Shown here: piece after piece, positions 1 to 64,000 of the stretch
How positions within the stretch are numbered: position 1 is the first letter of the stretch
Layout: every line of letters begins with the position of its first letter
Assembly: GCA_905181955.1 (NCBI GenBank)
Contig: CAJJAC010000001.1
Location: forward strand, 1-64,000
Length of the DNA stretch: 64,000 nucleotides
DNA from: SAR86 cluster bacterium SAR86B
GTDB lineage: Bacteria > Pseudomonadota > Gammaproteobacteria > Magnimaribacterales > D2472
Reading direction: 5' to 3'
Notes under the pieces: model-generated
Seen by the model: only the letters and a program-made list of their open reading frames with translations
Databases searched by the model: none
Told to the model about the DNA's origin: nothing
Translations under genes and position numbers: made by a program

Positions 1-74
1 TAGTGTAATTAATTTATTCATAGGTTCTAACTATAACAAAAAAACACGAGAACATTAGCAACAAACAACTTTCT

Positions 75-165
75 CAGCTCTCCCAGTTGTAACTTAGTAG
101 GCTTTCTTTTTACTCCAGGCATTTCTATAGGCCACCAAGATTTTGGTTTATACTTTTGGAATGAA
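75..165. repeat. 91 bp direct repeat, copy 1; ends at the start codon of the esterase ORF
   Basis: cagctctcccagttgtaacttagtagg...ggtttatacttttggaatgaa; matches 1098-1188 with 3 mismatches by eye. Confidence 0.95.
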
Positions 166-1000
166 AAACTTAAAAATGAGTAAATTCAGCATAGAGAATA
201 CAGAACAGTTAGAAATCTTTAGCGAAGAAATAAATCAAAGATTTCTAATCAACGTGGGATTTCCTCCTAACTACTCAAAGGAGAATAAGAAATATCCAGT
301 TGTCTATGTAACTGATGCAGGATCAAATTTCGGTGGACTCATGAGCTCTTTACCATTGATGCAATTGGTAAACGATTTGCCCCATTTTATTTTAGTTGGC
401 ATTGATTATGTAAGTAATAATTTAAACGATTTTATGAGCCTTAGGAATAGAGATCTAACGCCAACTAATGATTCTGTTTGGATGACTAATCAAAAAGATA
501 TGTACAAGATATTTGGAGATTTACCTGAGGTAGAGGCTGGCGGTGCAAAAGAGTTCTTAGAATTTATAAATAATAAAGTTAAACCAATCATAAACGATAG
601 TTATCATGTCGATGCGTCAGACCAGACTTATTGTGGATTTTCTTTAGGTGGTTTATTTGGCCTTTTTACTTTATTTACTTCTCCTAAATCATTCAATAGA
701 TACGTAATAGGGAGTCCTTCTATTTGGTGGGATGATAGGCATATTCTAGAAGTCGAAAAAGAATATTCAGAGAACAATAAACACTTACCTGCTAAAATAT
801 TCTTATCAATTGGGAGTCTAGAAGAAGAAGAAGAAGGAATCGATTTTAAAATGGTTACAAATGTAAAATCCTTATCCAAAACTTTAAAAAAGAGAAATTA
901 CCAAGGGTTGACAGTAAATACTGCCATACTTGAAGACGAGACTCATTGTTCGGGCATTGCGGCGACTTTAAATCGCGGTCTGAGGAATGTCTTTTCTTAG
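161..1000 (+). CDS. alpha/beta hydrolase, putative esterase (esterase D / IroE-like)
   Basis: ORF 143..1000; more likely ATG at 161 or 176; GFSLGGLFGLF nucleophile elbow, YVIGSPSIWWD, C-terminal H in ETHCSGI. Confidence 0.75.
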   Translation: MKNLKMSKFSIENTEQLEIFSEEINQRFLINVGFPPNYSKENKKYPVVYVTDAGSNFGGLMSSLPLMQLVNDLPHFILVGIDYVSNNLNDFMSLRNRDLTPTNDSVWMTNQKDMYKIFGDLPEVEAGGAKEFLEFINNKVKPIINDSYHVDASDQTYCGFSLGGLFGLFTLFTSPKSFNRYVIGSPSIWWDDRHILEVEKEYSENNKHLPAKIFLSIGSLEEEEEGIDFKMVTNVKSLSKTLKKRNYQGLTVNTAILEDETHCSGIAATLNRGLRNVFS

Positions 1001-1097
1001 TTTTTATTTTCTTAATAAGAAATCAAAAATAAGATTTTAGATGGCCGGGTATTTACTTTCGAGATAAATTGTAGGGGAGAAAAAGATGAATGACGAA

Positions 1098-1188
1098 CAG
1101 CTCTCCCAGTCGTAACTTAGTAGGCTTTCTTTTTACTCCAGGCTTTTCTATAGGCCACCAAGATTTTGGTTTATGCTTTTGGAATGAA
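1098..1188. repeat. 91 bp direct repeat, copy 2; ends at the start codon of a 31-aa ORF
   Basis: cagctctcccagtcgtaacttagtagg...ggtttatgcttttggaatgaa; 88/91 identical to 75-165. Confidence 0.95.
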
Positions 1189-1279
1189 TTTAAAAAACCC
1201 TGATACTAAAACACTAATAATCGTTTTCATAGCATTCATGGCTTTAGGAGAGTTTTTTGCTGACTTTGTTTTACTTTAA
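1184..1279 (+). CDS. putative small membrane peptide (31 aa)
   Basis: MNLKNPDTKTLIIVFIAFMALGEFFADFVLL; ATG lies at the end of repeat copy 2; single hydrophobic segment. Confidence 0.35.
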   Translation: MNLKNPDTKTLIIVFIAFMALGEFFADFVLL

Positions 1280-1303
1280 GCCTTTGGAATATAAAAATTA
1301 TTC

Positions 1304-2458
1304 TTGCTCAAATTCTCTGCAAGGAATATTATTTACTTAGATTTTTTTCCTTTTAAAAGGGGGGTTGTGAATGTGGATTTTAAGATTAATAAAAATTCTT
1401 TAAAAATCTATTTAAATAGCAAAGTCGAGTATGAGCTTCCGCACTTATGGATGCGAGATAACTGCTCTTGTGAAGAGTGTAGAGTCTTTCAAACGCAGGA
1501 AAAAAGATTTATGCTTAATTCTGTTTCATCTGATCTAAAACCGGATAATGTATATATAGAAGGTAGTAATATCCATATTTCCTGGCCTGACAAACACAAG
1601 ACATCTATAAATTTTCAAGATATTAAATCTTTTCACCATCAACAAAAGCCTAAATTTTTTTTATGGAATAAAGATTTCACACCAGACTATTATGACTGGA
1701 ATGATTTTTTACATAATAATCACACTGCAATAGATGCTATAGAGACATTTATAACTAAAGGCGCTATATGTATTAAAGACGCTCCCCAAACCCCAAATAC
1801 ATTAGAGGATCTTGCACCAAGACTAGGCCCTCTAAGAGAGGTCTTATTTGAGCGCATTCATAATGTTTCATTAGATGGGCATGTATATAATATTGCTCAC
1901 ACCTCTTTAGAGGTTCCTCCTCATAATGATTTTGCAAGCTATTCTTGGCCTCCAAGCGTTCAAGCGCTCCACATGCTGAATAATGAGTGTGCTGGAGGAG
2001 AGACTATGATTGTTGATGGCTTGTCCGTATTAGCGGATTTAAGAAATGACCATCCTAATTTCTTTGATATTTTAACAACCTTTCCTGTTCCCTTTAGAGA
2101 ATTTGATGAAATAAATGAAACTTTTACTGAAGAACCAATTGTAAGACTTAATTCTGCAAATAAAGTAATTGGATTCCGATTCTCTAATCAGCTCATGCAA
2201 ATGATTAATCCTCTAAAAAAGGATTTAGATATATTTTACAAGGCATATCACGAGCTATGCACTAGAGTGAATAGTAAAAAATATAAATCAATATTTAGAC
2301 TTAATGCAGGCCATATACTATTAGTTTCAGGTCATAGGGTTCTTCATGGCAGAACAGAGTTTAAACCAAATGGTAAGCGCCATCTTCAAGATGCATACTA
2401 TGAAATGGATAATGTAGAAAATAATTTGGTTGTTTGTAAAAGATTTCGGAGCAAATAG
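1304..2458 (+). CDS. TauD/TfdA-family dioxygenase, gamma-butyrobetaine hydroxylase-like
   Basis: N-terminal HLWMRDNCSCEEC metal-binding segment and H-x-D (PHNDF) plus late GHRVLHGR motif; GTG at 1367 is a more plausible start. Confidence 0.8.
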   Translation: MLKFSARNIIYLDFFPFKRGVVNVDFKINKNSLKIYLNSKVEYELPHLWMRDNCSCEECRVFQTQEKRFMLNSVSSDLKPDNVYIEGSNIHISWPDKHKTSINFQDIKSFHHQQKPKFFLWNKDFTPDYYDWNDFLHNNHTAIDAIETFITKGAICIKDAPQTPNTLEDLAPRLGPLREVLFERIHNVSLDGHVYNIAHTSLEVPPHNDFASYSWPPSVQALHMLNNECAGGETMIVDGLSVLADLRNDHPNFFDILTTFPVPFREFDEINETFTEEPIVRLNSANKVIGFRFSNQLMQMINPLKKDLDIFYKAYHELCTRVNSKKYKSIFRLNAGHILLVSGHRVLHGRTEFKPNGKRHLQDAYYEMDNVENNLVVCKRFRSK

Positions 2459-2517
2459 GTTGTTAAATAAAGTTGATATAATAAATACCTTCATGGATTT
2501 AATACAGGACACACCAA

Positions 2518-3102
2518 ATGAATTTTGATAAACAGTTTGATGAAACAGACTTGGTAGAAGTTGAAGATGTTCCAATATTTAAAGCTAGTGAGCAAGAAAT
2601 AGAGCAATTCTTAAAAGACCTTTACGGTTATTGTGTTCGTTTACATAATCATATTAAAGCTTATTCTTATCTTGGATTTACTCACGAAGAACAAACTGAA
2701 CTCTTTACATATTTAATTAAAAACTCGAGTGAACCCCAATATTGCCTATTGAGAAACATAACTGTTGCTAGAGCTATAAATAAGGATGACGACCCTTCTG
2801 GGAATGCTGTAGCTGAAGTATTCCCTGAGATGGAGTCTCTTAAGGCTTATGTTAAATCATTAAAAGCTATTACCTATAAAGATCTTCTTGTAAGGAGTGC
2901 AGCTGAGTATCTCTATATGGATGGTTTAACGGTTAATGAAATTACAGATGAACTAATAGCAGAGAAGTTTTTAGATGAATATAGTAAAGATGATGACTCA
3001 TTGCTTGATAATCATAGAAAGCGAATACGTAGATACATTTCCTCATTCAAAGATTTTGATATAATAATTGACGATCCTAAAGCGGAAAATTATCTTAATT
3101 AA
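2518..3102 (+). CDS. uncharacterised protein, paralog A of 4412..4957
   Basis: 194-aa ORF sharing S-x-EPQY-x2-LR, [AE]Y-x-[MG]D-[LM]TV-x-EI and Y[IV]SSF with 4412..4957. Confidence 0.8.
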   Translation: MNFDKQFDETDLVEVEDVPIFKASEQEIEQFLKDLYGYCVRLHNHIKAYSYLGFTHEEQTELFTYLIKNSSEPQYCLLRNITVARAINKDDDPSGNAVAEVFPEMESLKAYVKSLKAITYKDLLVRSAAEYLYMDGLTVNEITDELIAEKFLDEYSKDDDSLLDNHRKRIRRYISSFKDFDIIIDDPKAENYLN

Positions 3103-3115
3103 AAAAGGTGAGATT

Positions 3116-3199
3116 ATGAATAATTGGTGGAAAAATTTTATGTATGGCGTTCTTGCTGGAGTAATAACAATCGTAATATTAGAATTCTTTGTCTTATAA
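3116..3199 (+). CDS. putative small membrane peptide (27 aa)
   Basis: MNNWWKNFMYGVLAGVITIVILEFFVL; preceded by AAGGTGAG, 13 nt after the paralog A stop. Confidence 0.5.
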   Translation: MNNWWKNFMYGVLAGVITIVILEFFVL

Positions 3200-3215
3200 A
3201 TACGAATAAAAAGAT

Positions 3216-3317
3216 ATGAAAAAAGAAGAAGAATCAGTTGGAATAATAAAGCTTTTAGGTATTTTATTTCTTAGCGTATCTGTTGTTGGATTTCTTTTTA
3301 TTAAGATATTCGCATAA
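3216..3317 (+). CDS. putative small membrane peptide (33 aa)
   Basis: MKKEEESVGIIKLLGILFLSVSVVGFLFIKIFA; charged N-terminus then TM-like stretch. Confidence 0.45.
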   Translation: MKKEEESVGIIKLLGILFLSVSVVGFLFIKIFA

Positions 3318-3337
3318 AAAACTATTAATAATAAAGA

Positions 3338-3598
3338 TTGATGGACCAAAAAAATAAGCCTTGGTGGACTTATATAATTAAGTGTTCCGATGGAAGTTTA
3401 TATACAGGAATAACTACAGACATAGAAAGAAGAATAGAGGAACATAACAGCTCAATTAAAGGAGCAAATTACACTAAGACACGAAGACCAGTTAAATTAG
3501 TTTACAAAGAAAGCTATTTAGATAGGTCTAGCTCTTCAAAACGAGAAAGCGTAATAAAAAAGTTAACAAGAAAAGATAAGCTTAAATTAATAGGTTAA
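3338..3598 (+). CDS. GIY-YIG nuclease domain protein (YhbQ/UPF0213-like)
   Basis: WWTYIIKCSDGSLYTGITTDIERRIEEHN; start probably 3341. Confidence 0.9.
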   Translation: MMDQKNKPWWTYIIKCSDGSLYTGITTDIERRIEEHNSSIKGANYTKTRRPVKLVYKESYLDRSSSSKRESVIKKLTRKDKLKLIG

Positions 3599-3611
3599 TT
3601 TATATTATCTT

Positions 3612-4079
3612 TTAAGTGGATAATATTTCCCAACTAAATCGCAAGGACATTCTTTTTAGCTTATTAATAACATCATCCTTACTTTGACTGTTCCAAGCAC
3701 AATTGTCATTTGATACATCATAAATCTTACTCCATGACAATCCTTGTTCAAACAAGGACCAGCAGAGATAAAAATTAGATTTATCAGCTGTTGTTCCTCT
3801 TCGGCATAAGCTGGATTGAATCTTTCCTATATTTACAGCATGTTTCATTATTCTTTTAATACTCTTATCACTTAAAGAAGCTTCCTTTTCATAAGCAGAC
3901 ACTATTCTTAATGCTGGTGATGTCATGTTGCTCGTTAATGGCGATGTTTCAGGTTCATCTTTAAGAGCTTTAACTATTGTTTGGTAAACATAATCCGCAT
4001 AAGCGCGATCATGCTCATATTTACTTCTTTGATTAAGTCTTGGAATGATTGATTCTGTTAAGGTTATTGGTTGAGCCAT
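3612..4079 (-). CDS. uncharacterised protein
   Basis: 155-aa intact ORF, no family recognised. Confidence 0.65.
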   Translation of the reverse strand: MAQPITLTESIIPRLNQRSKYEHDRAYADYVYQTIVKALKDEPETSPLTSNMTSPALRIVSAYEKEASLSDKSIKRIMKHAVNIGKIQSSLCRRGTTADKSNFYLCWSLFEQGLSWSKIYDVSNDNCAWNSQSKDDVINKLKRMSLRFSWEILST

Positions 4080-4114
4080 TTTTTTATTTTACTCCCTATT
4101 TTTAATTAGTTTCA

Positions 4115-4136
4115 GACTATGACAAAATAAATAAAA
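4115..4136 (+). promoter_or_regulatory. 22-bp upstream motif, copy 1 (GACTATGACAAAATAAATAAAA)
   Basis: Same motif at 5023 and 6389; 14 nt upstream of the 4150 ATG. Confidence 0.6.
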
Positions 4137-4149
4137 AAAAGGAAGATAA

Positions 4150-4233
4150 ATGAATTACACCACTTACATAATTGGAAATATTATTTTTATTGGCCTGCTT
4201 TACTATATTGTTAAAGATAATATTAAGTGGTGA
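4150..4233 (+). CDS. putative small membrane peptide (27 aa)
   Basis: MNYTTYIIGNIIFIGLLYYIVKDNIKW; SD-like AGGAAG upstream. Confidence 0.5.
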   Translation: MNYTTYIIGNIIFIGLLYYIVKDNIKW

Positions 4234-4243
4234 GCTCTAAAAT

Positions 4244-4303
4244 ATGAAAAAACTATTAATGCTACTAATACTATTGGTATTTGTAATCATGGCATTTAGC
4301 TAA
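4244..4303 (+). CDS. possible small hydrophobic peptide (19 aa)
   Basis: MKKLLMLLILLVFVIMAFS; very short. Confidence 0.25.
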   Translation: MKKLLMLLILLVFVIMAFS

Positions 4304-4309
4304 ATTATC

Positions 4310-4408
4310 ATGGAGTTTTATAAGAAGTATGGTCAACTTATTAGCTACACTGTTGTCTTAGCTTTTGTTATTTATGTTTATAGGTATTTAAATAACTTCG
4401 GAGTCTGA
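4310..4408 (+). CDS. putative small membrane peptide (32 aa)
   Basis: MEFYKKYGQLISYTVVLAFVIYVYRYLNNFGV; stop is 4 nt before paralog B ATG. Confidence 0.4.
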   Translation: MEFYKKYGQLISYTVVLAFVIYVYRYLNNFGV

Positions 4409-4411
4409 TAA

Positions 4412-4957
4412 ATGACAAAACAAACCAAGCCACAAGTTTTAAAGCTTTCCCTAGTTCCCCATATACAAACAGGCGAATCTGTTGATCAGTATATTGAAAA
4501 GCTTAAAGAATTTTGTGTTGCATTTCATACCGAAGTTAAAGATATTCAATTTAATTCAGAAAAAGAAAAAGCTTCGTATTTTATGTGGCTAATGATTAAT
4601 TCTAATGAGCCTCAGTATCAAGCATTAAGACTTATATTTCAGTTTCAAAAAGAGAAAGCAGGGGACTCAGAGATATTAGATAGTATTTTTGCCCAAGTTG
4701 AATTATTAGATGTCTACAGAAAAAAGGTTGATGCTCAATCATTTGAAGATCGTGCTGTAAGAACAATGGCTGAGGTCTACTACTGGGGGGATATGACTGT
4801 TAAAGAAATTGTTGTACAACTTGTAAGCATTAAATTATTACCTGAGCGTGACAATGATAATAACTCGGCATTTGATACCCATCTACAACGAATTACTCAA
4901 TACGTGAGCTCATTTCCAAATTTCAATCCTGATATACGAAGAAGCCAAATAAAGTAG
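4412..4957 (+). CDS. uncharacterised protein, paralog B of 2518..3102
   Basis: 181-aa ORF; NSNEPQYQALR, MAEVYYWGDMTVKEI, YVSSFPNFN shared with paralog A. Confidence 0.8.
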   Translation: MTKQTKPQVLKLSLVPHIQTGESVDQYIEKLKEFCVAFHTEVKDIQFNSEKEKASYFMWLMINSNEPQYQALRLIFQFQKEKAGDSEILDSIFAQVELLDVYRKKVDAQSFEDRAVRTMAEVYYWGDMTVKEIVVQLVSIKLLPERDNDNNSAFDTHLQRITQYVSSFPNFNPDIRRSQIK

Positions 4958-5022
4958 ATTTCTATCTTAAATATGATCTTGGTGCGAATAGATTACTTAA
5001 ATCTGTATGGTGCATTTGCCCT

Positions 5023-5044
5023 GATTATGCCAAAATAAATAAAA
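5023..5044 (+). promoter_or_regulatory. 22-bp upstream motif, copy 2 (GATTATGCCAAAATAAATAAAA)
   Basis: 17 nt upstream of yajQ ATG. Confidence 0.6.
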
Positions 5045-5061
5045 CTTAATCATTAAATACT

Positions 5062-5544
5062 ATGGCATCTTTTGATATCAAATCAGAACTCAATACACAT
5101 GAACTAACTAATGCTGTAGACCAGGCGAATAGGATTTTAAAATCGAGGTTTGATTTTAAAGGTACAGGTGCAGAATTTACTCTCAGTGATAAACAAATCC
5201 TTCTTTCAACTAAAGAGGATTTCCAAATTAAACAAATGGAACCAGTTTTACATGAATCTCTTTCTAAGCGTGGAATAGATTTAAGAACCCTTAAACCAGG
5301 AGCAGTAGACGTGGCTAATGGTTCTGCTAGACAAGAGATTACTCTTCAAGAAGGCATAGATAGGGAATTGGGAAAAAAAATAACTACTCTAGTAAAGCAA
5401 TCAAAAGTTAAAGTTCAAGCTTCTATTCAAGGCGAAAGTATTCGTATTAGTGGAAAGAAAAGAGACGAACTTCAGCAAATTATTCAAATTATTAAAGATC
5501 AAAAATATGATCTACCTCTTCAGTTTGATAATTTTAGGGATTAA
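5062..5544 (+). CDS. yajQ: YajQ family nucleotide-binding protein
   Basis: MASFDIKSELNTHELTNAVDQANRILKSRFDFKGTGAEF ... GKKRDELQQIIQ. Confidence 0.95.
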   Translation: MASFDIKSELNTHELTNAVDQANRILKSRFDFKGTGAEFTLSDKQILLSTKEDFQIKQMEPVLHESLSKRGIDLRTLKPGAVDVANGSARQEITLQEGIDRELGKKITTLVKQSKVKVQASIQGESIRISGKKRDELQQIIQIIKDQKYDLPLQFDNFRD

Positions 5545-5612
5545 GAATGAATGCATTTATAAATCTAATAGTTCTTGTTAGAAAATCTTAGCTTAATTAA
5601 GGGTATTGGTTA

Positions 5613-6080
5613 ATGAAGGCATCTAAAGTTTGCTATGCAATGCTTATAATTATTGCAGGATGCTCTCTAGAGCAAGCTGAAATAGAGTGCACCAAAGTTG
5701 ATACACAAATGGCTACAGTTCTTTTGGACTGCTCCACAGAGCCTAAAGCAGTTAAAGAATGTATTAACTTAACTATTACTAGCTTAACTAGAGCTCAAGC
5801 CTTCAAAAAAGTAACGCTTATTAGATTTAGTGACTCACAAGATGATCTAGATGTAAGAGATTTCTTATTAACGCTATATCCGTCAGAGGGTAAATCAACC
5901 ATAAATCTAATGACCTTAAATAGATTAGATGTTGCTTTTAAAAAGGATAGAGAGCTAGGTAATGTTTATATCTATAAAATTCTAGATTTAATGGATAGAA
6001 ATTATGATATTAATAATTTCAGCAAAGATGCTAAAGATCAACTAAAAGCCGAAGCAGAGAAAATCTGTCAAAATAACTAA
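5613..6080 (+). CDS. putative lipoprotein, unknown function
   Basis: Signal with lipobox-like IIAGC near the N-terminus. Confidence 0.6.
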   Translation: MKASKVCYAMLIIIAGCSLEQAEIECTKVDTQMATVLLDCSTEPKAVKECINLTITSLTRAQAFKKVTLIRFSDSQDDLDVRDFLLTLYPSEGKSTINLMTLNRLDVAFKKDRELGNVYIYKILDLMDRNYDINNFSKDAKDQLKAEAEKICQNN

Positions 6081-6085
6081 ACTAT

Positions 6086-6310
6086 TTAAGAAAGTACTGG
6101 ACGTTTAAAATAGATTTGATCAGAACCATTGTTTGAGACCATCTCCCAACCTTCCTGGCCTAGTTTATTAATTTCAATATTCATCATTAACAATTTCCAG
6201 TCACTATCCTTATGCTCTTCTTTAAAATCTTCTGTTTCTGGATTGCTATAGCCCATTGAGGTTGAATTACTTAAGTCAGCTATTTTATATTCCCATTTTG
6301 TTGCAGTCAT
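6086..6310 (-). CDS. DUF4177-like small protein
   Basis: KWEYKI...LNKLGQEGWEMVSNN...YFKRP. Confidence 0.6.
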   Translation of the reverse strand: MTATKWEYKIADLSNSTSMGYSNPETEDFKEEHKDSDWKLLMMNIEINKLGQEGWEMVSNNGSDQIYFKRPVLS

Positions 6311-6388
6311 ACCATCTCCTTATATAAAGTATAAATAATACTATGATTTATATTAAAACATTTTAAGGGTTTTTTCCTTTTCTTTTAA

Positions 6389-6410
6389 GACTATGCCAAA
6401 ATAAATAAAA
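6389..6410 (+). promoter_or_regulatory. 22-bp upstream motif, copy 3 (GACTATGCCAAAATAAATAAAA)
   Basis: 19 nt upstream of the 6429 ATG. Confidence 0.6.
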
Positions 6411-6428
6411 ATTTTAAGGAGTAATTGT

Positions 6429-6710
6429 ATGATTGGAGTTATAGCAACATTAAAAATTAAAGAAGGTTCAGGTAAAGACTTTGAGGCCGTAGCAACCAAA
6501 CTAGTTGAAAAAGTAAACGCTAATGAGGAGGGAGTTCTTTACTATGATCTTTATAAAGATAATGAAACAACTTATATCTTTTTAGAAAAGTATAAAGATC
6601 AAGAGGCTCAAAAAATACACGGTAAAACAGATTACTTTAGAGCCTTAGGGGCTGAAATGGGAGCCTTTATGACAGAAGCTCCAGATATCAAAATGCTTGA
6701 ACTTATCTAA
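6429..6710 (+). CDS. antibiotic biosynthesis monooxygenase (ABM) / YgiN-like quinol monooxygenase
   Basis: IATLKIKEGSGKDFE...EGVLYYDLYKDNE...FLEKYKDQEA. Confidence 0.85.
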   Translation: MIGVIATLKIKEGSGKDFEAVATKLVEKVNANEEGVLYYDLYKDNETTYIFLEKYKDQEAQKIHGKTDYFRALGAEMGAFMTEAPDIKMLELI

Positions 6711-6721
6711 TAAAAACTATC

Positions 6722-7234
6722 ATGAATAAAGAGTATGAAGAGTTTATTGAATCTGAGCAAGATAAGATAATAAAAAAAGATGCCGCCCAATTGAAACAGT
6801 CAGGCAGATGTCAGTGTGGAGACATATCTTATTCTTTTGATAGAGATAAACTTATATCAGCTCATAATTGTCATTGCAAAGATTGCCAGAGGTCTACAGG
6901 TTCTGGTAAAGCAACAATTTTATTTATAGCAAAAAAACATATATTAATGGAAGGAGATCTAAAGTTCTTCGAGGTAAAAGGCTCATCAGGATCTCATATA
7001 AGAAGGGGGTTTTGTGAGAACTGCGGGTCTGGGGTTCTAAGTTATGCTAAAGAGATATCACATATCCAATATATCAAAGCTGGAACCTTAGATGACTCTA
7101 GCTGGCTTAAAATAGATTCTAATTTTTTTATTGACTCAGCCCATGGCTGGAATAGCCCCAATGAATCCATAAAAAGTTTTAAAGGAAACCCTTCGATGCT
7201 TACTAAAATTAAAACACTATTTAAATCCTTTTAA
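6722..7234 (+). CDS. GFA (glutathione-dependent formaldehyde-activating/CENP-V) family protein
   Basis: GRCQCGDISYSF, HNCHCKDCQRSTGSG, FCENCGS Cys motifs. Confidence 0.85.
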   Translation: MNKEYEEFIESEQDKIIKKDAAQLKQSGRCQCGDISYSFDRDKLISAHNCHCKDCQRSTGSGKATILFIAKKHILMEGDLKFFEVKGSSGSHIRRGFCENCGSGVLSYAKEISHIQYIKAGTLDDSSWLKIDSNFFIDSAHGWNSPNESIKSFKGNPSMLTKIKTLFKSF

Positions 7235-7252
7235 TTGTATTTATACTAAATT

Positions 7253-7269
7253 TTGTAGTAAAACTACAA
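7253..7269. promoter_or_regulatory. 17-bp palindrome TTGTAGT-AAA-ACTACAA, candidate operator
   Basis: Perfect 7-bp arms; same arms occur at 58301-58317 upstream of aceA. Confidence 0.6.
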
Positions 7270-7297
7270 TAAATTAGCTTAAATAAACCTTCTAATA

Positions 7298-7317
7298 CAA
7301 CTAATTTAAATTAGTTG
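7298..7317. promoter_or_regulatory. 20-bp perfect palindrome CAACTAATTTAAATTAGTTG overlapping a TTGACA -35-like box (7315-7320)
   Basis: Read directly; upstream of the 7429 lipoprotein. Confidence 0.6.
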
Positions 7318-7428
7318 ACATTATTATTTCTCTAAATTAATTTGTCACTACAAATACTGCCTTGCTTTGTTATATTGTTTATTTCATTGACGCCCAGTTC
7401 ATAGAGCCTTTTGGTTCAGGATTGCGTT

Positions 7429-9318
7429 ATGAATAAAAGAATTATAAAAAAATTACTCCCCCTAATAGTATTAACAGCATGTGGTGGTGGCGGTGGTGGA
7501 GGCGGATCTAGTTCAGGTGGCGGAGGTGACGGTTATAACCCCAACAACGCTCCCGTGATAGATTCCTCTACTACCACTTATTCAGTATTAGAAAATCAAA
7601 CTTCAGCCTTTACAGTTTCAGCATCAGATGCTGATGGTGATACATTAACCTACTCTATAAGTTCAGGAGATGATTCAGCTCTTATGAGTATTAATTCCTC
7701 CGGAGTTGTAACATTCATAAGTTCCCCAGATTTTGAATTACCTTCAGATGCTAATACTGATAATAATTATCAAATTACGGTTACAGTCTCAGATGGCTCC
7801 CTAACAGATAGTGAAAACTTCACTGTAACGGTAACAAACGATACATCCGATGATGTTACAACAACTAATTTTGACGGAGTTTTAATTAGAGATGGCTACA
7901 TTCAATCTGCAACTGTTTGCATGGCGGTCACTAATGCAGACGGAATTGATACTTGTGTAGATGCTACTTATTCAACTACAACTAACGCAGATGGTTCATT
8001 TTCGTTAGAAATAGATGACAATATTACTGCGACTATTAAATTATTAGCTCAGGATGGTTTTAATCCTGTCACTGATGATGCGGATTCATTTACTATGGGC
8101 TTAATTGACCCTACCACTGATCAAAATCTTGTTATTTCACCATTAAGTACAATGCTTTATGGTGATAATAGATTCTCTTATGAATCCCTTAAGGAAAAGC
8201 TTGGTGTTAACTCAAACTTCATGATTCGTTTTGATGATCCTTATCTTAGCGTTAACGATGCTGCATCAAATAAAGCAGCCTTAGTAAATACCCAGCTGCT
8301 GATGATGTATGAGGCCCTAAGTGCTCTGCAAAGTCAGTCAGGTGTTTCGGATAATTTAACAGCTGTTTCCACAATTAACGATGCTATTTTTAATCGAGAT
8401 GCTTCAACCGAAACCTCCCTTGGTGATACAACTCTAGTAAGAGACGTGCTACTTAATCTTGATTTACCTAATTACACAGTTACAAATGCACAACTAGAGA
8501 GCCTATCAGGAAGTTTTTCATCTTTTTTACAAAAGGTTTATGTTGATTCAAATAATGAGCAGGCATATTTCTCTATGACAGCAAGAGATCATGTGACTCC
8601 TCTTCTAAAAGGAATTTTGGATGATACAGTTGATAGCACTGAAATTGATCAAATAATTTTTAATACCTTGCAATGGATCTCAGATAAAAGTTCAAGAACA
8701 AATCTTACAGATGTTGAAGGCTTTAGAACAACATCCTATACAGTTGGAAATAGCGGCTCTGCGTACTATACAGTTGATGGAGTTAATGCAGATTCAACTG
8801 CGTTAGTAATATATGCAAAAGTTGGAGATACTATAGTCTTTGAGCCAACCGCAAATAGTGTTTTTACTGCACATCCATTTGAAATATCTACTACTCAAAA
8901 TGATACCGCTGGTAATAATAATATTGGTTCAAATCAAGGATGGAGCCAGTCAATTAATAGTCTTACAGTAACGGCAGATACGCCAACAGTTCTATATCCT
9001 CATTGTGGAGTGCATTCAGGTATGTACACTAACGGAAGAATAGAGATAGTGACAATATTTGATCAATCAAAACTAGATATTAATGAAACTTCTGGTGCAT
9101 TAGAGGTAAATGGTACTGTTTCTGTAGGCCCATACAAAGGTGCCTCAGGATTTACACACAAAGTCTATTTAAGAACTGCTGATGCTGGAGATAGTCAACA
9201 TGCACATGAGTTTAAAGAATATCCTGGAATAACTTTCTATATGCCAGCTGGGCAGGGTTATCACGGACAAGATACAACTTCAGGGGAACTTAGCTTTAAA
9301 ACTAAGTCGCATTATTAA
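7429..9318 (+). CDS. surface lipoprotein with Gly tract, cadherin-like repeat and C-terminal cupredoxin-like module
   Basis: Lipobox LTAC followed by poly-Gly; DADGDTLTYSIS and SDGSLTDSENFTVTV cadherin-like; CGVHSGM C-x2-H-x2-M copper-site-like motif; ORF track start 7411, ATG at 7429. Confidence 0.75.
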   Translation: MNKRIIKKLLPLIVLTACGGGGGGGGSSSGGGGDGYNPNNAPVIDSSTTTYSVLENQTSAFTVSASDADGDTLTYSISSGDDSALMSINSSGVVTFISSPDFELPSDANTDNNYQITVTVSDGSLTDSENFTVTVTNDTSDDVTTTNFDGVLIRDGYIQSATVCMAVTNADGIDTCVDATYSTTTNADGSFSLEIDDNITATIKLLAQDGFNPVTDDADSFTMGLIDPTTDQNLVISPLSTMLYGDNRFSYESLKEKLGVNSNFMIRFDDPYLSVNDAASNKAALVNTQLLMMYEALSALQSQSGVSDNLTAVSTINDAIFNRDASTETSLGDTTLVRDVLLNLDLPNYTVTNAQLESLSGSFSSFLQKVYVDSNNEQAYFSMTARDHVTPLLKGILDDTVDSTEIDQIIFNTLQWISDKSSRTNLTDVEGFRTTSYTVGNSGSAYYTVDGVNADSTALVIYAKVGDTIVFEPTANSVFTAHPFEISTTQNDTAGNNNIGSNQGWSQSINSLTVTADTPTVLYPHCGVHSGMYTNGRIEIVTIFDQSKLDINETSGALEVNGTVSVGPYKGASGFTHKVYLRTADAGDSQHAHEFKEYPGITFYMPAGQGYHGQDTTSGELSFKTKSHY

Positions 9319-9391
9319 GTATTTAATTATGACGGTTGAGATTACCTCTCTCAATTCCGGCCATCATACTTTTTAAATAACTTAATGTTCT

Positions 9392-9418
9392 GGGGCCATT
9401 TCATATGGCCCCTTTTTT
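9392..9418 (+). terminator. intrinsic terminator
   Basis: GGGGCCAT-ttcat-ATGGCCCC followed by TTTTTT. Confidence 0.9.
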
Positions 9419-9450
9419 ATTTATACTTTAATTAAACAACAGGAAATAAT

Positions 9451-9543
9451 ATGGCTAAAGGATTAGATAAACAAAAAAATGAAAAGAAGAAAGGTAAAAC
9501 TTTAAAAGAAAAAAGAAAAGAAAAGAAAGAAAAGAAAAAGTAA
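9451..9543 (+). CDS. Lys-rich small protein (30 aa)
   Basis: MAKGLDKQKNEKKKGKTLKEKRKEKKEKKK; resembles short conserved hypothetical Lys-rich proteins of proteobacteria. Confidence 0.6.
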   Translation: MAKGLDKQKNEKKKGKTLKEKRKEKKEKKK

Positions 9544-9555
9544 TTCTATAAAATT

Positions 9556-10158
9556 TTAATTTACTCTTTCTTTATTCATAACGATAACTGCTTTATAGAT
9601 AAAGAAAGGGAGTATTAGCCAAGGCACTTGGCTTTGCAGCATTACACTTCGACCATTAAATTCAAATAATAAAGGATTTATATATGGTCCAGCAGGCGAC
9701 AACGGCGCCCATGAAAGGTCTTTACCAACTGAAAGTTGGTCGTGGTATAAGAACATCTCAACAAAGATATTTTGCCCAATACACCAGGCCATAAAGATAC
9801 CAAAGGCACCCCAATTCCAATATTTAAATATATTATTATCTCTTTTTGCATAGCGCCACATTAACCATAATCCACCAAGCGTTATAGATCCGGCATCAGC
9901 AAGAGAATTCATAACCCAATTAATATTGATAGGTAGCCATTGATTTAATGTCGCTGAACGTCTTATATCAACTGAATCTCCATCTACCCAGCCATAGGTA
10001 AACCAAAGCTCCCACCCTATAGCGCAAGCTAAGAATGCACCAATATATATAGCTGGTACCCAATGAGGAAGAGATGATCTTTTTAAAATAATAAGATAGA
10101 TTGGTAACAGCGCTGCTACGTAAACTATAACTATTACTCTTAGTTCTTCAAAGGTCAT
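9556..10158 (-). CDS. multi-pass membrane protein, unknown function
   Basis: Several hydrophobic segments; no family recognised. Confidence 0.7.
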   Translation of the reverse strand: MTFEELRVIVIVYVAALLPIYLIILKRSSLPHWVPAIYIGAFLACAIGWELWFTYGWVDGDSVDIRRSATLNQWLPININWVMNSLADAGSITLGGLWLMWRYAKRDNNIFKYWNWGAFGIFMAWCIGQNIFVEMFLYHDQLSVGKDLSWAPLSPAGPYINPLLFEFNGRSVMLQSQVPWLILPFFIYKAVIVMNKERVN

Positions 10159-10180
10159 AATTGTTCATAATAAATATATT

Positions 10181-10225
10181 TAATACATGTCTAGCTCTAT
10201 ATTAATACATGATCGAAATGTATTA
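10181..10225. promoter_or_regulatory. candidate operator: TAATACAT (10181), TAATACAT (10203), ATGTATTA (10218)
   Basis: 8-bp inverted repeat with 7-bp spacer plus a third half-site 22 bp upstream, in a divergent intergenic region. Confidence 0.5.
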
Positions 10226-10255
10226 TATTAATTATCTTTAAATAGCATTTATATT

Positions 10256-10930
10256 ATGAATAAATCACTAGCAACTCTTACTAGACATAACGATGTATCC
10301 ATCATCACTCTTGATGACGGCAAGGCAAATGTATTTTCATACGATATGCTGTTTTCTCTTAACGAATGCCTAAAAGATGTTCCAAAAGATTCTGGCTCAC
10401 TTATCTTAGCTGGAAGAGATGGTATATTTTCAGGTGGATTTGATTTAAAAACACTTGGATCTGGCGATGTTGATGCCATTATAAAAATGGTTAGGTTAGG
10501 GTATAAAACTCTTTTAGACCTTTACGCATTTCCAAGACCTGTTGTTGCTGCAGTTACCGGGCATTCTGTTGCTTTAGGTATATTTGTAACCTGTTGTGCT
10601 GATTACAGGATTGCTATTGATGGTAATTACATATGCCAAGCGAATGAAGTTAGAAATAATATGGATATACCAATTCAAATAATGGAAATTGTGAAAGCCC
10701 GAGTAAACAAAAAATATTTCTACAGAGCTGTGCTTCATGGTGATCCTTTAAATATGAATCAGGCTGTTGAAGCTGGTTATATTGATGAACTGGTAAATGC
10801 TGAAGATTTGATGAAGAGAGCATTAGAGAAAGCGGAAGATTTAGCAACTCTTGGCCATCCTTTTTACGAAAATACTAAAAATGTTGCTCAAGCAGACATT
10901 GTTAAAAAAATTAGTGATGCAATTTTCTAA
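10256..10930 (+). CDS. enoyl-CoA hydratase/isomerase (crotonase) family protein
   Basis: LILAGRDGIFSGGFDL, PRPVVAAVTGHSVALG, DYRIA. Confidence 0.9.
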   Translation: MNKSLATLTRHNDVSIITLDDGKANVFSYDMLFSLNECLKDVPKDSGSLILAGRDGIFSGGFDLKTLGSGDVDAIIKMVRLGYKTLLDLYAFPRPVVAAVTGHSVALGIFVTCCADYRIAIDGNYICQANEVRNNMDIPIQIMEIVKARVNKKYFYRAVLHGDPLNMNQAVEAGYIDELVNAEDLMKRALEKAEDLATLGHPFYENTKNVAQADIVKKISDAIF

Positions 10931-10938
10931 AATAAATT

Positions 10939-11622
10939 CTAATTAAAATTTTTATACGTAAAGTACTGAATTCCAGTACTATTGTTACTTAAATTTTTTA
11001 CTACAGATTGAGATAAAATCTTAACGTCAACTCCTTTATAGTCGATTAATCCTCCAATCATAAAAGGTTTAGTTAATAAGCTGACATATTCACCAAGAAA
11101 AACATCAAATCTGTATGAATTTTTATTTTTCTCCCAATCAATACGTCCGCACATGTGAGCAGGTCTAAAGATATTTGTAGATTCAAAATTCATACTAATG
11201 ATTTGATCCTCAACCTCACCCTTAGTTTTAAGATAGGTATTGAATGATTTAGAATTTGCTCCTACTGCTGAAACAATCGATATTTTTTGAATACCTGATT
11301 TTTTTGCTGCTTTGGCAAGATTGATAACATGCTGCTTATCAATCTTTATAAACGAAGAAATATCTTTCTTTTTGAGATAAATTAAATCCCAAAGCTTTAA
11401 AGGGGTTCCAAGGCATATAACGAGATGATCTGAGGAGGGTAGCTGAGTATCAGCACTGAGTTTATCAAAATCAAATATAAGATTAGTCGCGTTACTAGGA
11501 AGATTGTTGGGAATTTTCCTTGATAGTGTTGTTAATTCGACATCTTTTTTTGCCAGCTCCTGCATTATATGATTACCTGCAAAGCCCGAAGAGCCTACTA
11601 AAAGAATTTTCTGTTTGTTCAT
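10939..11622 (-). CDS. NAD(P)-binding / NAD-dependent epimerase-like oxidoreductase (HTATIP2-like)
   Basis: LLVGSSGFAGNHIMQEL Rossmann motif, ISIVSAVGANSKS, YLKTKGEVE. Confidence 0.8.
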   Translation of the reverse strand: MNKQKILLVGSSGFAGNHIMQELAKKDVELTTLSRKIPNNLPSNATNLIFDFDKLSADTQLPSSDHLVICLGTPLKLWDLIYLKKKDISSFIKIDKQHVINLAKAAKKSGIQKISIVSAVGANSKSFNTYLKTKGEVEDQIISMNFESTNIFRPAHMCGRIDWEKNKNSYRFDVFLGEYVSLLTKPFMIGGLIDYKGVDVKILSQSVVKNLSNNSTGIQYFTYKNFN

Positions 11623-11724
11623 AAAAAGATTTTATATTATCTATAAGCACTAATGTAATTAATACCAATAAATACACCATCATAATTTTGAGACATATCT
11701 CATATAGATAAGTAAAATAAACAA

Positions 11725-12330
11725 ATGATAGTTTCTACTACTAATTTTTTTTCTACCAATATTTTGGATATGTCAAAAAGAGAAAAAACCTACTTTAGCC
11801 TCATAGACGCATCAATTGATTTATTGGCTGATAAAGGTTTTCATAACGCTTCAGTAAAAGCAATATGTCAACAATCAGAGGTGGCTAATGGAACTTTTTA
11901 TAACTATTTTGTTGATAAAGAAGATATCTATTCTCAAGCATCTTTATACATTTCAAGACACTTAACTAAATATTTAGACTCTAAGAAATCTAAAGTTAAA
12001 GGCGCAGCTAATATTTTTAAAACTGGATATTTAGAATATATAAACTACCTTTCAGTAAGACCTAATTGGGCAGCTGTCTTAATACAGAGTCAAAGAGGGC
12101 ATTACGGAAAAGATGTTTGGAGTCTAAATAAAAGACGTGTGTCAGCTGATATTAAGCGAGGTATAAAAGAGGGTGTTTTTAAAATTAAATTTGATAATTT
12201 TCTTGTAGATCAAATCATGCAAATTGTGCTTCATTCAATAGGTCAGCAAATTGTATTTGCTCCAAGTAAAAGTATTACAAACAAAACTAGCATAGCGATA
12301 ATGAGGTTATTAAAATATGAAGAATCTTAA
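11725..12330 (+). CDS. TetR/AcrR family transcriptional regulator
   Basis: ASIDLLADKGFHNASVKAICQQSEVANGTFYNYFVDKEDIY; start may be 11770. Confidence 0.9.
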   Translation: MIVSTTNFFSTNILDMSKREKTYFSLIDASIDLLADKGFHNASVKAICQQSEVANGTFYNYFVDKEDIYSQASLYISRHLTKYLDSKKSKVKGAANIFKTGYLEYINYLSVRPNWAAVLIQSQRGHYGKDVWSLNKRRVSADIKRGIKEGVFKIKFDNFLVDQIMQIVLHSIGQQIVFAPSKSITNKTSIAIMRLLKYEES

Positions 12331-12736
12331 AGAAACAATGAAAATGTTTATTGAGCACAAGCCTGAGTTCCTAGAAATTTTAGGTTTTGAGGATTGCTCA
12401 TTTGATGAGAATAATAAAATATATTCATGCATTTTTAATCCATCAATTGCATTAACACATACAAATGGAACAATAGTTCAAGGTGGTTTTGTTGCTGGAA
12501 TGCTGGATTCAGCAATGGCTCAATACATACTAAATCTGCATGAGTTTAAAGTGAACCCATTGTCTTTGGATATCAATGTGAAGTACTTATTACCCTGTAG
12601 ACCAAAAAGACTAGAAGTTAATGCAAAGATTTTAAAAATGGGAAAATCAATTGCATTCACATCTGCTGAGCTATATCAGGATGGAAATCTTGTGGCAGCC
12701 GCAACTGCAACGAACAAACTGATAACCCTCAGATAA
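12317..12736 (+). CDS. PaaI-like hotdog thioesterase
   Basis: THTNGTIVQGGFVAGMLDSAMA, hotdog fold signature. Confidence 0.85.
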   Translation: MKNLKETMKMFIEHKPEFLEILGFEDCSFDENNKIYSCIFNPSIALTHTNGTIVQGGFVAGMLDSAMAQYILNLHEFKVNPLSLDINVKYLLPCRPKRLEVNAKILKMGKSIAFTSAELYQDGNLVAAATATNKLITLR

Positions 12737-12773
12737 TTCACATGCTATATATATTTAATATATAATTTTTGAT

Positions 12774-13343
12774 ATGAATAATGAGCAAGCAAAATTTACC
12801 AAAATGATTGATGGTACAGAAGATGATTATAAAATCATTGGTGGTTGGGGTATGGAGCATACACTTAGTCTTTCTGGCAGACTTTTAGAGCATATGAAGC
12901 TTTTAAAAGGTGACACAGGTGGTTTTGCTGTAGATAGACTTACTCACTGCTTGCAAACTGCAACAAGAGCACATAAGGATGGCAGAGATACAGAGTATGT
13001 TGTCTGCGCATTACTTCATGACATAGGTGACACTTTGGGGCCATCTAATCATGCTGATATTGCAGCAACTATATTAGAGCCTTATGTTTCTGAAGAAAAT
13101 CATTGGATTGTAAAACATCACGGCATCTTTCAGGGTTATTATTTCTTTCATTTTCTTGGTTTGGATAAGAATATGCGAGATAAATACAAGAATAATAAGC
13201 ACTTTGACAAGTGTGCAGAATTTTGTGCAAAGTACGATCAAAATAGCTTCGATCCTGATTATGAATCTTATAATTTAGATTTCTTTATTCCTATGGTTGA
13301 AGAGGTCTTTAGAGCTCCTAAAAAATCTATATATAATTCTTAA
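12774..13343 (+). CDS. HD-domain protein
   Basis: HCLQTATRAHKDGRDTEYVVCALLHDIGD ... H ... KHH. Confidence 0.85.
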   Translation: MNNEQAKFTKMIDGTEDDYKIIGGWGMEHTLSLSGRLLEHMKLLKGDTGGFAVDRLTHCLQTATRAHKDGRDTEYVVCALLHDIGDTLGPSNHADIAATILEPYVSEENHWIVKHHGIFQGYYFFHFLGLDKNMRDKYKNNKHFDKCAEFCAKYDQNSFDPDYESYNLDFFIPMVEEVFRAPKKSIYNS

Positions 13344-13352
13344 TAGTAAATC

Positions 13353-14447
13353 ATGGAAAAAGAGGAATTATATAAACTTCTTGTACCAATAAAACCAAAA
13401 ACTACTTTTGCCCAATCTGAACATCCGGAGCAACCAGACTATTCAATAATTTATAATTGGGCGGCTTTACCCCACATTAAAGGTCTTCAGCATCAAGTTC
13501 CTGCTGATAATTATTCATCTATTACAGACTCTTCAGAAATAGATGTTTTTTATATTCACCCAACAGGTTTTTTTGGCAGACACTGGAATTGCAGAGTAGA
13601 TAAGAATATTGCTTCTTATGACAGAACAGAATTAATGCTCATAAATCAAGCCAGTGCTTTTAACGAGTCTTGCAATATATATGTACCTCATTATCGGCAG
13701 GCTACTTACTACTCTTACTTTGATAAAGGCGAGGATGGATTTAATGCTCATGATTTAGCTTATAGGGATATTGAGGATGCTTTTGAATATTATTTAGAGA
13801 ACTTTAATAACGGAAAGCCTTTTATCATTGCAGCTCATAGCCAAGGATCTCTTCATGGACAAAGACTTATTCATAATAAAATTCAAAATACTTCCTTAAA
13901 AGGTCAGATGATATGCGCATATCTAATTGGATATATGATTCCTGAAAATCATTTCAAAACTTTATTTCCAAATTTAGAACCATCTATATCACCTACCGAT
14001 ACTGGAACAATTATTACCTGGGCAACTGTAATGGAAGATTATATTAGAGCTAGAGAAAAAACAATTTTCTGGCTTCCTGATGGTTGGACAAAGCAAGATA
14101 TGGGCCAAAAAATAATTTCTACAAATCCACTTTCATGGACATTAGATGATGTTTGGGTAAATACATTAGATAAAAATTTAGCGGTAACAACTAAAGCTAA
14201 AAATTATAATTTTGCTGATCGTTTAGCTAAAGAATACTCTGGTTCTATTAAGTCGATCATTCCATCAAACCAACAAGATTTTAATTGCAAGATTAACCCT
14301 AGTAATGGCTTGCTTGAAACAAAAGGTGAGCTCGTTGATAAAATAAGAAAATTAGTAACCTCAGGTGATTTACATAGTTTTGATATTTCATTATTCTGGG
14401 GGTCCTTACGAAAGAATGTTAAAGATCGTATTCAAGCATTCATCTAA
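13353..14447 (+). CDS. DUF3089 family lipase/esterase-like protein
   Basis: DVFYIHPTGFFG, AHSQGS nucleophile elbow. Confidence 0.85.
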   Translation: MEKEELYKLLVPIKPKTTFAQSEHPEQPDYSIIYNWAALPHIKGLQHQVPADNYSSITDSSEIDVFYIHPTGFFGRHWNCRVDKNIASYDRTELMLINQASAFNESCNIYVPHYRQATYYSYFDKGEDGFNAHDLAYRDIEDAFEYYLENFNNGKPFIIAAHSQGSLHGQRLIHNKIQNTSLKGQMICAYLIGYMIPENHFKTLFPNLEPSISPTDTGTIITWATVMEDYIRAREKTIFWLPDGWTKQDMGQKIISTNPLSWTLDDVWVNTLDKNLAVTTKAKNYNFADRLAKEYSGSIKSIIPSNQQDFNCKINPSNGLLETKGELVDKIRKLVTSGDLHSFDISLFWGSLRKNVKDRIQAFI

Positions 14448-15400
14448 TGTTTAAATACTCTCTTTTAATTTTATTACTTGGAATTAACTATCCTATGAAT
14501 GCATATAATGAGGGTTACTCAGACAATAATGGAGTTAAGATATTCTATAGAGATTATGGTCCTATGGGTGCTGAGCCTATAATCCTTGTTCAGGGTTTAG
14601 GGGGTCAATTAACTCAATGGCCTGATAACCTGATAGATCTTTTAAGAGACAATAATTTTAGACCTATTGTTTACGATAATAGAGATATAGGTCTTTCTAC
14701 AATGTTTACTGGATCGCCTAACTATACTACTGATTACATAAAATACCTCTTTAGACTCCCGCTTAAGTCTGAATATTCAATTGAAGATATGGGTCTTGAT
14801 GGCATATCTGTGCTAGATGAGCTGCAGATAGAATCAGCTCACTTATTAGGTATGTCTATGGGCGGAATGATTGCACAAATCATGGCATCAAATCATCCCG
14901 ATAGAGTTAAGTCATTTACACTCATCGCATCCACTGCTGCAACTCCCAGCCCTCTGAATAGCCCAACAAGAGAAGTTAGAAATCTACTTTTAGATAGATC
15001 CATAACTAGCAATACTTCTTACGAAGAGAGATACCAGCGTGCAGTAAAACTTATAAGTGTAATTGGAATGGATGGGTATGAATTTGATACTCCTGAATTT
15101 AAAGAACAGGCTATAGAGAATATGAAGCGCTCAAAAGACGATACTGGATTTTCAAGACAGCTACTTGCTATTCTTTCGTCAAAAAATAGATTCAATAAGA
15201 TTAAAGCTATAAACATTCCTACTTTGATTATTCACGGAGCAGATGATCCATTACTTAAGGTTAAAAATGCCTACAAGATGCATAAATTAATACCTGAAAG
15301 TGAATTAATAATAATTGATGATATGCGGCATCTTATAGAGCAACCTATACTCGAACAGTTTAAGAAAAGACTTCTTCAACACTTAAATTCTAATTCCTAA
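14447..15400 (+). CDS. alpha/beta hydrolase
   Basis: ILVQGLGGQLTQWP, GMSMGGMIAQ, HGADDPL. Confidence 0.9.
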   Translation: MFKYSLLILLLGINYPMNAYNEGYSDNNGVKIFYRDYGPMGAEPIILVQGLGGQLTQWPDNLIDLLRDNNFRPIVYDNRDIGLSTMFTGSPNYTTDYIKYLFRLPLKSEYSIEDMGLDGISVLDELQIESAHLLGMSMGGMIAQIMASNHPDRVKSFTLIASTAATPSPLNSPTREVRNLLLDRSITSNTSYEERYQRAVKLISVIGMDGYEFDTPEFKEQAIENMKRSKDDTGFSRQLLAILSSKNRFNKIKAINIPTLIIHGADDPLLKVKNAYKMHKLIPESELIIIDDMRHLIEQPILEQFKKRLLQHLNSNS

Positions 15401-15408
15401 AATAAAAA

Positions 15409-16803
15409 ATGATATCAACAAGTCTTAAAAGAAATTATGCAACTGGGGCAGCAGCAAATGGTGTTAAGACTGACATGTTCACTTTCTTTTTACTATTTTT
15501 TTATACTAATATTGCAGGGTTGGAACCAGCTTTAGCTGGTTTAGCTATTTTAGTTGCCTTGTGTGTTGATGCAGTTACTGATCCTTTAATGGGAACAATA
15601 ACAGATAGAACCAATTCAAGATGGGGAAGAAGACATCCTTATATGTTTGTTTCATTCATACCTCTGGCAATAGGCTACGTATGCTTATTTATACCAAATC
15701 CTAGTTGGGATGTTTCGCAAAGTGGATTATTTCTATGGATGGTTAGTTTTGCAATTCTAACTCGAGTAGGTATGACTTTATTTGATATACCTCATAGAGG
15801 CTTAGGAGCCGAACTTTCAAAGGATTACGAAGAGCGAGCATTAATAATGTCCTGGAGAGAGCTATTTGGTTGGCTTGCTGGACTAACTAACGCATTTTTG
15901 GGTTATTTTATCTTCTTGAGAGCAACGCCTGAATATCCACGAGGCATGTTAAATCCAGAAGCCTATCTTCCATTTGCATTTGCAGGTGCTGCAATAATGG
16001 TCGTAGCTATTTTATTTTCATCTTTTACAACACTTAAAACAGGAAAATCACTTTCAAAGTGGGAAGGTTCTTTAAAGCTAATCGACATTCTTAAAGAATT
16101 AAAAATAGCTTTATCAAATAGATCTTTTATAAGACTCTTTTTTATAAACTTAACTTTAGCAATTGCATGGGGTCTTGGTAATGCTTTGACACTTTATGTG
16201 AATACATTTTTTTGGGAATTTACTACTGTTCAAATTACAGCCTTTTTGCCGGTTTATGCAATTTGCTCATATTTTGGTTTCTTATTAACGCCAATACTCA
16301 TTAAAAAATTCGATAAGAAATATATTGTTATATGCTCTCTATGTGTTGTTTCATTTATGACGGTTATGCCTTTTCTATTCTTCAACCTAGGTATGACTCC
16401 TGAAAAAGGTTCATGGATGTTACTTCCATTTCTATCATCGTTTCTTGTTTTCGGTATGACATTTAATATCATCGGTATTATGACCAGAGATTCTATGCTT
16501 GGTGACATTAGTGATGAAGTTGAGCTTGATAGCGGCAGAAGGCAAGAGGGCATTCTTTATGCAGCTGTATCTTTTATGCAAAAAGTTAATACTGGCTTAG
16601 GGAGTTTTACAGCAGGACTAGTTTTATCATTTATAGGTTTTAAAGGCTCAGTAAGTTCAAGTGAAGAGATATATTCTTTAATTGTTATCCAAGGCCCCGT
16701 TGTTGCCATTTTGATATTAATACCAACATTCCTTGTTTATAAATACAAAATTACTCGAGCTAGACATGCTGAAATTATTGCAGCTCTAAATACATCTTCT
16801 TAA
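15409..16803 (+). CDS. MFS transporter, GPH/MelB-like
   Basis: DAVTDPLMGTITDRTNSRWGRRHPY motif. Confidence 0.9.
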   Translation: MISTSLKRNYATGAAANGVKTDMFTFFLLFFYTNIAGLEPALAGLAILVALCVDAVTDPLMGTITDRTNSRWGRRHPYMFVSFIPLAIGYVCLFIPNPSWDVSQSGLFLWMVSFAILTRVGMTLFDIPHRGLGAELSKDYEERALIMSWRELFGWLAGLTNAFLGYFIFLRATPEYPRGMLNPEAYLPFAFAGAAIMVVAILFSSFTTLKTGKSLSKWEGSLKLIDILKELKIALSNRSFIRLFFINLTLAIAWGLGNALTLYVNTFFWEFTTVQITAFLPVYAICSYFGFLLTPILIKKFDKKYIVICSLCVVSFMTVMPFLFFNLGMTPEKGSWMLLPFLSSFLVFGMTFNIIGIMTRDSMLGDISDEVELDSGRRQEGILYAAVSFMQKVNTGLGSFTAGLVLSFIGFKGSVSSSEEIYSLIVIQGPVVAILILIPTFLVYKYKITRARHAEIIAALNTSS

Positions 16804-16850
16804 AATAAATAATTATATCTATCTACCCATAATTCAAATAGAATCACTTC

Positions 16851-17102
16851 ATGAAAATTACAGATAATCTAATCTTAATTCCCTGGTTCCTAGGTTTCAT
16901 AAATTTCACAACGCCTTTTAACAATATCTATCTCTTTTGGACTATTAATCTAATATTTTATGGATTACTATTTGCTCACTTAGTTGAGAGCATCATCTTT
17001 AGACAAAAAATTATCAATGGACCAAAAGGTCCCTGGATTGGATTTTCTTTAACCCTTATTTATGGTGTTTTATTCTTAAGATCTTTTAGTCAAAAAAGTT
17101 AA
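16851..17102 (+). CDS. DUF1145-like small membrane protein
   Basis: 83 aa, three hydrophobic segments; stop overlaps MATE start (TTAATGG). Confidence 0.5.
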   Translation: MKITDNLILIPWFLGFINFTTPFNNIYLFWTINLIFYGLLFAHLVESIIFRQKIINGPKGPWIGFSLTLIYGVLFLRSFSQKS

Positions 17103-18463
17103 TGGAAACTGTATACGAAGAATCTGATATTCCAAAAGGGTCGTCTGGTGTTTGGAGTTTAGCTTGGCCAACAATAATCACTAATCTTTTATTTGCATCA
17201 TCCTCAATCATTGCTATTAAAGTTGTTGGTGGCCTCGGTCAAGATGCTGTTGCTGCAACTATTACAGGTCAGAGAATTAGTTTCATTCTTCAAGCAATTC
17301 TTATGGGTCTTTTGTCTGGAACAACAGCGCTCATGGCAAGACACTGGGGAGCAAAAGAGCCCAAAGAAAGTAGCCAGTATTTATCTCAAACTATTCAATT
17401 AACACTAGCTTTTAGTATAGTTTTTTCAATATTGCTTTGGTTGTATGCAGAACCCTTCGTTGCTTTTCTTGGTCTAAAAGGTGATGCCTTATCAATGTCA
17501 GTTATATATTTAAAATACTTATGCCCATTTCTACCTCTTTTAGCAATAGGCTTATCAATTACAACCGGCTTCAGGTCTATAGGTGACGTCAAGACTCCAT
17601 TAATAATTTCAGTCATTATGAATATTATTGGTGTTAGTTCTATGATTGTTCTAACACATGGATACCTTGGTTTTAATAATTATGGTGTATATGGTGCAGC
17701 CATAGGAAATGGCATATCCTTCTTTTGTGGAGCTCTGCTATCTTTACTAGCTTGGAGATCTAATCTTGTAAAAACCAAGTACTCACCTTTGTTTGTAATT
17801 GATATCTCAAGAATAAAAAATATATTTGAAGTTGGTTTACCGGCTGCATTAGAACAAGCAGTTTTTCAGTTAGGTATTAATGCTTTTCTTATAATCGTAG
17901 CTCAATACGGAACGACAGCCTACGCTGCATATGGAATAGGGATACAAATATTAGCTTTTTCTTTTGTTATTGGATTTGGCTTCTCAATGGCTGGAGCAAG
18001 TCTGGTAGGTCAGCATATGGGGGCTGAGGATAATTTTCAAGCCAAGAGGTCAGCTTGGAGTGGAATGAGGCTATCCATAGCATTTATGACAATCTTTGGC
18101 GCATTTATTGTCCTATTTGCTGAACAAATCGTTGGTTTTTTAATTAATGATGCTGAGGTTATAAGATTAACTGTAATTTTTATATGGATTATGGGTTCAC
18201 TTCAACCGCTAATGGCAATAGAATTTTCTTTAGGAGGGGCTCTTAGGGGCGCAGGTGATACTAAATCACCTTTACTTATAACATTAACTTGTTTGCTGCT
18301 AATACGTGTCTTACTAGCTATGATTGTCTTATATTTAAATATGGGAGTTGAATGGATATTTGCAACTTTAATCGCAGACTATTCAGTTAAAGCCTTTTTA
18401 TATATAAAAACCTTTAGATCTGAAAAGTGGATGAATTCTCTGGATATTAAGGCAGGTCCTTAG
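17102..18463 (+). CDS. MATE family efflux transporter
   Basis: Twelve-TM-like protein; GQRISFILQAILMGL, ALRGAGDTKSPL. Confidence 0.92.
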   Translation: METVYEESDIPKGSSGVWSLAWPTIITNLLFASSSIIAIKVVGGLGQDAVAATITGQRISFILQAILMGLLSGTTALMARHWGAKEPKESSQYLSQTIQLTLAFSIVFSILLWLYAEPFVAFLGLKGDALSMSVIYLKYLCPFLPLLAIGLSITTGFRSIGDVKTPLIISVIMNIIGVSSMIVLTHGYLGFNNYGVYGAAIGNGISFFCGALLSLLAWRSNLVKTKYSPLFVIDISRIKNIFEVGLPAALEQAVFQLGINAFLIIVAQYGTTAYAAYGIGIQILAFSFVIGFGFSMAGASLVGQHMGAEDNFQAKRSAWSGMRLSIAFMTIFGAFIVLFAEQIVGFLINDAEVIRLTVIFIWIMGSLQPLMAIEFSLGGALRGAGDTKSPLLITLTCLLLIRVLLAMIVLYLNMGVEWIFATLIADYSVKAFLYIKTFRSEKWMNSLDIKAGP

Positions 18464-19883
18464 AAAGATTATCTAAGGCCTTACTTATTCTAGACCAAAG
18501 CTTCTTCTCATCAGCTCCAGCATCTTTTGCAGGTAAACTAGAATAAAAGTCTACTAGCAATTTCTCGATGGCTAGTTTGTTATTATTAGAACCTTTGTTA
18601 AATTTATCAGCCAGCATTTCAAACTGAATAGCCTGCCTCATTTTTAAATCTTTTTTCAAGCCTTCGATATTAGCCATTAGTTCGAGCTTAATACATGAAT
18701 AGAGAAGCTTATCTTTATCTAATTTATTCTCTGAATCTTTAATAGCACTTAGTATTGATTTAGGAAGGGTTAGCCCATCTGAGCTTTTTTTACCTAACAA
18801 TATTTCAAATAAATCTTTATAAGACCCTACTTTGGCATTATTTAATTGATCACTAATATCTTTTTGATACGCATCAACACTCTTCATAAATGCATGCACT
18901 TCTTTAGATTTTTGAAGATTAACAAGAATCTCAGCTCCAGATCTTAGTTCAGAAGGGCTTTTAGATTTACTTTGTAGATCTTGAGTTAGCAGTTTTAAAA
19001 TTTCTAAATCTTTTTCAATATCTTCTTTTTTTGCATTAAAGAACCTATCAGCAGATTTATTAAATTTATCCCATAACTTGTTATCATTTTTTCTTCCAGC
19101 AGAGCCAGCTAATTTCCATTGCTGTTTAAGATCATTAAATTTCTTTATACAGGAATCATTATCGTCATCATGTATGAGATCAACTTTGGTGATTAAAGAT
19201 TCTTTAGCTTTTATAACAATATTTTCTTGACGCTCTATTTCTTTAGAAATAGGTTTCTTAGCTTCATAGTAGTCGTCTCTAAGCTTTTTCAAATCCTTAT
19301 CTAAGACAGGGGCAAATTCCTTCCATTGATTAAAAATAGTATTAATGAAATTAATTAAACTTCTAGCATCAGACCATTTACCTGAATTATCTTCCACAAA
19401 TTGGTTCATTTGTGTAACTAAATTTCTTCTTTGAACAGCATTTTGAATTTTCTTTTCTTTAAGCTCATCAAAAAACTCTTTACATGGTTCCCAAGCTTTA
19501 TTCGTGAGTTCATTAAAAGATTGCCACTGTTCTCTTCCTGCAGGTCTGCTTGAGAGGTCTAAGAGCTGCCATTTAGCTTGTAGGTCATGAATTATATTAG
19601 CTTGCTTCTTTGGAGTGTCTGAAGGGTTCTCGACAACCTTCTTGATAGCATCTATAAGTTCATTTCTCTTTGGGTTAGCAGCAAAAGAAGAAACATCATC
19701 ATAATATCGTGATTGAGCAAGAGCAGCATTAAACTTATGGCGCAACCTGTTAGGTACTTTTCCATATTTCTTCATCTGATTATTAACCTCTCGCACGATT
19801 TTCTGAGCTTTTTTAATAGCACCATCTGCAAAAAGCTTTTCAGCTTGATCTAAATCTTGAAATAAATCTTTACTAGCTTCCAC
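18447..19883 (-). CDS. DUF349 repeat protein
   Basis: Repeated LQAKWQLLDLSSRPAGREQWQSFNELTNKAWEPCKEFFDEL-type units. Confidence 0.8.
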   Translation of the reverse strand: MEASKDLFQDLDQAEKLFADGAIKKAQKIVREVNNQMKKYGKVPNRLRHKFNAALAQSRYYDDVSSFAANPKRNELIDAIKKVVENPSDTPKKQANIIHDLQAKWQLLDLSSRPAGREQWQSFNELTNKAWEPCKEFFDELKEKKIQNAVQRRNLVTQMNQFVEDNSGKWSDARSLINFINTIFNQWKEFAPVLDKDLKKLRDDYYEAKKPISKEIERQENIVIKAKESLITKVDLIHDDDNDSCIKKFNDLKQQWKLAGSAGRKNDNKLWDKFNKSADRFFNAKKEDIEKDLEILKLLTQDLQSKSKSPSELRSGAEILVNLQKSKEVHAFMKSVDAYQKDISDQLNNAKVGSYKDLFEILLGKKSSDGLTLPKSILSAIKDSENKLDKDKLLYSCIKLELMANIEGLKKDLKMRQAIQFEMLADKFNKGSNNNKLAIEKLLVDFYSSLPAKDAGADEKKLWSRISKALDNLSKDLP

Positions 19884-19913
19884 ATTAACCCTTATGAAGT
19901 TTATAATTAAAAA

Positions 19914-20906
19914 ATGAAAAAACGAATTCTAACAGGAATTACGACAACTGGTACTCCTCATATAGGAAATTATATAGGAGCAATAAAGCCAAGCATTAAT
20001 TTAGCTCAAGAAAGCTCTGAATCTTTTTTCTTTTTAGCAGATTATCATGCTCTTATTAAAACAACTGATTCTCAAAGCATCAGAGCATCCGTTAATGATA
20101 TTGCTTTGGCATGGCTTTCATCTGGCTTAGATACCAATACATCATTTTTCTATAGACAGTCTGATATTAAGGAAATTACAGAACTGAGCTGGATCTTAAC
20201 TTGTATTACAGCTAAAGGCTTAATGAATAGGGCCCACGCATATAAAGCAGCCACTGCGGAAAATAAAACTGATGAGGATAAAGGAATAAATATGGGTTTA
20301 TTTTCATATCCAATTTTAATGGCTACAGATATCTTAATTTTTAATTCAACCCATGTCCCGGTTGGGCCTGATCAATTACAGCATCTTGAAATGACAAGAG
20401 ATATCGCTAATCGATTCAATCATCTTTATAAAAAGATTTTTAATATACCTGAAGCGATAATTCAGGATGATGGGAAAGTTGTACCTGGAATAGATGGAAG
20501 AAAAATGAGTAAGTCATACAATAATATTATCCCTCTTTTGTCAGATGAAAAAACCTTAAAGAAATCAATTGCAAAAATTGTGACAAATTCATTAGAGCCG
20601 GGCGTTCCTAAAGATCCAAATGGATGTAATGTTTTCAATCTATATTCTCATTTTTCAACTACTGAAGAGCAATCTCAGTTTAAAAGTGAATACCTTGATG
20701 GAATATCATGGGGCGATGCTAAAAATAAATTATTTACTAAGATTAATGAAGAATTAAGCCCAATAAGAGAGACATTTAATAAATTAGAGCAAGATAAGAA
20801 TCTTGTTAACGATTTGCTTGATGCTGGTGCTGCAAAGGTTAAACCTTTCGCTTCAGATATGCTTGGTGAAGTCAGGGAGCTCGTTGGTATTTCAAAGCTT
20901 GGCTAA
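19914..20906 (+). CDS. trpS: tryptophanyl-tRNA synthetase
   Basis: TGTPHIGNYIGAIKP, KMSKSYNN. Confidence 0.97.
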   Translation: MKKRILTGITTTGTPHIGNYIGAIKPSINLAQESSESFFFLADYHALIKTTDSQSIRASVNDIALAWLSSGLDTNTSFFYRQSDIKEITELSWILTCITAKGLMNRAHAYKAATAENKTDEDKGINMGLFSYPILMATDILIFNSTHVPVGPDQLQHLEMTRDIANRFNHLYKKIFNIPEAIIQDDGKVVPGIDGRKMSKSYNNIIPLLSDEKTLKKSIAKIVTNSLEPGVPKDPNGCNVFNLYSHFSTTEEQSQFKSEYLDGISWGDAKNKLFTKINEELSPIRETFNKLEQDKNLVNDLLDAGAAKVKPFASDMLGEVRELVGISKLG

Positions 20907-21438
20907 AATAATACCGCTCAAAGCAGCAAGATCTCATCTTGATAATATTCAAAGTATAAAAGTTAGATTAAGCAATCATGCAACTTTTGTGTCTCTTCAA
21001 TGGGATATTATCGATAAATCTAATTTAGATTGGAGTAATTTATTTTCAATTATTACCTCACATAATGAATATAACTTCATTCATTTAAATCATAACTCTT
21101 TTTCATTGAATGGATTTCATGGCCCCTATAATATAAATAATGCCAATCATAAACATTTTGATTTGATAGACTCAGAATTTTTTTACTCATCCTTGAACGG
21201 CATTCTGGCTAAAGATCATTGGCTTCAACCTCCTATGGATAATAGTAAAGTCTCAATCTTATTGCATAGAGCCAATGATCTAAGTAAAAGTTCATCTCAA
21301 ATTTATATGCTTAATTCAAGTTTCAATAAACCTACTAAACCTTATGATCATGAGTGGAGCCATACCTTTATTGAATATTATGAATATTTTGTAATTACCT
21401 CTACTAAAGTATTTGTTTGGAGTTTAGTTTATGAGTAG
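20899..21438 (+). CDS. uncharacterised protein
   Basis: In-frame TTG at 20899 overlaps trpS end; ORF-track start 20803 lies inside trpS. Confidence 0.6.
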   Translation: MAKIIPLKAARSHLDNIQSIKVRLSNHATFVSLQWDIIDKSNLDWSNLFSIITSHNEYNFIHLNHNSFSLNGFHGPYNINNANHKHFDLIDSEFFYSSLNGILAKDHWLQPPMDNSKVSILLHRANDLSKSSSQIYMLNSSFNKPTKPYDHEWSHTFIEYYEYFVITSTKVFVWSLVYE

Positions 21439-22615
21439 TGGTGGTTTTTGGCTTAAATTTGGACTCTTTACTGTTGGCTTAGGTCAATCATTTGTATTTG
21501 TATTAGTGCCTCCATTAGCTAGAGATTTAGGTCTTTCTGAAGTTCAGACTTCTACAATCTTTGCAATTTCGGCTGTAGCTTGGGCTTTAACAAGTGCAGG
21601 CTGGGGCAGGGCAAGCGACACCTATGGAAGAAGGAATATAGCTATTCTTGGTCTTGTAGGCTATGCGATATCAATGATCGCCCTTATAACACCTTTATTT
21701 TTAGTCGAAAGGAATGTCTTGGATGTTATCTATCTTTTTCCTTTACTTGTACTGGGTCGTCTTATAAACGGGATTATTGGATCGGCAACAAGGCCGGCAT
21801 CTTTTGCATATGTAGCTGATACAAGCTCAAGAGAGGAAAGGACTTTAGAATTTGCAAGAATGGAATCAAGCTTTTTAGTTGGAACTGTTATGGGCCCATT
21901 AATTGGCGGCATGTTATTTTTAATTACTAAAGAGACTCCATTTTATTTATTTAGTGCTTTAGCATTAGTAGGTTCAATTGGAATATATTTCAACTTAGAA
22001 CAACATGAAATCAAACCAAGAGACCCAGAAGTATCAAAGATATCCTATTCATCTAATAACGTTTGGCCATTCTTATTTTTAGCATCATTGACAAGTTTAT
22101 GCCAAGCCTCATTACTTCAATCTATGGGTTTCTTTGTAACTGATACCTTTTCTTCACTTGATGACATACCCATTTTAATTAGTATCTCCTTTGCTCTCAT
22201 ATCAATTTCAGCAATTGTTAGTCAATATTTATTTACAGATTTAATAGCTTTAAATAATTATAAATTACTAATATGCGGTTCTTTATTAATGGCTATATCT
22301 TATTATGCTATGAGCTATGCTGACACTATCGCAACTTATTATTTAACATTGATATTTAATGGTTTTGGTATTGGGATGATGAGACCTGCGACAGCATCAA
22401 GCTTATCTCTTAGTCAATTATCTGAAAATCAAGGCTCTGCAGCTGGTTATCTTGGATCAGTTATGCCGATAGGTCATATGATGGTGCCTTTAGTAGCTAT
22501 GCCAATATATGCAATTCAGCCAAATTTTCTTTACGTATTTAGTGCAGGATTATGTATTCTTATACTTTTCTTTATAATAGTTCATCCAATCTTTAAGGAA
22601 AATTTAATTGATTAA
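21431..22615 (+). CDS. MFS transporter
   Basis: GWGRASDTYGRRNIAILG. Confidence 0.92.
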   Translation: MSSGGFWLKFGLFTVGLGQSFVFVLVPPLARDLGLSEVQTSTIFAISAVAWALTSAGWGRASDTYGRRNIAILGLVGYAISMIALITPLFLVERNVLDVIYLFPLLVLGRLINGIIGSATRPASFAYVADTSSREERTLEFARMESSFLVGTVMGPLIGGMLFLITKETPFYLFSALALVGSIGIYFNLEQHEIKPRDPEVSKISYSSNNVWPFLFLASLTSLCQASLLQSMGFFVTDTFSSLDDIPILISISFALISISAIVSQYLFTDLIALNNYKLLICGSLLMAISYYAMSYADTIATYYLTLIFNGFGIGMMRPATASSLSLSQLSENQGSAAGYLGSVMPIGHMMVPLVAMPIYAIQPNFLYVFSAGLCILILFFIIVHPIFKENLID

Positions 22616-23630
22616 AACGAAAGCATTATTATTGGTAAATCTAGGCACGCCAGATACTCCATCTTATTGGAGTGTTTATAAATTTTTAAATCAATTTCTT
22701 ATGGATAAACGCGTTCTGGACTATCCTTTTATTTTTAGATTTATTCTTGTTAACTTTATAATTTGTCCATTAAGGTCTTTTTCATCCTCAAAGATATATA
22801 GAAAATTATGGAATCCAACTACAGGGTCTCCGTTACTTCACAATACTAAGAAATTAAGTGAAAAAATAGAAAATTTATTACCTGATTTTGATGTAGCTTA
22901 CGCAATGCGATATCAAAAGCCCTCAATTGAAGAAAATTTAAATAAGCTTTTAGCAAATAATCCTGATGAGTTAATAATATTACCTTTATTTCCACATTAC
23001 GCAGCATCAACAACTGGCTCAGTCTTTGCTGAGATTTCTAGAGTACTCAATAAAAGGTGGTCAGTACCTAAAGTTAAATTTATTAATCAATTTTACGATG
23101 ATGAAGCTTTTCTAGATGCTTGGATAGATCAAGCGCAATCTTTTGATATCAAAAGTTACGACAAGATTATCTTTAGTTATCATGGCCTTCCTTTAAGCCA
23201 TGTAGATAAAATTTATCCTGATTCCTTATGTTCAGATAATGATTGTGAATCAGGAATCACAGAAGAAAATAAATTCTGTTATAAAGCTACAACCTATGAA
23301 ACTACTAAGCTATTAGCAAACAGATTGGGTATAGAGTCAACTGAGTTTATTGTCTCTTATCAATCTAGACTTACTAAAAACTGGCTTGAGCCCTTTAGTG
23401 ATGAGGTTTTAAAAGAACTTGCTTTATCTGGTTCTAAAAATGTATTAGTTTTTTCACCGGCTTTTACAGCAGACTGTCTTGAAACAATTATCGAGATAGG
23501 TGATGAGTACAAAGAACTATTTATAGAAGCTGGTGGTAAGAATCTTGACTTCGTTCCATCACTTAATTATTCAGATAAATGGGCAAATGCTATTATTAAA
23601 ATTATAAATAAAGAGGATAAAAATGTTTAA
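22608..23630 (+). CDS. hemH: ferrochelatase
   Basis: LLVNLGTPDTP, IIFSYHGLPLSHVDK, FSPAFTADCLETI. Confidence 0.96.
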   Translation: MIKTKALLLVNLGTPDTPSYWSVYKFLNQFLMDKRVLDYPFIFRFILVNFIICPLRSFSSSKIYRKLWNPTTGSPLLHNTKKLSEKIENLLPDFDVAYAMRYQKPSIEENLNKLLANNPDELIILPLFPHYAASTTGSVFAEISRVLNKRWSVPKVKFINQFYDDEAFLDAWIDQAQSFDIKSYDKIIFSYHGLPLSHVDKIYPDSLCSDNDCESGITEENKFCYKATTYETTKLLANRLGIESTEFIVSYQSRLTKNWLEPFSDEVLKELALSGSKNVLVFSPAFTADCLETIIEIGDEYKELFIEAGGKNLDFVPSLNYSDKWANAIIKIINKEDKNV

Positions 23631-24489
23631 AGATAACTTGTTGAAAGGAAAAAGAATTCTAGTAACTGGCGGAGGAACTGGTCTTGGTAAAGAAATGGCA
23701 ACTCATTTTGCAAAGCATGGTGCTGAAATATTTATATGCGGCAGAAGAGAAAATGTTCTTGAAGAAACAGCTAATGAACTCACTAAAGAATATGGAGCCA
23801 AGGTACATTTTTCAACCCTAGATATTAGAGACTCTAAAGATGTCGATAGTTACATCCAAAGTATATTTGATTCAGGGCCTTTAGACGGCTTAGTTAATAA
23901 TGCAGCTGGTAACTTTATATCTCCAACTAAGGATTTATCACCAAAAGGTTTTGATGCTATTGCTAATATCGTATTTCATGGAACATTCTATGTCACTCAT
24001 GCTGTTGGCAAAAGATGGATTGAATCAAATCATAAGGGATCAATTATTTCTATTCTAGCTACCTGGGTATGGACCGGTTCTCCTTATGTTGTTCCATCGG
24101 CAATGTCAAAATCTGGCCTTAATGCAATGACTCAATCTTTAGCAGCAGAATGGGGCCAATACGGAATTAAAGTTAATGCAATTGCACCCGGACCATTTCC
24201 TACAAAAGGAGCTTGGGAGAGACTAAATCCTAATGGAGAAGATGGAAGCGTAATGGGAGATCATCCAATGGGAAGGGTTGGAGAAATGAACGAGTTGCAG
24301 AATCTAGCAACTTTCTTGATGGCTGATGGTTGTGAGTACTTAACTGGACAAACTATAGCAATCGATGGAGCTCAATATCTAACTGGTGGTGGAACTTTTT
24401 CAAACCTCTCAAAATTGTCTGAGGATGATTGGGAACAAATGAGAAACATGATAAGGTCAAGTAATAACAAAGATAAGGCTGATAGATAA
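23623..24489 (+). CDS. SDR family oxidoreductase (2,4-dienoyl-CoA reductase-like)
   Basis: VTGGGTGLGKEMA, NNAAGNF, IAPGPFPTKGA. Confidence 0.9.
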   Translation: MFKDNLLKGKRILVTGGGTGLGKEMATHFAKHGAEIFICGRRENVLEETANELTKEYGAKVHFSTLDIRDSKDVDSYIQSIFDSGPLDGLVNNAAGNFISPTKDLSPKGFDAIANIVFHGTFYVTHAVGKRWIESNHKGSIISILATWVWTGSPYVVPSAMSKSGLNAMTQSLAAEWGQYGIKVNAIAPGPFPTKGAWERLNPNGEDGSVMGDHPMGRVGEMNELQNLATFLMADGCEYLTGQTIAIDGAQYLTGGGTFSNLSKLSEDDWEQMRNMIRSSNNKDKADR

Positions 24490-24503
24490 CAGCGGGATAC
24501 ATT

Positions 24504-25934
24504 ATGGAAAATACATACGAAACAATGAATGGCGTCTTAAGTGCTCAGAAAAAACACTTCATAAAAGAGGGAGCTCCTTCTATTGATCTTAGAGTAGATA
24601 GACTTAATAGACTAAAAGCCTTAATTATGGATAACAGATATGACTTTGTTGAAGCCTTGAACTCTGACTTTGGCAATAGATCTAAAAATGCTTCATTAAT
24701 GACAGATGCTTACACAATAGTTCCTGAGATAGATAATGCTATTAAAAATATTAAAAAATGGACTAAGGTAGATAAAAGATCTTCTAACTTTCCAATGGGG
24801 CTCCTTGGAGCCAAGTCTTATGTAAGTTATGAGCCTCTTGGAACTGTGGGAATGATTTCTCCATGGAACTTTCCAGTAAATCTTGGTTTTGGTCCACTTG
24901 CATCTATCTTTGCTGCTGGCAATCAGGTTATGCATAAGCCTAGCGAACTATCACCTCTTTCAGCAGCTTTAATGAAAGATTTATGCGACAAGGCTTTTGA
25001 TGAAACAGAGTTTGCTACATTTTTAGGTGGCCCTGAGGTTGGATCGGCATTCACTAAACTTCACTTTGATCATTTGCTCTATACAGGCAGTGGAGAGGTT
25101 GCAAAACATGTCATGCAATCAGCTGCTCAAAACTTAGTTCCAGTAACGCTTGAGCTGGGTGGTAAATCCCCAGTTGTTATAGGAAATAGCGCTGATATGA
25201 AGGTGTCTGCAAAGAGAATTATGTTCGGAAAGACTATGAATGCAGGACAGATATGCCTAGCTCCAGATTATGTCTTGGTACATAAAAATAAAAAAGATGA
25301 ATTTATCTCTGAAGTAGAAAATGCTGTTAAGGAATTCTATCCTTCAATTAAAGATAATGAAGACTACACATCCATAATTAATGAAAGACATTTCGACAGA
25401 ATTAATTCACTTATTACTGACGCAAAAGAAAAGGGTGCTCATATCAATCAGATAAACCCATCAAATGAAGATTTCAGTCAGCAAGAGTTTTATAAGATTC
25501 CGCCAACAGTTATTACAAATACAACTGAAGATATGAATGTTATGCATGAAGAGATATTTGGACCAGTACTGCCTGTAGTTACCTACGAAAATATTAATGA
25601 AGCATTAGATCTTATTAACTCTAAGGATAGGCCTCTTGGTTTATATTACTTCGGTTCCAATAAAGATGAGCAAGCTAATATTTTAAATAACACCTCTTCT
25701 GGAGGCGTTACTATTAATAATGTAGTTGGTCATATTCAACAGAAAGATCTTCCTTTTGGAGGAGTAGGGCCATCAGGTATTGGCAGATATCATTCTTTTG
25801 ATGGGTTTAAAAATTTCTCTAACCAAAGGGCTGTTTTTAAAGATATTGGTTTTAAATTTGATAAACTCTTTGAAGCTATAAGACCTCCCTACAAAGGAAG
25901 CATTGAAAAAGTATTAAAATCATTACTAAAATAA
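24504..25934 (+). CDS. aldehyde dehydrogenase (coniferyl aldehyde dehydrogenase-like)
   Basis: ISPWNFPVNL, LELGGKSPVV, MNAGQICLAPDYVL. Confidence 0.92.
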   Translation: MENTYETMNGVLSAQKKHFIKEGAPSIDLRVDRLNRLKALIMDNRYDFVEALNSDFGNRSKNASLMTDAYTIVPEIDNAIKNIKKWTKVDKRSSNFPMGLLGAKSYVSYEPLGTVGMISPWNFPVNLGFGPLASIFAAGNQVMHKPSELSPLSAALMKDLCDKAFDETEFATFLGGPEVGSAFTKLHFDHLLYTGSGEVAKHVMQSAAQNLVPVTLELGGKSPVVIGNSADMKVSAKRIMFGKTMNAGQICLAPDYVLVHKNKKDEFISEVENAVKEFYPSIKDNEDYTSIINERHFDRINSLITDAKEKGAHINQINPSNEDFSQQEFYKIPPTVITNTTEDMNVMHEEIFGPVLPVVTYENINEALDLINSKDRPLGLYYFGSNKDEQANILNNTSSGGVTINNVVGHIQQKDLPFGGVGPSGIGRYHSFDGFKNFSNQRAVFKDIGFKFDKLFEAIRPPYKGSIEKVLKSLLK

Positions 25935-25937
25935 ATT

Positions 25938-27173
25938 ATGGTTAGTTTACCCATTCGCCTGGGTTACAAGTATTTTCGATCCAAGAAAGGCGGATTAATT
26001 TCTTTGACATCCGGTATTGCAATTGCTGCTCTTGCTATTGCTGTATCTGCATTAATTATAGTTACATCTGTAATGAATGGACTAGAAAAGGAATTACAAG
26101 ACAGAATCCTGGGAGTTGTTCCTCACGTTTTAATTCATTCAGATAAACCAATAAATAATTATGAGTTCCTGGTTGATGAGTTACAAAATGATCCCTTAGT
26201 AGTTACAGCTTCTCCTTATATCCAACTTCAAGCGCTAGCTTCATATGGAACAAAATCAAGAGGAATCATGCTAACTGGTATAGATTCATCTAAAGAACAA
26301 GATATGTCTATATTGCCTGATTTTATAATTGCTGGATCACTCGATAGTATTAATAATGGAAACAATATTGTTATTGGTAACTGGCTTGCATCATTTCTTG
26401 GCGTTTCATTGGGCGATACAATTACAGTAACAACAACAAACATCAGAACAACACTGATAGGATCATTTCCGCGCTCAATCAACTTAACTGTTTCAGGAAT
26501 ATTTGAGCTTAAAGCAGAGTTAGATCAATCGCTGGTAGTTACATCTCACCAATTAGCTCAAATTATAGACAATAAAAAGGAAGCAACTCAAAGTATTAGA
26601 GTAAAAGTTGATAATCTTTTTGAAGCCCAAGCAATAGCTAACGAACTCTCTTTTAATTTATCAAGTGAAAAACAATATTTTGTGGGCTCTAGCTGGAAAA
26701 GAACTCATGGAACTCTATTTAGAGCTGTTCAAATGGAAAAACTAATAACTAGCCTACTATTATTTTTAATAGTTATAGTGGCCTCATTCATAATCTTATC
26801 TACTGTGATTATGACAGTAAAATCTAAAGAAAGAGAAATTGGAATTCTAAAGACTATAGGCGCTTCCAATAAACAACTTGTTCTGATATTTATTTTTCAA
26901 GGTGCTTTAATAAGCTTTGTTGGAATTATCTTAGGTGTAATATTTGGATTAATTGGCACATGGAATGTAGCTAATCTTGTTTCTTTTATTGAATCTATTC
27001 TGCAAAGAAATTTACTTGATCAGTATTTTATTAATTACTTCCCATACAGCATTGAGCCTTTTCAAATACTAGCAATTTGCGGAATATCTTTTGCCTTAAG
27101 TATTATTGCTACATTAGTCCCTGCATTTAAAGTATCCAAATTAGATCCTAGTGAGATTCTTAGATATGAATAA
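25938..27173 (+). CDS. lipoprotein-releasing system permease (LolC/LolE family)
   Basis: RYFRSKKGG-like N-terminus, REIGILKTIGAS, LDPSEILRYE. Confidence 0.92.
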   Translation: MVSLPIRLGYKYFRSKKGGLISLTSGIAIAALAIAVSALIIVTSVMNGLEKELQDRILGVVPHVLIHSDKPINNYEFLVDELQNDPLVVTASPYIQLQALASYGTKSRGIMLTGIDSSKEQDMSILPDFIIAGSLDSINNGNNIVIGNWLASFLGVSLGDTITVTTTNIRTTLIGSFPRSINLTVSGIFELKAELDQSLVVTSHQLAQIIDNKKEATQSIRVKVDNLFEAQAIANELSFNLSSEKQYFVGSSWKRTHGTLFRAVQMEKLITSLLLFLIVIVASFIILSTVIMTVKSKEREIGILKTIGASNKQLVLIFIFQGALISFVGIILGVIFGLIGTWNVANLVSFIESILQRNLLDQYFINYFPYSIEPFQILAICGISFALSIIATLVPAFKVSKLDPSEILRYE

Positions 27174-27843
27174 TATTTCATGTAAAAATATATATAAGAG
27201 CTTTCAGCACGATAATGAAGATATGCCTGTATTAGATAATATAAATTTATCTATAACCAAAGGAGATAAAATTGCTATCACTGGCGCATCAGGTGCTGGT
27301 AAAAGTACTTTACTTCAACTTTTAGCAGGATTAGATAAGCCTTCTCAGGGTAATGTTTTTATTGATGATATAGATTTACAAGCTATTAGCTCTATAGAGC
27401 AATCAAAAGTTAGACTAAACTCATTCGGTTTTGTTTACCAATTTCATCATCTCCTGGAAGATTTGAATGTTTTTGAAAATGTTCTTATTCCACAACAACT
27501 CAAATATGCAAATAATTCACATGAGTCTGTTATAAAAGTTACTGACATATTAGATCAATTAGGTCTAAGTTCACGTTCTAAGCACTTACCATGGAAGCTA
27601 TCAGGCGGGGAAAAGCAAAGAGTCGCAATAGCAAGAGCGATAATAAACAATCCGCATTTTTTATTTCTTGATGAGCCAACAGGTAATTTAGATGATGAAA
27701 ACTCTGCTTTGGTCCAAAATTTAATACTTCAAATAGCAGATGAGCATAAAATAGCCTTAATTTTATCTACCCACGATACTAATTTTGCGAATAAAATGAA
27801 TACAATATATAAGATCAATAATAGAAATATTAAAGAGGTTTAG
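27166..27843 (+). CDS. lolD: lipoprotein-releasing ABC transporter ATPase LolD
   Basis: GASGAGKSTLLQLLAGLDKP, LSGGEKQRVAIARA. Confidence 0.94.
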   Translation: MNNISCKNIYKSFQHDNEDMPVLDNINLSITKGDKIAITGASGAGKSTLLQLLAGLDKPSQGNVFIDDIDLQAISSIEQSKVRLNSFGFVYQFHHLLEDLNVFENVLIPQQLKYANNSHESVIKVTDILDQLGLSSRSKHLPWKLSGGEKQRVAIARAIINNPHFLFLDEPTGNLDDENSALVQNLILQIADEHKIALILSTHDTNFANKMNTIYKINNRNIKEV

Positions 27844-28443
27844 ATGAGTGAATTAATAACAGCTGGAGGAGTCTTTATGTACCCACTTCTGATTTGCTCA
27901 GTTTTAATTTTTGCTATTAGTATAGAAAGATTTTGGTTTCTTCAAGAGCGTCTCGTTTCACCTAATGGCCTGAGATCTCAAGTGACTAATTTATTAAATC
28001 GTTCAAAACTTGATATAACTCAAAAACAAAACATTTCAGATATTTCGGCTTTAGGCTTGCTACTAATGACCGCATATAAATATAAAGATCTTAATAGGGA
28101 AGGTCTGGAATCTAAATTAAATGAAACAGGATCAGAAGTTAAATTTGTTCTTGAGAGAAATCTTACAATGCTAGGAACTATAGCAACCATAAGCCCATTA
28201 TTGGGACTCCTTGGAACCGTGGTTGGCATGATAGTAGCCTTTACAGGACTTACTGCCTCAGGTGGAGCAGACTCAGATGTTTTGGCGCTTGGTATCTCGC
28301 AAGCCCTTATAACAACTGCATTTGGTTTATCTATAGCTGTCCCAGGGCTGGTTCTGCATAAGTACTTCGAACAGAGAATTAGCCACCTTCTACTAATCCT
28401 TCAATCAGAGACTTCTGAGTTTATAGATTTTATTAACAAATAA
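27844..28443 (+). CDS. exbB: MotA/TolQ/ExbB proton channel family protein
   Basis: LGTIATISPLLGLLGTVVGMIVAF. Confidence 0.93.
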   Translation: MSELITAGGVFMYPLLICSVLIFAISIERFWFLQERLVSPNGLRSQVTNLLNRSKLDITQKQNISDISALGLLLMTAYKYKDLNREGLESKLNETGSEVKFVLERNLTMLGTIATISPLLGLLGTVVGMIVAFTGLTASGGADSDVLALGISQALITTAFGLSIAVPGLVLHKYFEQRISHLLLILQSETSEFIDFINK

Positions 28444-28448
28444 TTTTA

Positions 28449-28853
28449 ATGAATTTTTTAAAATCTGAAAAAAAGCCTTTAACCATAGAGATAACTCCAT
28501 TAATAGATATAGTCTTTTTATTGGTAATTTTTTTTGTAGTAACCTCAAAAGTTGGAGACTCTCAATACTTAGAATTAGATTTACCAGAAACTGAATCCTT
28601 TGCATATAATCTTGTCAAAGAAGGACATGAAATAACAATTTTAGAGAGCGGGAGTGTTTTAATAAATAATAAATCCTTCAATATGAATCAATATGGCGAA
28701 ATTGAAAATGCTATATTAAACCTTGATAATACTACTCAAATAGTAATTTTAAGTGCAGAATCCTTTTCATATCACACATGGGTTGTAACAATGATGGATT
28801 CATTACAGAGAAATGGGTTTAATGAAATTCAAATCAGAACAATAGAAAAATGA
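28449..28853 (+). CDS. exbD: ExbD/TolR family protein
   Basis: ITPLIDIVFLLVIFFVVTS. Confidence 0.93.
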   Translation: MNFLKSEKKPLTIEITPLIDIVFLLVIFFVVTSKVGDSQYLELDLPETESFAYNLVKEGHEITILESGSVLINNKSFNMNQYGEIENAILNLDNTTQIVILSAESFSYHTWVVTMMDSLQRNGFNEIQIRTIEK

Positions 28854-31609
28854 AACCAAATACTTTAAGAAGACTATTTGCCTACACCCTAAGATATAAA
28901 TGGTCATTTATGGTCAGTGTGTTTGGGTTTCTAGCATTTGCAGCAGCAGATATAGCAGCAGTTGAATGGTTAAGAAGGATTATCGCCTTTATTAACTCTG
29001 ATACCAATGAACTTCATACCATATTAGCTTTATCACTTATTCTTATTGCCATTGGAAGGGGTTTTGGGTTTTTTGTTGGAAATTACTTTATGTCTAGAGT
29101 TGGGTTTGGAATTGTTCATGATTTGCGTGCCGAATTATTTCAAAAACTACACATGCTTCCAAAATCATATTTTGATAATAGTCAGTCAGGTCAATTAATT
29201 AATCGGATTACTTTTACAACCACTCAAGTATCTGGCGCAGCATCAAGTTCTGTAAAAACTCTTGTAAGAGAAGGTTTTTTATTAATAGGTTTATTAGCCT
29301 ATATGACCTTCTTAAATTGGAAATTAACCTCATTATTAATAATTACTGCACCAATCATAGCCCTGATTGTTTATGTCGCTGGGAAGCGCTTGAAAAAATT
29401 AGCAGCAGCCATTCAGACTGCTATGGGAGATGTTACTCATATTGCATCTGAGGCCGTTGATGGTCATGTTGAAATTAAGTCATTTAATGCTGAAGACTAT
29501 GAAAATAGTCGCTTCTTTGAGGCTAACACGGCTAACAAAACACAAAACCTTAAGCTTGAGGCTACTGGTAATATGGCCACCCCAATTATTCAGGTATTGG
29601 TATCTATATCTCTAGCTCTTATAGCTTATTTTGCTTTAGGATCAAGTTTAGGAATTTCTCTTGATGCTGAAACTTTTATAGCTTTCTTTACAGCAGCTGG
29701 CTTGGTAGCAAAACCTGTTAGACAATTATCGAACATAAATATTGTTATCCAAAAAGGTTTAGCGGCAGCAGTTGAGATATTTGATCAATTAGACTCTAAT
29801 GATGAAATTGATGAAGGTGCATCTGACTCTTCAATTACTGGAAAAATAGAATTTAACAATGTTTCATTTAGTTATGATGGATCTAAGCAAATTTTAGATA
29901 ATGTTAGCTTTTCTGCAAATAATAATCAGACAGTTGCTATTGTTGGTAAATCAGGCTCTGGTAAATCTACAATTGCAAACTTAATACCTAGGTTTTACTC
30001 CAATTATCAAGGAAGAATTTCAATTGATGACAAAGCAATAACTGACTATAAACTTCAGCACTTAAGGTCTGCTATATCCATAGTAAATCAATCACCTTCT
30101 TTATTTAATGACACTATTGAGAATAATATTGCTTATGGAGCAGACTTAATAGATGAGGATAAACTTAAAGAGGCATCTGCATTGTCAGGGTGTGACGAAT
30201 TTATAAATAACCTGCCTGAGGGCTTTAAATCAGAAATTGGTGATGATGGAGTCCTGCTTTCAGGTGGTCAGAGACAGAGAATTGCTATAGCTAGAGCATT
30301 CTACAAAGATTCTCCTATAATTATTTTAGATGAGGCTACCTCTGCATTAGATAACGAGTCTGAGTTAGTTATACAAGAGGCCTTGAATAGATTAATCACC
30401 AATAGAACAACTATTGTAATAGCTCATAGACTTTCAACCATTGAAGATGCTGACAAGATAATTGTTCTTGATAACGGGCAAGTTGCTGAAGAAGGATCTC
30501 ACAATGAGCTCTTAGAAAAAGATGGATTATATAAATCTCTGTATAGAAATAAATTTGAAGATTCAGGAAAAAAATTAAAATCTTCCGAACCATCCACTAA
30601 ATACATGCAAACTTATGAGCAAGAAGAAATTACCACAAGCATGGTTGTTGATGCTTGGTATAACAAAAGCTTATGGTTGTATCTACTTACACCTTTCTCT
30701 GTAATCTATTCCTATGTTGCATCAAGAAGAAGAAGACAATTTATTAATGGTAAACGTAAGTCCTGGAAGCCTGATACGCCAATAATTATTGTTGGAAATA
30801 TAACAATTGGTGGAACTGGAAAAACTCCATTGGTTAAATATATTGCTAGCGAACTTAAAAAAATAGGCTATAAACCAGGAATTGTTAGCAGGGGATATGG
30901 GGGTAGTTATTCAGGAACGCATGAAGTTACTTCGAAAAGTACATACAAAGAAACAGGCGATGAGGCCCAGATTTTATCGAAACTAAATATGCCATTTTAC
31001 TTAGATAGAGATCGCCCAAGAGCTGTAAAAAACTTAGTTGAAAATAATGATTGTGATGTAGTTATAGCTGATGATGGATTGCAGCATTATCAACTTGGAA
31101 GAGATATCGAAATAGTAGTCATTGATGGCTTTAGAAGACTAGGTAATTCATTGTGTTTTCCTGCTGGACCTCTAAGAGAGTCATCCAAGCGATTAGAGTC
31201 AGTTGATTTTGTAGTTAATAACGGCGGTCCAACAGATGAAGGTGAAAATCTGATGACTATTAGTCCAGCCAATTTTGTCCATCTCAATAGTAGCAAATCA
31301 TACTCTTTTGATTCTTGGCCTATGCATAATCAAGTTCATGCTGTGGCCGGATTAGGAAATCCAGGAAGATTCTTTGATACCCTTTCTAGATTAGGTTTCG
31401 ATGTGATTAGACACCCTTTTCCAGATCATCATAAATTTAATCATAAAGATTTATACTTTCTAGATAATCTTCCAATTATTATGACTGAAAAAGACGCATC
31501 TAAATGTAAGCATTTTGGTAATACTAAAATTTGGTATTTAACTATTGAAGCTGAATTACCAAAAGATTTCATTACTGAAATTGATGAAAAACTTAAAAAT
31601 ATTAATTAG
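28850..31609 (+). CDS. msbA-lpxK: MsbA-LpxK fusion: lipid A flippase ABC exporter joined to tetraacyldisaccharide 4'-kinase
   Basis: N-terminal ABC exporter (GKSGSGKST, LSGGQRQRIAIARAF, ILDEATSALD), then LpxK GNITIGGTGKTPLVKYIA, GIVSRGYGG, DDGLQHYQL, FPAGPLRES in the same open frame. Confidence 0.93.
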   Translation: MKPNTLRRLFAYTLRYKWSFMVSVFGFLAFAAADIAAVEWLRRIIAFINSDTNELHTILALSLILIAIGRGFGFFVGNYFMSRVGFGIVHDLRAELFQKLHMLPKSYFDNSQSGQLINRITFTTTQVSGAASSSVKTLVREGFLLIGLLAYMTFLNWKLTSLLIITAPIIALIVYVAGKRLKKLAAAIQTAMGDVTHIASEAVDGHVEIKSFNAEDYENSRFFEANTANKTQNLKLEATGNMATPIIQVLVSISLALIAYFALGSSLGISLDAETFIAFFTAAGLVAKPVRQLSNINIVIQKGLAAAVEIFDQLDSNDEIDEGASDSSITGKIEFNNVSFSYDGSKQILDNVSFSANNNQTVAIVGKSGSGKSTIANLIPRFYSNYQGRISIDDKAITDYKLQHLRSAISIVNQSPSLFNDTIENNIAYGADLIDEDKLKEASALSGCDEFINNLPEGFKSEIGDDGVLLSGGQRQRIAIARAFYKDSPIIILDEATSALDNESELVIQEALNRLITNRTTIVIAHRLSTIEDADKIIVLDNGQVAEEGSHNELLEKDGLYKSLYRNKFEDSGKKLKSSEPSTKYMQTYEQEEITTSMVVDAWYNKSLWLYLLTPFSVIYSYVASRRRRQFINGKRKSWKPDTPIIIVGNITIGGTGKTPLVKYIASELKKIGYKPGIVSRGYGGSYSGTHEVTSKSTYKETGDEAQILSKLNMPFYLDRDRPRAVKNLVENNDCDVVIADDGLQHYQLGRDIEIVVIDGFRRLGNSLCFPAGPLRESSKRLESVDFVVNNGGPTDEGENLMTISPANFVHLNSSKSYSFDSWPMHNQVHAVAGLGNPGRFFDTLSRLGFDVIRHPFPDHHKFNHKDLYFLDNLPIIMTEKDASKCKHFGNTKIWYLTIEAELPKDFITEIDEKLKNIN

Positions 31610-31617
31610 ATTTTATC

Positions 31618-32361
31618 GTGACTGATCCATATGTAGTTATTATTCCATCAAGATTGGCTTCTACACGTTTACCTAGAAAACCTCTTGCTGACATTGCTGG
31701 TAAATCCCTCATCCAAAGAGTTTATGAAAGAGCAATTCAATCTAAAGCTAGAAAAGTCTACGTAGCAACAGACGAGAAAGAAATATTTAATCATGTTAGA
31801 AGCTTTTCAGATGATGTAATCATGACTTCAGAAAATCATATATCTGGAACTGATAGAATCCAGGAAGCTTCAAATGTTATAAATATTCAGCCTAATGAAA
31901 CTATTATAAATCTTCAGGGCGATGAGCCATTCGTTCCTATTGATCTTATAAATAATTTATCCAATGTCTTCAATAACTCATCTTGTGATGTAGGAACAGT
32001 TGTTAGTAAGTTTGGTGATGCTGATGAGGTGGATAACCCTAATTCCGTAAAGGTTGCTTTATCTAATTCTAATAAAGCCTTATATTTTTCTAGATCTGTA
32101 ATTCCTGATAATTTTACTAAAACAGATCAAATTTTTTATAGGCATATTGGTATATATGCATACAAGAAATCAACACTTGATAGATTGGTATCCTTGCCAC
32201 CATCAAGCTTAGAGTTATTAGAGAAATTAGAACAACTTAGGTTTATTGAAAATGGTTTTACCATTGAGGCATTAATTTATAATTCTTTAATACCCTCAGG
32301 TATTGATACCCAAGAGGACCTTCAGTCTGCTGTAGACTTTATAAAAAATGCTCATAAATAA
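31618..32361 (+). CDS. kdsB: 3-deoxy-manno-octulosonate cytidylyltransferase
   Basis: IIPSRLASTRLPRKPL, NLQGDEPF; GTG start. Confidence 0.96.
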   Translation: MTDPYVVIIPSRLASTRLPRKPLADIAGKSLIQRVYERAIQSKARKVYVATDEKEIFNHVRSFSDDVIMTSENHISGTDRIQEASNVINIQPNETIINLQGDEPFVPIDLINNLSNVFNNSSCDVGTVVSKFGDADEVDNPNSVKVALSNSNKALYFSRSVIPDNFTKTDQIFYRHIGIYAYKKSTLDRLVSLPPSSLELLEKLEQLRFIENGFTIEALIYNSLIPSGIDTQEDLQSAVDFIKNAHK

Positions 32362-33346
32362 AAATGCTACCCTGATTAATTCTTTAGCTATTAAATCAAT
32401 TGCTAAATATCTAATAACCATTGAATCAGAGCAATGTTTAGATGAGCTATATCTTTTTTTAATAAACCATAACGATAAAGTTTTAGTATTAGGGGAGGGT
32501 TCTAATGTAGTTCTACCAGATTACTTTGATGGCATTGTTATCAAAACTAATCTTAATGATATAGCGATGCTAACAGATTCAAAAGTTACAGTTGGGTCAT
32601 CTTTTAATTGGAGTTCTTTTGTTAACTGGTCGCTAGATAATAATTTTCATGGTCTAGAAAATTTATCATTAATACCAGGAAGTGTAGGTGCTGCGCCTAT
32701 TCAGAATATTGGAGCTTATGGAGTAGATTTGAGTCAATTTGTTGAATCAGTGCGTTTTTATGATTTATTGACTAATAAAATTAAAGAATTTAATAATAAT
32801 GAATGTAAATTTTCCTATAGAAGTTCTATTTTTCAAAATATGAATATCATAATATTAAGTGTTAATTTTAAATTCTTACCAACTACTTTAAATATTGAAT
32901 ATTCATCAATCAAAGATTACCTTTTTCATAATGAAATTGATAAATCTGATCTAACCCCTCAAGCTCTTGCTAAAATTATTCAATCAATAAGGCTAAGTAG
33001 ATTACCTGACCCCGGCGTTATTCCTAGTGTTGGTAGTTTTTTTAAGAATCCCATTGTCAAAAGAGAGACAATAAACACTGATCATTTTGCATACAGTGAT
33101 TTAATTATCTGGGCTCAGAGTCAAGATAACGTAAAGGTTGGTGCAGCTAGATTAATTCAGTTAATTAAAGATTCAATTCCCTCTGATTTAGAAGTTGGCC
33201 TCTATGAAAACCATGCCTTAGTTATAATTAATAAAGGTAATGCATCTCAAGATGACATTATTAATTTCTCTAGAATCATACAAAAACAAGTCCTAAAAAC
33301 CTTTAATATCAACTTGGATATTGAACCTACTATTATTTATTCCTAA
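32348..33346 (+). CDS. murB: UDP-N-acetylenolpyruvoylglucosamine reductase
   Basis: LGEGSNVVLPD, IPGSVGAAPIQNIGAYG, VPSVGSFFKNP-like region. Confidence 0.95.
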   Translation: MLINKNATLINSLAIKSIAKYLITIESEQCLDELYLFLINHNDKVLVLGEGSNVVLPDYFDGIVIKTNLNDIAMLTDSKVTVGSSFNWSSFVNWSLDNNFHGLENLSLIPGSVGAAPIQNIGAYGVDLSQFVESVRFYDLLTNKIKEFNNNECKFSYRSSIFQNMNIIILSVNFKFLPTTLNIEYSSIKDYLFHNEIDKSDLTPQALAKIIQSIRLSRLPDPGVIPSVGSFFKNPIVKRETINTDHFAYSDLIIWAQSQDNVKVGAARLIQLIKDSIPSDLEVGLYENHALVIINKGNASQDDIINFSRIIQKQVLKTFNINLDIEPTIIYS

Positions 33347-33945
33347 TGTTTTTATGGTCTGCTATTGCTCATTTTCTCGCTGTTATTAGTCCAGGACCAG
33401 ATACCGCTTTAATTATTAGACAAGTTGCAAAAGGAGGTCGATCTAGTGGCTACTATGCTTCTCTAGGCATTGGTTTTGGAGTTTTTATTCATTCTGTTCT
33501 TGCTTCATCAGGAATATCTTTATTACTCTTATCTAATGCAAATTTAAAATTTATTATTAGTTTAATGGGTGGTCTTTACTTAATTTATATTGGGCTAAGC
33601 TCCTTATTGCCAAAAAAAATAAATAATGAAGAGCTTTACGAATATGACGCCTCATCTTTTCTTAAAGGGCTTCTTACAAATTTATTAAACATCAAGGCGT
33701 TAATATTTTTTGTTTCTTTATTCACAATCATCACAGATTCTTTAAACGGAATATGGTTATTTCTTTACCCACTCTATTTTGGAGTTATGACTATTGCCTG
33801 GTTTAGTTTTCTTTCTTTTATTCTCACGACACCAAAATTAAATTCCTTATTTATAAAATATGACATTTATTTTGAAAAAATATCATCAGCATTCTTGCTC
33901 TTTATTGGATTATTAATTTTATTTAATATTTTTTATGTCAATTGA
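33346..33945 (+). CDS. LysE family translocator
   Basis: SPGPDTALIIRQ, GFGVFIHS. Confidence 0.88.
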   Translation: MFLWSAIAHFLAVISPGPDTALIIRQVAKGGRSSGYYASLGIGFGVFIHSVLASSGISLLLLSNANLKFIISLMGGLYLIYIGLSSLLPKKINNEELYEYDASSFLKGLLTNLLNIKALIFFVSLFTIITDSLNGIWLFLYPLYFGVMTIAWFSFLSFILTTPKLNSLFIKYDIYFEKISSAFLLFIGLLILFNIFYVN

Positions 33946-34480
33946 TTCAATAATAAAATCACTTAAAGATTACGATAATTCGACTTTTCCTCCTGTCCAT
34001 TTATGGAATCCAGATTTATGCTCCAACGCATCTTTTTTAATTGATATAAAAGGGGATTGGTATTACAACGGTTCAATAATAGGAAGAAAAAGATTAAAAA
34101 AATTGTTTTCAACAGTTCTTAAAAAAGAAGAAGACTCTTACTACCTAGTCACTCCAGTCGAAAAAATTAAGATTGACGTTGAGATTGCTCCTTATATGAT
34201 TACTGATTTTCACTATGATAAGAATACCAAGGAGATAGTTTTAGATACTAACTTTGATTACTCTTTTCCATTAAATCAAGAACACCCATTAACTATTAAA
34301 ACGGTAAATAAAGACGACTTTCCGATTGTTAATGTCAGATCAGAACTCGAAGGCCTAGTCACAAGAAATGTTTTTTATAAATTAATTGATATTGCCATTA
34401 GTCAAAATAATAATAGCTCTACAGAGAAATTGGTATTAGAAAGCTTCAACTCTTTTCATGAACTAGGATCTCTTGCATAA
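33935..34480 (+). CDS. DUF1285 family protein
   Basis: PPVHLWNPDLCSNASFLIDIKGDWYYNGSIIGRKRLKKLFSTVL. Confidence 0.85.
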   Translation: MSIDSIIKSLKDYDNSTFPPVHLWNPDLCSNASFLIDIKGDWYYNGSIIGRKRLKKLFSTVLKKEEDSYYLVTPVEKIKIDVEIAPYMITDFHYDKNTKEIVLDTNFDYSFPLNQEHPLTIKTVNKDDFPIVNVRSELEGLVTRNVFYKLIDIAISQNNNSSTEKLVLESFNSFHELGSLA

Positions 34481-34628
34481 AAAATTAAATCTCCCATCCA
34501 AGATATGTCTTAACTGTCAGAAATCTTTTGTATGGAGAAAAAAGTGGCAGAGAAGTTGGGATGAGGTTCAACACTGTAGTAAAAAATGTAAAAAATCTTT
34601 TTCTACGAATTTAACTCTTAGAGGCTAA
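34473..34628 (+). CDS. DUF2256 family zinc-ribbon protein (51 aa, TTG start)
   Basis: (L)HKKLNLPSKICLNCQKSFVWRKKWQRSWDEVQHCSKKCKKSFSTNLTLRG; absent from ORF track. Confidence 0.85.
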   Translation: MHKKLNLPSKICLNCQKSFVWRKKWQRSWDEVQHCSKKCKKSFSTNLTLRG

Positions 34629-36350
34629 CCACTCATCCATATAAAGCTCTAATGTTGATAGCGGCAAAGCGCCTCTTTTTAAAACTTCATAATGAAACTC
34701 TTTAATATCAAATTTATCGCCAAGCTGGTTTTCTGATTTTTCTCTTAATTCTAATATCTTCATTTGACCAATTTTATAAGCAAGAGCTTGACCGGGCCAG
34801 TTAATATATCTATCAACCTCATTAATTATGTCTTGTTTACTTTTTGCTGAATTTTCAAGAAAGAAGTTTATAGAATCATCTCTAGACCAATTCTTGTAAT
34901 GCATACCGGTATCAACAACTAATCTGATGGCTCTCCACATCTCATAAGTCAGTTGACCAAATTGTGAATAAGGATCTTTATATAGACCTAGATCATAACC
35001 AAGAGCCTCACTATAAAGACCCCAACCCTCAACAAAGGCTGTTGTGCCTCCATATTTCCTAAAATTAGGCAAATCTAATTCCATGCTAATAGAGATTTGT
35101 AAATGATGACCAGGCATTGCTTCATGAACAGTTAATACTTCTATTTCATATTTTGGGCGAACTTCTGGTCTATAGAGGTTTACATAATAATATCCTGCTC
35201 TAGTTCCATCAGCTGCTGGTCGTTGATAGTAAGCTGTTGTTGTATCTGGAGCACTTTCCATAGGTATTGGTCTGATTCCGTATGGAATAGAGGGGAGGTA
35301 GTTAAATAAGTTTACCAATTCAGGATCTATCCTTTTCGCTGTAGCAAGATATTCTGTGAGGAGATCATCAGGATTATCAAAATAAAATTTAGGATCTGAT
35401 CGAAGATATTCTAGAAATTCTCTAAATGATCCATCCCAATTAACATCCTCAACAATCTGGACCATTTTAGATTTAATACGCTTAACCTCGCTAAGTCCTA
35501 TGTTATGTATTTCATCTGGATGAAGTTCAGTTGTAGTAAAGCTTTTAGCTAAGGCTTCATAATACTTATCCCCATTTGGTATTTTATTGATACCAATAGT
35601 ATCTCTAGAGTTAGGCAGATATTCATTTTTAAAAAAATTATAAAAATTTACATATGCAGGTATAACAATATTTTCTATAACTATTAAAGCTTGAGTTTGA
35701 ATTTTAGCTATATCGTCACCAGAAATAGACGAAGGCATTTCATAAAAAGCTTTATAAAAAGGGCTTAGGGAAGGGGTTACAAATGCTTGTTTCTCAATTT
35801 GATCAAGGACTCTTTCCATTAGAATGCGTGGCGGCATAATACCCTCATCAATTCCCTTTTTAGCTATTTGTATATGACCATCAATATATTCATCAATTGT
35901 TGATAGTCTTGTTAGCCAATCCTTGTAATGCTCAGCAGTCCTAAGAGGTAAATTTTCAGCTGATTCATGTTGAAGTTGAATACCACCTCTGTGACTAAAA
36001 GGAACTAAAAAAGATTTAAATTCATGCATTTCAATTGATTTCTGATACCGATCTTTAAATAGTTGAATATTCAAAACATTGTCAGCATTAAATTTATCTA
36101 CAGACAGAGCATTTAGATCCGATAGTATTTTCTTATCATGCTCATGATTTGCATTAATTTTATCTAATGAGTAGATCGGCCATTCATCATTTTTGTCTAA
36201 ATTACCCATACTTGATGCATAAAGAGGGCTTTCATCTATACTTCGCTGCCATTCAGAATCCATTATAGATATAAAGATAGACTCATCTGTAACCTTAGAG
36301 CATGACGCTAAAATAAATGAAATTAGTAAAAGATATATAAAATTTTTCAA
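34611..36350 (-). CDS. DUF885 family lipoprotein (M1/M32-like peptidase fold)
   Basis: VHEAMPGHHLQI motif; signal MKNFIYLLLISFILASCS from TTG at 36350; ORF-track start 36470 lies inside the ETF-QO gene. Confidence 0.85.
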   Translation of the reverse strand: MKNFIYLLLISFILASCSKVTDESIFISIMDSEWQRSIDESPLYASSMGNLDKNDEWPIYSLDKINANHEHDKKILSDLNALSVDKFNADNVLNIQLFKDRYQKSIEMHEFKSFLVPFSHRGGIQLQHESAENLPLRTAEHYKDWLTRLSTIDEYIDGHIQIAKKGIDEGIMPPRILMERVLDQIEKQAFVTPSLSPFYKAFYEMPSSISGDDIAKIQTQALIVIENIVIPAYVNFYNFFKNEYLPNSRDTIGINKIPNGDKYYEALAKSFTTTELHPDEIHNIGLSEVKRIKSKMVQIVEDVNWDGSFREFLEYLRSDPKFYFDNPDDLLTEYLATAKRIDPELVNLFNYLPSIPYGIRPIPMESAPDTTTAYYQRPAADGTRAGYYYVNLYRPEVRPKYEIEVLTVHEAMPGHHLQISISMELDLPNFRKYGGTTAFVEGWGLYSEALGYDLGLYKDPYSQFGQLTYEMWRAIRLVVDTGMHYKNWSRDDSINFFLENSAKSKQDIINEVDRYINWPGQALAYKIGQMKILELREKSENQLGDKFDIKEFHYEVLKRGALPLSTLELYMDEWLASKS

Positions 36351-36351
36351 T

Positions 36352-37980
36352 TTACATATTTGGATAATTTGGTCCACCAGGACCCTCAGGTGATACCCAT
36401 TTAATATTTTGAGATGGGTCCTTAATATCACATGTTTTACAATGAACACAGTTTTGCGCATTAATAACAAATTTCTTTTCTCCGTCTTTCTCTACAACTT
36501 CGTATACTCCTGCTGGGCAATATCTTTGAGCTGGTTCGTCATACAAAGGAAGATTCTTTAATATAGGTATAGTTGGATCTTTGAGTTGAAGATGGCAGGG
36601 TTGATCTTCTTCATGATTTGTATTTGATAGATAGACAGAGCTAAGTTTATCAAATGAATAAACACCATCAGGTTTTGGGTAATCTATTTTTTTTGCTTTA
36701 TCAGCATGAATAAGTGTGTCGTGATCAGGAGTAGGGTTGCTAAGAGTAAATGGTAGATTCCCTCTAAATATAAACTGATCTATAGCATTAAATACTGCGC
36801 CAAATAGTGCACCAAATTTATGGAACAAAGGTCCAAAATTTCTACCCTTATAAAGCTCATCATAAATCCAAGATTTTTTAACAAGGTCGTCATATCCAAA
36901 GTCATCAGATGGATTCACTAACTTATCATGCATATATTCACCAGCGAGTATTCCTGATTTCATTGCTGTATGAGACCCTTTAATTTTAGAAAAAATAAGT
37001 GTCCCCGCATTATCTCCAACTAACAGCCCGCCTGAAAATTCCATTTTAGGCAACGACTGTAAGCCGCCTTTGATTAAAGCCCTAGCTCCATAGCTAATTC
37101 TTTGACCACCTTTTAAATAAGCTGAAATTGAAGGATGAGTTTTCCAAGTTTGAAATTCATCAAATGGACTTAGATATGGATTCTTATAATCAAGTGGGAC
37201 TACATAACCTAAATAAACTTCTTCGTTCTCACCATGATACAGGTAGGATCCTGAGGGCGTATCAAGATTAGTTGGCCAGCCGTTGGTATGAATAACTAGA
37301 CCAGGCTCATGCTGTTCCTTTGGTATCTTCCAAACCTCTTTAAAGCCTATGCCGTAATGTTGTGGGTCTCTATCAGCATCTAAATCAAATTTAGAAATTA
37401 ACTCTTTACCTAAATGACCTCTACAGCCTTCAGCAAAAATTGTATGTTTTGCCCGAATTTCAATTCCAGGTTCAAAGCCAGCCTTTTCAGAACCATCCAT
37501 CGCAATACCCATATCACCAGTTTGAATACCTACAACCTTATTATCTTCATAAATAATACTGCTAGCAGGGAAGCCTGGAAATATTTCAACACCTAAATTT
37601 TCAGCGTGCTCACCTAGCCATCTACATAAATTTCCCAAACTTAAAACATAATTTCCATGGTTATTCATTGGCGGCATAACAAAAGTAGGAACAGGTATAG
37701 CTACATTTTTTAATAAAAATTTAAGTTTATCTTTTGTAACCGGAGTATTTAAAGGTGCACCCAAATCTTTCCAATTTGGAATAAGTTCATTTAAAGCTGT
37801 TGGTTGAAAGACATTGCCTGAAAGAATATGAGCACCTATCTCTGAACCTTTTTCTAAAAGGCAGATACTAAAATCAGTATTATTTTGTTTATTTAGCTGA
37901 GCAAAACGTATGGCTGTTGAAAGACCAGCAGGACCTCCGCCAACAACAACAACGTCATATTCCATTATCTCTCTTTCCAT
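36352..37980 (-). CDS. electron transfer flavoprotein-ubiquinone oxidoreductase
   Basis: VVVVGGGPAGLSTAIRFAQL, C-terminal CPAGVYE...NCVHCKTCDIKDPSQNIKWVSPEGPGGP. Confidence 0.96.
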   Translation of the reverse strand: MEREIMEYDVVVVGGGPAGLSTAIRFAQLNKQNNTDFSICLLEKGSEIGAHILSGNVFQPTALNELIPNWKDLGAPLNTPVTKDKLKFLLKNVAIPVPTFVMPPMNNHGNYVLSLGNLCRWLGEHAENLGVEIFPGFPASSIIYEDNKVVGIQTGDMGIAMDGSEKAGFEPGIEIRAKHTIFAEGCRGHLGKELISKFDLDADRDPQHYGIGFKEVWKIPKEQHEPGLVIHTNGWPTNLDTPSGSYLYHGENEEVYLGYVVPLDYKNPYLSPFDEFQTWKTHPSISAYLKGGQRISYGARALIKGGLQSLPKMEFSGGLLVGDNAGTLIFSKIKGSHTAMKSGILAGEYMHDKLVNPSDDFGYDDLVKKSWIYDELYKGRNFGPLFHKFGALFGAVFNAIDQFIFRGNLPFTLSNPTPDHDTLIHADKAKKIDYPKPDGVYSFDKLSSVYLSNTNHEEDQPCHLQLKDPTIPILKNLPLYDEPAQRYCPAGVYEVVEKDGEKKFVINAQNCVHCKTCDIKDPSQNIKWVSPEGPGGPNYPNM

Positions 37981-38112
37981 ATCTAACTTCCCTTATATAT
38001 GTACTTAATTTATATCTAATAATATCCCCTATATATATCTTTAGATAATTTATAAAAAACATTACAATTATACAGTTTTTTAAAATCATCAATAACACAT
38101 ACTGAGGAAAAA

Positions 38113-38865
38113 ATGAAAATCTTAGTTCCAATTAAAAGAGTGGTTGATTATAACGTAAAAGTTAGACCGCTATCAGATCAATCTAATGTTGATCTCAACA
38201 ATGTAAAAATGTCTGTTAACCCATTTTGTGAAATTGCTTTAGAGGAAGCTGTAAGACTTAAAGAGTCTGGAGCTGCTACTGAAGTTATTGCAGTAACTGT
38301 TGGAAAGCAGGCCTCACAAGAGCAGCTAAGAACAGCTTTAGCCTTAGGAGCTGATAGAGCTATTTTGGTTGAATCAGATACTCTTGCTGAGCCATTAGTT
38401 ATTGCTAAAGCTCTCGCTAAAATATGTGAAGATGAAAAACCACATTTAATTATTTTAGGTAAACAAGCAATTGATGGTGATAATAATCAAACTGGCCAAA
38501 TGCTTTCAGCATTAATGGGTTACTCTCAAGCTACCAATGCTTCTGAAATCAAACTATCAGCAGACTCAGCAGATGTAACAAGAGAAATTGATGGAGGACT
38601 CCAAACTATTAAAATTAGTCTTCCAGCCATTGTAACTACCGACTTAAGACTCAACGAGCCTAGGTATGCATCCTTGCCAAATATCATGAAGGCTAAGAAA
38701 AAAGAACTTAATATTATTAACTTATCTGAGATGGGATTTGATACAAGCATCAGAACTGAATTACTTTCAGTAGAACTTCCACCTCAAAGAGCTGCTGGTG
38801 TAATTGTAGAATCAGTCGACGAGCTTATAGATAAACTTAAAAATGAAGCGAAGGTTATATCATGA
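38113..38865 (+). CDS. etfB: electron transfer flavoprotein beta subunit
   Basis: [32 protein letters not shown]. Confidence 0.97.
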
Positions 38866-39791
38866 AAATATTAGTAGTAGCAGAACACGATAATTCGACT
38901 TTAAAAGGGTCTACCAATTCAACAATTGCAGCAGCAAAAGAAATTGGTTCTGATATTAGTGTGCTTGTAGTCGGAAATTCATGTTCAAGCGTAGCAACTG
39001 AAGTGGCAAGCCTTGATGGTGTTACAAATGTAATGCTTGCTGAAGATGAAATCTATTCAAACTTTCTTGCTGAAGATTTAGCTAAGTTGGTAGAATCAGT
39101 ATCAGATGAGTATGAATACATACTGGCACCAGCAACAACTTTTGGTAAGAACTTTTTACCAAGAGTTTCTGCATTATTAGACTCTCAACAAATTTCAGAA
39201 ATTACTGAAGTGGTAAGCTCTGATACTTTCAAAAGACCTATTTACGCTGGTAGCTGTATAGCGACTGTTAAGTCTCTTGAGACTAAAAAAATTATTTCAG
39301 TTCGATCGACTGCATTTGATGGTGTTGTTGTAGGTCCATCTGAGGCTCCAATTTCTAATGTTGCTTCATTAGATTCATTAAATATTTCATCTTTTGTAAA
39401 TGAAGATCTTGCTGTAAGCGATAGACCTGAATTAACTGCAGCAGATATAGTTGTTTCAGGCGGAAGAGGAATGCAATCGGGTGATAACTTCCATCTATTA
39501 GACAGCATTGCAGACAAGTTAGGAGCTGCAGTTGGAGCATCTAGAGCTGCTGTTGATGCTGGCTTTGTACCAAATGACTATCAGGTTGGGCAAACGGGTA
39601 AGATTGTTGCACCTGATCTATATATAGCTGTAGGAATTTCAGGAGCAATCCAGCATTTAGCTGGCATGAAAGATTCTAAAGTTATCGTTGCCATCAATAA
39701 AGATGAAGATGCGCCTATATTTCAAGTCGCTGACTATGGCCTGGTAGCAGATTTATTTGAAGCTTTACCTGAATTAGATTCAAAATTATAA
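38862..39791 (+). CDS. etfA: electron transfer flavoprotein alpha subunit
   Basis: [41 protein letters not shown]. Confidence 0.97.
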
Positions 39792-39795
39792 GTAT

Positions 39796-40803
39796 CTAAA
39801 CTTTAGTTAATAAAGCTACTAATTCTAAGTGGGGAGTATTTGAAAATTGATCAAATACTTCTAGCTTTTTAACTTTATAATCTTTTAAATTCATAATATC
39901 TCTTTCAAAAGTCTCCGGATTGCATGAAATATAAATTATATTTTTAAATTTATTAAGAATATCTGTAACATTCTCATTTAATCCTGATCTTGGCGGATCT
40001 ACTAAAACATGGCTAAAATCATAATCACTTAGATTAATCTCACCCATTCTTCTAAATTTTCTACCATTAAAGGCCTCAGTTAATTCAGTATCCGAAATTC
40101 TTGATTGAAGAACATTGGTTACCTTATTTTTATTAATAGACTTATTTAAGTAAGTAATTGATGCACGGTTATTTTCTGTTGCAAAAACTTTATTAAAACA
40201 TCTACTCATTGGGATTGTAAAAGTACCAGATCCACAATAAAGCTCTAAAAGATCCTTAGGCTTATCTATTAAAGATAAGCTAAATTCAACCATCTTGGAC
40301 ATTAAGTATTTATTGGGTTGATAGAAGGTCTTATCATCCTGATAAAGATAATAGGGATTATCTACATCTATTAGTTCTTCAAGTTCACTAATTCCGGTAG
40401 CTAGAAGTTTCTTTCTAGACCTGCCAATAATATGAATGTTTAAATTTGAAGCAATGATTTTAGCATTTTCAAGCCAATCACTATCTAGCTCTTTGTGATA
40501 GATAAGAGTTACCAATACAACATCATGCGCAGTGCGAAAATTTATTTGAAATAACTTTTTCTTAATTAATAAATTTAATTGAATTTCTTTTAACAAAGGC
40601 TCCATTATGTTTTGAATCGATTGATGAGGTAGATTAAAAGTTGTTAAAAATACTTTTTTACCATTATCCATCATGGTGTAACAATTATCTTTATAACCAA
40701 ATTCACATCTAGCTCTATAGCCAGTAGCAGGACTTAAATTAATATTTATATCTTTGTTGTAGTACTTTGATAAGGATTTCTTAACTTTAATAAACTTATT
40801 CAT
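39796..40803 (-). CDS. trmA: tRNA (uracil-5-)-methyltransferase
   Basis: YRARCEFGY, LLELYCGSGTFTIPMS, DPPRSGL, YISCNPETF. Confidence 0.95.
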   Translation of the reverse strand: MNKFIKVKKSLSKYYNKDININLSPATGYRARCEFGYKDNCYTMMDNGKKVFLTTFNLPHQSIQNIMEPLLKEIQLNLLIKKKLFQINFRTAHDVVLVTLIYHKELDSDWLENAKIIASNLNIHIIGRSRKKLLATGISELEELIDVDNPYYLYQDDKTFYQPNKYLMSKMVEFSLSLIDKPKDLLELYCGSGTFTIPMSRCFNKVFATENNRASITYLNKSINKNKVTNVLQSRISDTELTEAFNGRKFRRMGEINLSDYDFSHVLVDPPRSGLNENVTDILNKFKNIIYISCNPETFERDIMNLKDYKVKKLEVFDQFSNTPHLELVALLTKV

Positions 40804-40967
40804 TAGAGAAGAAACATAGTTATTGCTATGATGGTTGATATGAAAACAATATTGAGTAAAAAAAATAATATAATGACCTTAGGTATTGATAATCCTGCTA
40901 GATCTTTCTCAAGATCTTTTTTAGATCTAACGCCTAATAGAGATGAAATTATTCTTTTTAACCACAT
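40803..40967 (-). CDS. DUF2970-like small membrane protein (54 aa)
   Basis: MWLKRIISSLLGVRSKKDLEKDLAGLSIPKVIILFFLLNIVFISTIIAITMFLL; TAATG coupling to trmA; absent from ORF track. Confidence 0.75.
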   Translation of the reverse strand: MWLKRIISSLLGVRSKKDLEKDLAGLSIPKVIILFFLLNIVFISTIIAITMFLL

Positions 40968-40976
40968 GAGTGCATT

Positions 40977-41570
40977 ATGTCAAAAATAATTAATATTACT
41001 AAGTCCGCAGAAGAATATTTAGCTAAATTAATTGCCGATAAGGATGATGAAAGTATTGGAATTAGAATATTTATTTCTGATCCAGGAACTCCTAAAGCAG
41101 AAACATGCTTAGCTTATTGTAAATCAGATGAAGCCGATCCTTCGGATGAGCTAATTAAACTAGACACACTAGATGCCTTCATTGATAAAAGAAGTATCCC
41201 TTTTTTAAAAGACGCAGAAGTAAATTTTGATCATGATAATTTTGGTGGCCAGTTAACAATCAAGGCACCTAATGCAAGATTTCCTAATATATCTCCCGAT
41301 AGCCCGGTTGAAGATAGAATTAATTATGTTATTTATAATGAAATAAATCCAATGCTTGAATCGCATGGTGGAGAGGTTAGTTTGATTAAATTTACAGAAA
41401 AAAAAGAAGCAGTTCTTCAGTTTGGCGGTGGTTGCCAGGGTTGCGGCATGGTTGATGTGACATTAAAAGATGGAATAGAGAAAACCCTTATAGAGCAAAT
41501 ACCAGAACTAAAAAGTGTAGTAGATATTACAGATCACTCAGATAGCGAAAATGCTTTTTATAAACCTTAA
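40977..41570 (+). CDS. nfuA: Fe-S biogenesis protein NfuA
   Basis: N-terminal degenerate A-type domain plus NPMLESHGGEVSL and GGGCQGCGM. Confidence 0.95.
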   Translation: MSKIINITKSAEEYLAKLIADKDDESIGIRIFISDPGTPKAETCLAYCKSDEADPSDELIKLDTLDAFIDKRSIPFLKDAEVNFDHDNFGGQLTIKAPNARFPNISPDSPVEDRINYVIYNEINPMLESHGGEVSLIKFTEKKEAVLQFGGGCQGCGMVDVTLKDGIEKTLIEQIPELKSVVDITDHSDSENAFYKP

Positions 41571-42286
41571 GCCTTATCTTTAATTGAAACAATAACCCCA
41601 AATCTGGGATGATCAAAATAATAAATTTCATTTGGAAAAACTCTAATAGTTTGTTCTATAAAAAATTTTCTTAAATTATCCTCAGCCATAATCTTGTTAC
41701 CTAACTTAATTAGATTGCTATCATTTTCAGATTCTAAATAAGCCTTCACATCAAGATGAAGGTATCTCGACTTATAGGTTTTTATATATAAACCATACTT
41801 CCCATCTTCATTTAAATAGACAAAAGGACTATCTTCGATATCTACTGCTCCTTGACGCCAGGTAAAGTGATCTAATAACTCATAATCCTTTCGTCTTAAA
41901 ATTCTTCTTTTTAGTGAATTTAAAGAATTCCCATTGTTCAACTCTCTAAACCAATAGCCGCTATTTGTTGAGTAAACCTTTTCTTTTTCTTCGCTTGTTT
42001 CAATTGAAAGAATATTTTTAAATATATCGCTAAATTTATATTCATATTTAAATGACTCACTCATAGCAGTTAAATTTATGGACTGAGGTGGAGAAGATAA
42101 CTCCACAACTTTTTCACTATCTATTAGAAATGTATTTTTAGTATTAAATATTTCTTTAGTTTTAAAATTTGGCGTTGAATAAATCAATATCTCAATTTCA
42201 TAGGTAACCGAAGCCTCAGCGTCTTGTGATTGAGACAATGGTGCAAATAAAAAGGATAGTAGGTATAAAGCTCTAAGAGATTTCAT
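41567..42286 (-). CDS. csiV: CsiV family protein
   Basis: YEIEILIY..., WRQGAVDIEDSPFVYL..., adjacent to mfd. Confidence 0.75.
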   Translation of the reverse strand: MKSLRALYLLSFLFAPLSQSQDAEASVTYEIEILIYSTPNFKTKEIFNTKNTFLIDSEKVVELSSPPQSINLTAMSESFKYEYKFSDIFKNILSIETSEEKEKVYSTNSGYWFRELNNGNSLNSLKRRILRRKDYELLDHFTWRQGAVDIEDSPFVYLNEDGKYGLYIKTYKSRYLHLDVKAYLESENDSNLIKLGNKIMAEDNLRKFFIEQTIRVFPNEIYYFDHPRFGVIVSIKDKA

Positions 42287-45200
42287 TTACAAAGTTTCTC
42301 ACAAATAAGCGTCTTTGATTACTATTTTTAACATCAAGCATGTTAATTTCTAATTTCCCACTAGGATCCATTTTATATAATTGAGTATTTGTTCTAATGA
42401 TATCTAATATTTTATTTAAAACATGATCATCTAGCTTAGGATCAAATTGAATAGTAGTTCTGTCTTTATTTGATAATATTTTGTTAATACCAACTGCCTT
42501 AGATAATAAAAGTAACTCAGCATTACTAAAAAGCGCATCAACTTCATTTATATACTTTCCACATCTATCGATAAGCTCTAACTTTAAGCTAAACAAGTCT
42601 TTAACTGACTTAATCTCGTTAATTCTTCTGTAGACTTTGAGTCTTTCTGTTGGAGAGGGTAAATACATATCAGGTATAAAGGCATCATCAAAAAAATTAA
42701 CTTCAGGGCTTATAGACTTATATGCATGAGCGGGGTTCTTAATCCCTTCAATTGAATCTTTTAACATTGATAGATATAAAGAAATTCCAATGGCATCGAC
42801 GTGTCCGCTTTGTTTTTCTCCTAAAATTTCACCGCCACCTCTGAGTTCTAAATCTTCTTGCGCAATAAAGAATCCAGACCCAAGTTCAGACAATCTTATT
42901 ATAGAATCTAATCTTTCTTTAGAACTTTTTGGTAGATCGGGAGTAGGAATTAAGAAATAACAGTAACCTTGTTTACTCGACCTTCCAACACGACCTCTTA
43001 GCTGATGAAGTTGAGCAAGACCAAAATTATAGGCATCCAAAATAATCATGGTATTGGCATTAGGTATATCTAAACCCATTTCTACGATAGTAGTGCATAA
43101 AAGAACATCAATTTTACCTAACTGAAATAGACTCATTGTCTTTGTAATATTTGCTTTATTAAGCTGCCCGTGGGCAATTTCAATTTTTAGTTCAGGTAGA
43201 AGTCTTAATAAATGTTCTCTTAAAATGCCTAGTTTTTTAATATCATTTTGAATAATAAAACATTGACCATCTCTAGAGCTTTCTCTTTTTATTGCTTCCA
43301 TCATTAAGTTATCAGTTTCAACTTTAAGAAATGATTTGATGCTAAGTCTATTTGTAGGCGGGGTATGAAGGAATGAAAAATCCTTTAATCCAGCAAAAAT
43401 AAAGTTCATTGTTCTTGGAATAGGAGTAGCCGATAGATATAAAACATGAACATCTGGCTTCTTTGATTTAATTATGTCTTTTTGTTTTGTACCAAATCTA
43501 TGCTCTTCATCAATAACCAGTAACCCAATATTATCAAAGACTAATGACTGATTAAATAAAGCATGGGTTCCAATGATGATATCAACTTTACTATTATTAA
43601 AATCATCAATAGTCGACTTTTTTTCAGCTGAGCCTGAGTGCCTATTTAAAGATTTTATAGTTATACCAAATTTTTTAAATCTATCTACAAATGATTGAAA
43701 ATGCTGGGTAACTAGCACAGTACTTGGAGCCAAAATCACAACTTGCTTACCAGCATTAACACTTATAAAAGCTGCTCTCATAGCTATTTCAGTTTTACCA
43801 AAACCAACGTCTCCACACAAGAGTCTATTCATGGGTTTAATTAAAGATAAATCTTTTTCTATAGCTTCTATAGCTAGAAATTGATCATTAGTCTCTTTAT
43901 ATGGAAATTCTTTTACAAACTCCTTATAGCTAGATGCTTCAATCCTAAGTGCTGGAGCCTGTGATGAAAGTCGTCTAGATTCAATATCTAATATTTCAGC
44001 AGCATGATCATATGCTCTTTTTTCAGCACGCTGTTTCTTTTGAGACCATTTATTATTTGATAATGAGTCAAGTGTTGTGTCAATTTTATCGCTATTTTTA
44101 TGATATTTAGAAATAAGAAATGTCTTAGCTAATGGCACATATAAATTTTCATTATTTGAATATGAAATTTTAAGGTACTCATTTTTAACACCTTTAGATT
44201 CAACAATTTCAAGACCTTTGTAGACACCAAGTCCATAGCTCTCATGAATAACATAATCATTAAAACTAAAATGTATGCTTGTATCAATTCGAATATTAAC
44301 AGGTGAATTATCATCTCTATTTATCGGAGTTTCGTTTTCAAAGAATTCTCTATGTAAGTAAATTGTCTTTAAATTTAAATCATAAAGAGGTCTAAAAATA
44401 TTCTTGTTTATTAGATTAATACTATTTTTTAATTTATCAATATTTTCAATTTCATTAATTGAGGATAGATAGACATTCTTAATAGCTTCATATTCACTGG
44501 GTATAAGGCTTGATACAACAATTTTTTCAACTGTACCTTCGTTAAGTAATAAATTTGCAAGTTTTAAGTTCTCTTCAAATCCAAGCTCATAATCTAATTC
44601 TTTATAAGCTGAATTATCAACATCCAATAACTCAGATTTATCAATAAAATTATTAACAATATCTATATTAAAAAAAAGATCTTTGGGTTTTAAAAGTGGT
44701 CTCGATGCATCAATATTTTCTTCATCAAAGCGTCTATTTATTTCATGCCAATAAAGCAGATTTTCTTCAATAACCCCATTAGCTGTTATAAATCTATAAT
44801 CACTAAAAAGATCCTCAAATGATTCAGTACTGTCAAAAAATAAAGGCAGATATATTTCATACCCTTCACAAAGAACCTTATTATTAAGATCATTAAACAA
44901 GTCACAAAACCTTTCATCATTTTCAGGAAAGTAATCCCTCCAACTATCCCTAAATAATTTAAGGCCCAGATCGTCAAGTGGAAGATTAGATCCAGTAGTC
45001 AGATTAAATTTTGTTATTTTATTTAGTGTTAACTGTGTAGAAGGATTAAATGTCCTAATAGACTCGATTTCCTCATCAAAAAATTCAATCCTTATTGGGT
45101 TGTGATAAATAGATGGCCAAATATCCAAAACACCACCTCGAGAAGAAAATTTATTAATGCTATCAACTCTTTCTGTATTTAAAAAATGATTATCTATAAG

Positions 45201-45575
45201 AATTTTTTTAAATTTATCTAATGCAATAGTTTCTCCAAGACTAAAGGTTTGCAAAGACTTAAAAAATGATTTTGATGGATAGCGTTCAAATATATTCTTT
45301 GAACTTGTAATCAATATATTAGGAGAGCTACTTACTTTATTAAGTATTTGAAATCTTTCTTTTATTATCGATTCAGGCGAAGAGAAGTGATCATATGGCA
45401 ATATTTCTCTTTCAGGAAAGTAACTTATTAAGTCATCATCTAGATATAAGCTTAATTCATTACTTAGCATTCTCGCTTCAGCATTAGTTGATGTTATATA
45501 GCACAGAGATTCCTTAGAATCCTTTAGAGTCTTAGCAAGAGTGGCTGCAATAATATGACTACTTGGTTTTAACAT
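42273..45575 (-). CDS. mfd: transcription-repair coupling factor
   Basis: LLCGDVGFGKTEIAMRAAF, VIDEEHRFG, YLSATPIPRT, LHQLRGRVGRS. Confidence 0.98.
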   Translation of the reverse strand: MLKPSSHIIAATLAKTLKDSKESLCYITSTNAEARMLSNELSLYLDDDLISYFPEREILPYDHFSSPESIIKERFQILNKVSSSPNILITSSKNIFERYPSKSFFKSLQTFSLGETIALDKFKKILIDNHFLNTERVDSINKFSSRGGVLDIWPSIYHNPIRIEFFDEEIESIRTFNPSTQLTLNKITKFNLTTGSNLPLDDLGLKLFRDSWRDYFPENDERFCDLFNDLNNKVLCEGYEIYLPLFFDSTESFEDLFSDYRFITANGVIEENLLYWHEINRRFDEENIDASRPLLKPKDLFFNIDIVNNFIDKSELLDVDNSAYKELDYELGFEENLKLANLLLNEGTVEKIVVSSLIPSEYEAIKNVYLSSINEIENIDKLKNSINLINKNIFRPLYDLNLKTIYLHREFFENETPINRDDNSPVNIRIDTSIHFSFNDYVIHESYGLGVYKGLEIVESKGVKNEYLKISYSNNENLYVPLAKTFLISKYHKNSDKIDTTLDSLSNNKWSQKKQRAEKRAYDHAAEILDIESRRLSSQAPALRIEASSYKEFVKEFPYKETNDQFLAIEAIEKDLSLIKPMNRLLCGDVGFGKTEIAMRAAFISVNAGKQVVILAPSTVLVTQHFQSFVDRFKKFGITIKSLNRHSGSAEKKSTIDDFNNSKVDIIIGTHALFNQSLVFDNIGLLVIDEEHRFGTKQKDIIKSKKPDVHVLYLSATPIPRTMNFIFAGLKDFSFLHTPPTNRLSIKSFLKVETDNLMMEAIKRESSRDGQCFIIQNDIKKLGILREHLLRLLPELKIEIAHGQLNKANITKTMSLFQLGKIDVLLCTTIVEMGLDIPNANTMIILDAYNFGLAQLHQLRGRVGRSSKQGYCYFLIPTPDLPKSSKERLDSIIRLSELGSGFFIAQEDLELRGGGEILGEKQSGHVDAIGISLYLSMLKDSIEGIKNPAHAYKSISPEVNFFDDAFIPDMYLPSPTERLKVYRRINEIKSVKDLFSLKLELIDRCGKYINEVDALFSNAELLLLSKAVGINKILSNKDRTTIQFDPKLDDHVLNKILDIIRTNTQLYKMDPSGKLEINMLDVKNSNQRRLFVRNFVNEIS

Positions 45576-45721
45576 CTTTTAAATTATTAGAATATTTATT
45601 GCCATAATACATTTGAATTATTAATATATTTATTAGTTAAAGAATTTTATTAAGATTTAATATAGTTTCTTGTATAATACGGACACATTTTAGCAACCCA
45701 ATATATAAAAAAGGTAAGAAT

Positions 45722-46891
45722 ATGGAAATTAATTTCACTGATTCAGATATTAAGTTTAGAGATGAGGTTAAAGCATTTTTAAAAGATGAATACCCATCGC
45801 ACGTTAAACATAAACAAGATAATGGAATTGAGCTTACAAAGCAGGACATGATTGATTTTCATAAGTCAGTTTCAGTTAAAGGCTGGATGGGTTATAACTG
45901 GCCAGTTGAATATGGCGGAACGGGCTGGACCACAACCCAAATTTATATTTTTCAAACAGAATGCGGCTTAGCGGGCTGCCCACCATTACTAGCATTTGGT
46001 GTGAGCATGGTTGGTCCAGTAATTTATACCTTTGGTAATGAAGAGCAAAAATCGAAATATTTACCAGATATTCTTAATTTTGATACTTGGTGGTGTCAAG
46101 GTTATTCAGAGCCTGGTTCAGGATCAGATCTAGCCTCTTTAAAGACTAAAGCCATAAGAGATGGTGATGAGTATGTTATCAATGGATCAAAAACTTGGAC
46201 TACTTTAGCTCAAAATGCAGATTGGATTTTTTGTCTAGTTAGAACGGAAACAACTGCAATAAAACAAGAAGGCATATCATTCATTCTTATTGATATGGAT
46301 AATCCAGGTATTGAAGTTAAGCCTATTATTACAATTGATGGTGAGCACGAAGTAAACTCAGTTTTCTTTACAGATGTTAGAGTTCCAGCAGCTAATCTAA
46401 TTGGCGAAGAGGGTAAAGGTTGGACTTATGCAAAATTTCTATTAGCTCATGAAAGGTTTGGAATAGCAGCTGTTGGTGGTTCAAAAAGATCATTGGCTCG
46501 TTTAAAAGATATAGTTAGTGAACTAGATAACCCAATTTTATCTAGAAAAGTCACTCAACTAGAAATTAATCTTAGCTCATTGGAGATAACAGAATTACGT
46601 TTATTATCAGCTTTAGAGAATGGAGCCCATCCGGGAGCTGAATCATCTATCTTAAAAATTAGAGGTACAGAAATTCAACAAGAACTTACAGAGCTTTACG
46701 TAGAAGCTGCAGGAGAATATGCATTAATTTATCCTGGCCCTCATGGACATGGTGACAATGCTATGCCTGCTGGTCCAGAACATGCTCCTCATTCAGTATC
46801 AAAATATTTAAATATGCGAAAAACTTCTATTTATGGCGGAAGTAATGAAATTCAAAAAAATATTATTTCAAAACACGTACTAGGAGTATAA
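45722..46891 (+). CDS. acyl-CoA dehydrogenase
   Basis: CQGYSEPGSGSDLASL, GGSNEIQKNIIS. Confidence 0.95.
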   Translation: MEINFTDSDIKFRDEVKAFLKDEYPSHVKHKQDNGIELTKQDMIDFHKSVSVKGWMGYNWPVEYGGTGWTTTQIYIFQTECGLAGCPPLLAFGVSMVGPVIYTFGNEEQKSKYLPDILNFDTWWCQGYSEPGSGSDLASLKTKAIRDGDEYVINGSKTWTTLAQNADWIFCLVRTETTAIKQEGISFILIDMDNPGIEVKPIITIDGEHEVNSVFFTDVRVPAANLIGEEGKGWTYAKFLLAHERFGIAAVGGSKRSLARLKDIVSELDNPILSRKVTQLEINLSSLEITELRLLSALENGAHPGAESSILKIRGTEIQQELTELYVEAAGEYALIYPGPHGHGDNAMPAGPEHAPHSVSKYLNMRKTSIYGGSNEIQKNIISKHVLGV

Positions 46892-46893
46892 GA

Positions 46894-48000
46894 ATGAATC
46901 TTAATTATTCAGATGAGCAACAAATGCTTAGAGACCAAGTTCAAAAGTTCTGTGATGCTGATTATTCATTCAATAAAAGAGAAGAGATTCTTAAATCTGA
47001 TTTAGGTTATGACGCTGATTTATGGAAATTATTTTCAGAGTTAGGCTGGCTTTCACTTCCATTTTCAGAAGAGAATGGTGGATTTGGTTATGGCCCAATT
47101 GAGTTATCAGTTTTGTTTGAAGAATTTGGAAAAGTTTTAATTGTTGAACCATATTTAAGCACGATAGTTCTTTCAGGATCTGTTTTAGACAAATCAAATT
47201 ATGCAGGACGTGCTGATCTTATTGAATCAATTACTTCAGGTGGTTCTCATATTTCTCTGGCTTACTTAGAAGAAGGTTCAAAAAATAATTATGCTTTTGC
47301 TAATGCTAGCTTAACTAGCTCGGATAATGGTTTGGTTTTAAATGGAACTAAGGCTCTTGTTCTTAATGGTGGCAATGCCTCTAAGTTAATAGTTTCAGCA
47401 ATGATGAATGATGAACTTGTTTTAGTTATGGTAAATACAGATGCAGAGGGCGTTTCGAGTATTACCTACCCAACAATTGACGGTCAATCATGTGCTGAGA
47501 TTTCATTTGAAAATGTTCAACTTGATGAGTCTGTAATTATTTCAAAAGGTTCTGAGTCGATTGATTTACTTGATAATGCTATTAATATTGCAACTTTATG
47601 CATTAGTGCAGAGAGTATTGGATGCATGATTGCATGTTATAAAAAAACTGTTGAATATACAAAAAGCAGAGAACAATTTGGTCAACCAATAAGTAATTTT
47701 CAGGTTCTTCAACATAAAATGGTAGATATGTTTATAGAAAGCGAAGTCTGCAAATCACTTTTATTTAAAGCTATGCTTGAATGTGAATCAAATGAAGTTA
47801 CAAAAAATAAATCTGTTTCTGCATTAAAAGCACAGATTGGTCTTTCTGGTAAATCAGTTGCTCAAGATGCTGTTCAGCTTCACGGCGGAATGGGGGTTAG
47901 TGATGAGATGTCTATCGGCCATTATCTTAAAAAACTGATTGCTGTTGATGCTTTATTTGGAAATTCTAATTACCATTTAAATAAATATAGCCAACTATAA
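46894..48000 (+). CDS. acyl-CoA dehydrogenase
   Basis: SREQFGQPISNFQVLQHKMVDM, LHGGMGVSDE. Confidence 0.93.
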   Translation: MNLNYSDEQQMLRDQVQKFCDADYSFNKREEILKSDLGYDADLWKLFSELGWLSLPFSEENGGFGYGPIELSVLFEEFGKVLIVEPYLSTIVLSGSVLDKSNYAGRADLIESITSGGSHISLAYLEEGSKNNYAFANASLTSSDNGLVLNGTKALVLNGGNASKLIVSAMMNDELVLVMVNTDAEGVSSITYPTIDGQSCAEISFENVQLDESVIISKGSESIDLLDNAINIATLCISAESIGCMIACYKKTVEYTKSREQFGQPISNFQVLQHKMVDMFIESEVCKSLLFKAMLECESNEVTKNKSVSALKAQIGLSGKSVAQDAVQLHGGMGVSDEMSIGHYLKKLIAVDALFGNSNYHLNKYSQL

Positions 48001-48012
48001 AAAAATAAAATT

Positions 48013-49515
48013 ATGAGTGAAAAAGATACAACTTTTAATTCAACCAAAAGACAAGACAGAGTTCTTCCTGAGGATTCATTTGGAGATTGGAGATGGCGTG
48101 AAGCGTTAGCAGAGCTTATGGTTCCGATGATTGGGTCACTCTCCAGAGATGGAATTAAAATTCTTATGTACGGAAAATCACTGGTTAATGAAGCCCCGGT
48201 ATCAATCATGACAGCCCACAGATTCATAAGGCAGGTTGAAGCTAATGAGTTAAGTGAGCAAGAAACTTTTCCTATTCTTGAGGCTCTAACTAAATTAAAT
48301 TTAGCAGATTGTGAGATTGATCTTGGTGAGCTAACCGTTAACTATCCATCTTTTAACAAATTACCTGAAGACACCTCTGGATTAGATGAATATCTGCAAA
48401 GTGAATTATCATCAATAATAGATTTAAAAACATCAAGACCAGATAAGCCTCAAGATATAGTTTTATATGGATTTGGAAGGGTTGGAAGACTTGTAGCAAG
48501 AATGCTAATTGAAGCCACCGGTCCAGGTAATTATTTTAGATTAAAAGCCGTAGTTGTTAGGAAAACTAATTTAGATGATCTTGCTAAGAGAGCAAGCTTG
48601 CTTCAAAGAGATTCTGTTCACGGAAGATTTAGCGGAACAATAAGAGTTGATGATGAAAATAGCTGTTTAGTTGTAAATGGTAATCCTGTTAAATTTATCT
48701 ATGCTTCTGGACCCAATGATTTTAAATACAAGGACCATGGTTTAACGAATCCTATTGTTATTGATAATACTGGTATTTGGAGAGATGAGAATAGTCTTGG
48801 TAGACATATCAGCGGGGGAGCTGGAAAGGTAATTTTAACAGCGCCCGGTAAAGATAAAATTAAAAATATTGTTTTTGGCGTTAATGACTCTGAATTAAAG
48901 GATGAAGATAAAATTATTTCAGCCGCTTCATGTACCACTAATGCAATTGTTCCAATTCTAAAAATTGTGCATGATAAATATAATATAACATCAGGTCACA
49001 TTGAAACAGTCCACTCATACACCAATGATCAAAATCTAATTGATAATTATCATAGTGGAGACAGAAGGGGAAGAAGTGCAGCTTTAAACATGGTTATAAC
49101 GAGCACAGGTGCAGTTGCAGCTGTAGGTAAAGCAATACCAGAACTGAATGGTATTCTTACTGGTAATGCAATAAGAGTTCCGACTCCCAATGTTAGTCTT
49201 GCTGTAATTTCATTAATGTTAAGTGAAGAAATCACAAAAGAAGAAGTTAATGAGTTTTTGAAAAAAAATGCTTTTCATTCAAAATATAGAGAAATTGTGG
49301 GTTATGTAAATTCACCTGAGATAGTTTCAACAGATTTTTATTCAAGTCCTTTTGCGTCCATTATCGATTCCCAGGCAACTATAGCTTTAGGTAATCGTAT
49401 AACTTTGTATTGCTGGTATGACAATGAATATGGTTATTCTAAGCAGGTTGTTAATCTTGCTAAGAAAATTGCTAATATTAAAATGCCAAGGTTGCCCTTA
49501 CCAAAAGAGAATTAG
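48013..49515 (+). CDS. gap: glyceraldehyde-3-phosphate dehydrogenase with N-terminal extension (500 aa)
   Basis: YGFGRVGRLVARM, SAASCTTNAIVPILK, ETVHSYTNDQNLIDN. Confidence 0.93.
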   Translation: MSEKDTTFNSTKRQDRVLPEDSFGDWRWREALAELMVPMIGSLSRDGIKILMYGKSLVNEAPVSIMTAHRFIRQVEANELSEQETFPILEALTKLNLADCEIDLGELTVNYPSFNKLPEDTSGLDEYLQSELSSIIDLKTSRPDKPQDIVLYGFGRVGRLVARMLIEATGPGNYFRLKAVVVRKTNLDDLAKRASLLQRDSVHGRFSGTIRVDDENSCLVVNGNPVKFIYASGPNDFKYKDHGLTNPIVIDNTGIWRDENSLGRHISGGAGKVILTAPGKDKIKNIVFGVNDSELKDEDKIISAASCTTNAIVPILKIVHDKYNITSGHIETVHSYTNDQNLIDNYHSGDRRGRSAALNMVITSTGAVAAVGKAIPELNGILTGNAIRVPTPNVSLAVISLMLSEEITKEEVNEFLKKNAFHSKYREIVGYVNSPEIVSTDFYSSPFASIIDSQATIALGNRITLYCWYDNEYGYSKQVVNLAKKIANIKMPRLPLPKEN

Positions 49516-49589
49516 TCCTAGAAACATACTTTTTTTAGTTTATAATTACCTCGTTTTAGAGGCATTAAAAAGCATAATACAAGGGATTT

Positions 49590-50906
49590 GTGTACATTAT
49601 AAAAAAAGGTCTAGATTTACCGATTTCAGGTGTTCCATCACTTGAATTAGAGGACTCATCTAAAATATCTTCTGTTGCAATTCTTGGCTCTGACTATGTA
49701 GGTTTAAAACCTACTATGTTAGTTAAAGTTGGTGATTGCGTTCAATCAGGTCAAAAAGTTCTTGAAGATAAGAAAAATCCAGGAGTCTTTTTAACAGCCC
49801 CAGCATCAGGAACTATAAGTTCTATAAATAGAGGTGACAAGAGACGCTTTATCTCAATTGAGATAGATACAGACACAGAAAATAGCCCAAAAACATTTAA
49901 AAATGCTTCAGGCAAAGCAGAAATCATCAATTTACTTCAAGAATCTGGTCTTTGGAGCGCATTGCGTACAAGACCTTTTAACAGAACACCTAAAATAAAT
50001 ACTTTACCTGATGCTATTTTTATAAATGCATGTGATACCAATCCTTTATCTACAGACCCTTTTAATATAATTCAAGAAGATCAAGACCTTTTTAATTTAG
50101 GTCTTTTAACTTTAGCTGAGGCATTCAATCTTCCTATTCATTGTTGCTTTCAAAACTCGGATTTTAGCACTGCTATTGATAGCGTAAAATATCATCAATT
50201 TTCTGGACCGCACCCATCTGGTCTGACGTCCACACACATACATAATATCTACCCTGTAGGCAAAGATAGACTAGTTTGGGCCTTAGGTTTCCAAGAATGC
50301 ATTTCACTTGGATACTTAATTAAAAATAAAGAAATTCGAACTTCTAAAATTATAGCTTTAAGTGGCGAGGGTGTAAGTGAACCAAAGCTTATTAGAACTA
50401 ACTATGGAGCAAACATTTCCTCTCTCACTGCCGGAAAAGTTGATGATACATCTAGAGTGATTTCAGGCTCAGTCATTTATGGGCATTCAGCTGACTCTGC
50501 TATGAATTATTTAGGAGCATTTCATAATCAAGTTTCAGTCATCCCTGATCAATATGATGAACCTTTTATGAGTTGGCTAATGCCTGGCTCAAAAATTCAT
50601 TCAAAATTAAATGTTTTTATTTCATCTTTTATCAAGCCTGAAAAATTTAATTTCAATACCGCTATGAATGGAAGTGATAGAGCTATTGTTCCTATAAGTT
50701 CTTATGAAGAAGTCATGCCAATGGATATTCTGGTAATACAACTCTTAAAGGCCTTAGCTACTTATGATTTAGAGATGTTAATTGACTTGGGGGTGCTTGA
50801 GTTATGTGAAGAGGATATGGCCTTGTGTAGCTATGTGTGTCCTAGCAAGTATGACTATTCAAGTCTATTATCTGAAAATCTTGAAATGATATATAACGAA
50901 CTATAA
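49590..50906 (+). CDS. nqrA: Na+-translocating NADH-quinone reductase subunit A
   Basis: Operon order and HPSGLTSTHIHNIYPVG. Confidence 0.96.
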   Translation: MYIIKKGLDLPISGVPSLELEDSSKISSVAILGSDYVGLKPTMLVKVGDCVQSGQKVLEDKKNPGVFLTAPASGTISSINRGDKRRFISIEIDTDTENSPKTFKNASGKAEIINLLQESGLWSALRTRPFNRTPKINTLPDAIFINACDTNPLSTDPFNIIQEDQDLFNLGLLTLAEAFNLPIHCCFQNSDFSTAIDSVKYHQFSGPHPSGLTSTHIHNIYPVGKDRLVWALGFQECISLGYLIKNKEIRTSKIIALSGEGVSEPKLIRTNYGANISSLTAGKVDDTSRVISGSVIYGHSADSAMNYLGAFHNQVSVIPDQYDEPFMSWLMPGSKIHSKLNVFISSFIKPEKFNFNTAMNGSDRAIVPISSYEEVMPMDILVIQLLKALATYDLEMLIDLGVLELCEEDMALCSYVCPSKYDYSSLLSENLEMIYNEL

Positions 50907-52138
50907 TGAAATTTTTAAGAACAACCATCGATAACCTTAAACCAAACTTTCTTGAAGGTGGTAAATACAATAAATGGTTTCCTCTATTTGATGCTTTAGA
51001 GAATTTATTTTTTACAACAAGTGGTAAAACCATGAATCCAATTCATGTTAGAGATGGATTAGATATTCAAAAATTAATGGTTACAGTTTGGCTTGCGGCT
51101 TTTCCAGCTATGTTTTTTGGTATGTATAACCTTGGTAATCAATCATTAGATTATTTAAATCAGATTGATACTCTCAATACTGGAGATTGGCATCATTACT
51201 TCGTTTCAATAGTTGGTTATGACCATAACAGTTTCTTTAATAAAATTTGGTTTGGTGCTGTTTACTTCATTCCGATATATTTAGTTGTATTTGTAGTCGC
51301 CATAGCTTGGGAGGCACTTTTTGCTAGTATAAGAAAACATGAGATTAATGAAGGGGCTTTCGTTACAACAATTTTATTTGCTTTGACTTGTCCTCCTGAT
51401 ATACCTTTATGGCAAGCAGCAATGGGGATAACTTTTGGTATTGTTATAGGTAAAGAAATCTTTGGAGGTACTGGTAAAAATTTCTTAAATCCAGCCCTTA
51501 CAGGTAGAGCATTTATTTATTTTGCTTATCCAACTCAGTTATCTGGAGATAAGGTATGGATTGCTGGTATAAGTGATAACCTGGTAATGCCTGCTGGTTA
51601 TAGTGGAGCTACTCCTTTAGGCGTTGCTGCTGAGCAGGGTATACCTGGCCTTACTTCTTCATTTACATGGTTTGATGCTTTTGCAGGTCATATTCCTGGC
51701 TCAGTGGGTGAAACATCAGTAATAGCAATATCTATTGGCTTATTTATCTTATTAGTTACTAAAGTTGCCTCCTATAGAATTGTCTTAGGTACCCTTGCTG
51801 GCATGATAGTTATGAGCTCTATGTTAAATATTATTGGTTCAGATACCAATCCAATGTTTGAAGTGCCATGGTATTGGCATCTTGTTATTGGAAGTTTTGC
51901 ATTTGGTCTCGTATTCATGGCTACTGAACCAGTCTCTGGATCTGGAACGAATTTAGGGAGATGGATATATGGTGGACTTATTGGTGTTATGGTTGTACTT
52001 ATAAGGGTTGTTAATCCAGCCTTTCCAGAAGGGATGATGTTAGCAATTTTATTTGCTAATCTTATAGCTCCAGTTATAGATCATATGGTGGTTACCTCAA
52101 ACATAAAAAAACGAAAAAGAGTCCTAACAAATGAATGA
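50906..52138 (+). CDS. nqrB: Na+-NQR subunit B
   Basis: GKEIFGGTGKNFLNPALTGRAF, SGATPL FMN site. Confidence 0.97.
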   Translation: MKFLRTTIDNLKPNFLEGGKYNKWFPLFDALENLFFTTSGKTMNPIHVRDGLDIQKLMVTVWLAAFPAMFFGMYNLGNQSLDYLNQIDTLNTGDWHHYFVSIVGYDHNSFFNKIWFGAVYFIPIYLVVFVVAIAWEALFASIRKHEINEGAFVTTILFALTCPPDIPLWQAAMGITFGIVIGKEIFGGTGKNFLNPALTGRAFIYFAYPTQLSGDKVWIAGISDNLVMPAGYSGATPLGVAAEQGIPGLTSSFTWFDAFAGHIPGSVGETSVIAISIGLFILLVTKVASYRIVLGTLAGMIVMSSMLNIIGSDTNPMFEVPWYWHLVIGSFAFGLVFMATEPVSGSGTNLGRWIYGGLIGVMVVLIRVVNPAFPEGMMLAILFANLIAPVIDHMVVTSNIKKRKRVLTNE

Positions 52139-52904
52139 ATCTGTAATAAAAACTCTAACGGTGTCATTTGTTATATGCCTTGTATGCTCTCTTGTGGTGT
52201 CATTTGCAGCTGTAGGCTTAAGAGATATTCAAATTGAAAATAAGCTAAATGATCAAAGGATTAAAATCCTTCAGGCTGGCAAGATATACAATCCTGAAAT
52301 GGATGTTAAGACTCAATTCGACGGACTCGAAGTTAAATTTATTAACTTTAAAACTGGAAAATTAACTTCTGAATTTAATAATCTATCTTTAGATACCTAT
52401 GATCAAATACTAGCAACAAAAGACACAGATCTTTCCTCTAAAGTTCCACAAGATAAAGACATAGCTATTATTAAAAATAGAGAAAATATAGGTAAGGTTT
52501 ATATAATAAGAGATTCTCTTGGTGAAATTTCTAAACTTATTCTTCCTATACGTGGTTTTGGTCTCTGGGGAACTATGTATGGTTATATTTCTTTAGAAAA
52601 TGATTTTAATACTGTTGCTGGAATTGAATTCTATCAGCATAAAGAAACACCGGGACTTGGTGCAGAAGTAGATAACCCTAAATGGAAAGCCTTATGGCCA
52701 GGTAAGCAAATTTATCAAAATAATGAGGTTGTTTTAAAAGTAATTAAAGGCAAGGCTGAATCAGATGACAGTATGTATGCTTATAAGGTTGATGGGCTCT
52801 CTGGTGCTACTCTTACAAGTCGAGGTGTTTCCAATATGATTGAATACTGGTTTAGTGAATCAGGCTATTCTACTATGTTAAAGGAGCTAGACTATGAGTC
52901 TTAA
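52131..52904 (+). CDS. nqrC: Na+-NQR subunit C
   Basis: [36 protein letters not shown]. Confidence 0.97.
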
Positions 52905-53580
52905 AAGATATCAAGAAGTCATCATCCGTCCTTTAATTGATGAGAATCCAATTGCATTACAAATTTTAGGCATATGCTCAGCTTTAGCTGTGACTAATAG
53001 TCTTACAGTTACATTAGTTATGTGTGTTGCTTTAACCACAGTTGTATCATTTTCTAATTTATTTATTTCGATAATAAGAAATCACATACCTTCAAGTATT
53101 AGAATTATTGTTCAAATGACAATTATTGCCTCCTTGGTTATTGTTGTTGATCAAATACTCCAAGCATATGACTATGAGACCAGCAAGAAACTATCTGTTT
53201 TCGTAGGTCTTATAATTACAAACTGCATAGTTATGGGAAGGGCTGAAGCCTTTGCTATGAAAGAGAAACCATTATTAAGTTTCTTTGATGGGTTAGGTAA
53301 TGGTTTAGGCTATAGCCTTATTCTTATTGCAGTAGCTATAATTAGAGAGCTATTTGGTTCAGGAACGTTAATGGGTTATGAGATATTACCCTTAGTTTCC
53401 AATGGCGGCTGGTATGTAGGTAATAATTTACTTCTATTACCACCAAGCTCATTTATTATTATTGGTCTATTTATATGGGCTATTCGTTCCATTAGGCCTG
53501 AACAGGTTGAAGAGGCAGACTTTAAACTTGCGAAGCATTCAACAGCACCTGATTTAAGTAAGAGAGAGTTAAATGTTTGA
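52894..53580 (+). CDS. nqrD: Na+-NQR subunit D
   Basis: Multi-pass; [27 protein letters not shown]. Confidence 0.96.
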
Positions 53581-54190
53581 ACATTATTTAAGTCTTTTTG
53601 TAACCACTGTATTTATTGAAAATATTGCTTTATCTGTTTTCTTAGGCATGTGTACCTTTATCGCAATATCAAAAAAAATTGATGCTGCTTTTGGTCTTGG
53701 TATTGCTGTTATTGTTGTTTGTCTCATCACAGTTCCACTCAACAATTTTCTTTATAACTTTGTAATTCGTGATGGTGCCCTAGAGTGGCTTGGCTCATCA
53801 TTTGCAGATGTTAACTTGGAATTTGTTGGCTTAATAAGCTACATAGGAGTTATTGCTGCAGTTGTTCAAATACTAGAAATGTTTTTAGATAGATACGTTC
53901 CAGCTTTATATAACGCCCTTGGTGTGTTTTTGCCTTTAATAACAGTTAACTGTGCAATATTAGGAGCTTCTCTATTTATGGTAGAAAAAGATTTAATGTT
54001 TGTTGAAAGTATAGTTTATGGGTTTGGTGCAGGATTTGGTTGGGCTCTAGCAATTGTTATATTGGCGGGCATCCGTGAGAAATTAAAATACTCCGATATA
54101 CCAGAAGGTCTTCAGGGTCTTGGAGCAACTTTTATTATTGTTGGTTTAATGAGTTTTGGATTTATGTCATTTGGAGGTATTTCTCTTTAA
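53573..54190 (+). CDS. nqrE: Na+-NQR subunit E
   Basis: [37 protein letters not shown]. Confidence 0.97.
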
Positions 54191-54205
54191 GAAGAGTTTA
54201 TTAAT

Positions 54206-55435
54206 ATGAATATATTAGATTTAGTATTAGGTGTATTTGGATTTACAGGAATTGTATTAGTTTTAGTTCTAATTATTCTTGCGGCCAGATCTCAACTTGT
54301 AAGTACAGGGTTAGTTTCTATTGAAATCAATGGAGATTCTGCTAACCCTATAACAGTAACGTCAGGCTCGAAGTTATTACAGACTCTTGCTGAAAATAAA
54401 ATATTTTTATCATCAGCTTGTGGCGGTGGTGGTACTTGTAGTCAATGTAAGTGTCAGATTTTAGAAGGCGGTGGATCTATCTTGCCAACAGAAGAATCTC
54501 ATTTTAATTCGCGTGAAAAAAATGACGGCTGGAGACTTTCATGCCAAGTTGCTGTAAAAAATAATTTAAAGATTAATGTTCCTGAGGAAATATTTGGTGT
54601 AAAGGAGTGGGAATGTGAAGTCGTATCTAATGATAATGTTGCTACTTTTATTAAAGAATTAATTCTTAAGCTTCCTGATGGTCAATCCGTAGATTTTAAA
54701 GCTGGTGGTTATGTTCAATTAGAAGCGCCTGAATATGAAATAGATTATAAAGATTTTGATATTGGCGAAGAATATCATGAGGACTGGGATAAATTTAAGA
54801 TATGGGAAAATAAGGCTATCAATAATGAGCCCGTAATAAGAGCCTACTCAATGGCTAATTATCCTGAAGAAAAAGGCATCATTAAATTTAATATTAGAAT
54901 CGCATCACCTCCACCAGGTTCTGATTTTCCTCCTGGCGTTATGTCATCTTGGACATTTAATTTAAAGCCTGGAGATAAGGTAAAGGTCTTTGGCCCCTTT
55001 GGAGAGTTTTTTGCTAAAGATACATCAAACGAAATGGTGTTTGTTGGTGGCGGTGCAGGGATGGCACCAATGCGATCACATATCTTTGATCAGCTATTAA
55101 GAATTCATTCTGATAGAAAAATTACTTTTTGGTATGGAGCTAGAAGTTTAAAAGAAATGTTCTATGTCGATGAGTTTAATAAACTTGCTGAAGAAAATGA
55201 TAATTTTACTTGGCATGTTGCTTTATCTGATCCTCAGCCCGAGGATGACTGGGATGGAAAGACGGGCTTTATTCATAACGTCTTATATGAAAATTATCTT
55301 AAAGAGCACCAAGCACCAGAGGATTGTGAGTATTATATGTGTGGTCCACCTATGATGAATAAGGCATGTATTGATTTGTTGGTAAGCCTTGGTGTTGAGC
55401 CTGAAAATATTGCTTTGGATGATTTTGGTGGCTAA
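54206..55435 (+). CDS. nqrF: Na+-NQR subunit F
   Basis: [14 protein letters not shown] 2Fe-2S site, [23 protein letters not shown]. Confidence 0.98.
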
Positions 55436-55441
55436 ATACTT

Positions 55442-56437
55442 TTGCTAAGTAGACAATTAATCTCTAAATTTTTTGCCCTTCTTGTTGGTCTTGGCTGTAT
55501 TTATATTGCCTATGAATATAACTCTAAATCTAATTCTCTTTTAAAGGGATCAATTTATGGAACAACTTGGAACATAAATTCATCTGATTATATTTCTGAT
55601 TACCATGTAGCTAATATTAAGAATATTTTAAATTCCATTGATCAGCTAGCATCTAATTACAAAGAAGATTCGGAGATTTCCCTAATCAATAAAAGACCTC
55701 TAAATGAGTCTTTGAGTATCTCTAAAGAGTTATATGAACTTATCAATACTGCTAAATCAATAACAGATCTATCTAATGGCTCTTATGATATTACTTTAGG
55801 GAAAGTATCAGCAAGTAATGGTTTTTCTCCAAATTTTGGCAAAAAACTATTAATCCAAGATAACAATTCAAATAAAAAATACGATATAAATCAGACAACA
55901 TTGATTAAATACCAAGACTTCTGGTTTGATATGTCATCAATAGCAAAGGGATACGCAGTCCAAAAGCTTCATGAGTACTTATTAAGTAATGATTTAAAAA
56001 ATCATCTTATAGATATTGGTGGAGAGATAATCATCCATGGTAATAATAAATCAATAGCTTGGGTGGTTGGTATTCAGGATCCAACTAATAAAAAAGATAA
56101 ACCTATTATTACTATATCTAATAAAGACTCAAGCTTTCTAGCTATAGCAACCTCTGGAGAGTATCGTAATTATAGATATGCTGATGGTGAAACAATTACC
56201 CATACGCTTGATCCAAGTACCAATAAATCTATTAATAATAACCTTCAGTCCATAACAGTTGCGTCTCAAATTTCAGCAACATTAGCTGATGCTTATGCAA
56301 CTGCTATTAATGTTATGGGTTATGAAAAAGGCCTAGAATTTGTGAATAAGAACAATATTGCTGCACTTTTTATAATAAGCGAAGAGGGTGAGCTTCAACT
56401 AATTAAATCCCAGAAATGGTATGATTTGAGCTTATGA
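55442..56437 (+). CDS. apbE: FAD:protein FMN transferase
   Basis: DMSSIAKGYAV, DIGGEI, TSGEYRNYRYADG; TTG start. Confidence 0.94.
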   Translation: MLSRQLISKFFALLVGLGCIYIAYEYNSKSNSLLKGSIYGTTWNINSSDYISDYHVANIKNILNSIDQLASNYKEDSEISLINKRPLNESLSISKELYELINTAKSITDLSNGSYDITLGKVSASNGFSPNFGKKLLIQDNNSNKKYDINQTTLIKYQDFWFDMSSIAKGYAVQKLHEYLLSNDLKNHLIDIGGEIIIHGNNKSIAWVVGIQDPTNKKDKPIITISNKDSSFLAIATSGEYRNYRYADGETITHTLDPSTNKSINNNLQSITVASQISATLADAYATAINVMGYEKGLEFVNKNNIAALFIISEEGELQLIKSQKWYDLSL

Positions 56438-56607
56438 TCGAAATTATTCTTGGAATTATCGTCGTCTCTAGCTCATTTGCACTATTAGCAATTGGTGTTA
56501 TTGCAAACAACAAACCTATCGCTGGCTCGTGTGGAGGTATTGCTAATTTGGAAGATGGTGCGCCATGCCAGATTTGCGGACGCACCACTGATGGGTGTGA
56601 ATCTTGA
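56434..56607 (+). CDS. nqrM: Na+-NQR maturation factor NqrM (57 aa)
   Basis: MIEIILGIIVVSSSFALLAIGVIANNKPIAGSCGGIANLEDGAPCQICGRTTDGCES; 4-nt overlap with apbE; absent from ORF track. Confidence 0.93.
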   Translation: MIEIILGIIVVSSSFALLAIGVIANNKPIAGSCGGIANLEDGAPCQICGRTTDGCES

Positions 56608-56611
56608 GTAT

Positions 56612-58192
56612 TTAGAACTGATTCATAGTATTGTCTTCACCAGAAGCTTTTAAAGCCGCCTCTCCTGCAAAATACTCTTTATGATCGTCTCCCATATCAG
56701 ATCCAGCCATATTTTGATGTTTCACACAGGCAATACCTTGACGAATCTCTTTTCTTTGAACACCAGCAACGTAACCAAGCATACCTTCTTCACCAAAGTA
56801 ATCTTTAGCCAGATTGTCAGTAGATAAAGCTGCGGTATGGTAAGTAGGTAATGTTATCAGGTGATGGAAAATTCCAGCTTCTTTAGCTGCATCAGCTTGG
56901 AAGGTTTTAATCTTATTATCAGCCTCTCTGGAAAGATCAGTATCGTCGTATGATTCATCCATAAGCTCATCTCTTTGGTAGCTTGCTAAATCTTTTCCAT
57001 CAGCTTCCCATGCGTCAAATACTTGCTGGCGAAAATTAAGAGTCCAATTAAATGAGGGACTATTGTTGTAGACTAATTTTGCATTAGGGACAACTTTTTT
57101 AATTTCATCCATCATTGCTCCAATCTGCTCAATGTGTGGTTTTTCAGTTTCGATCCAAATAAGATCAGCACCATTTTGTAAGCTAGTTATAGAATCAAGA
57201 ATACATCTCGCTTCACCAGTTCCATCTTTAAATCTATATAGATTACTTGGCAATCTTTTTGGTCTAACCAGTTTTCCATCTTGATTAATTAAAACATCAC
57301 CATGATTCATATCTTCAGGTGAAACTTCCTCAACATCTAAGAATGAATTATATTGATCCCCCAAATCACCTTTTTCACGTGTTACAGCGATTTGCTTAGT
57401 GAGCCCAGCCCCCAATGAATCTGTTCTAGCTACAATAACCCCATCATCAATACCTAGTTCTAAGAATGCATATCTAACAGCATTAATCTTCGCTAAGAAA
57501 TCAGAGTGAGGAACAGTAACTTTTCCATCCTGATGGCCGCATTGTTTTTCATCGGAAACTTGATTTTCAATTTGTATACAACAAGCACCAGCTTCAATCA
57601 TTTGTTTAGCCATAAGATAGGTAGCTTCAGCATTACCAAATCCTGCATCAATGTCTGCAATTATTGGAACTACATGTGTTTCAAAGTTATCGATTTTATC
57701 TTGAATATCTTTTTTAGCATCCCCATTAGCAGAGTCTAGCTGTCTAAAAAGCCCACCTAGTTCTCTGGCATCTGCCTGCCTTAAAAACGTATAGAGTTCT
57801 GCAATAAGACTAGCTACGGATGTTTTTTCGTGCATGGACTGATCTGGGAGTGGTCCGAAGTCAGATCTTAAAGCGGCAATCATCCATCCAGACAGGTAGA
57901 GATACTTTTTATCATTGCTGCCAAAATGTTTCTTAATAGAGATCATTTTTTGCTGACCTATAAAACCATGCCAACAACCAAGAGATTGGGTATAAGCTGA
58001 TGTGTCAGCATCATACGCATCCATATCAGTTCTCATTATTGCAGATGTATATTTAGCAACATCTAAACCTGTTTTAAAACGGTTTTGCAATCGCATCCTA
58101 GCAACATAATTAGGGTCAATAGCTGCCCATGAATCATTATTCATAGAAGATACATCATTTGCTTTATTTACTTCATCATTAAGGTTAGACAT
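56612..58192 (-). CDS. aceA: isocitrate lyase (long ~530-aa form)
   Basis: PIIADIDAGFGNAEATYLMAKQMIEAGACCIQIENQVSDEKQCGHQDGK; start set to MSNLNDEV. Confidence 0.96.
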   Translation of the reverse strand: MSNLNDEVNKANDVSSMNNDSWAAIDPNYVARMRLQNRFKTGLDVAKYTSAIMRTDMDAYDADTSAYTQSLGCWHGFIGQQKMISIKKHFGSNDKKYLYLSGWMIAALRSDFGPLPDQSMHEKTSVASLIAELYTFLRQADARELGGLFRQLDSANGDAKKDIQDKIDNFETHVVPIIADIDAGFGNAEATYLMAKQMIEAGACCIQIENQVSDEKQCGHQDGKVTVPHSDFLAKINAVRYAFLELGIDDGVIVARTDSLGAGLTKQIAVTREKGDLGDQYNSFLDVEEVSPEDMNHGDVLINQDGKLVRPKRLPSNLYRFKDGTGEARCILDSITSLQNGADLIWIETEKPHIEQIGAMMDEIKKVVPNAKLVYNNSPSFNWTLNFRQQVFDAWEADGKDLASYQRDELMDESYDDTDLSREADNKIKTFQADAAKEAGIFHHLITLPTYHTAALSTDNLAKDYFGEEGMLGYVAGVQRKEIRQGIACVKHQNMAGSDMGDDHKEYFAGEAALKASGEDNTMNQF

Positions 58193-58300
58193 TGTAGTTA
58201 ACTCCAAGTTGTCAATATGTAGTGCAGTACACTTGAATTGATAAAAAAAGTCAATAAATAAGTAATTTACGGTTACAAAAAGGATTTCAAGAGACTTATT

Positions 58301-58317
58301 TTGTAGTTTTACTACAA
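58301..58317. promoter_or_regulatory. palindrome TTGTAGT-TTT-ACTACAA upstream of aceA, candidate operator
   Basis: Arms extend 2 bp each side (TTTTGTAGT/ACTACAAAA); same arms as 7253-7269; no T-tract expected of a terminator. Confidence 0.65.
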
Positions 58318-58330
58318 AAAAAAGAGTTTT

Positions 58331-59701
58331 TTACAATTTAGATAAAGATTTAGCAAGTCCAATATATAAAGCTGGAGTTAATATAAGTAATTTATCTTTA
58401 GATTCTGACGTTATATCGAGATTTTTAATAAACTTAATGTAATCATTTTTCTGAATAGAGGATCCACGAGAAAGTTCTTTTAATTGCTCGTAAGCATCAG
58501 GAATACCCTCATACCTCATTACCGTTTGTACAGCTTCAGTTAATACTTCCCAGTTCTGATCAAGTTCAGATAATAATTTTTCTTTATTTGGAGATAATTT
58601 ACCAAGGCCTTTATTAAGACTTGATATAGCAAGAGCTGAATAACCAAAACCAAGACCTACATTTCTTAATACTGTTGAATCAGATAAATCTCTTTGCATT
58701 CTAGATTTCTGAAGTTTGTTTGCAAAAAATTCAAGCAAACTGTTGGCTATACCAAGATTACCTTCAGAATTTTCAAAATCAATTGGATTAACTTTATGAG
58801 GCATAGTGGAAGAACCAACCTCGTCTTTTAAAAGCTTTAGTTTGAATAAGTCATTGGTTATATACATCCAAATATCTTGATTTAAATCAATTAAAATATT
58901 GTTAATCCTAGACATGTTATGACAGGTTTCAGCTATCCAGTCATGAGGCTCAATCTGCGTTGTAAGAAGGTTTTGCTCTATCCCACATTGTTTTATAAAA
59001 TTCCCACAAAATTTAGGCCAATCAATTGATGCATCAACAATATTAAATGTATGAAAGTTTCCAGTTGCACCAGACCACTTAGCCATTGGTTTAATAGCCT
59101 TGATTTGATTGATCTGTCTATTAATGCGACTATAAAAAACTTTAAATTCTTTGCCTAAGGTAGAAGGGGATGCTGGTTGACCATGAGTTCTAGCCAGCAA
59201 TGGAATGGATGACCATTGTTTAGATTTTTTAGATAATACTGACTGTAATGACTTTAGATTATTTAGATGCTCATTTATGCCAGCTTTTAATATCACTGCA
59301 TAACTAAGCGAGTTTAGATCCTCGCTAGTAAGACCAAAATGTATTAAGTGAATATATTTAGCTAAGATTTTATCAGTTAAGAAATAATCTCGAATATAGT
59401 ACTCGACCGCTTTAACATCATGGTTAGTTTTTGATTCAATCTTTTTTACAGCTACAACAGATTTATCATCGAAATTTTTCTTAAATTTAAGAATTTTATT
59501 AACAGAAGTTTCAGAGAGTGTTGGAAAGTTACTAGGTAATTTTTTACATAAAAATAAGAGCCAGTCAATTTCTAGATCAAATCTTACTTTTATTAAATTA
59601 GCTTCTGAAAAAATAGTTCGTGTATCTTCAATTTTTGAAGCATAACGACTATCAAGAGGAGAAATATTATCATGCGACTTTTTCATATGTAATTTTACCA
59701 T
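58331..59701 (-). CDS. purB: adenylosuccinate lyase
   Basis: SPLDSRYASKIEDTR, GSSTMPHKVNPIDFENSEGN; probable start 59686. Confidence 0.97.
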   Translation of the reverse strand: MVKLHMKKSHDNISPLDSRYASKIEDTRTIFSEANLIKVRFDLEIDWLLFLCKKLPSNFPTLSETSVNKILKFKKNFDDKSVVAVKKIESKTNHDVKAVEYYIRDYFLTDKILAKYIHLIHFGLTSEDLNSLSYAVILKAGINEHLNNLKSLQSVLSKKSKQWSSIPLLARTHGQPASPSTLGKEFKVFYSRINRQINQIKAIKPMAKWSGATGNFHTFNIVDASIDWPKFCGNFIKQCGIEQNLLTTQIEPHDWIAETCHNMSRINNILIDLNQDIWMYITNDLFKLKLLKDEVGSSTMPHKVNPIDFENSEGNLGIANSLLEFFANKLQKSRMQRDLSDSTVLRNVGLGFGYSALAISSLNKGLGKLSPNKEKLLSELDQNWEVLTEAVQTVMRYEGIPDAYEQLKELSRGSSIQKNDYIKFIKNLDITSESKDKLLILTPALYIGLAKSLSKL

Positions 59702-59709
59702 TTATTAAC

Positions 59710-60795
59710 TTATTTAAAAGTCTTAGCTATAACGCCACCACCTAAACATATATCTTTACTATAAAGAACAGCTGATTGGCCTGGCGCTATAGCTCTTATG
59801 CTTTCTGCAAATTTAATTAAATAGCCATCATTTTCGATAGTTACTTGGCAATCTATGGGTGTATGTTGGTGCCTAATTTGAACAGAGCAATCAAGTGGAA
59901 ACCTGTAATCTATTTCATTTATAAAATTAATATTCTCAAGCCATAATCCAGAGTTCATTAATAATTGATTATTAACACCCTGACAAACACTGATCTCATT
60001 ATTAAGAATATCTTTTTTATAGACATACCAGGGCAGCTCATCCCGACCTTTAACCCCACCAATATGTAAACCTTGCCTTTGTCCTTCTGTATAAAGTATT
60101 GAGCCTTGATGCTCACCTATAACATTACCAGTTTCATCTTTAATGGGGCCTTTTTTAAATGTTATAAATTTATTTAAAAAATCTTTTAAGTTTCTTTCTC
60201 CTATAAAACAAATTCCAACAGAATCTTTCTTGCCTGCAATTGATAAATTATTTTTAATAGCTATCTCTCTGACTTCTGGTTTAGTTAAGTTAGCTAAAGG
60301 AAAAATACATTTTTTAAATTCTTCTTCTTTAACTTCATGCAAAAAATAAGTTTGATCTTTGTCTCTATCCTTTGCTCGAATTAGGTGGGTATGATTATTC
60401 ACTTCTCGCAAATTTGCATAATGGCCAGTAGCGATCAAGTCAGCGCCTATTTTTAGTGCGTAATCAAGGAATGATTTAAATTTGATCTCTCTATTGCATA
60501 ATATATCTGGATTAGGTGTCCTACCTTTCTTATGTTCACTTAAAAATTCTTTAAAAACCTTGTCCCAATATTCATCCGCAAAATTTGCTCTATGCAAAGG
60601 TATATCAAGAAGGTCGCATACAGCTGAAGCATCCTTAAAATCAATTTCCGATGTACATTCCTCATCGGCTTCATTTTGCCAATTTTGCATGAATAGGCCT
60701 TTAACATTGTAACCTTGCTCTTTGAGTAACAAGGCTGAAACTGAAGAATCAACTCCTCCTGACATTCCGACTATAATAGTTTTACTTTTGCTCAT
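59710..60795 (-). CDS. mnmA: tRNA-specific 2-thiouridylase
   Basis: VGMSGGVDSSVSALLLKEQGY, TPNPDILCNREIKF. Confidence 0.97.
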   Translation of the reverse strand: MSKSKTIIVGMSGGVDSSVSALLLKEQGYNVKGLFMQNWQNEADEECTSEIDFKDASAVCDLLDIPLHRANFADEYWDKVFKEFLSEHKKGRTPNPDILCNREIKFKSFLDYALKIGADLIATGHYANLREVNNHTHLIRAKDRDKDQTYFLHEVKEEEFKKCIFPLANLTKPEVREIAIKNNLSIAGKKDSVGICFIGERNLKDFLNKFITFKKGPIKDETGNVIGEHQGSILYTEGQRQGLHIGGVKGRDELPWYVYKKDILNNEISVCQGVNNQLLMNSGLWLENINFINEIDYRFPLDCSVQIRHQHTPIDCQVTIENDGYLIKFAESIRAIAPGQSAVLYSKDICLGGGVIAKTFK

Positions 60796-60890
60796 ATTTT
60801 TAACTCTTAGGGTAAAAAAATTAATTCATTTAGAGTATAATCATCACCCGAATTTGTATTATAAAGCTTAATTAAAACAAGGAACTATAA

Positions 60891-62144
60891 ATGCCATACA
60901 AAAATATTAAAATACCAGAAAGCGGTTCTAAGATATCTATAGAGAATGGAATTTTAACTGTGCCAGATAATCCAATTATTCCGTTTATAGAGGGGGATGG
61001 TATAGGTGTCGATATAACTCCTGCAATGATAGCTGTCGTTAATAGCGCTGTTGAAAGAGCATATGAAGGTACTAAAAAGATTGAATGGATGGAGGTTTTT
61101 TGCGGTGAGAAAGCTACAAATGTATACGAAAAAGATACCTGGTTACCAGATGAAACTATTGAAGCCTTGAAAGAATATGTAGTAAGTATAAAAGGCCCTT
61201 TAACGACTCCCATTGGTGGCGGTATTAGGTCATTAAATGTCTCATTAAGACAAATATTAGATTTATATGTTTGCTTGAGACCCATTAGGTACTTTAAAGG
61301 AGTTCCAAGCCCAGTCAAAAATCCAGCTGATGTTGATATGGTTATTTTTAGAGAAAACTCAGAAGATATATATGCTGGTATTGAGTTTAAATCACAAAGT
61401 GACGAAGCTAAGCAGCTTATAAAGATTCTACAAGACACCTTTGGAACAACTCAAATACGTTTTCCAGATACTGCCGGTCTTGGTGTTAAGCCAATATCTG
61501 AAGAAGGAACAAAGAGACTGGTTAAACAAGCTTTTGATTACGCAATATTAAATGACAGATCCTCAGTTACTCTTGTTCATAAAGGCAACATAATGAAATA
61601 CACCGAAGGTGCATTTATGGAGTGGGGTTATGAATTAGCCAAAACTGATTACGAAGGGTCTGAGCTTGACGGTGGTCCCTGGCAAGCAATTAAAAATCCT
61701 AATAATGGTAAATCTATTATTATTAAAGATGTTATTTGTGACGCATTCCTTCAGCAAATACTTACTAGACCAAAAGAGTATGACGTTATAGCAACCATGA
61801 ATCTAAATGGTGATTATATTTCAGATGCTTTAGCGGCATGTGTTGGAGGTATCGGCATAGCTCCTGGTGCAAATATTGGTGATGATTGTGCTGTATTTGA
61901 AGCTACACATGGAACAGCTCCTAAATATGCAGGTCAAGATAAAGTTAACCCAGGTTCATTAATACTTTCTGCTGAAATGATGTTAAGACATCTTGGTTGG
62001 ACTGAGGCTGCAGATTTAATCATTAAATCGATGGAAGCAACTATAGGCGATAAAATGGTTACTTACGACTTTGAAAGATTAATGGATGATGCTAATCTAA
62101 AATCTTGCTCAGAATTTGCTAATGAAATGATTACAAGGATGTGA
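60891..62144 (+). CDS. icd: NADP-dependent isocitrate dehydrogenase
   Basis: [54 protein letters not shown]. Confidence 0.97.
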
Positions 62145-62482
62145 TTAAACTCAACCTGCCAGAGGATAGCGAATTAGATCGCTCAAGCGGAACAGTTGTT
62201 CTTGAGGATGAGCCTCAAGTTAAAGAGCCGCCAATGTACCAAGTGCTGCTCTTAAATGATGACTATACGCCAATGGAATTTGTAGTCTATGTGCTTCAAT
62301 ATATATTTAATCATGATCATGAAAAATCAACACAAATTATGATGGCTGTTCATTCAAGAGGTAAGGGTGTTTGTGGTATATTTCCTAAAGAGATAGCAGA
62401 AATGAAATCTCATGAAATTATTACAATGGCTCAAGCTCATGAACATCCATTGATAAGTGAAATAGAGCCTTTAACTGATTAA
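62141..62482 (+). CDS. clpS: ATP-dependent Clp protease adaptor ClpS
   Basis: [21 protein letters not shown]. Confidence 0.96.
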
Positions 62483-62486
62483 ATAT

Positions 62487-64000
62487 ATGTTTAGTAAAGA
62501 ATTAGAACAATCCATCGCTAGCCTTTTTGACCAGGCGCAAGATAAAAATATTCAATATATAACAATTGAACATTTACTTTTAATGATCTTAAATGACTTT
62601 GAAGTAGCAGATGCCCTTGAAAACTTAAATGTTAGTCGAGATCATTTAAGAACGGGTGTAGAAGAGTATCTTTCTGATACCACCATTTTAAAAGCTGATG
62701 AGTCAAAACCAGTTCAACCAACTTTAGGTTTTCAAAGAGTTTTACAAAGAGCAGTTTTTCACATTCAATCGTCAGGAAAGGGTGTAGTTAAACCAATAAA
62801 TATCCTTGTTGCTATATTCTCTGAAAAAGAAAGTCATGCTGTATTCCTTCTCTCAAAAATAGGTGTATCTAGATTAGATATAGTCTCCTACATATCTCAT
62901 GGTTCAAGCTCAACCAATAAGGAAGCAAAATCTTTAAATGAAACTGAAGAAGAGATTGCTGTTGAAGAAACACCAAAGCCAGATACTAATGAATACCTTA
63001 TTAATTTAAATAATCTTGCTATAGATAATAAAATAGAAACATTGATTGGGCGTGAGCATGAGATTGCTCGAATGATTCAAATCCTTGCAAGAAGAACAAA
63101 AAATAATCCACTTTTAGTGGGTGAGTCAGGTGTAGGAAAAACTGCAATTGCAGAGGGTGTGGCATTACAAATTGTTTTAAAACAAGTTCCTGAAATTTTA
63201 CATGAATCTATTGTCTACTCCCTGGACATTGGAGCACTTATAGCTGGTACTAAATATCGTGGTGATTTTGAAAAACGATTAAAAGGCGTATTAAATTTCT
63301 TAGAAAATGAAGAACGCTCTATTTTATTTATAGATGAAATACATACTATTATTGGAGCAGGCTCTGCCTCAGGTGGATCTTTGGACGTTTCAAACTTACT
63401 AAAGCCAGCTTTAGCTAAAGGCTCTATTAGATGTATTGGTTCAACTACATTTCAGGAATATAGAGGCATATTTAATCAAAACCAAGCGCTCTCAAGAAGA
63501 TTTCAAAAAATTGATGTTATAGAGCCATCCTATGATGAGTGTGTAGATATATTAAAGGGAATTAAATCTAGTTATGAGGATTATCATAATGTTAAATATT
63601 CAGATGAGTCTATCCTATCCGCTGTCGAACTTTCCTCTAAGTATATTAATGATAAATTCTTACCAGATAAGGCGATAGATGTTATTGATGAAACTGGCGC
63701 TTCTTTAAATATATTAAGAAAAAATAATAAAAAAATAACCGTAAAACAATCAGATATTGAAGAAACTATTTCTAAAATTACCAAAATTCCAGAACAATCA
63801 ATATCAACTACTGATAAAAAGAATCTTAAGAATATTGAAGAAGATTTGAAAAGGGTAATCTTTGGTCAAGATCCAGCTGTGGAGACTCTTAGCAATGCTA
63901 TTAAACTTTCCAGAGTAGGTCTCAGAGATGACAATAAGACGATTGGATCATTCCTATTTACTGGACCTACAGGTGTTGGTAAGACTGAAATATCTAAACA
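62487..64000 (+). CDS. clpA: ATP-dependent Clp protease ATP-binding subunit ClpA (truncated by window end)
   Basis: MFSKELEQSIASLFDQAQ...; LVGESGVGKTAIAEGVA, open to 64000, so missed by ORF track. Confidence 0.94.
   Translation, partial: MFSKELEQSIASLFDQAQDKNIQYITIEHLLLMILNDFEVADALENLNVSRDHLRTGVEEYLSDTTILKADESKPVQPTLGFQRVLQRAVFHIQSSGKGVVKPINILVAIFSEKESHAVFLLSKIGVSRLDIVSYISHGSSSTNKEAKSLNETEEEIAVEETPKPDTNEYLINLNNLAIDNKIETLIGREHEIARMIQILARRTKNNPLLVGESGVGKTAIAEGVALQIVLKQVPEILHESIVYSLDIGALIAGTKYRGDFEKRLKGVLNFLENEERSILFIDEIHTIIGAGSASGGSLDVSNLLKPALAKGSIRCIGSTTFQEYRGIFNQNQALSRRFQKIDVIEPSYDECVDILKGIKSSYEDYHNVKYSDESILSAVELSSKYINDKFLPDKAIDVIDETGASLNILRKNNKKITVKQSDIEETISKITKIPEQSISTTDKKNLKNIEEDLKRVIFGQDPAVETLSNAIKLSRVGLRDDNKTIGSFLFTGPTGVGKTEISK

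Follow-up and report, generated by a model that had tools for sequence, protein, structure and literature searches.

We analysed a window of 64,000 nucleotides at the start of contig CAJJAC010000001.1 of SAR86 cluster bacterium SAR86B. A repeat search within the window returned a 91-nt direct repeat whose copies match at 88 of 91 positions (97% identity, three differences) with a spacing of 1023, confirming both the position and the near-identity of the repeat that the first-pass annotation had described around an esterase gene (Table 1). A 32-nt piece of the repeat has exactly two matches in the window, compared to none in 100 shuffles, and the pair has a BLAST E value of 1e-30 within the 358 kb of the window's genome that was sampled, where intergenic repeats of this kind are few. 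Both copies share the 3' end GGAATGAA and, as had also been claimed, carry an ATG there (161-163 and 1184-1186); the first starts the esterase and the second starts a 31-aa peptide. Copy 1 begins 74 bases from the contig start, and since its upstream context is nearly absent, little can be inferred in that direction. Both copies are also present in the separate assembly FRAM18_bin311, and an assembly artefact of the window is therefore unlikely.

Table 1. Repeat copies, putative promoter elements, and genes at the locus (positions in the window)
Feature	Position	Strand	Comment
Repeat copy 1	75..165	+	Upstream of esterase; orthologous copy in FRAM18_bin311 (G001) C2:369-456
Conserved 35-nt core, copy 1 (ACTCCAGG...GATTTTGG)	113..147	+	About -48 to -14 from the ATG; 32/35 identical to AG-319-N19
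Putative -10 box TATACT	149..154	+	12 nt before the ATG at 161; genome-wide spacing peak
Putative esterase, PF00756	161..1000	+	279 aa when counted from the putative leaderless ATG; another in-frame ATG lies at 176
Repeat copy 2	1098..1188	+	Precedes the 31-aa peptide gene and the TauD gene; 91/91 identical in FRAM18_bin311 C2:1381-1471
Conserved 35-nt core, copy 2	1136..1170	+	33/35 identical to AG-319-N19 (G002)
Putative -10 box TATGCT	1172..1177	+	12 nt before the ATG at 1184
31-aa hydrophobic peptide gene	1184..1279	+	Product MNLKNPDTKTLIIVFIAFMALGEFFADFVLL; similar to a 43-aa peptide encoded at contig position 119865
TauD / gamma-butyrobetaine hydroxylase-like dioxygenase	1370..2458	+	Exact start uncertain; longest frame 1304-2458
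194-aa protein	2518..3102	+	Final gene of the block that G003/G004 lack at the tRNA-Ser site

Among the 41 genomes searched, close relatives of the esterase occur only in the window's genome (G000) and FRAM18_bin311, and more distant relatives (38-41%) come from another family of the same order. The esterase of FRAM18_bin311 appears to be broken. Because a decarboxylase gene is likewise split in that assembly, sequencing error is as likely as decay. Elsewhere in the same genome, a 43-aa peptide matches the 31-aa one at 42% over 24 residues (E 0.015), and short frames in G004 and G003 resemble it weakly; these similarities do no more than suggest a family. Very short hydrophobic genes (about 27-33 aa) stand in runs at 3111-3317 and 4310-4408 of the window, and such genes recur near tRNA-Ser in G003 and G004. 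Three proteins of 181-203 aa (window 2518-3102 and 4412-4957; L009 6100-6711) look like paralogues by eye, with similar stretches near their C-terminal ends.

Searching the genome and its relatives, as the first-pass annotation had proposed, turned up further copies of the repeat. The genus comparison comprised five genomes, and the relatives sharing the repeat are the SAR86 cluster bacteria FRAM18_bin311 and AG-319-N19. In FRAM18_bin311, both copies surround the same esterase and show the same three differences between copy 1 and copy 2 as in the window; the duplication therefore predates the split of these two lineages. On the window's own contig, a shorter copy at 118461-118513 lies upstream of an Orn/DAP/Arg decarboxylase gene (PF02784) and matches the 91-bp repeat over about 54-66 bp at 86-87%. 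Its ATG is lost (AATAAA), and its -10-like box lies 36 nt before the decarboxylase ATG. The region holding this copy differs in FRAM18_bin311. The shorter copy in AG-319-N19 lies beside tRNA-Ser(TGA), before a 77-aa open reading frame (ORF), with 12 nt between box and ATG. On the minus strand of contig C1, a decayed copy (120866-120925) lies upstream of a gene that by eye is glutathione-transferase-like (GST-like); this copy is fused with another repeat, TTTTTTAGCTTATACTTTTGTCTATGAGTAAAAACC, called the second repeat below. A sequence model, R1, run over 151 genomes left a clean gap below the known sites; the match upstream of the GST-like gene was accepted as a copy because it is joined to the second repeat. 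The weaker R1 matches that were read look coding-like by eye and were taken as chance.

Downstream of every distinct copy lies a gene start in the same direction (esterase, peptide/TauD, decarboxylase, 77-aa ORF, and GST-like gene), and the segment common to copies in unrelated contexts covers about 112-165, or about -49 to +4, some 54 bp. The other genomes searched in the family and order gave no strong copy, and neither did viral contigs or GTDB contigs scanned with one strict pattern, a scan that may omit the window's own genome. The refuting case put forward in the first-pass annotation, a recent random duplication without other copies, does not apply: other copies exist, and the flanking pair is common to two assemblies with the same fixed differences.

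The second repeat (72 bp, 88%) occurs at C1 120866-120925 (minus) and, in the opposite orientation, at C1 119818-119889. Its TATACT box precedes an ATG by 13 nt; this repeat opens the 43-aa peptide gene at one site and a 13-aa remnant upstream of the GST-like gene at the other. A third short, mostly intergenic repeat lies at C1 118075-118144 and 119758-119825 (70 bp, 77%). The 3-kb stretch around the decarboxylase gene is seemingly a local patch of rearranged upstream regions.

Both copies in the window contain a TANNNT motif whose first T is exactly 12 nt before the ATG (149/161 and 1172/1184). Bacterial TA-like signals about 12 bp upstream of the start have been read as marking leaderless genes (Zheng et al., PMC3160421), and such -10 boxes have been tested in Deinococcus (Deinococcus-Thermus leaderless genes; PMC12340547). 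In the 358 kb of the window's genome, TATAMT stands at exactly 12 nt in 5 of the 137 genes with an upstream gap. Without copy 1, four genes have this arrangement versus 0.26 expected from the region further upstream of genes (P ~1.5e-4). No -35 box is recognisable in either copy, and a scan with the sigma-70 consensus listed neither. The 35-nt core is 91-94% identical between the window's genome and AG-319-N19, and the 5' flank is about 50% identical (18/38); longer coding-region alignments between members of the genus show about 72-83%. Against a coding rate of 80%, the conservation of the core is marginal (P 0.06 for 32/35 and 0.02 for 33/35), and recent exchange between the lineages would also explain it.

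Because the -10 box lies at 12 nt, the shared core is promoter sized, and the copies precede unrelated genes in the same orientation, a duplicated promoter, one of the possibilities raised in the first-pass annotation, is the best-supported explanation. We consider it probable that the 91-bp repeat is a duplicated putative promoter region ending at the start codon. Promoter activity and leaderless transcripts are what we infer from the -10 box and its spacing. However, this arrangement is not kept throughout: the decarboxylase copy is without the ATG, and the one before the GST-like gene is broken and joined to the second repeat.

A structured cis-regulatory RNA or leader common to several genes would also place several copies upstream of metabolic genes, and the decarboxylase copy does fold better than its shuffles (z -2.7). 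However, neither strand of the remaining copies outperforms its shuffles in folding (z -0.2 to 0.9, near zero in all copies but the decarboxylase one), and Rfam returned no match at the gathering threshold or at E up to 1. If the -10 box is used, its position 12 nt before the ATG leaves no space for a leader, and the geometry suggests a 5' UTR that is very short or missing. For the inverted repeat in the core, 187, 462, and 102 of 500 shuffles were as good, so that it lacks significance. The leader suggested earlier thus finds no support, and we regard a structured RNA as very improbable; the duplicated promoter is the best reading of the two. With no known family and no stable conserved fold, the repeat was not assigned to the riboswitches or structured RNA leaders. 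A palindromic operator in the core (TATAGGCCA-N9-TGGTTTATA) was an attractive candidate but was not significant compared to shuffles.

The surroundings of the repeat point to tRNA-Ser(TGA). In G003 and G004, which represent two related species, the genes of window positions 3.1-10.5 kb lie close beside this tRNA gene and the genes of contig C12, and the block at 75-3100 (esterase, peptide, TauD, and 194-aa protein) has no match at the tRNA-Ser site of these two genomes. The first gene beside tRNA-Ser is different in each species, and in every case (G000/G001, G002, G003, and G004) a TATAMTTTT box precedes the ATG of that gene by 12-13 nt. In the window's genome, both the window's contig and C12 end near the tRNA-Ser spot, and the junction is beyond reach. 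On contig C12 (L063 748-1737), a gene named by eye as alpha/beta-hydrolase-like adjoins tRNA-Ser and looks foreign, with 49% GC in a genome of 33% GC; the same gene occurs in FRAM18_bin311, and a different hydrolase-like gene occurs in G002-G004. Between tRNA-Ser and the first gene in L064, L066, and L008, a short word that varies by genome (GTAGTCG, GTGGTAG, and GTGGACTT) occurs twice in direct and once in inverted orientation, as integrase arm sites might look.

Such a location could mean that the copies border a small cassette as its att sites or are what is left of a mobile element at a tRNA-Ser hotspot, or, in a variant of this explanation, that they are the decayed end of a minus-strand gene. 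Copies adjoin tRNA-Ser(TGA) in AG-319-N19 or a fragment of it in FRAM18_bin311, where 39 bp of the tRNA-Ser 5' half are repeated close to the beginning of copy 1's contig, and the minus strand of the copies reads by eye as M/V-A-Y/F-R-K/N-A/T-W-S, extended to 35 aa in AG-319-N19. However, only the esterase lies between the repeats, with no integrase or transposase, the copy 118 kb away is unexplained by att sites, and no viral contig and no strong phage match was found. The 35-aa frame matches no PHROG, lacks a convincing relative, and is cut by stops in the other copies, and minus-strand coding was rejected. The pair was not classed as a site-specific recombination cassette, as reading up to the contig end found no recombinase between the copies. 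We judge this explanation improbable.

A stronger alternative concerns the origin of the second copy. A segment of promoter plus esterase may have joined the chromosome by homologous recombination at a pre-existing promoter, giving the order promoter-esterase-promoter-peptide; the repeat, itself immobile, would then mark the junctions, and the esterase might later be lost through it. The exact flanking of the esterase by the repeats, the restriction of the close esterase to the window's genome and FRAM18_bin311 among the 41 genomes searched, and the absence of the esterase block from G003 and G004 all favor such an event. However, it does not account for the partial copies that precede the decarboxylase gene and the GST-like gene, and no genome was found in which, at this site, one copy leads straight to the peptide and TauD genes without the esterase, nor was an empty site for the repeat copies seen in the genomes compared. 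Insertion of the esterase by a duplication event, as proposed in the first-pass annotation, therefore fits the anatomy of the locus but lacks its one-copy site. Recombination is compatible with a duplicated promoter, and we give it somewhat less than an even chance.

Matus-Garcia, Nijveen, and van Passel reportedly described mobile promoters and promoter propagation in prokaryotes in 2012. The SAR86 copies resemble mobile promoters in being short, near-identical, non-coding, promoter-like repeats before non-homologous genes without a transposase of their own, with 91 bp at 97% before the esterase and peptide and about 54-66 bp at 86-87% before the decarboxylase. They differ in being few, clustered at two sites, and inclusive of the start codon. 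The 2012 work on mobile promoters is cited in PMC8049555. Leaderless genes (PMC3160421; PMC12340547) share the TANNNT motif starting 12 nt upstream of the ATG, a spacing enriched in this genome; in contrast to them, the putative leaderless promoter is itself duplicated here. Like REPIN/REP and MITE-type repeats, the SAR86 repeat is short, non-coding, and intergenic with several copies per genome, but it has no significant palindrome, no terminal inverted repeats were seen, and its copies are very few and in fixed orientation to the downstream gene. The repeat thus resembles a further case of known kinds, mobile promoters and leaderless geometry. The copying of this putative promoter is real but fairly ordinary. 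The literature search found no paper in which SAR86 and leaderless appear together.

If the duplicated promoter operates as its layout suggests, the -10 box (TATACT or TATGCT) 12 nt before the ATG would set transcription to start at or next to the ATG. The resulting mRNAs would be leaderless or nearly so, one for the esterase and one for the 31-aa membrane-type peptide, and the latter would probably continue into the TauD dioxygenase gene. The promoter would have been copied before the lineages of the window and FRAM18_bin311 split, and shorter pieces would have been duplicated or retained in front of other genes, both far away in the genome and in AG-319-N19; both the direction and the mechanism of this copying are what we infer. 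Its site is beside tRNA-Ser(TGA), a place of gene turnover in the genus. There, a compact leaderless promoter might act as a ready-made switch through which any gene that lands is expressed, and this switch, together with its start codon, might have been copied to further accessory genes, a proposal that we put forward as unlikely although conceivable.

Because SAR86 genomes are small, the few intergenic repeats that they keep are informative. Copying a promoter and start codon together would be a simple route by which newly acquired genes come under existing control, and if the transcript starts match, the locus would serve as a worked example of an uncultured marine group re-using a promoter.
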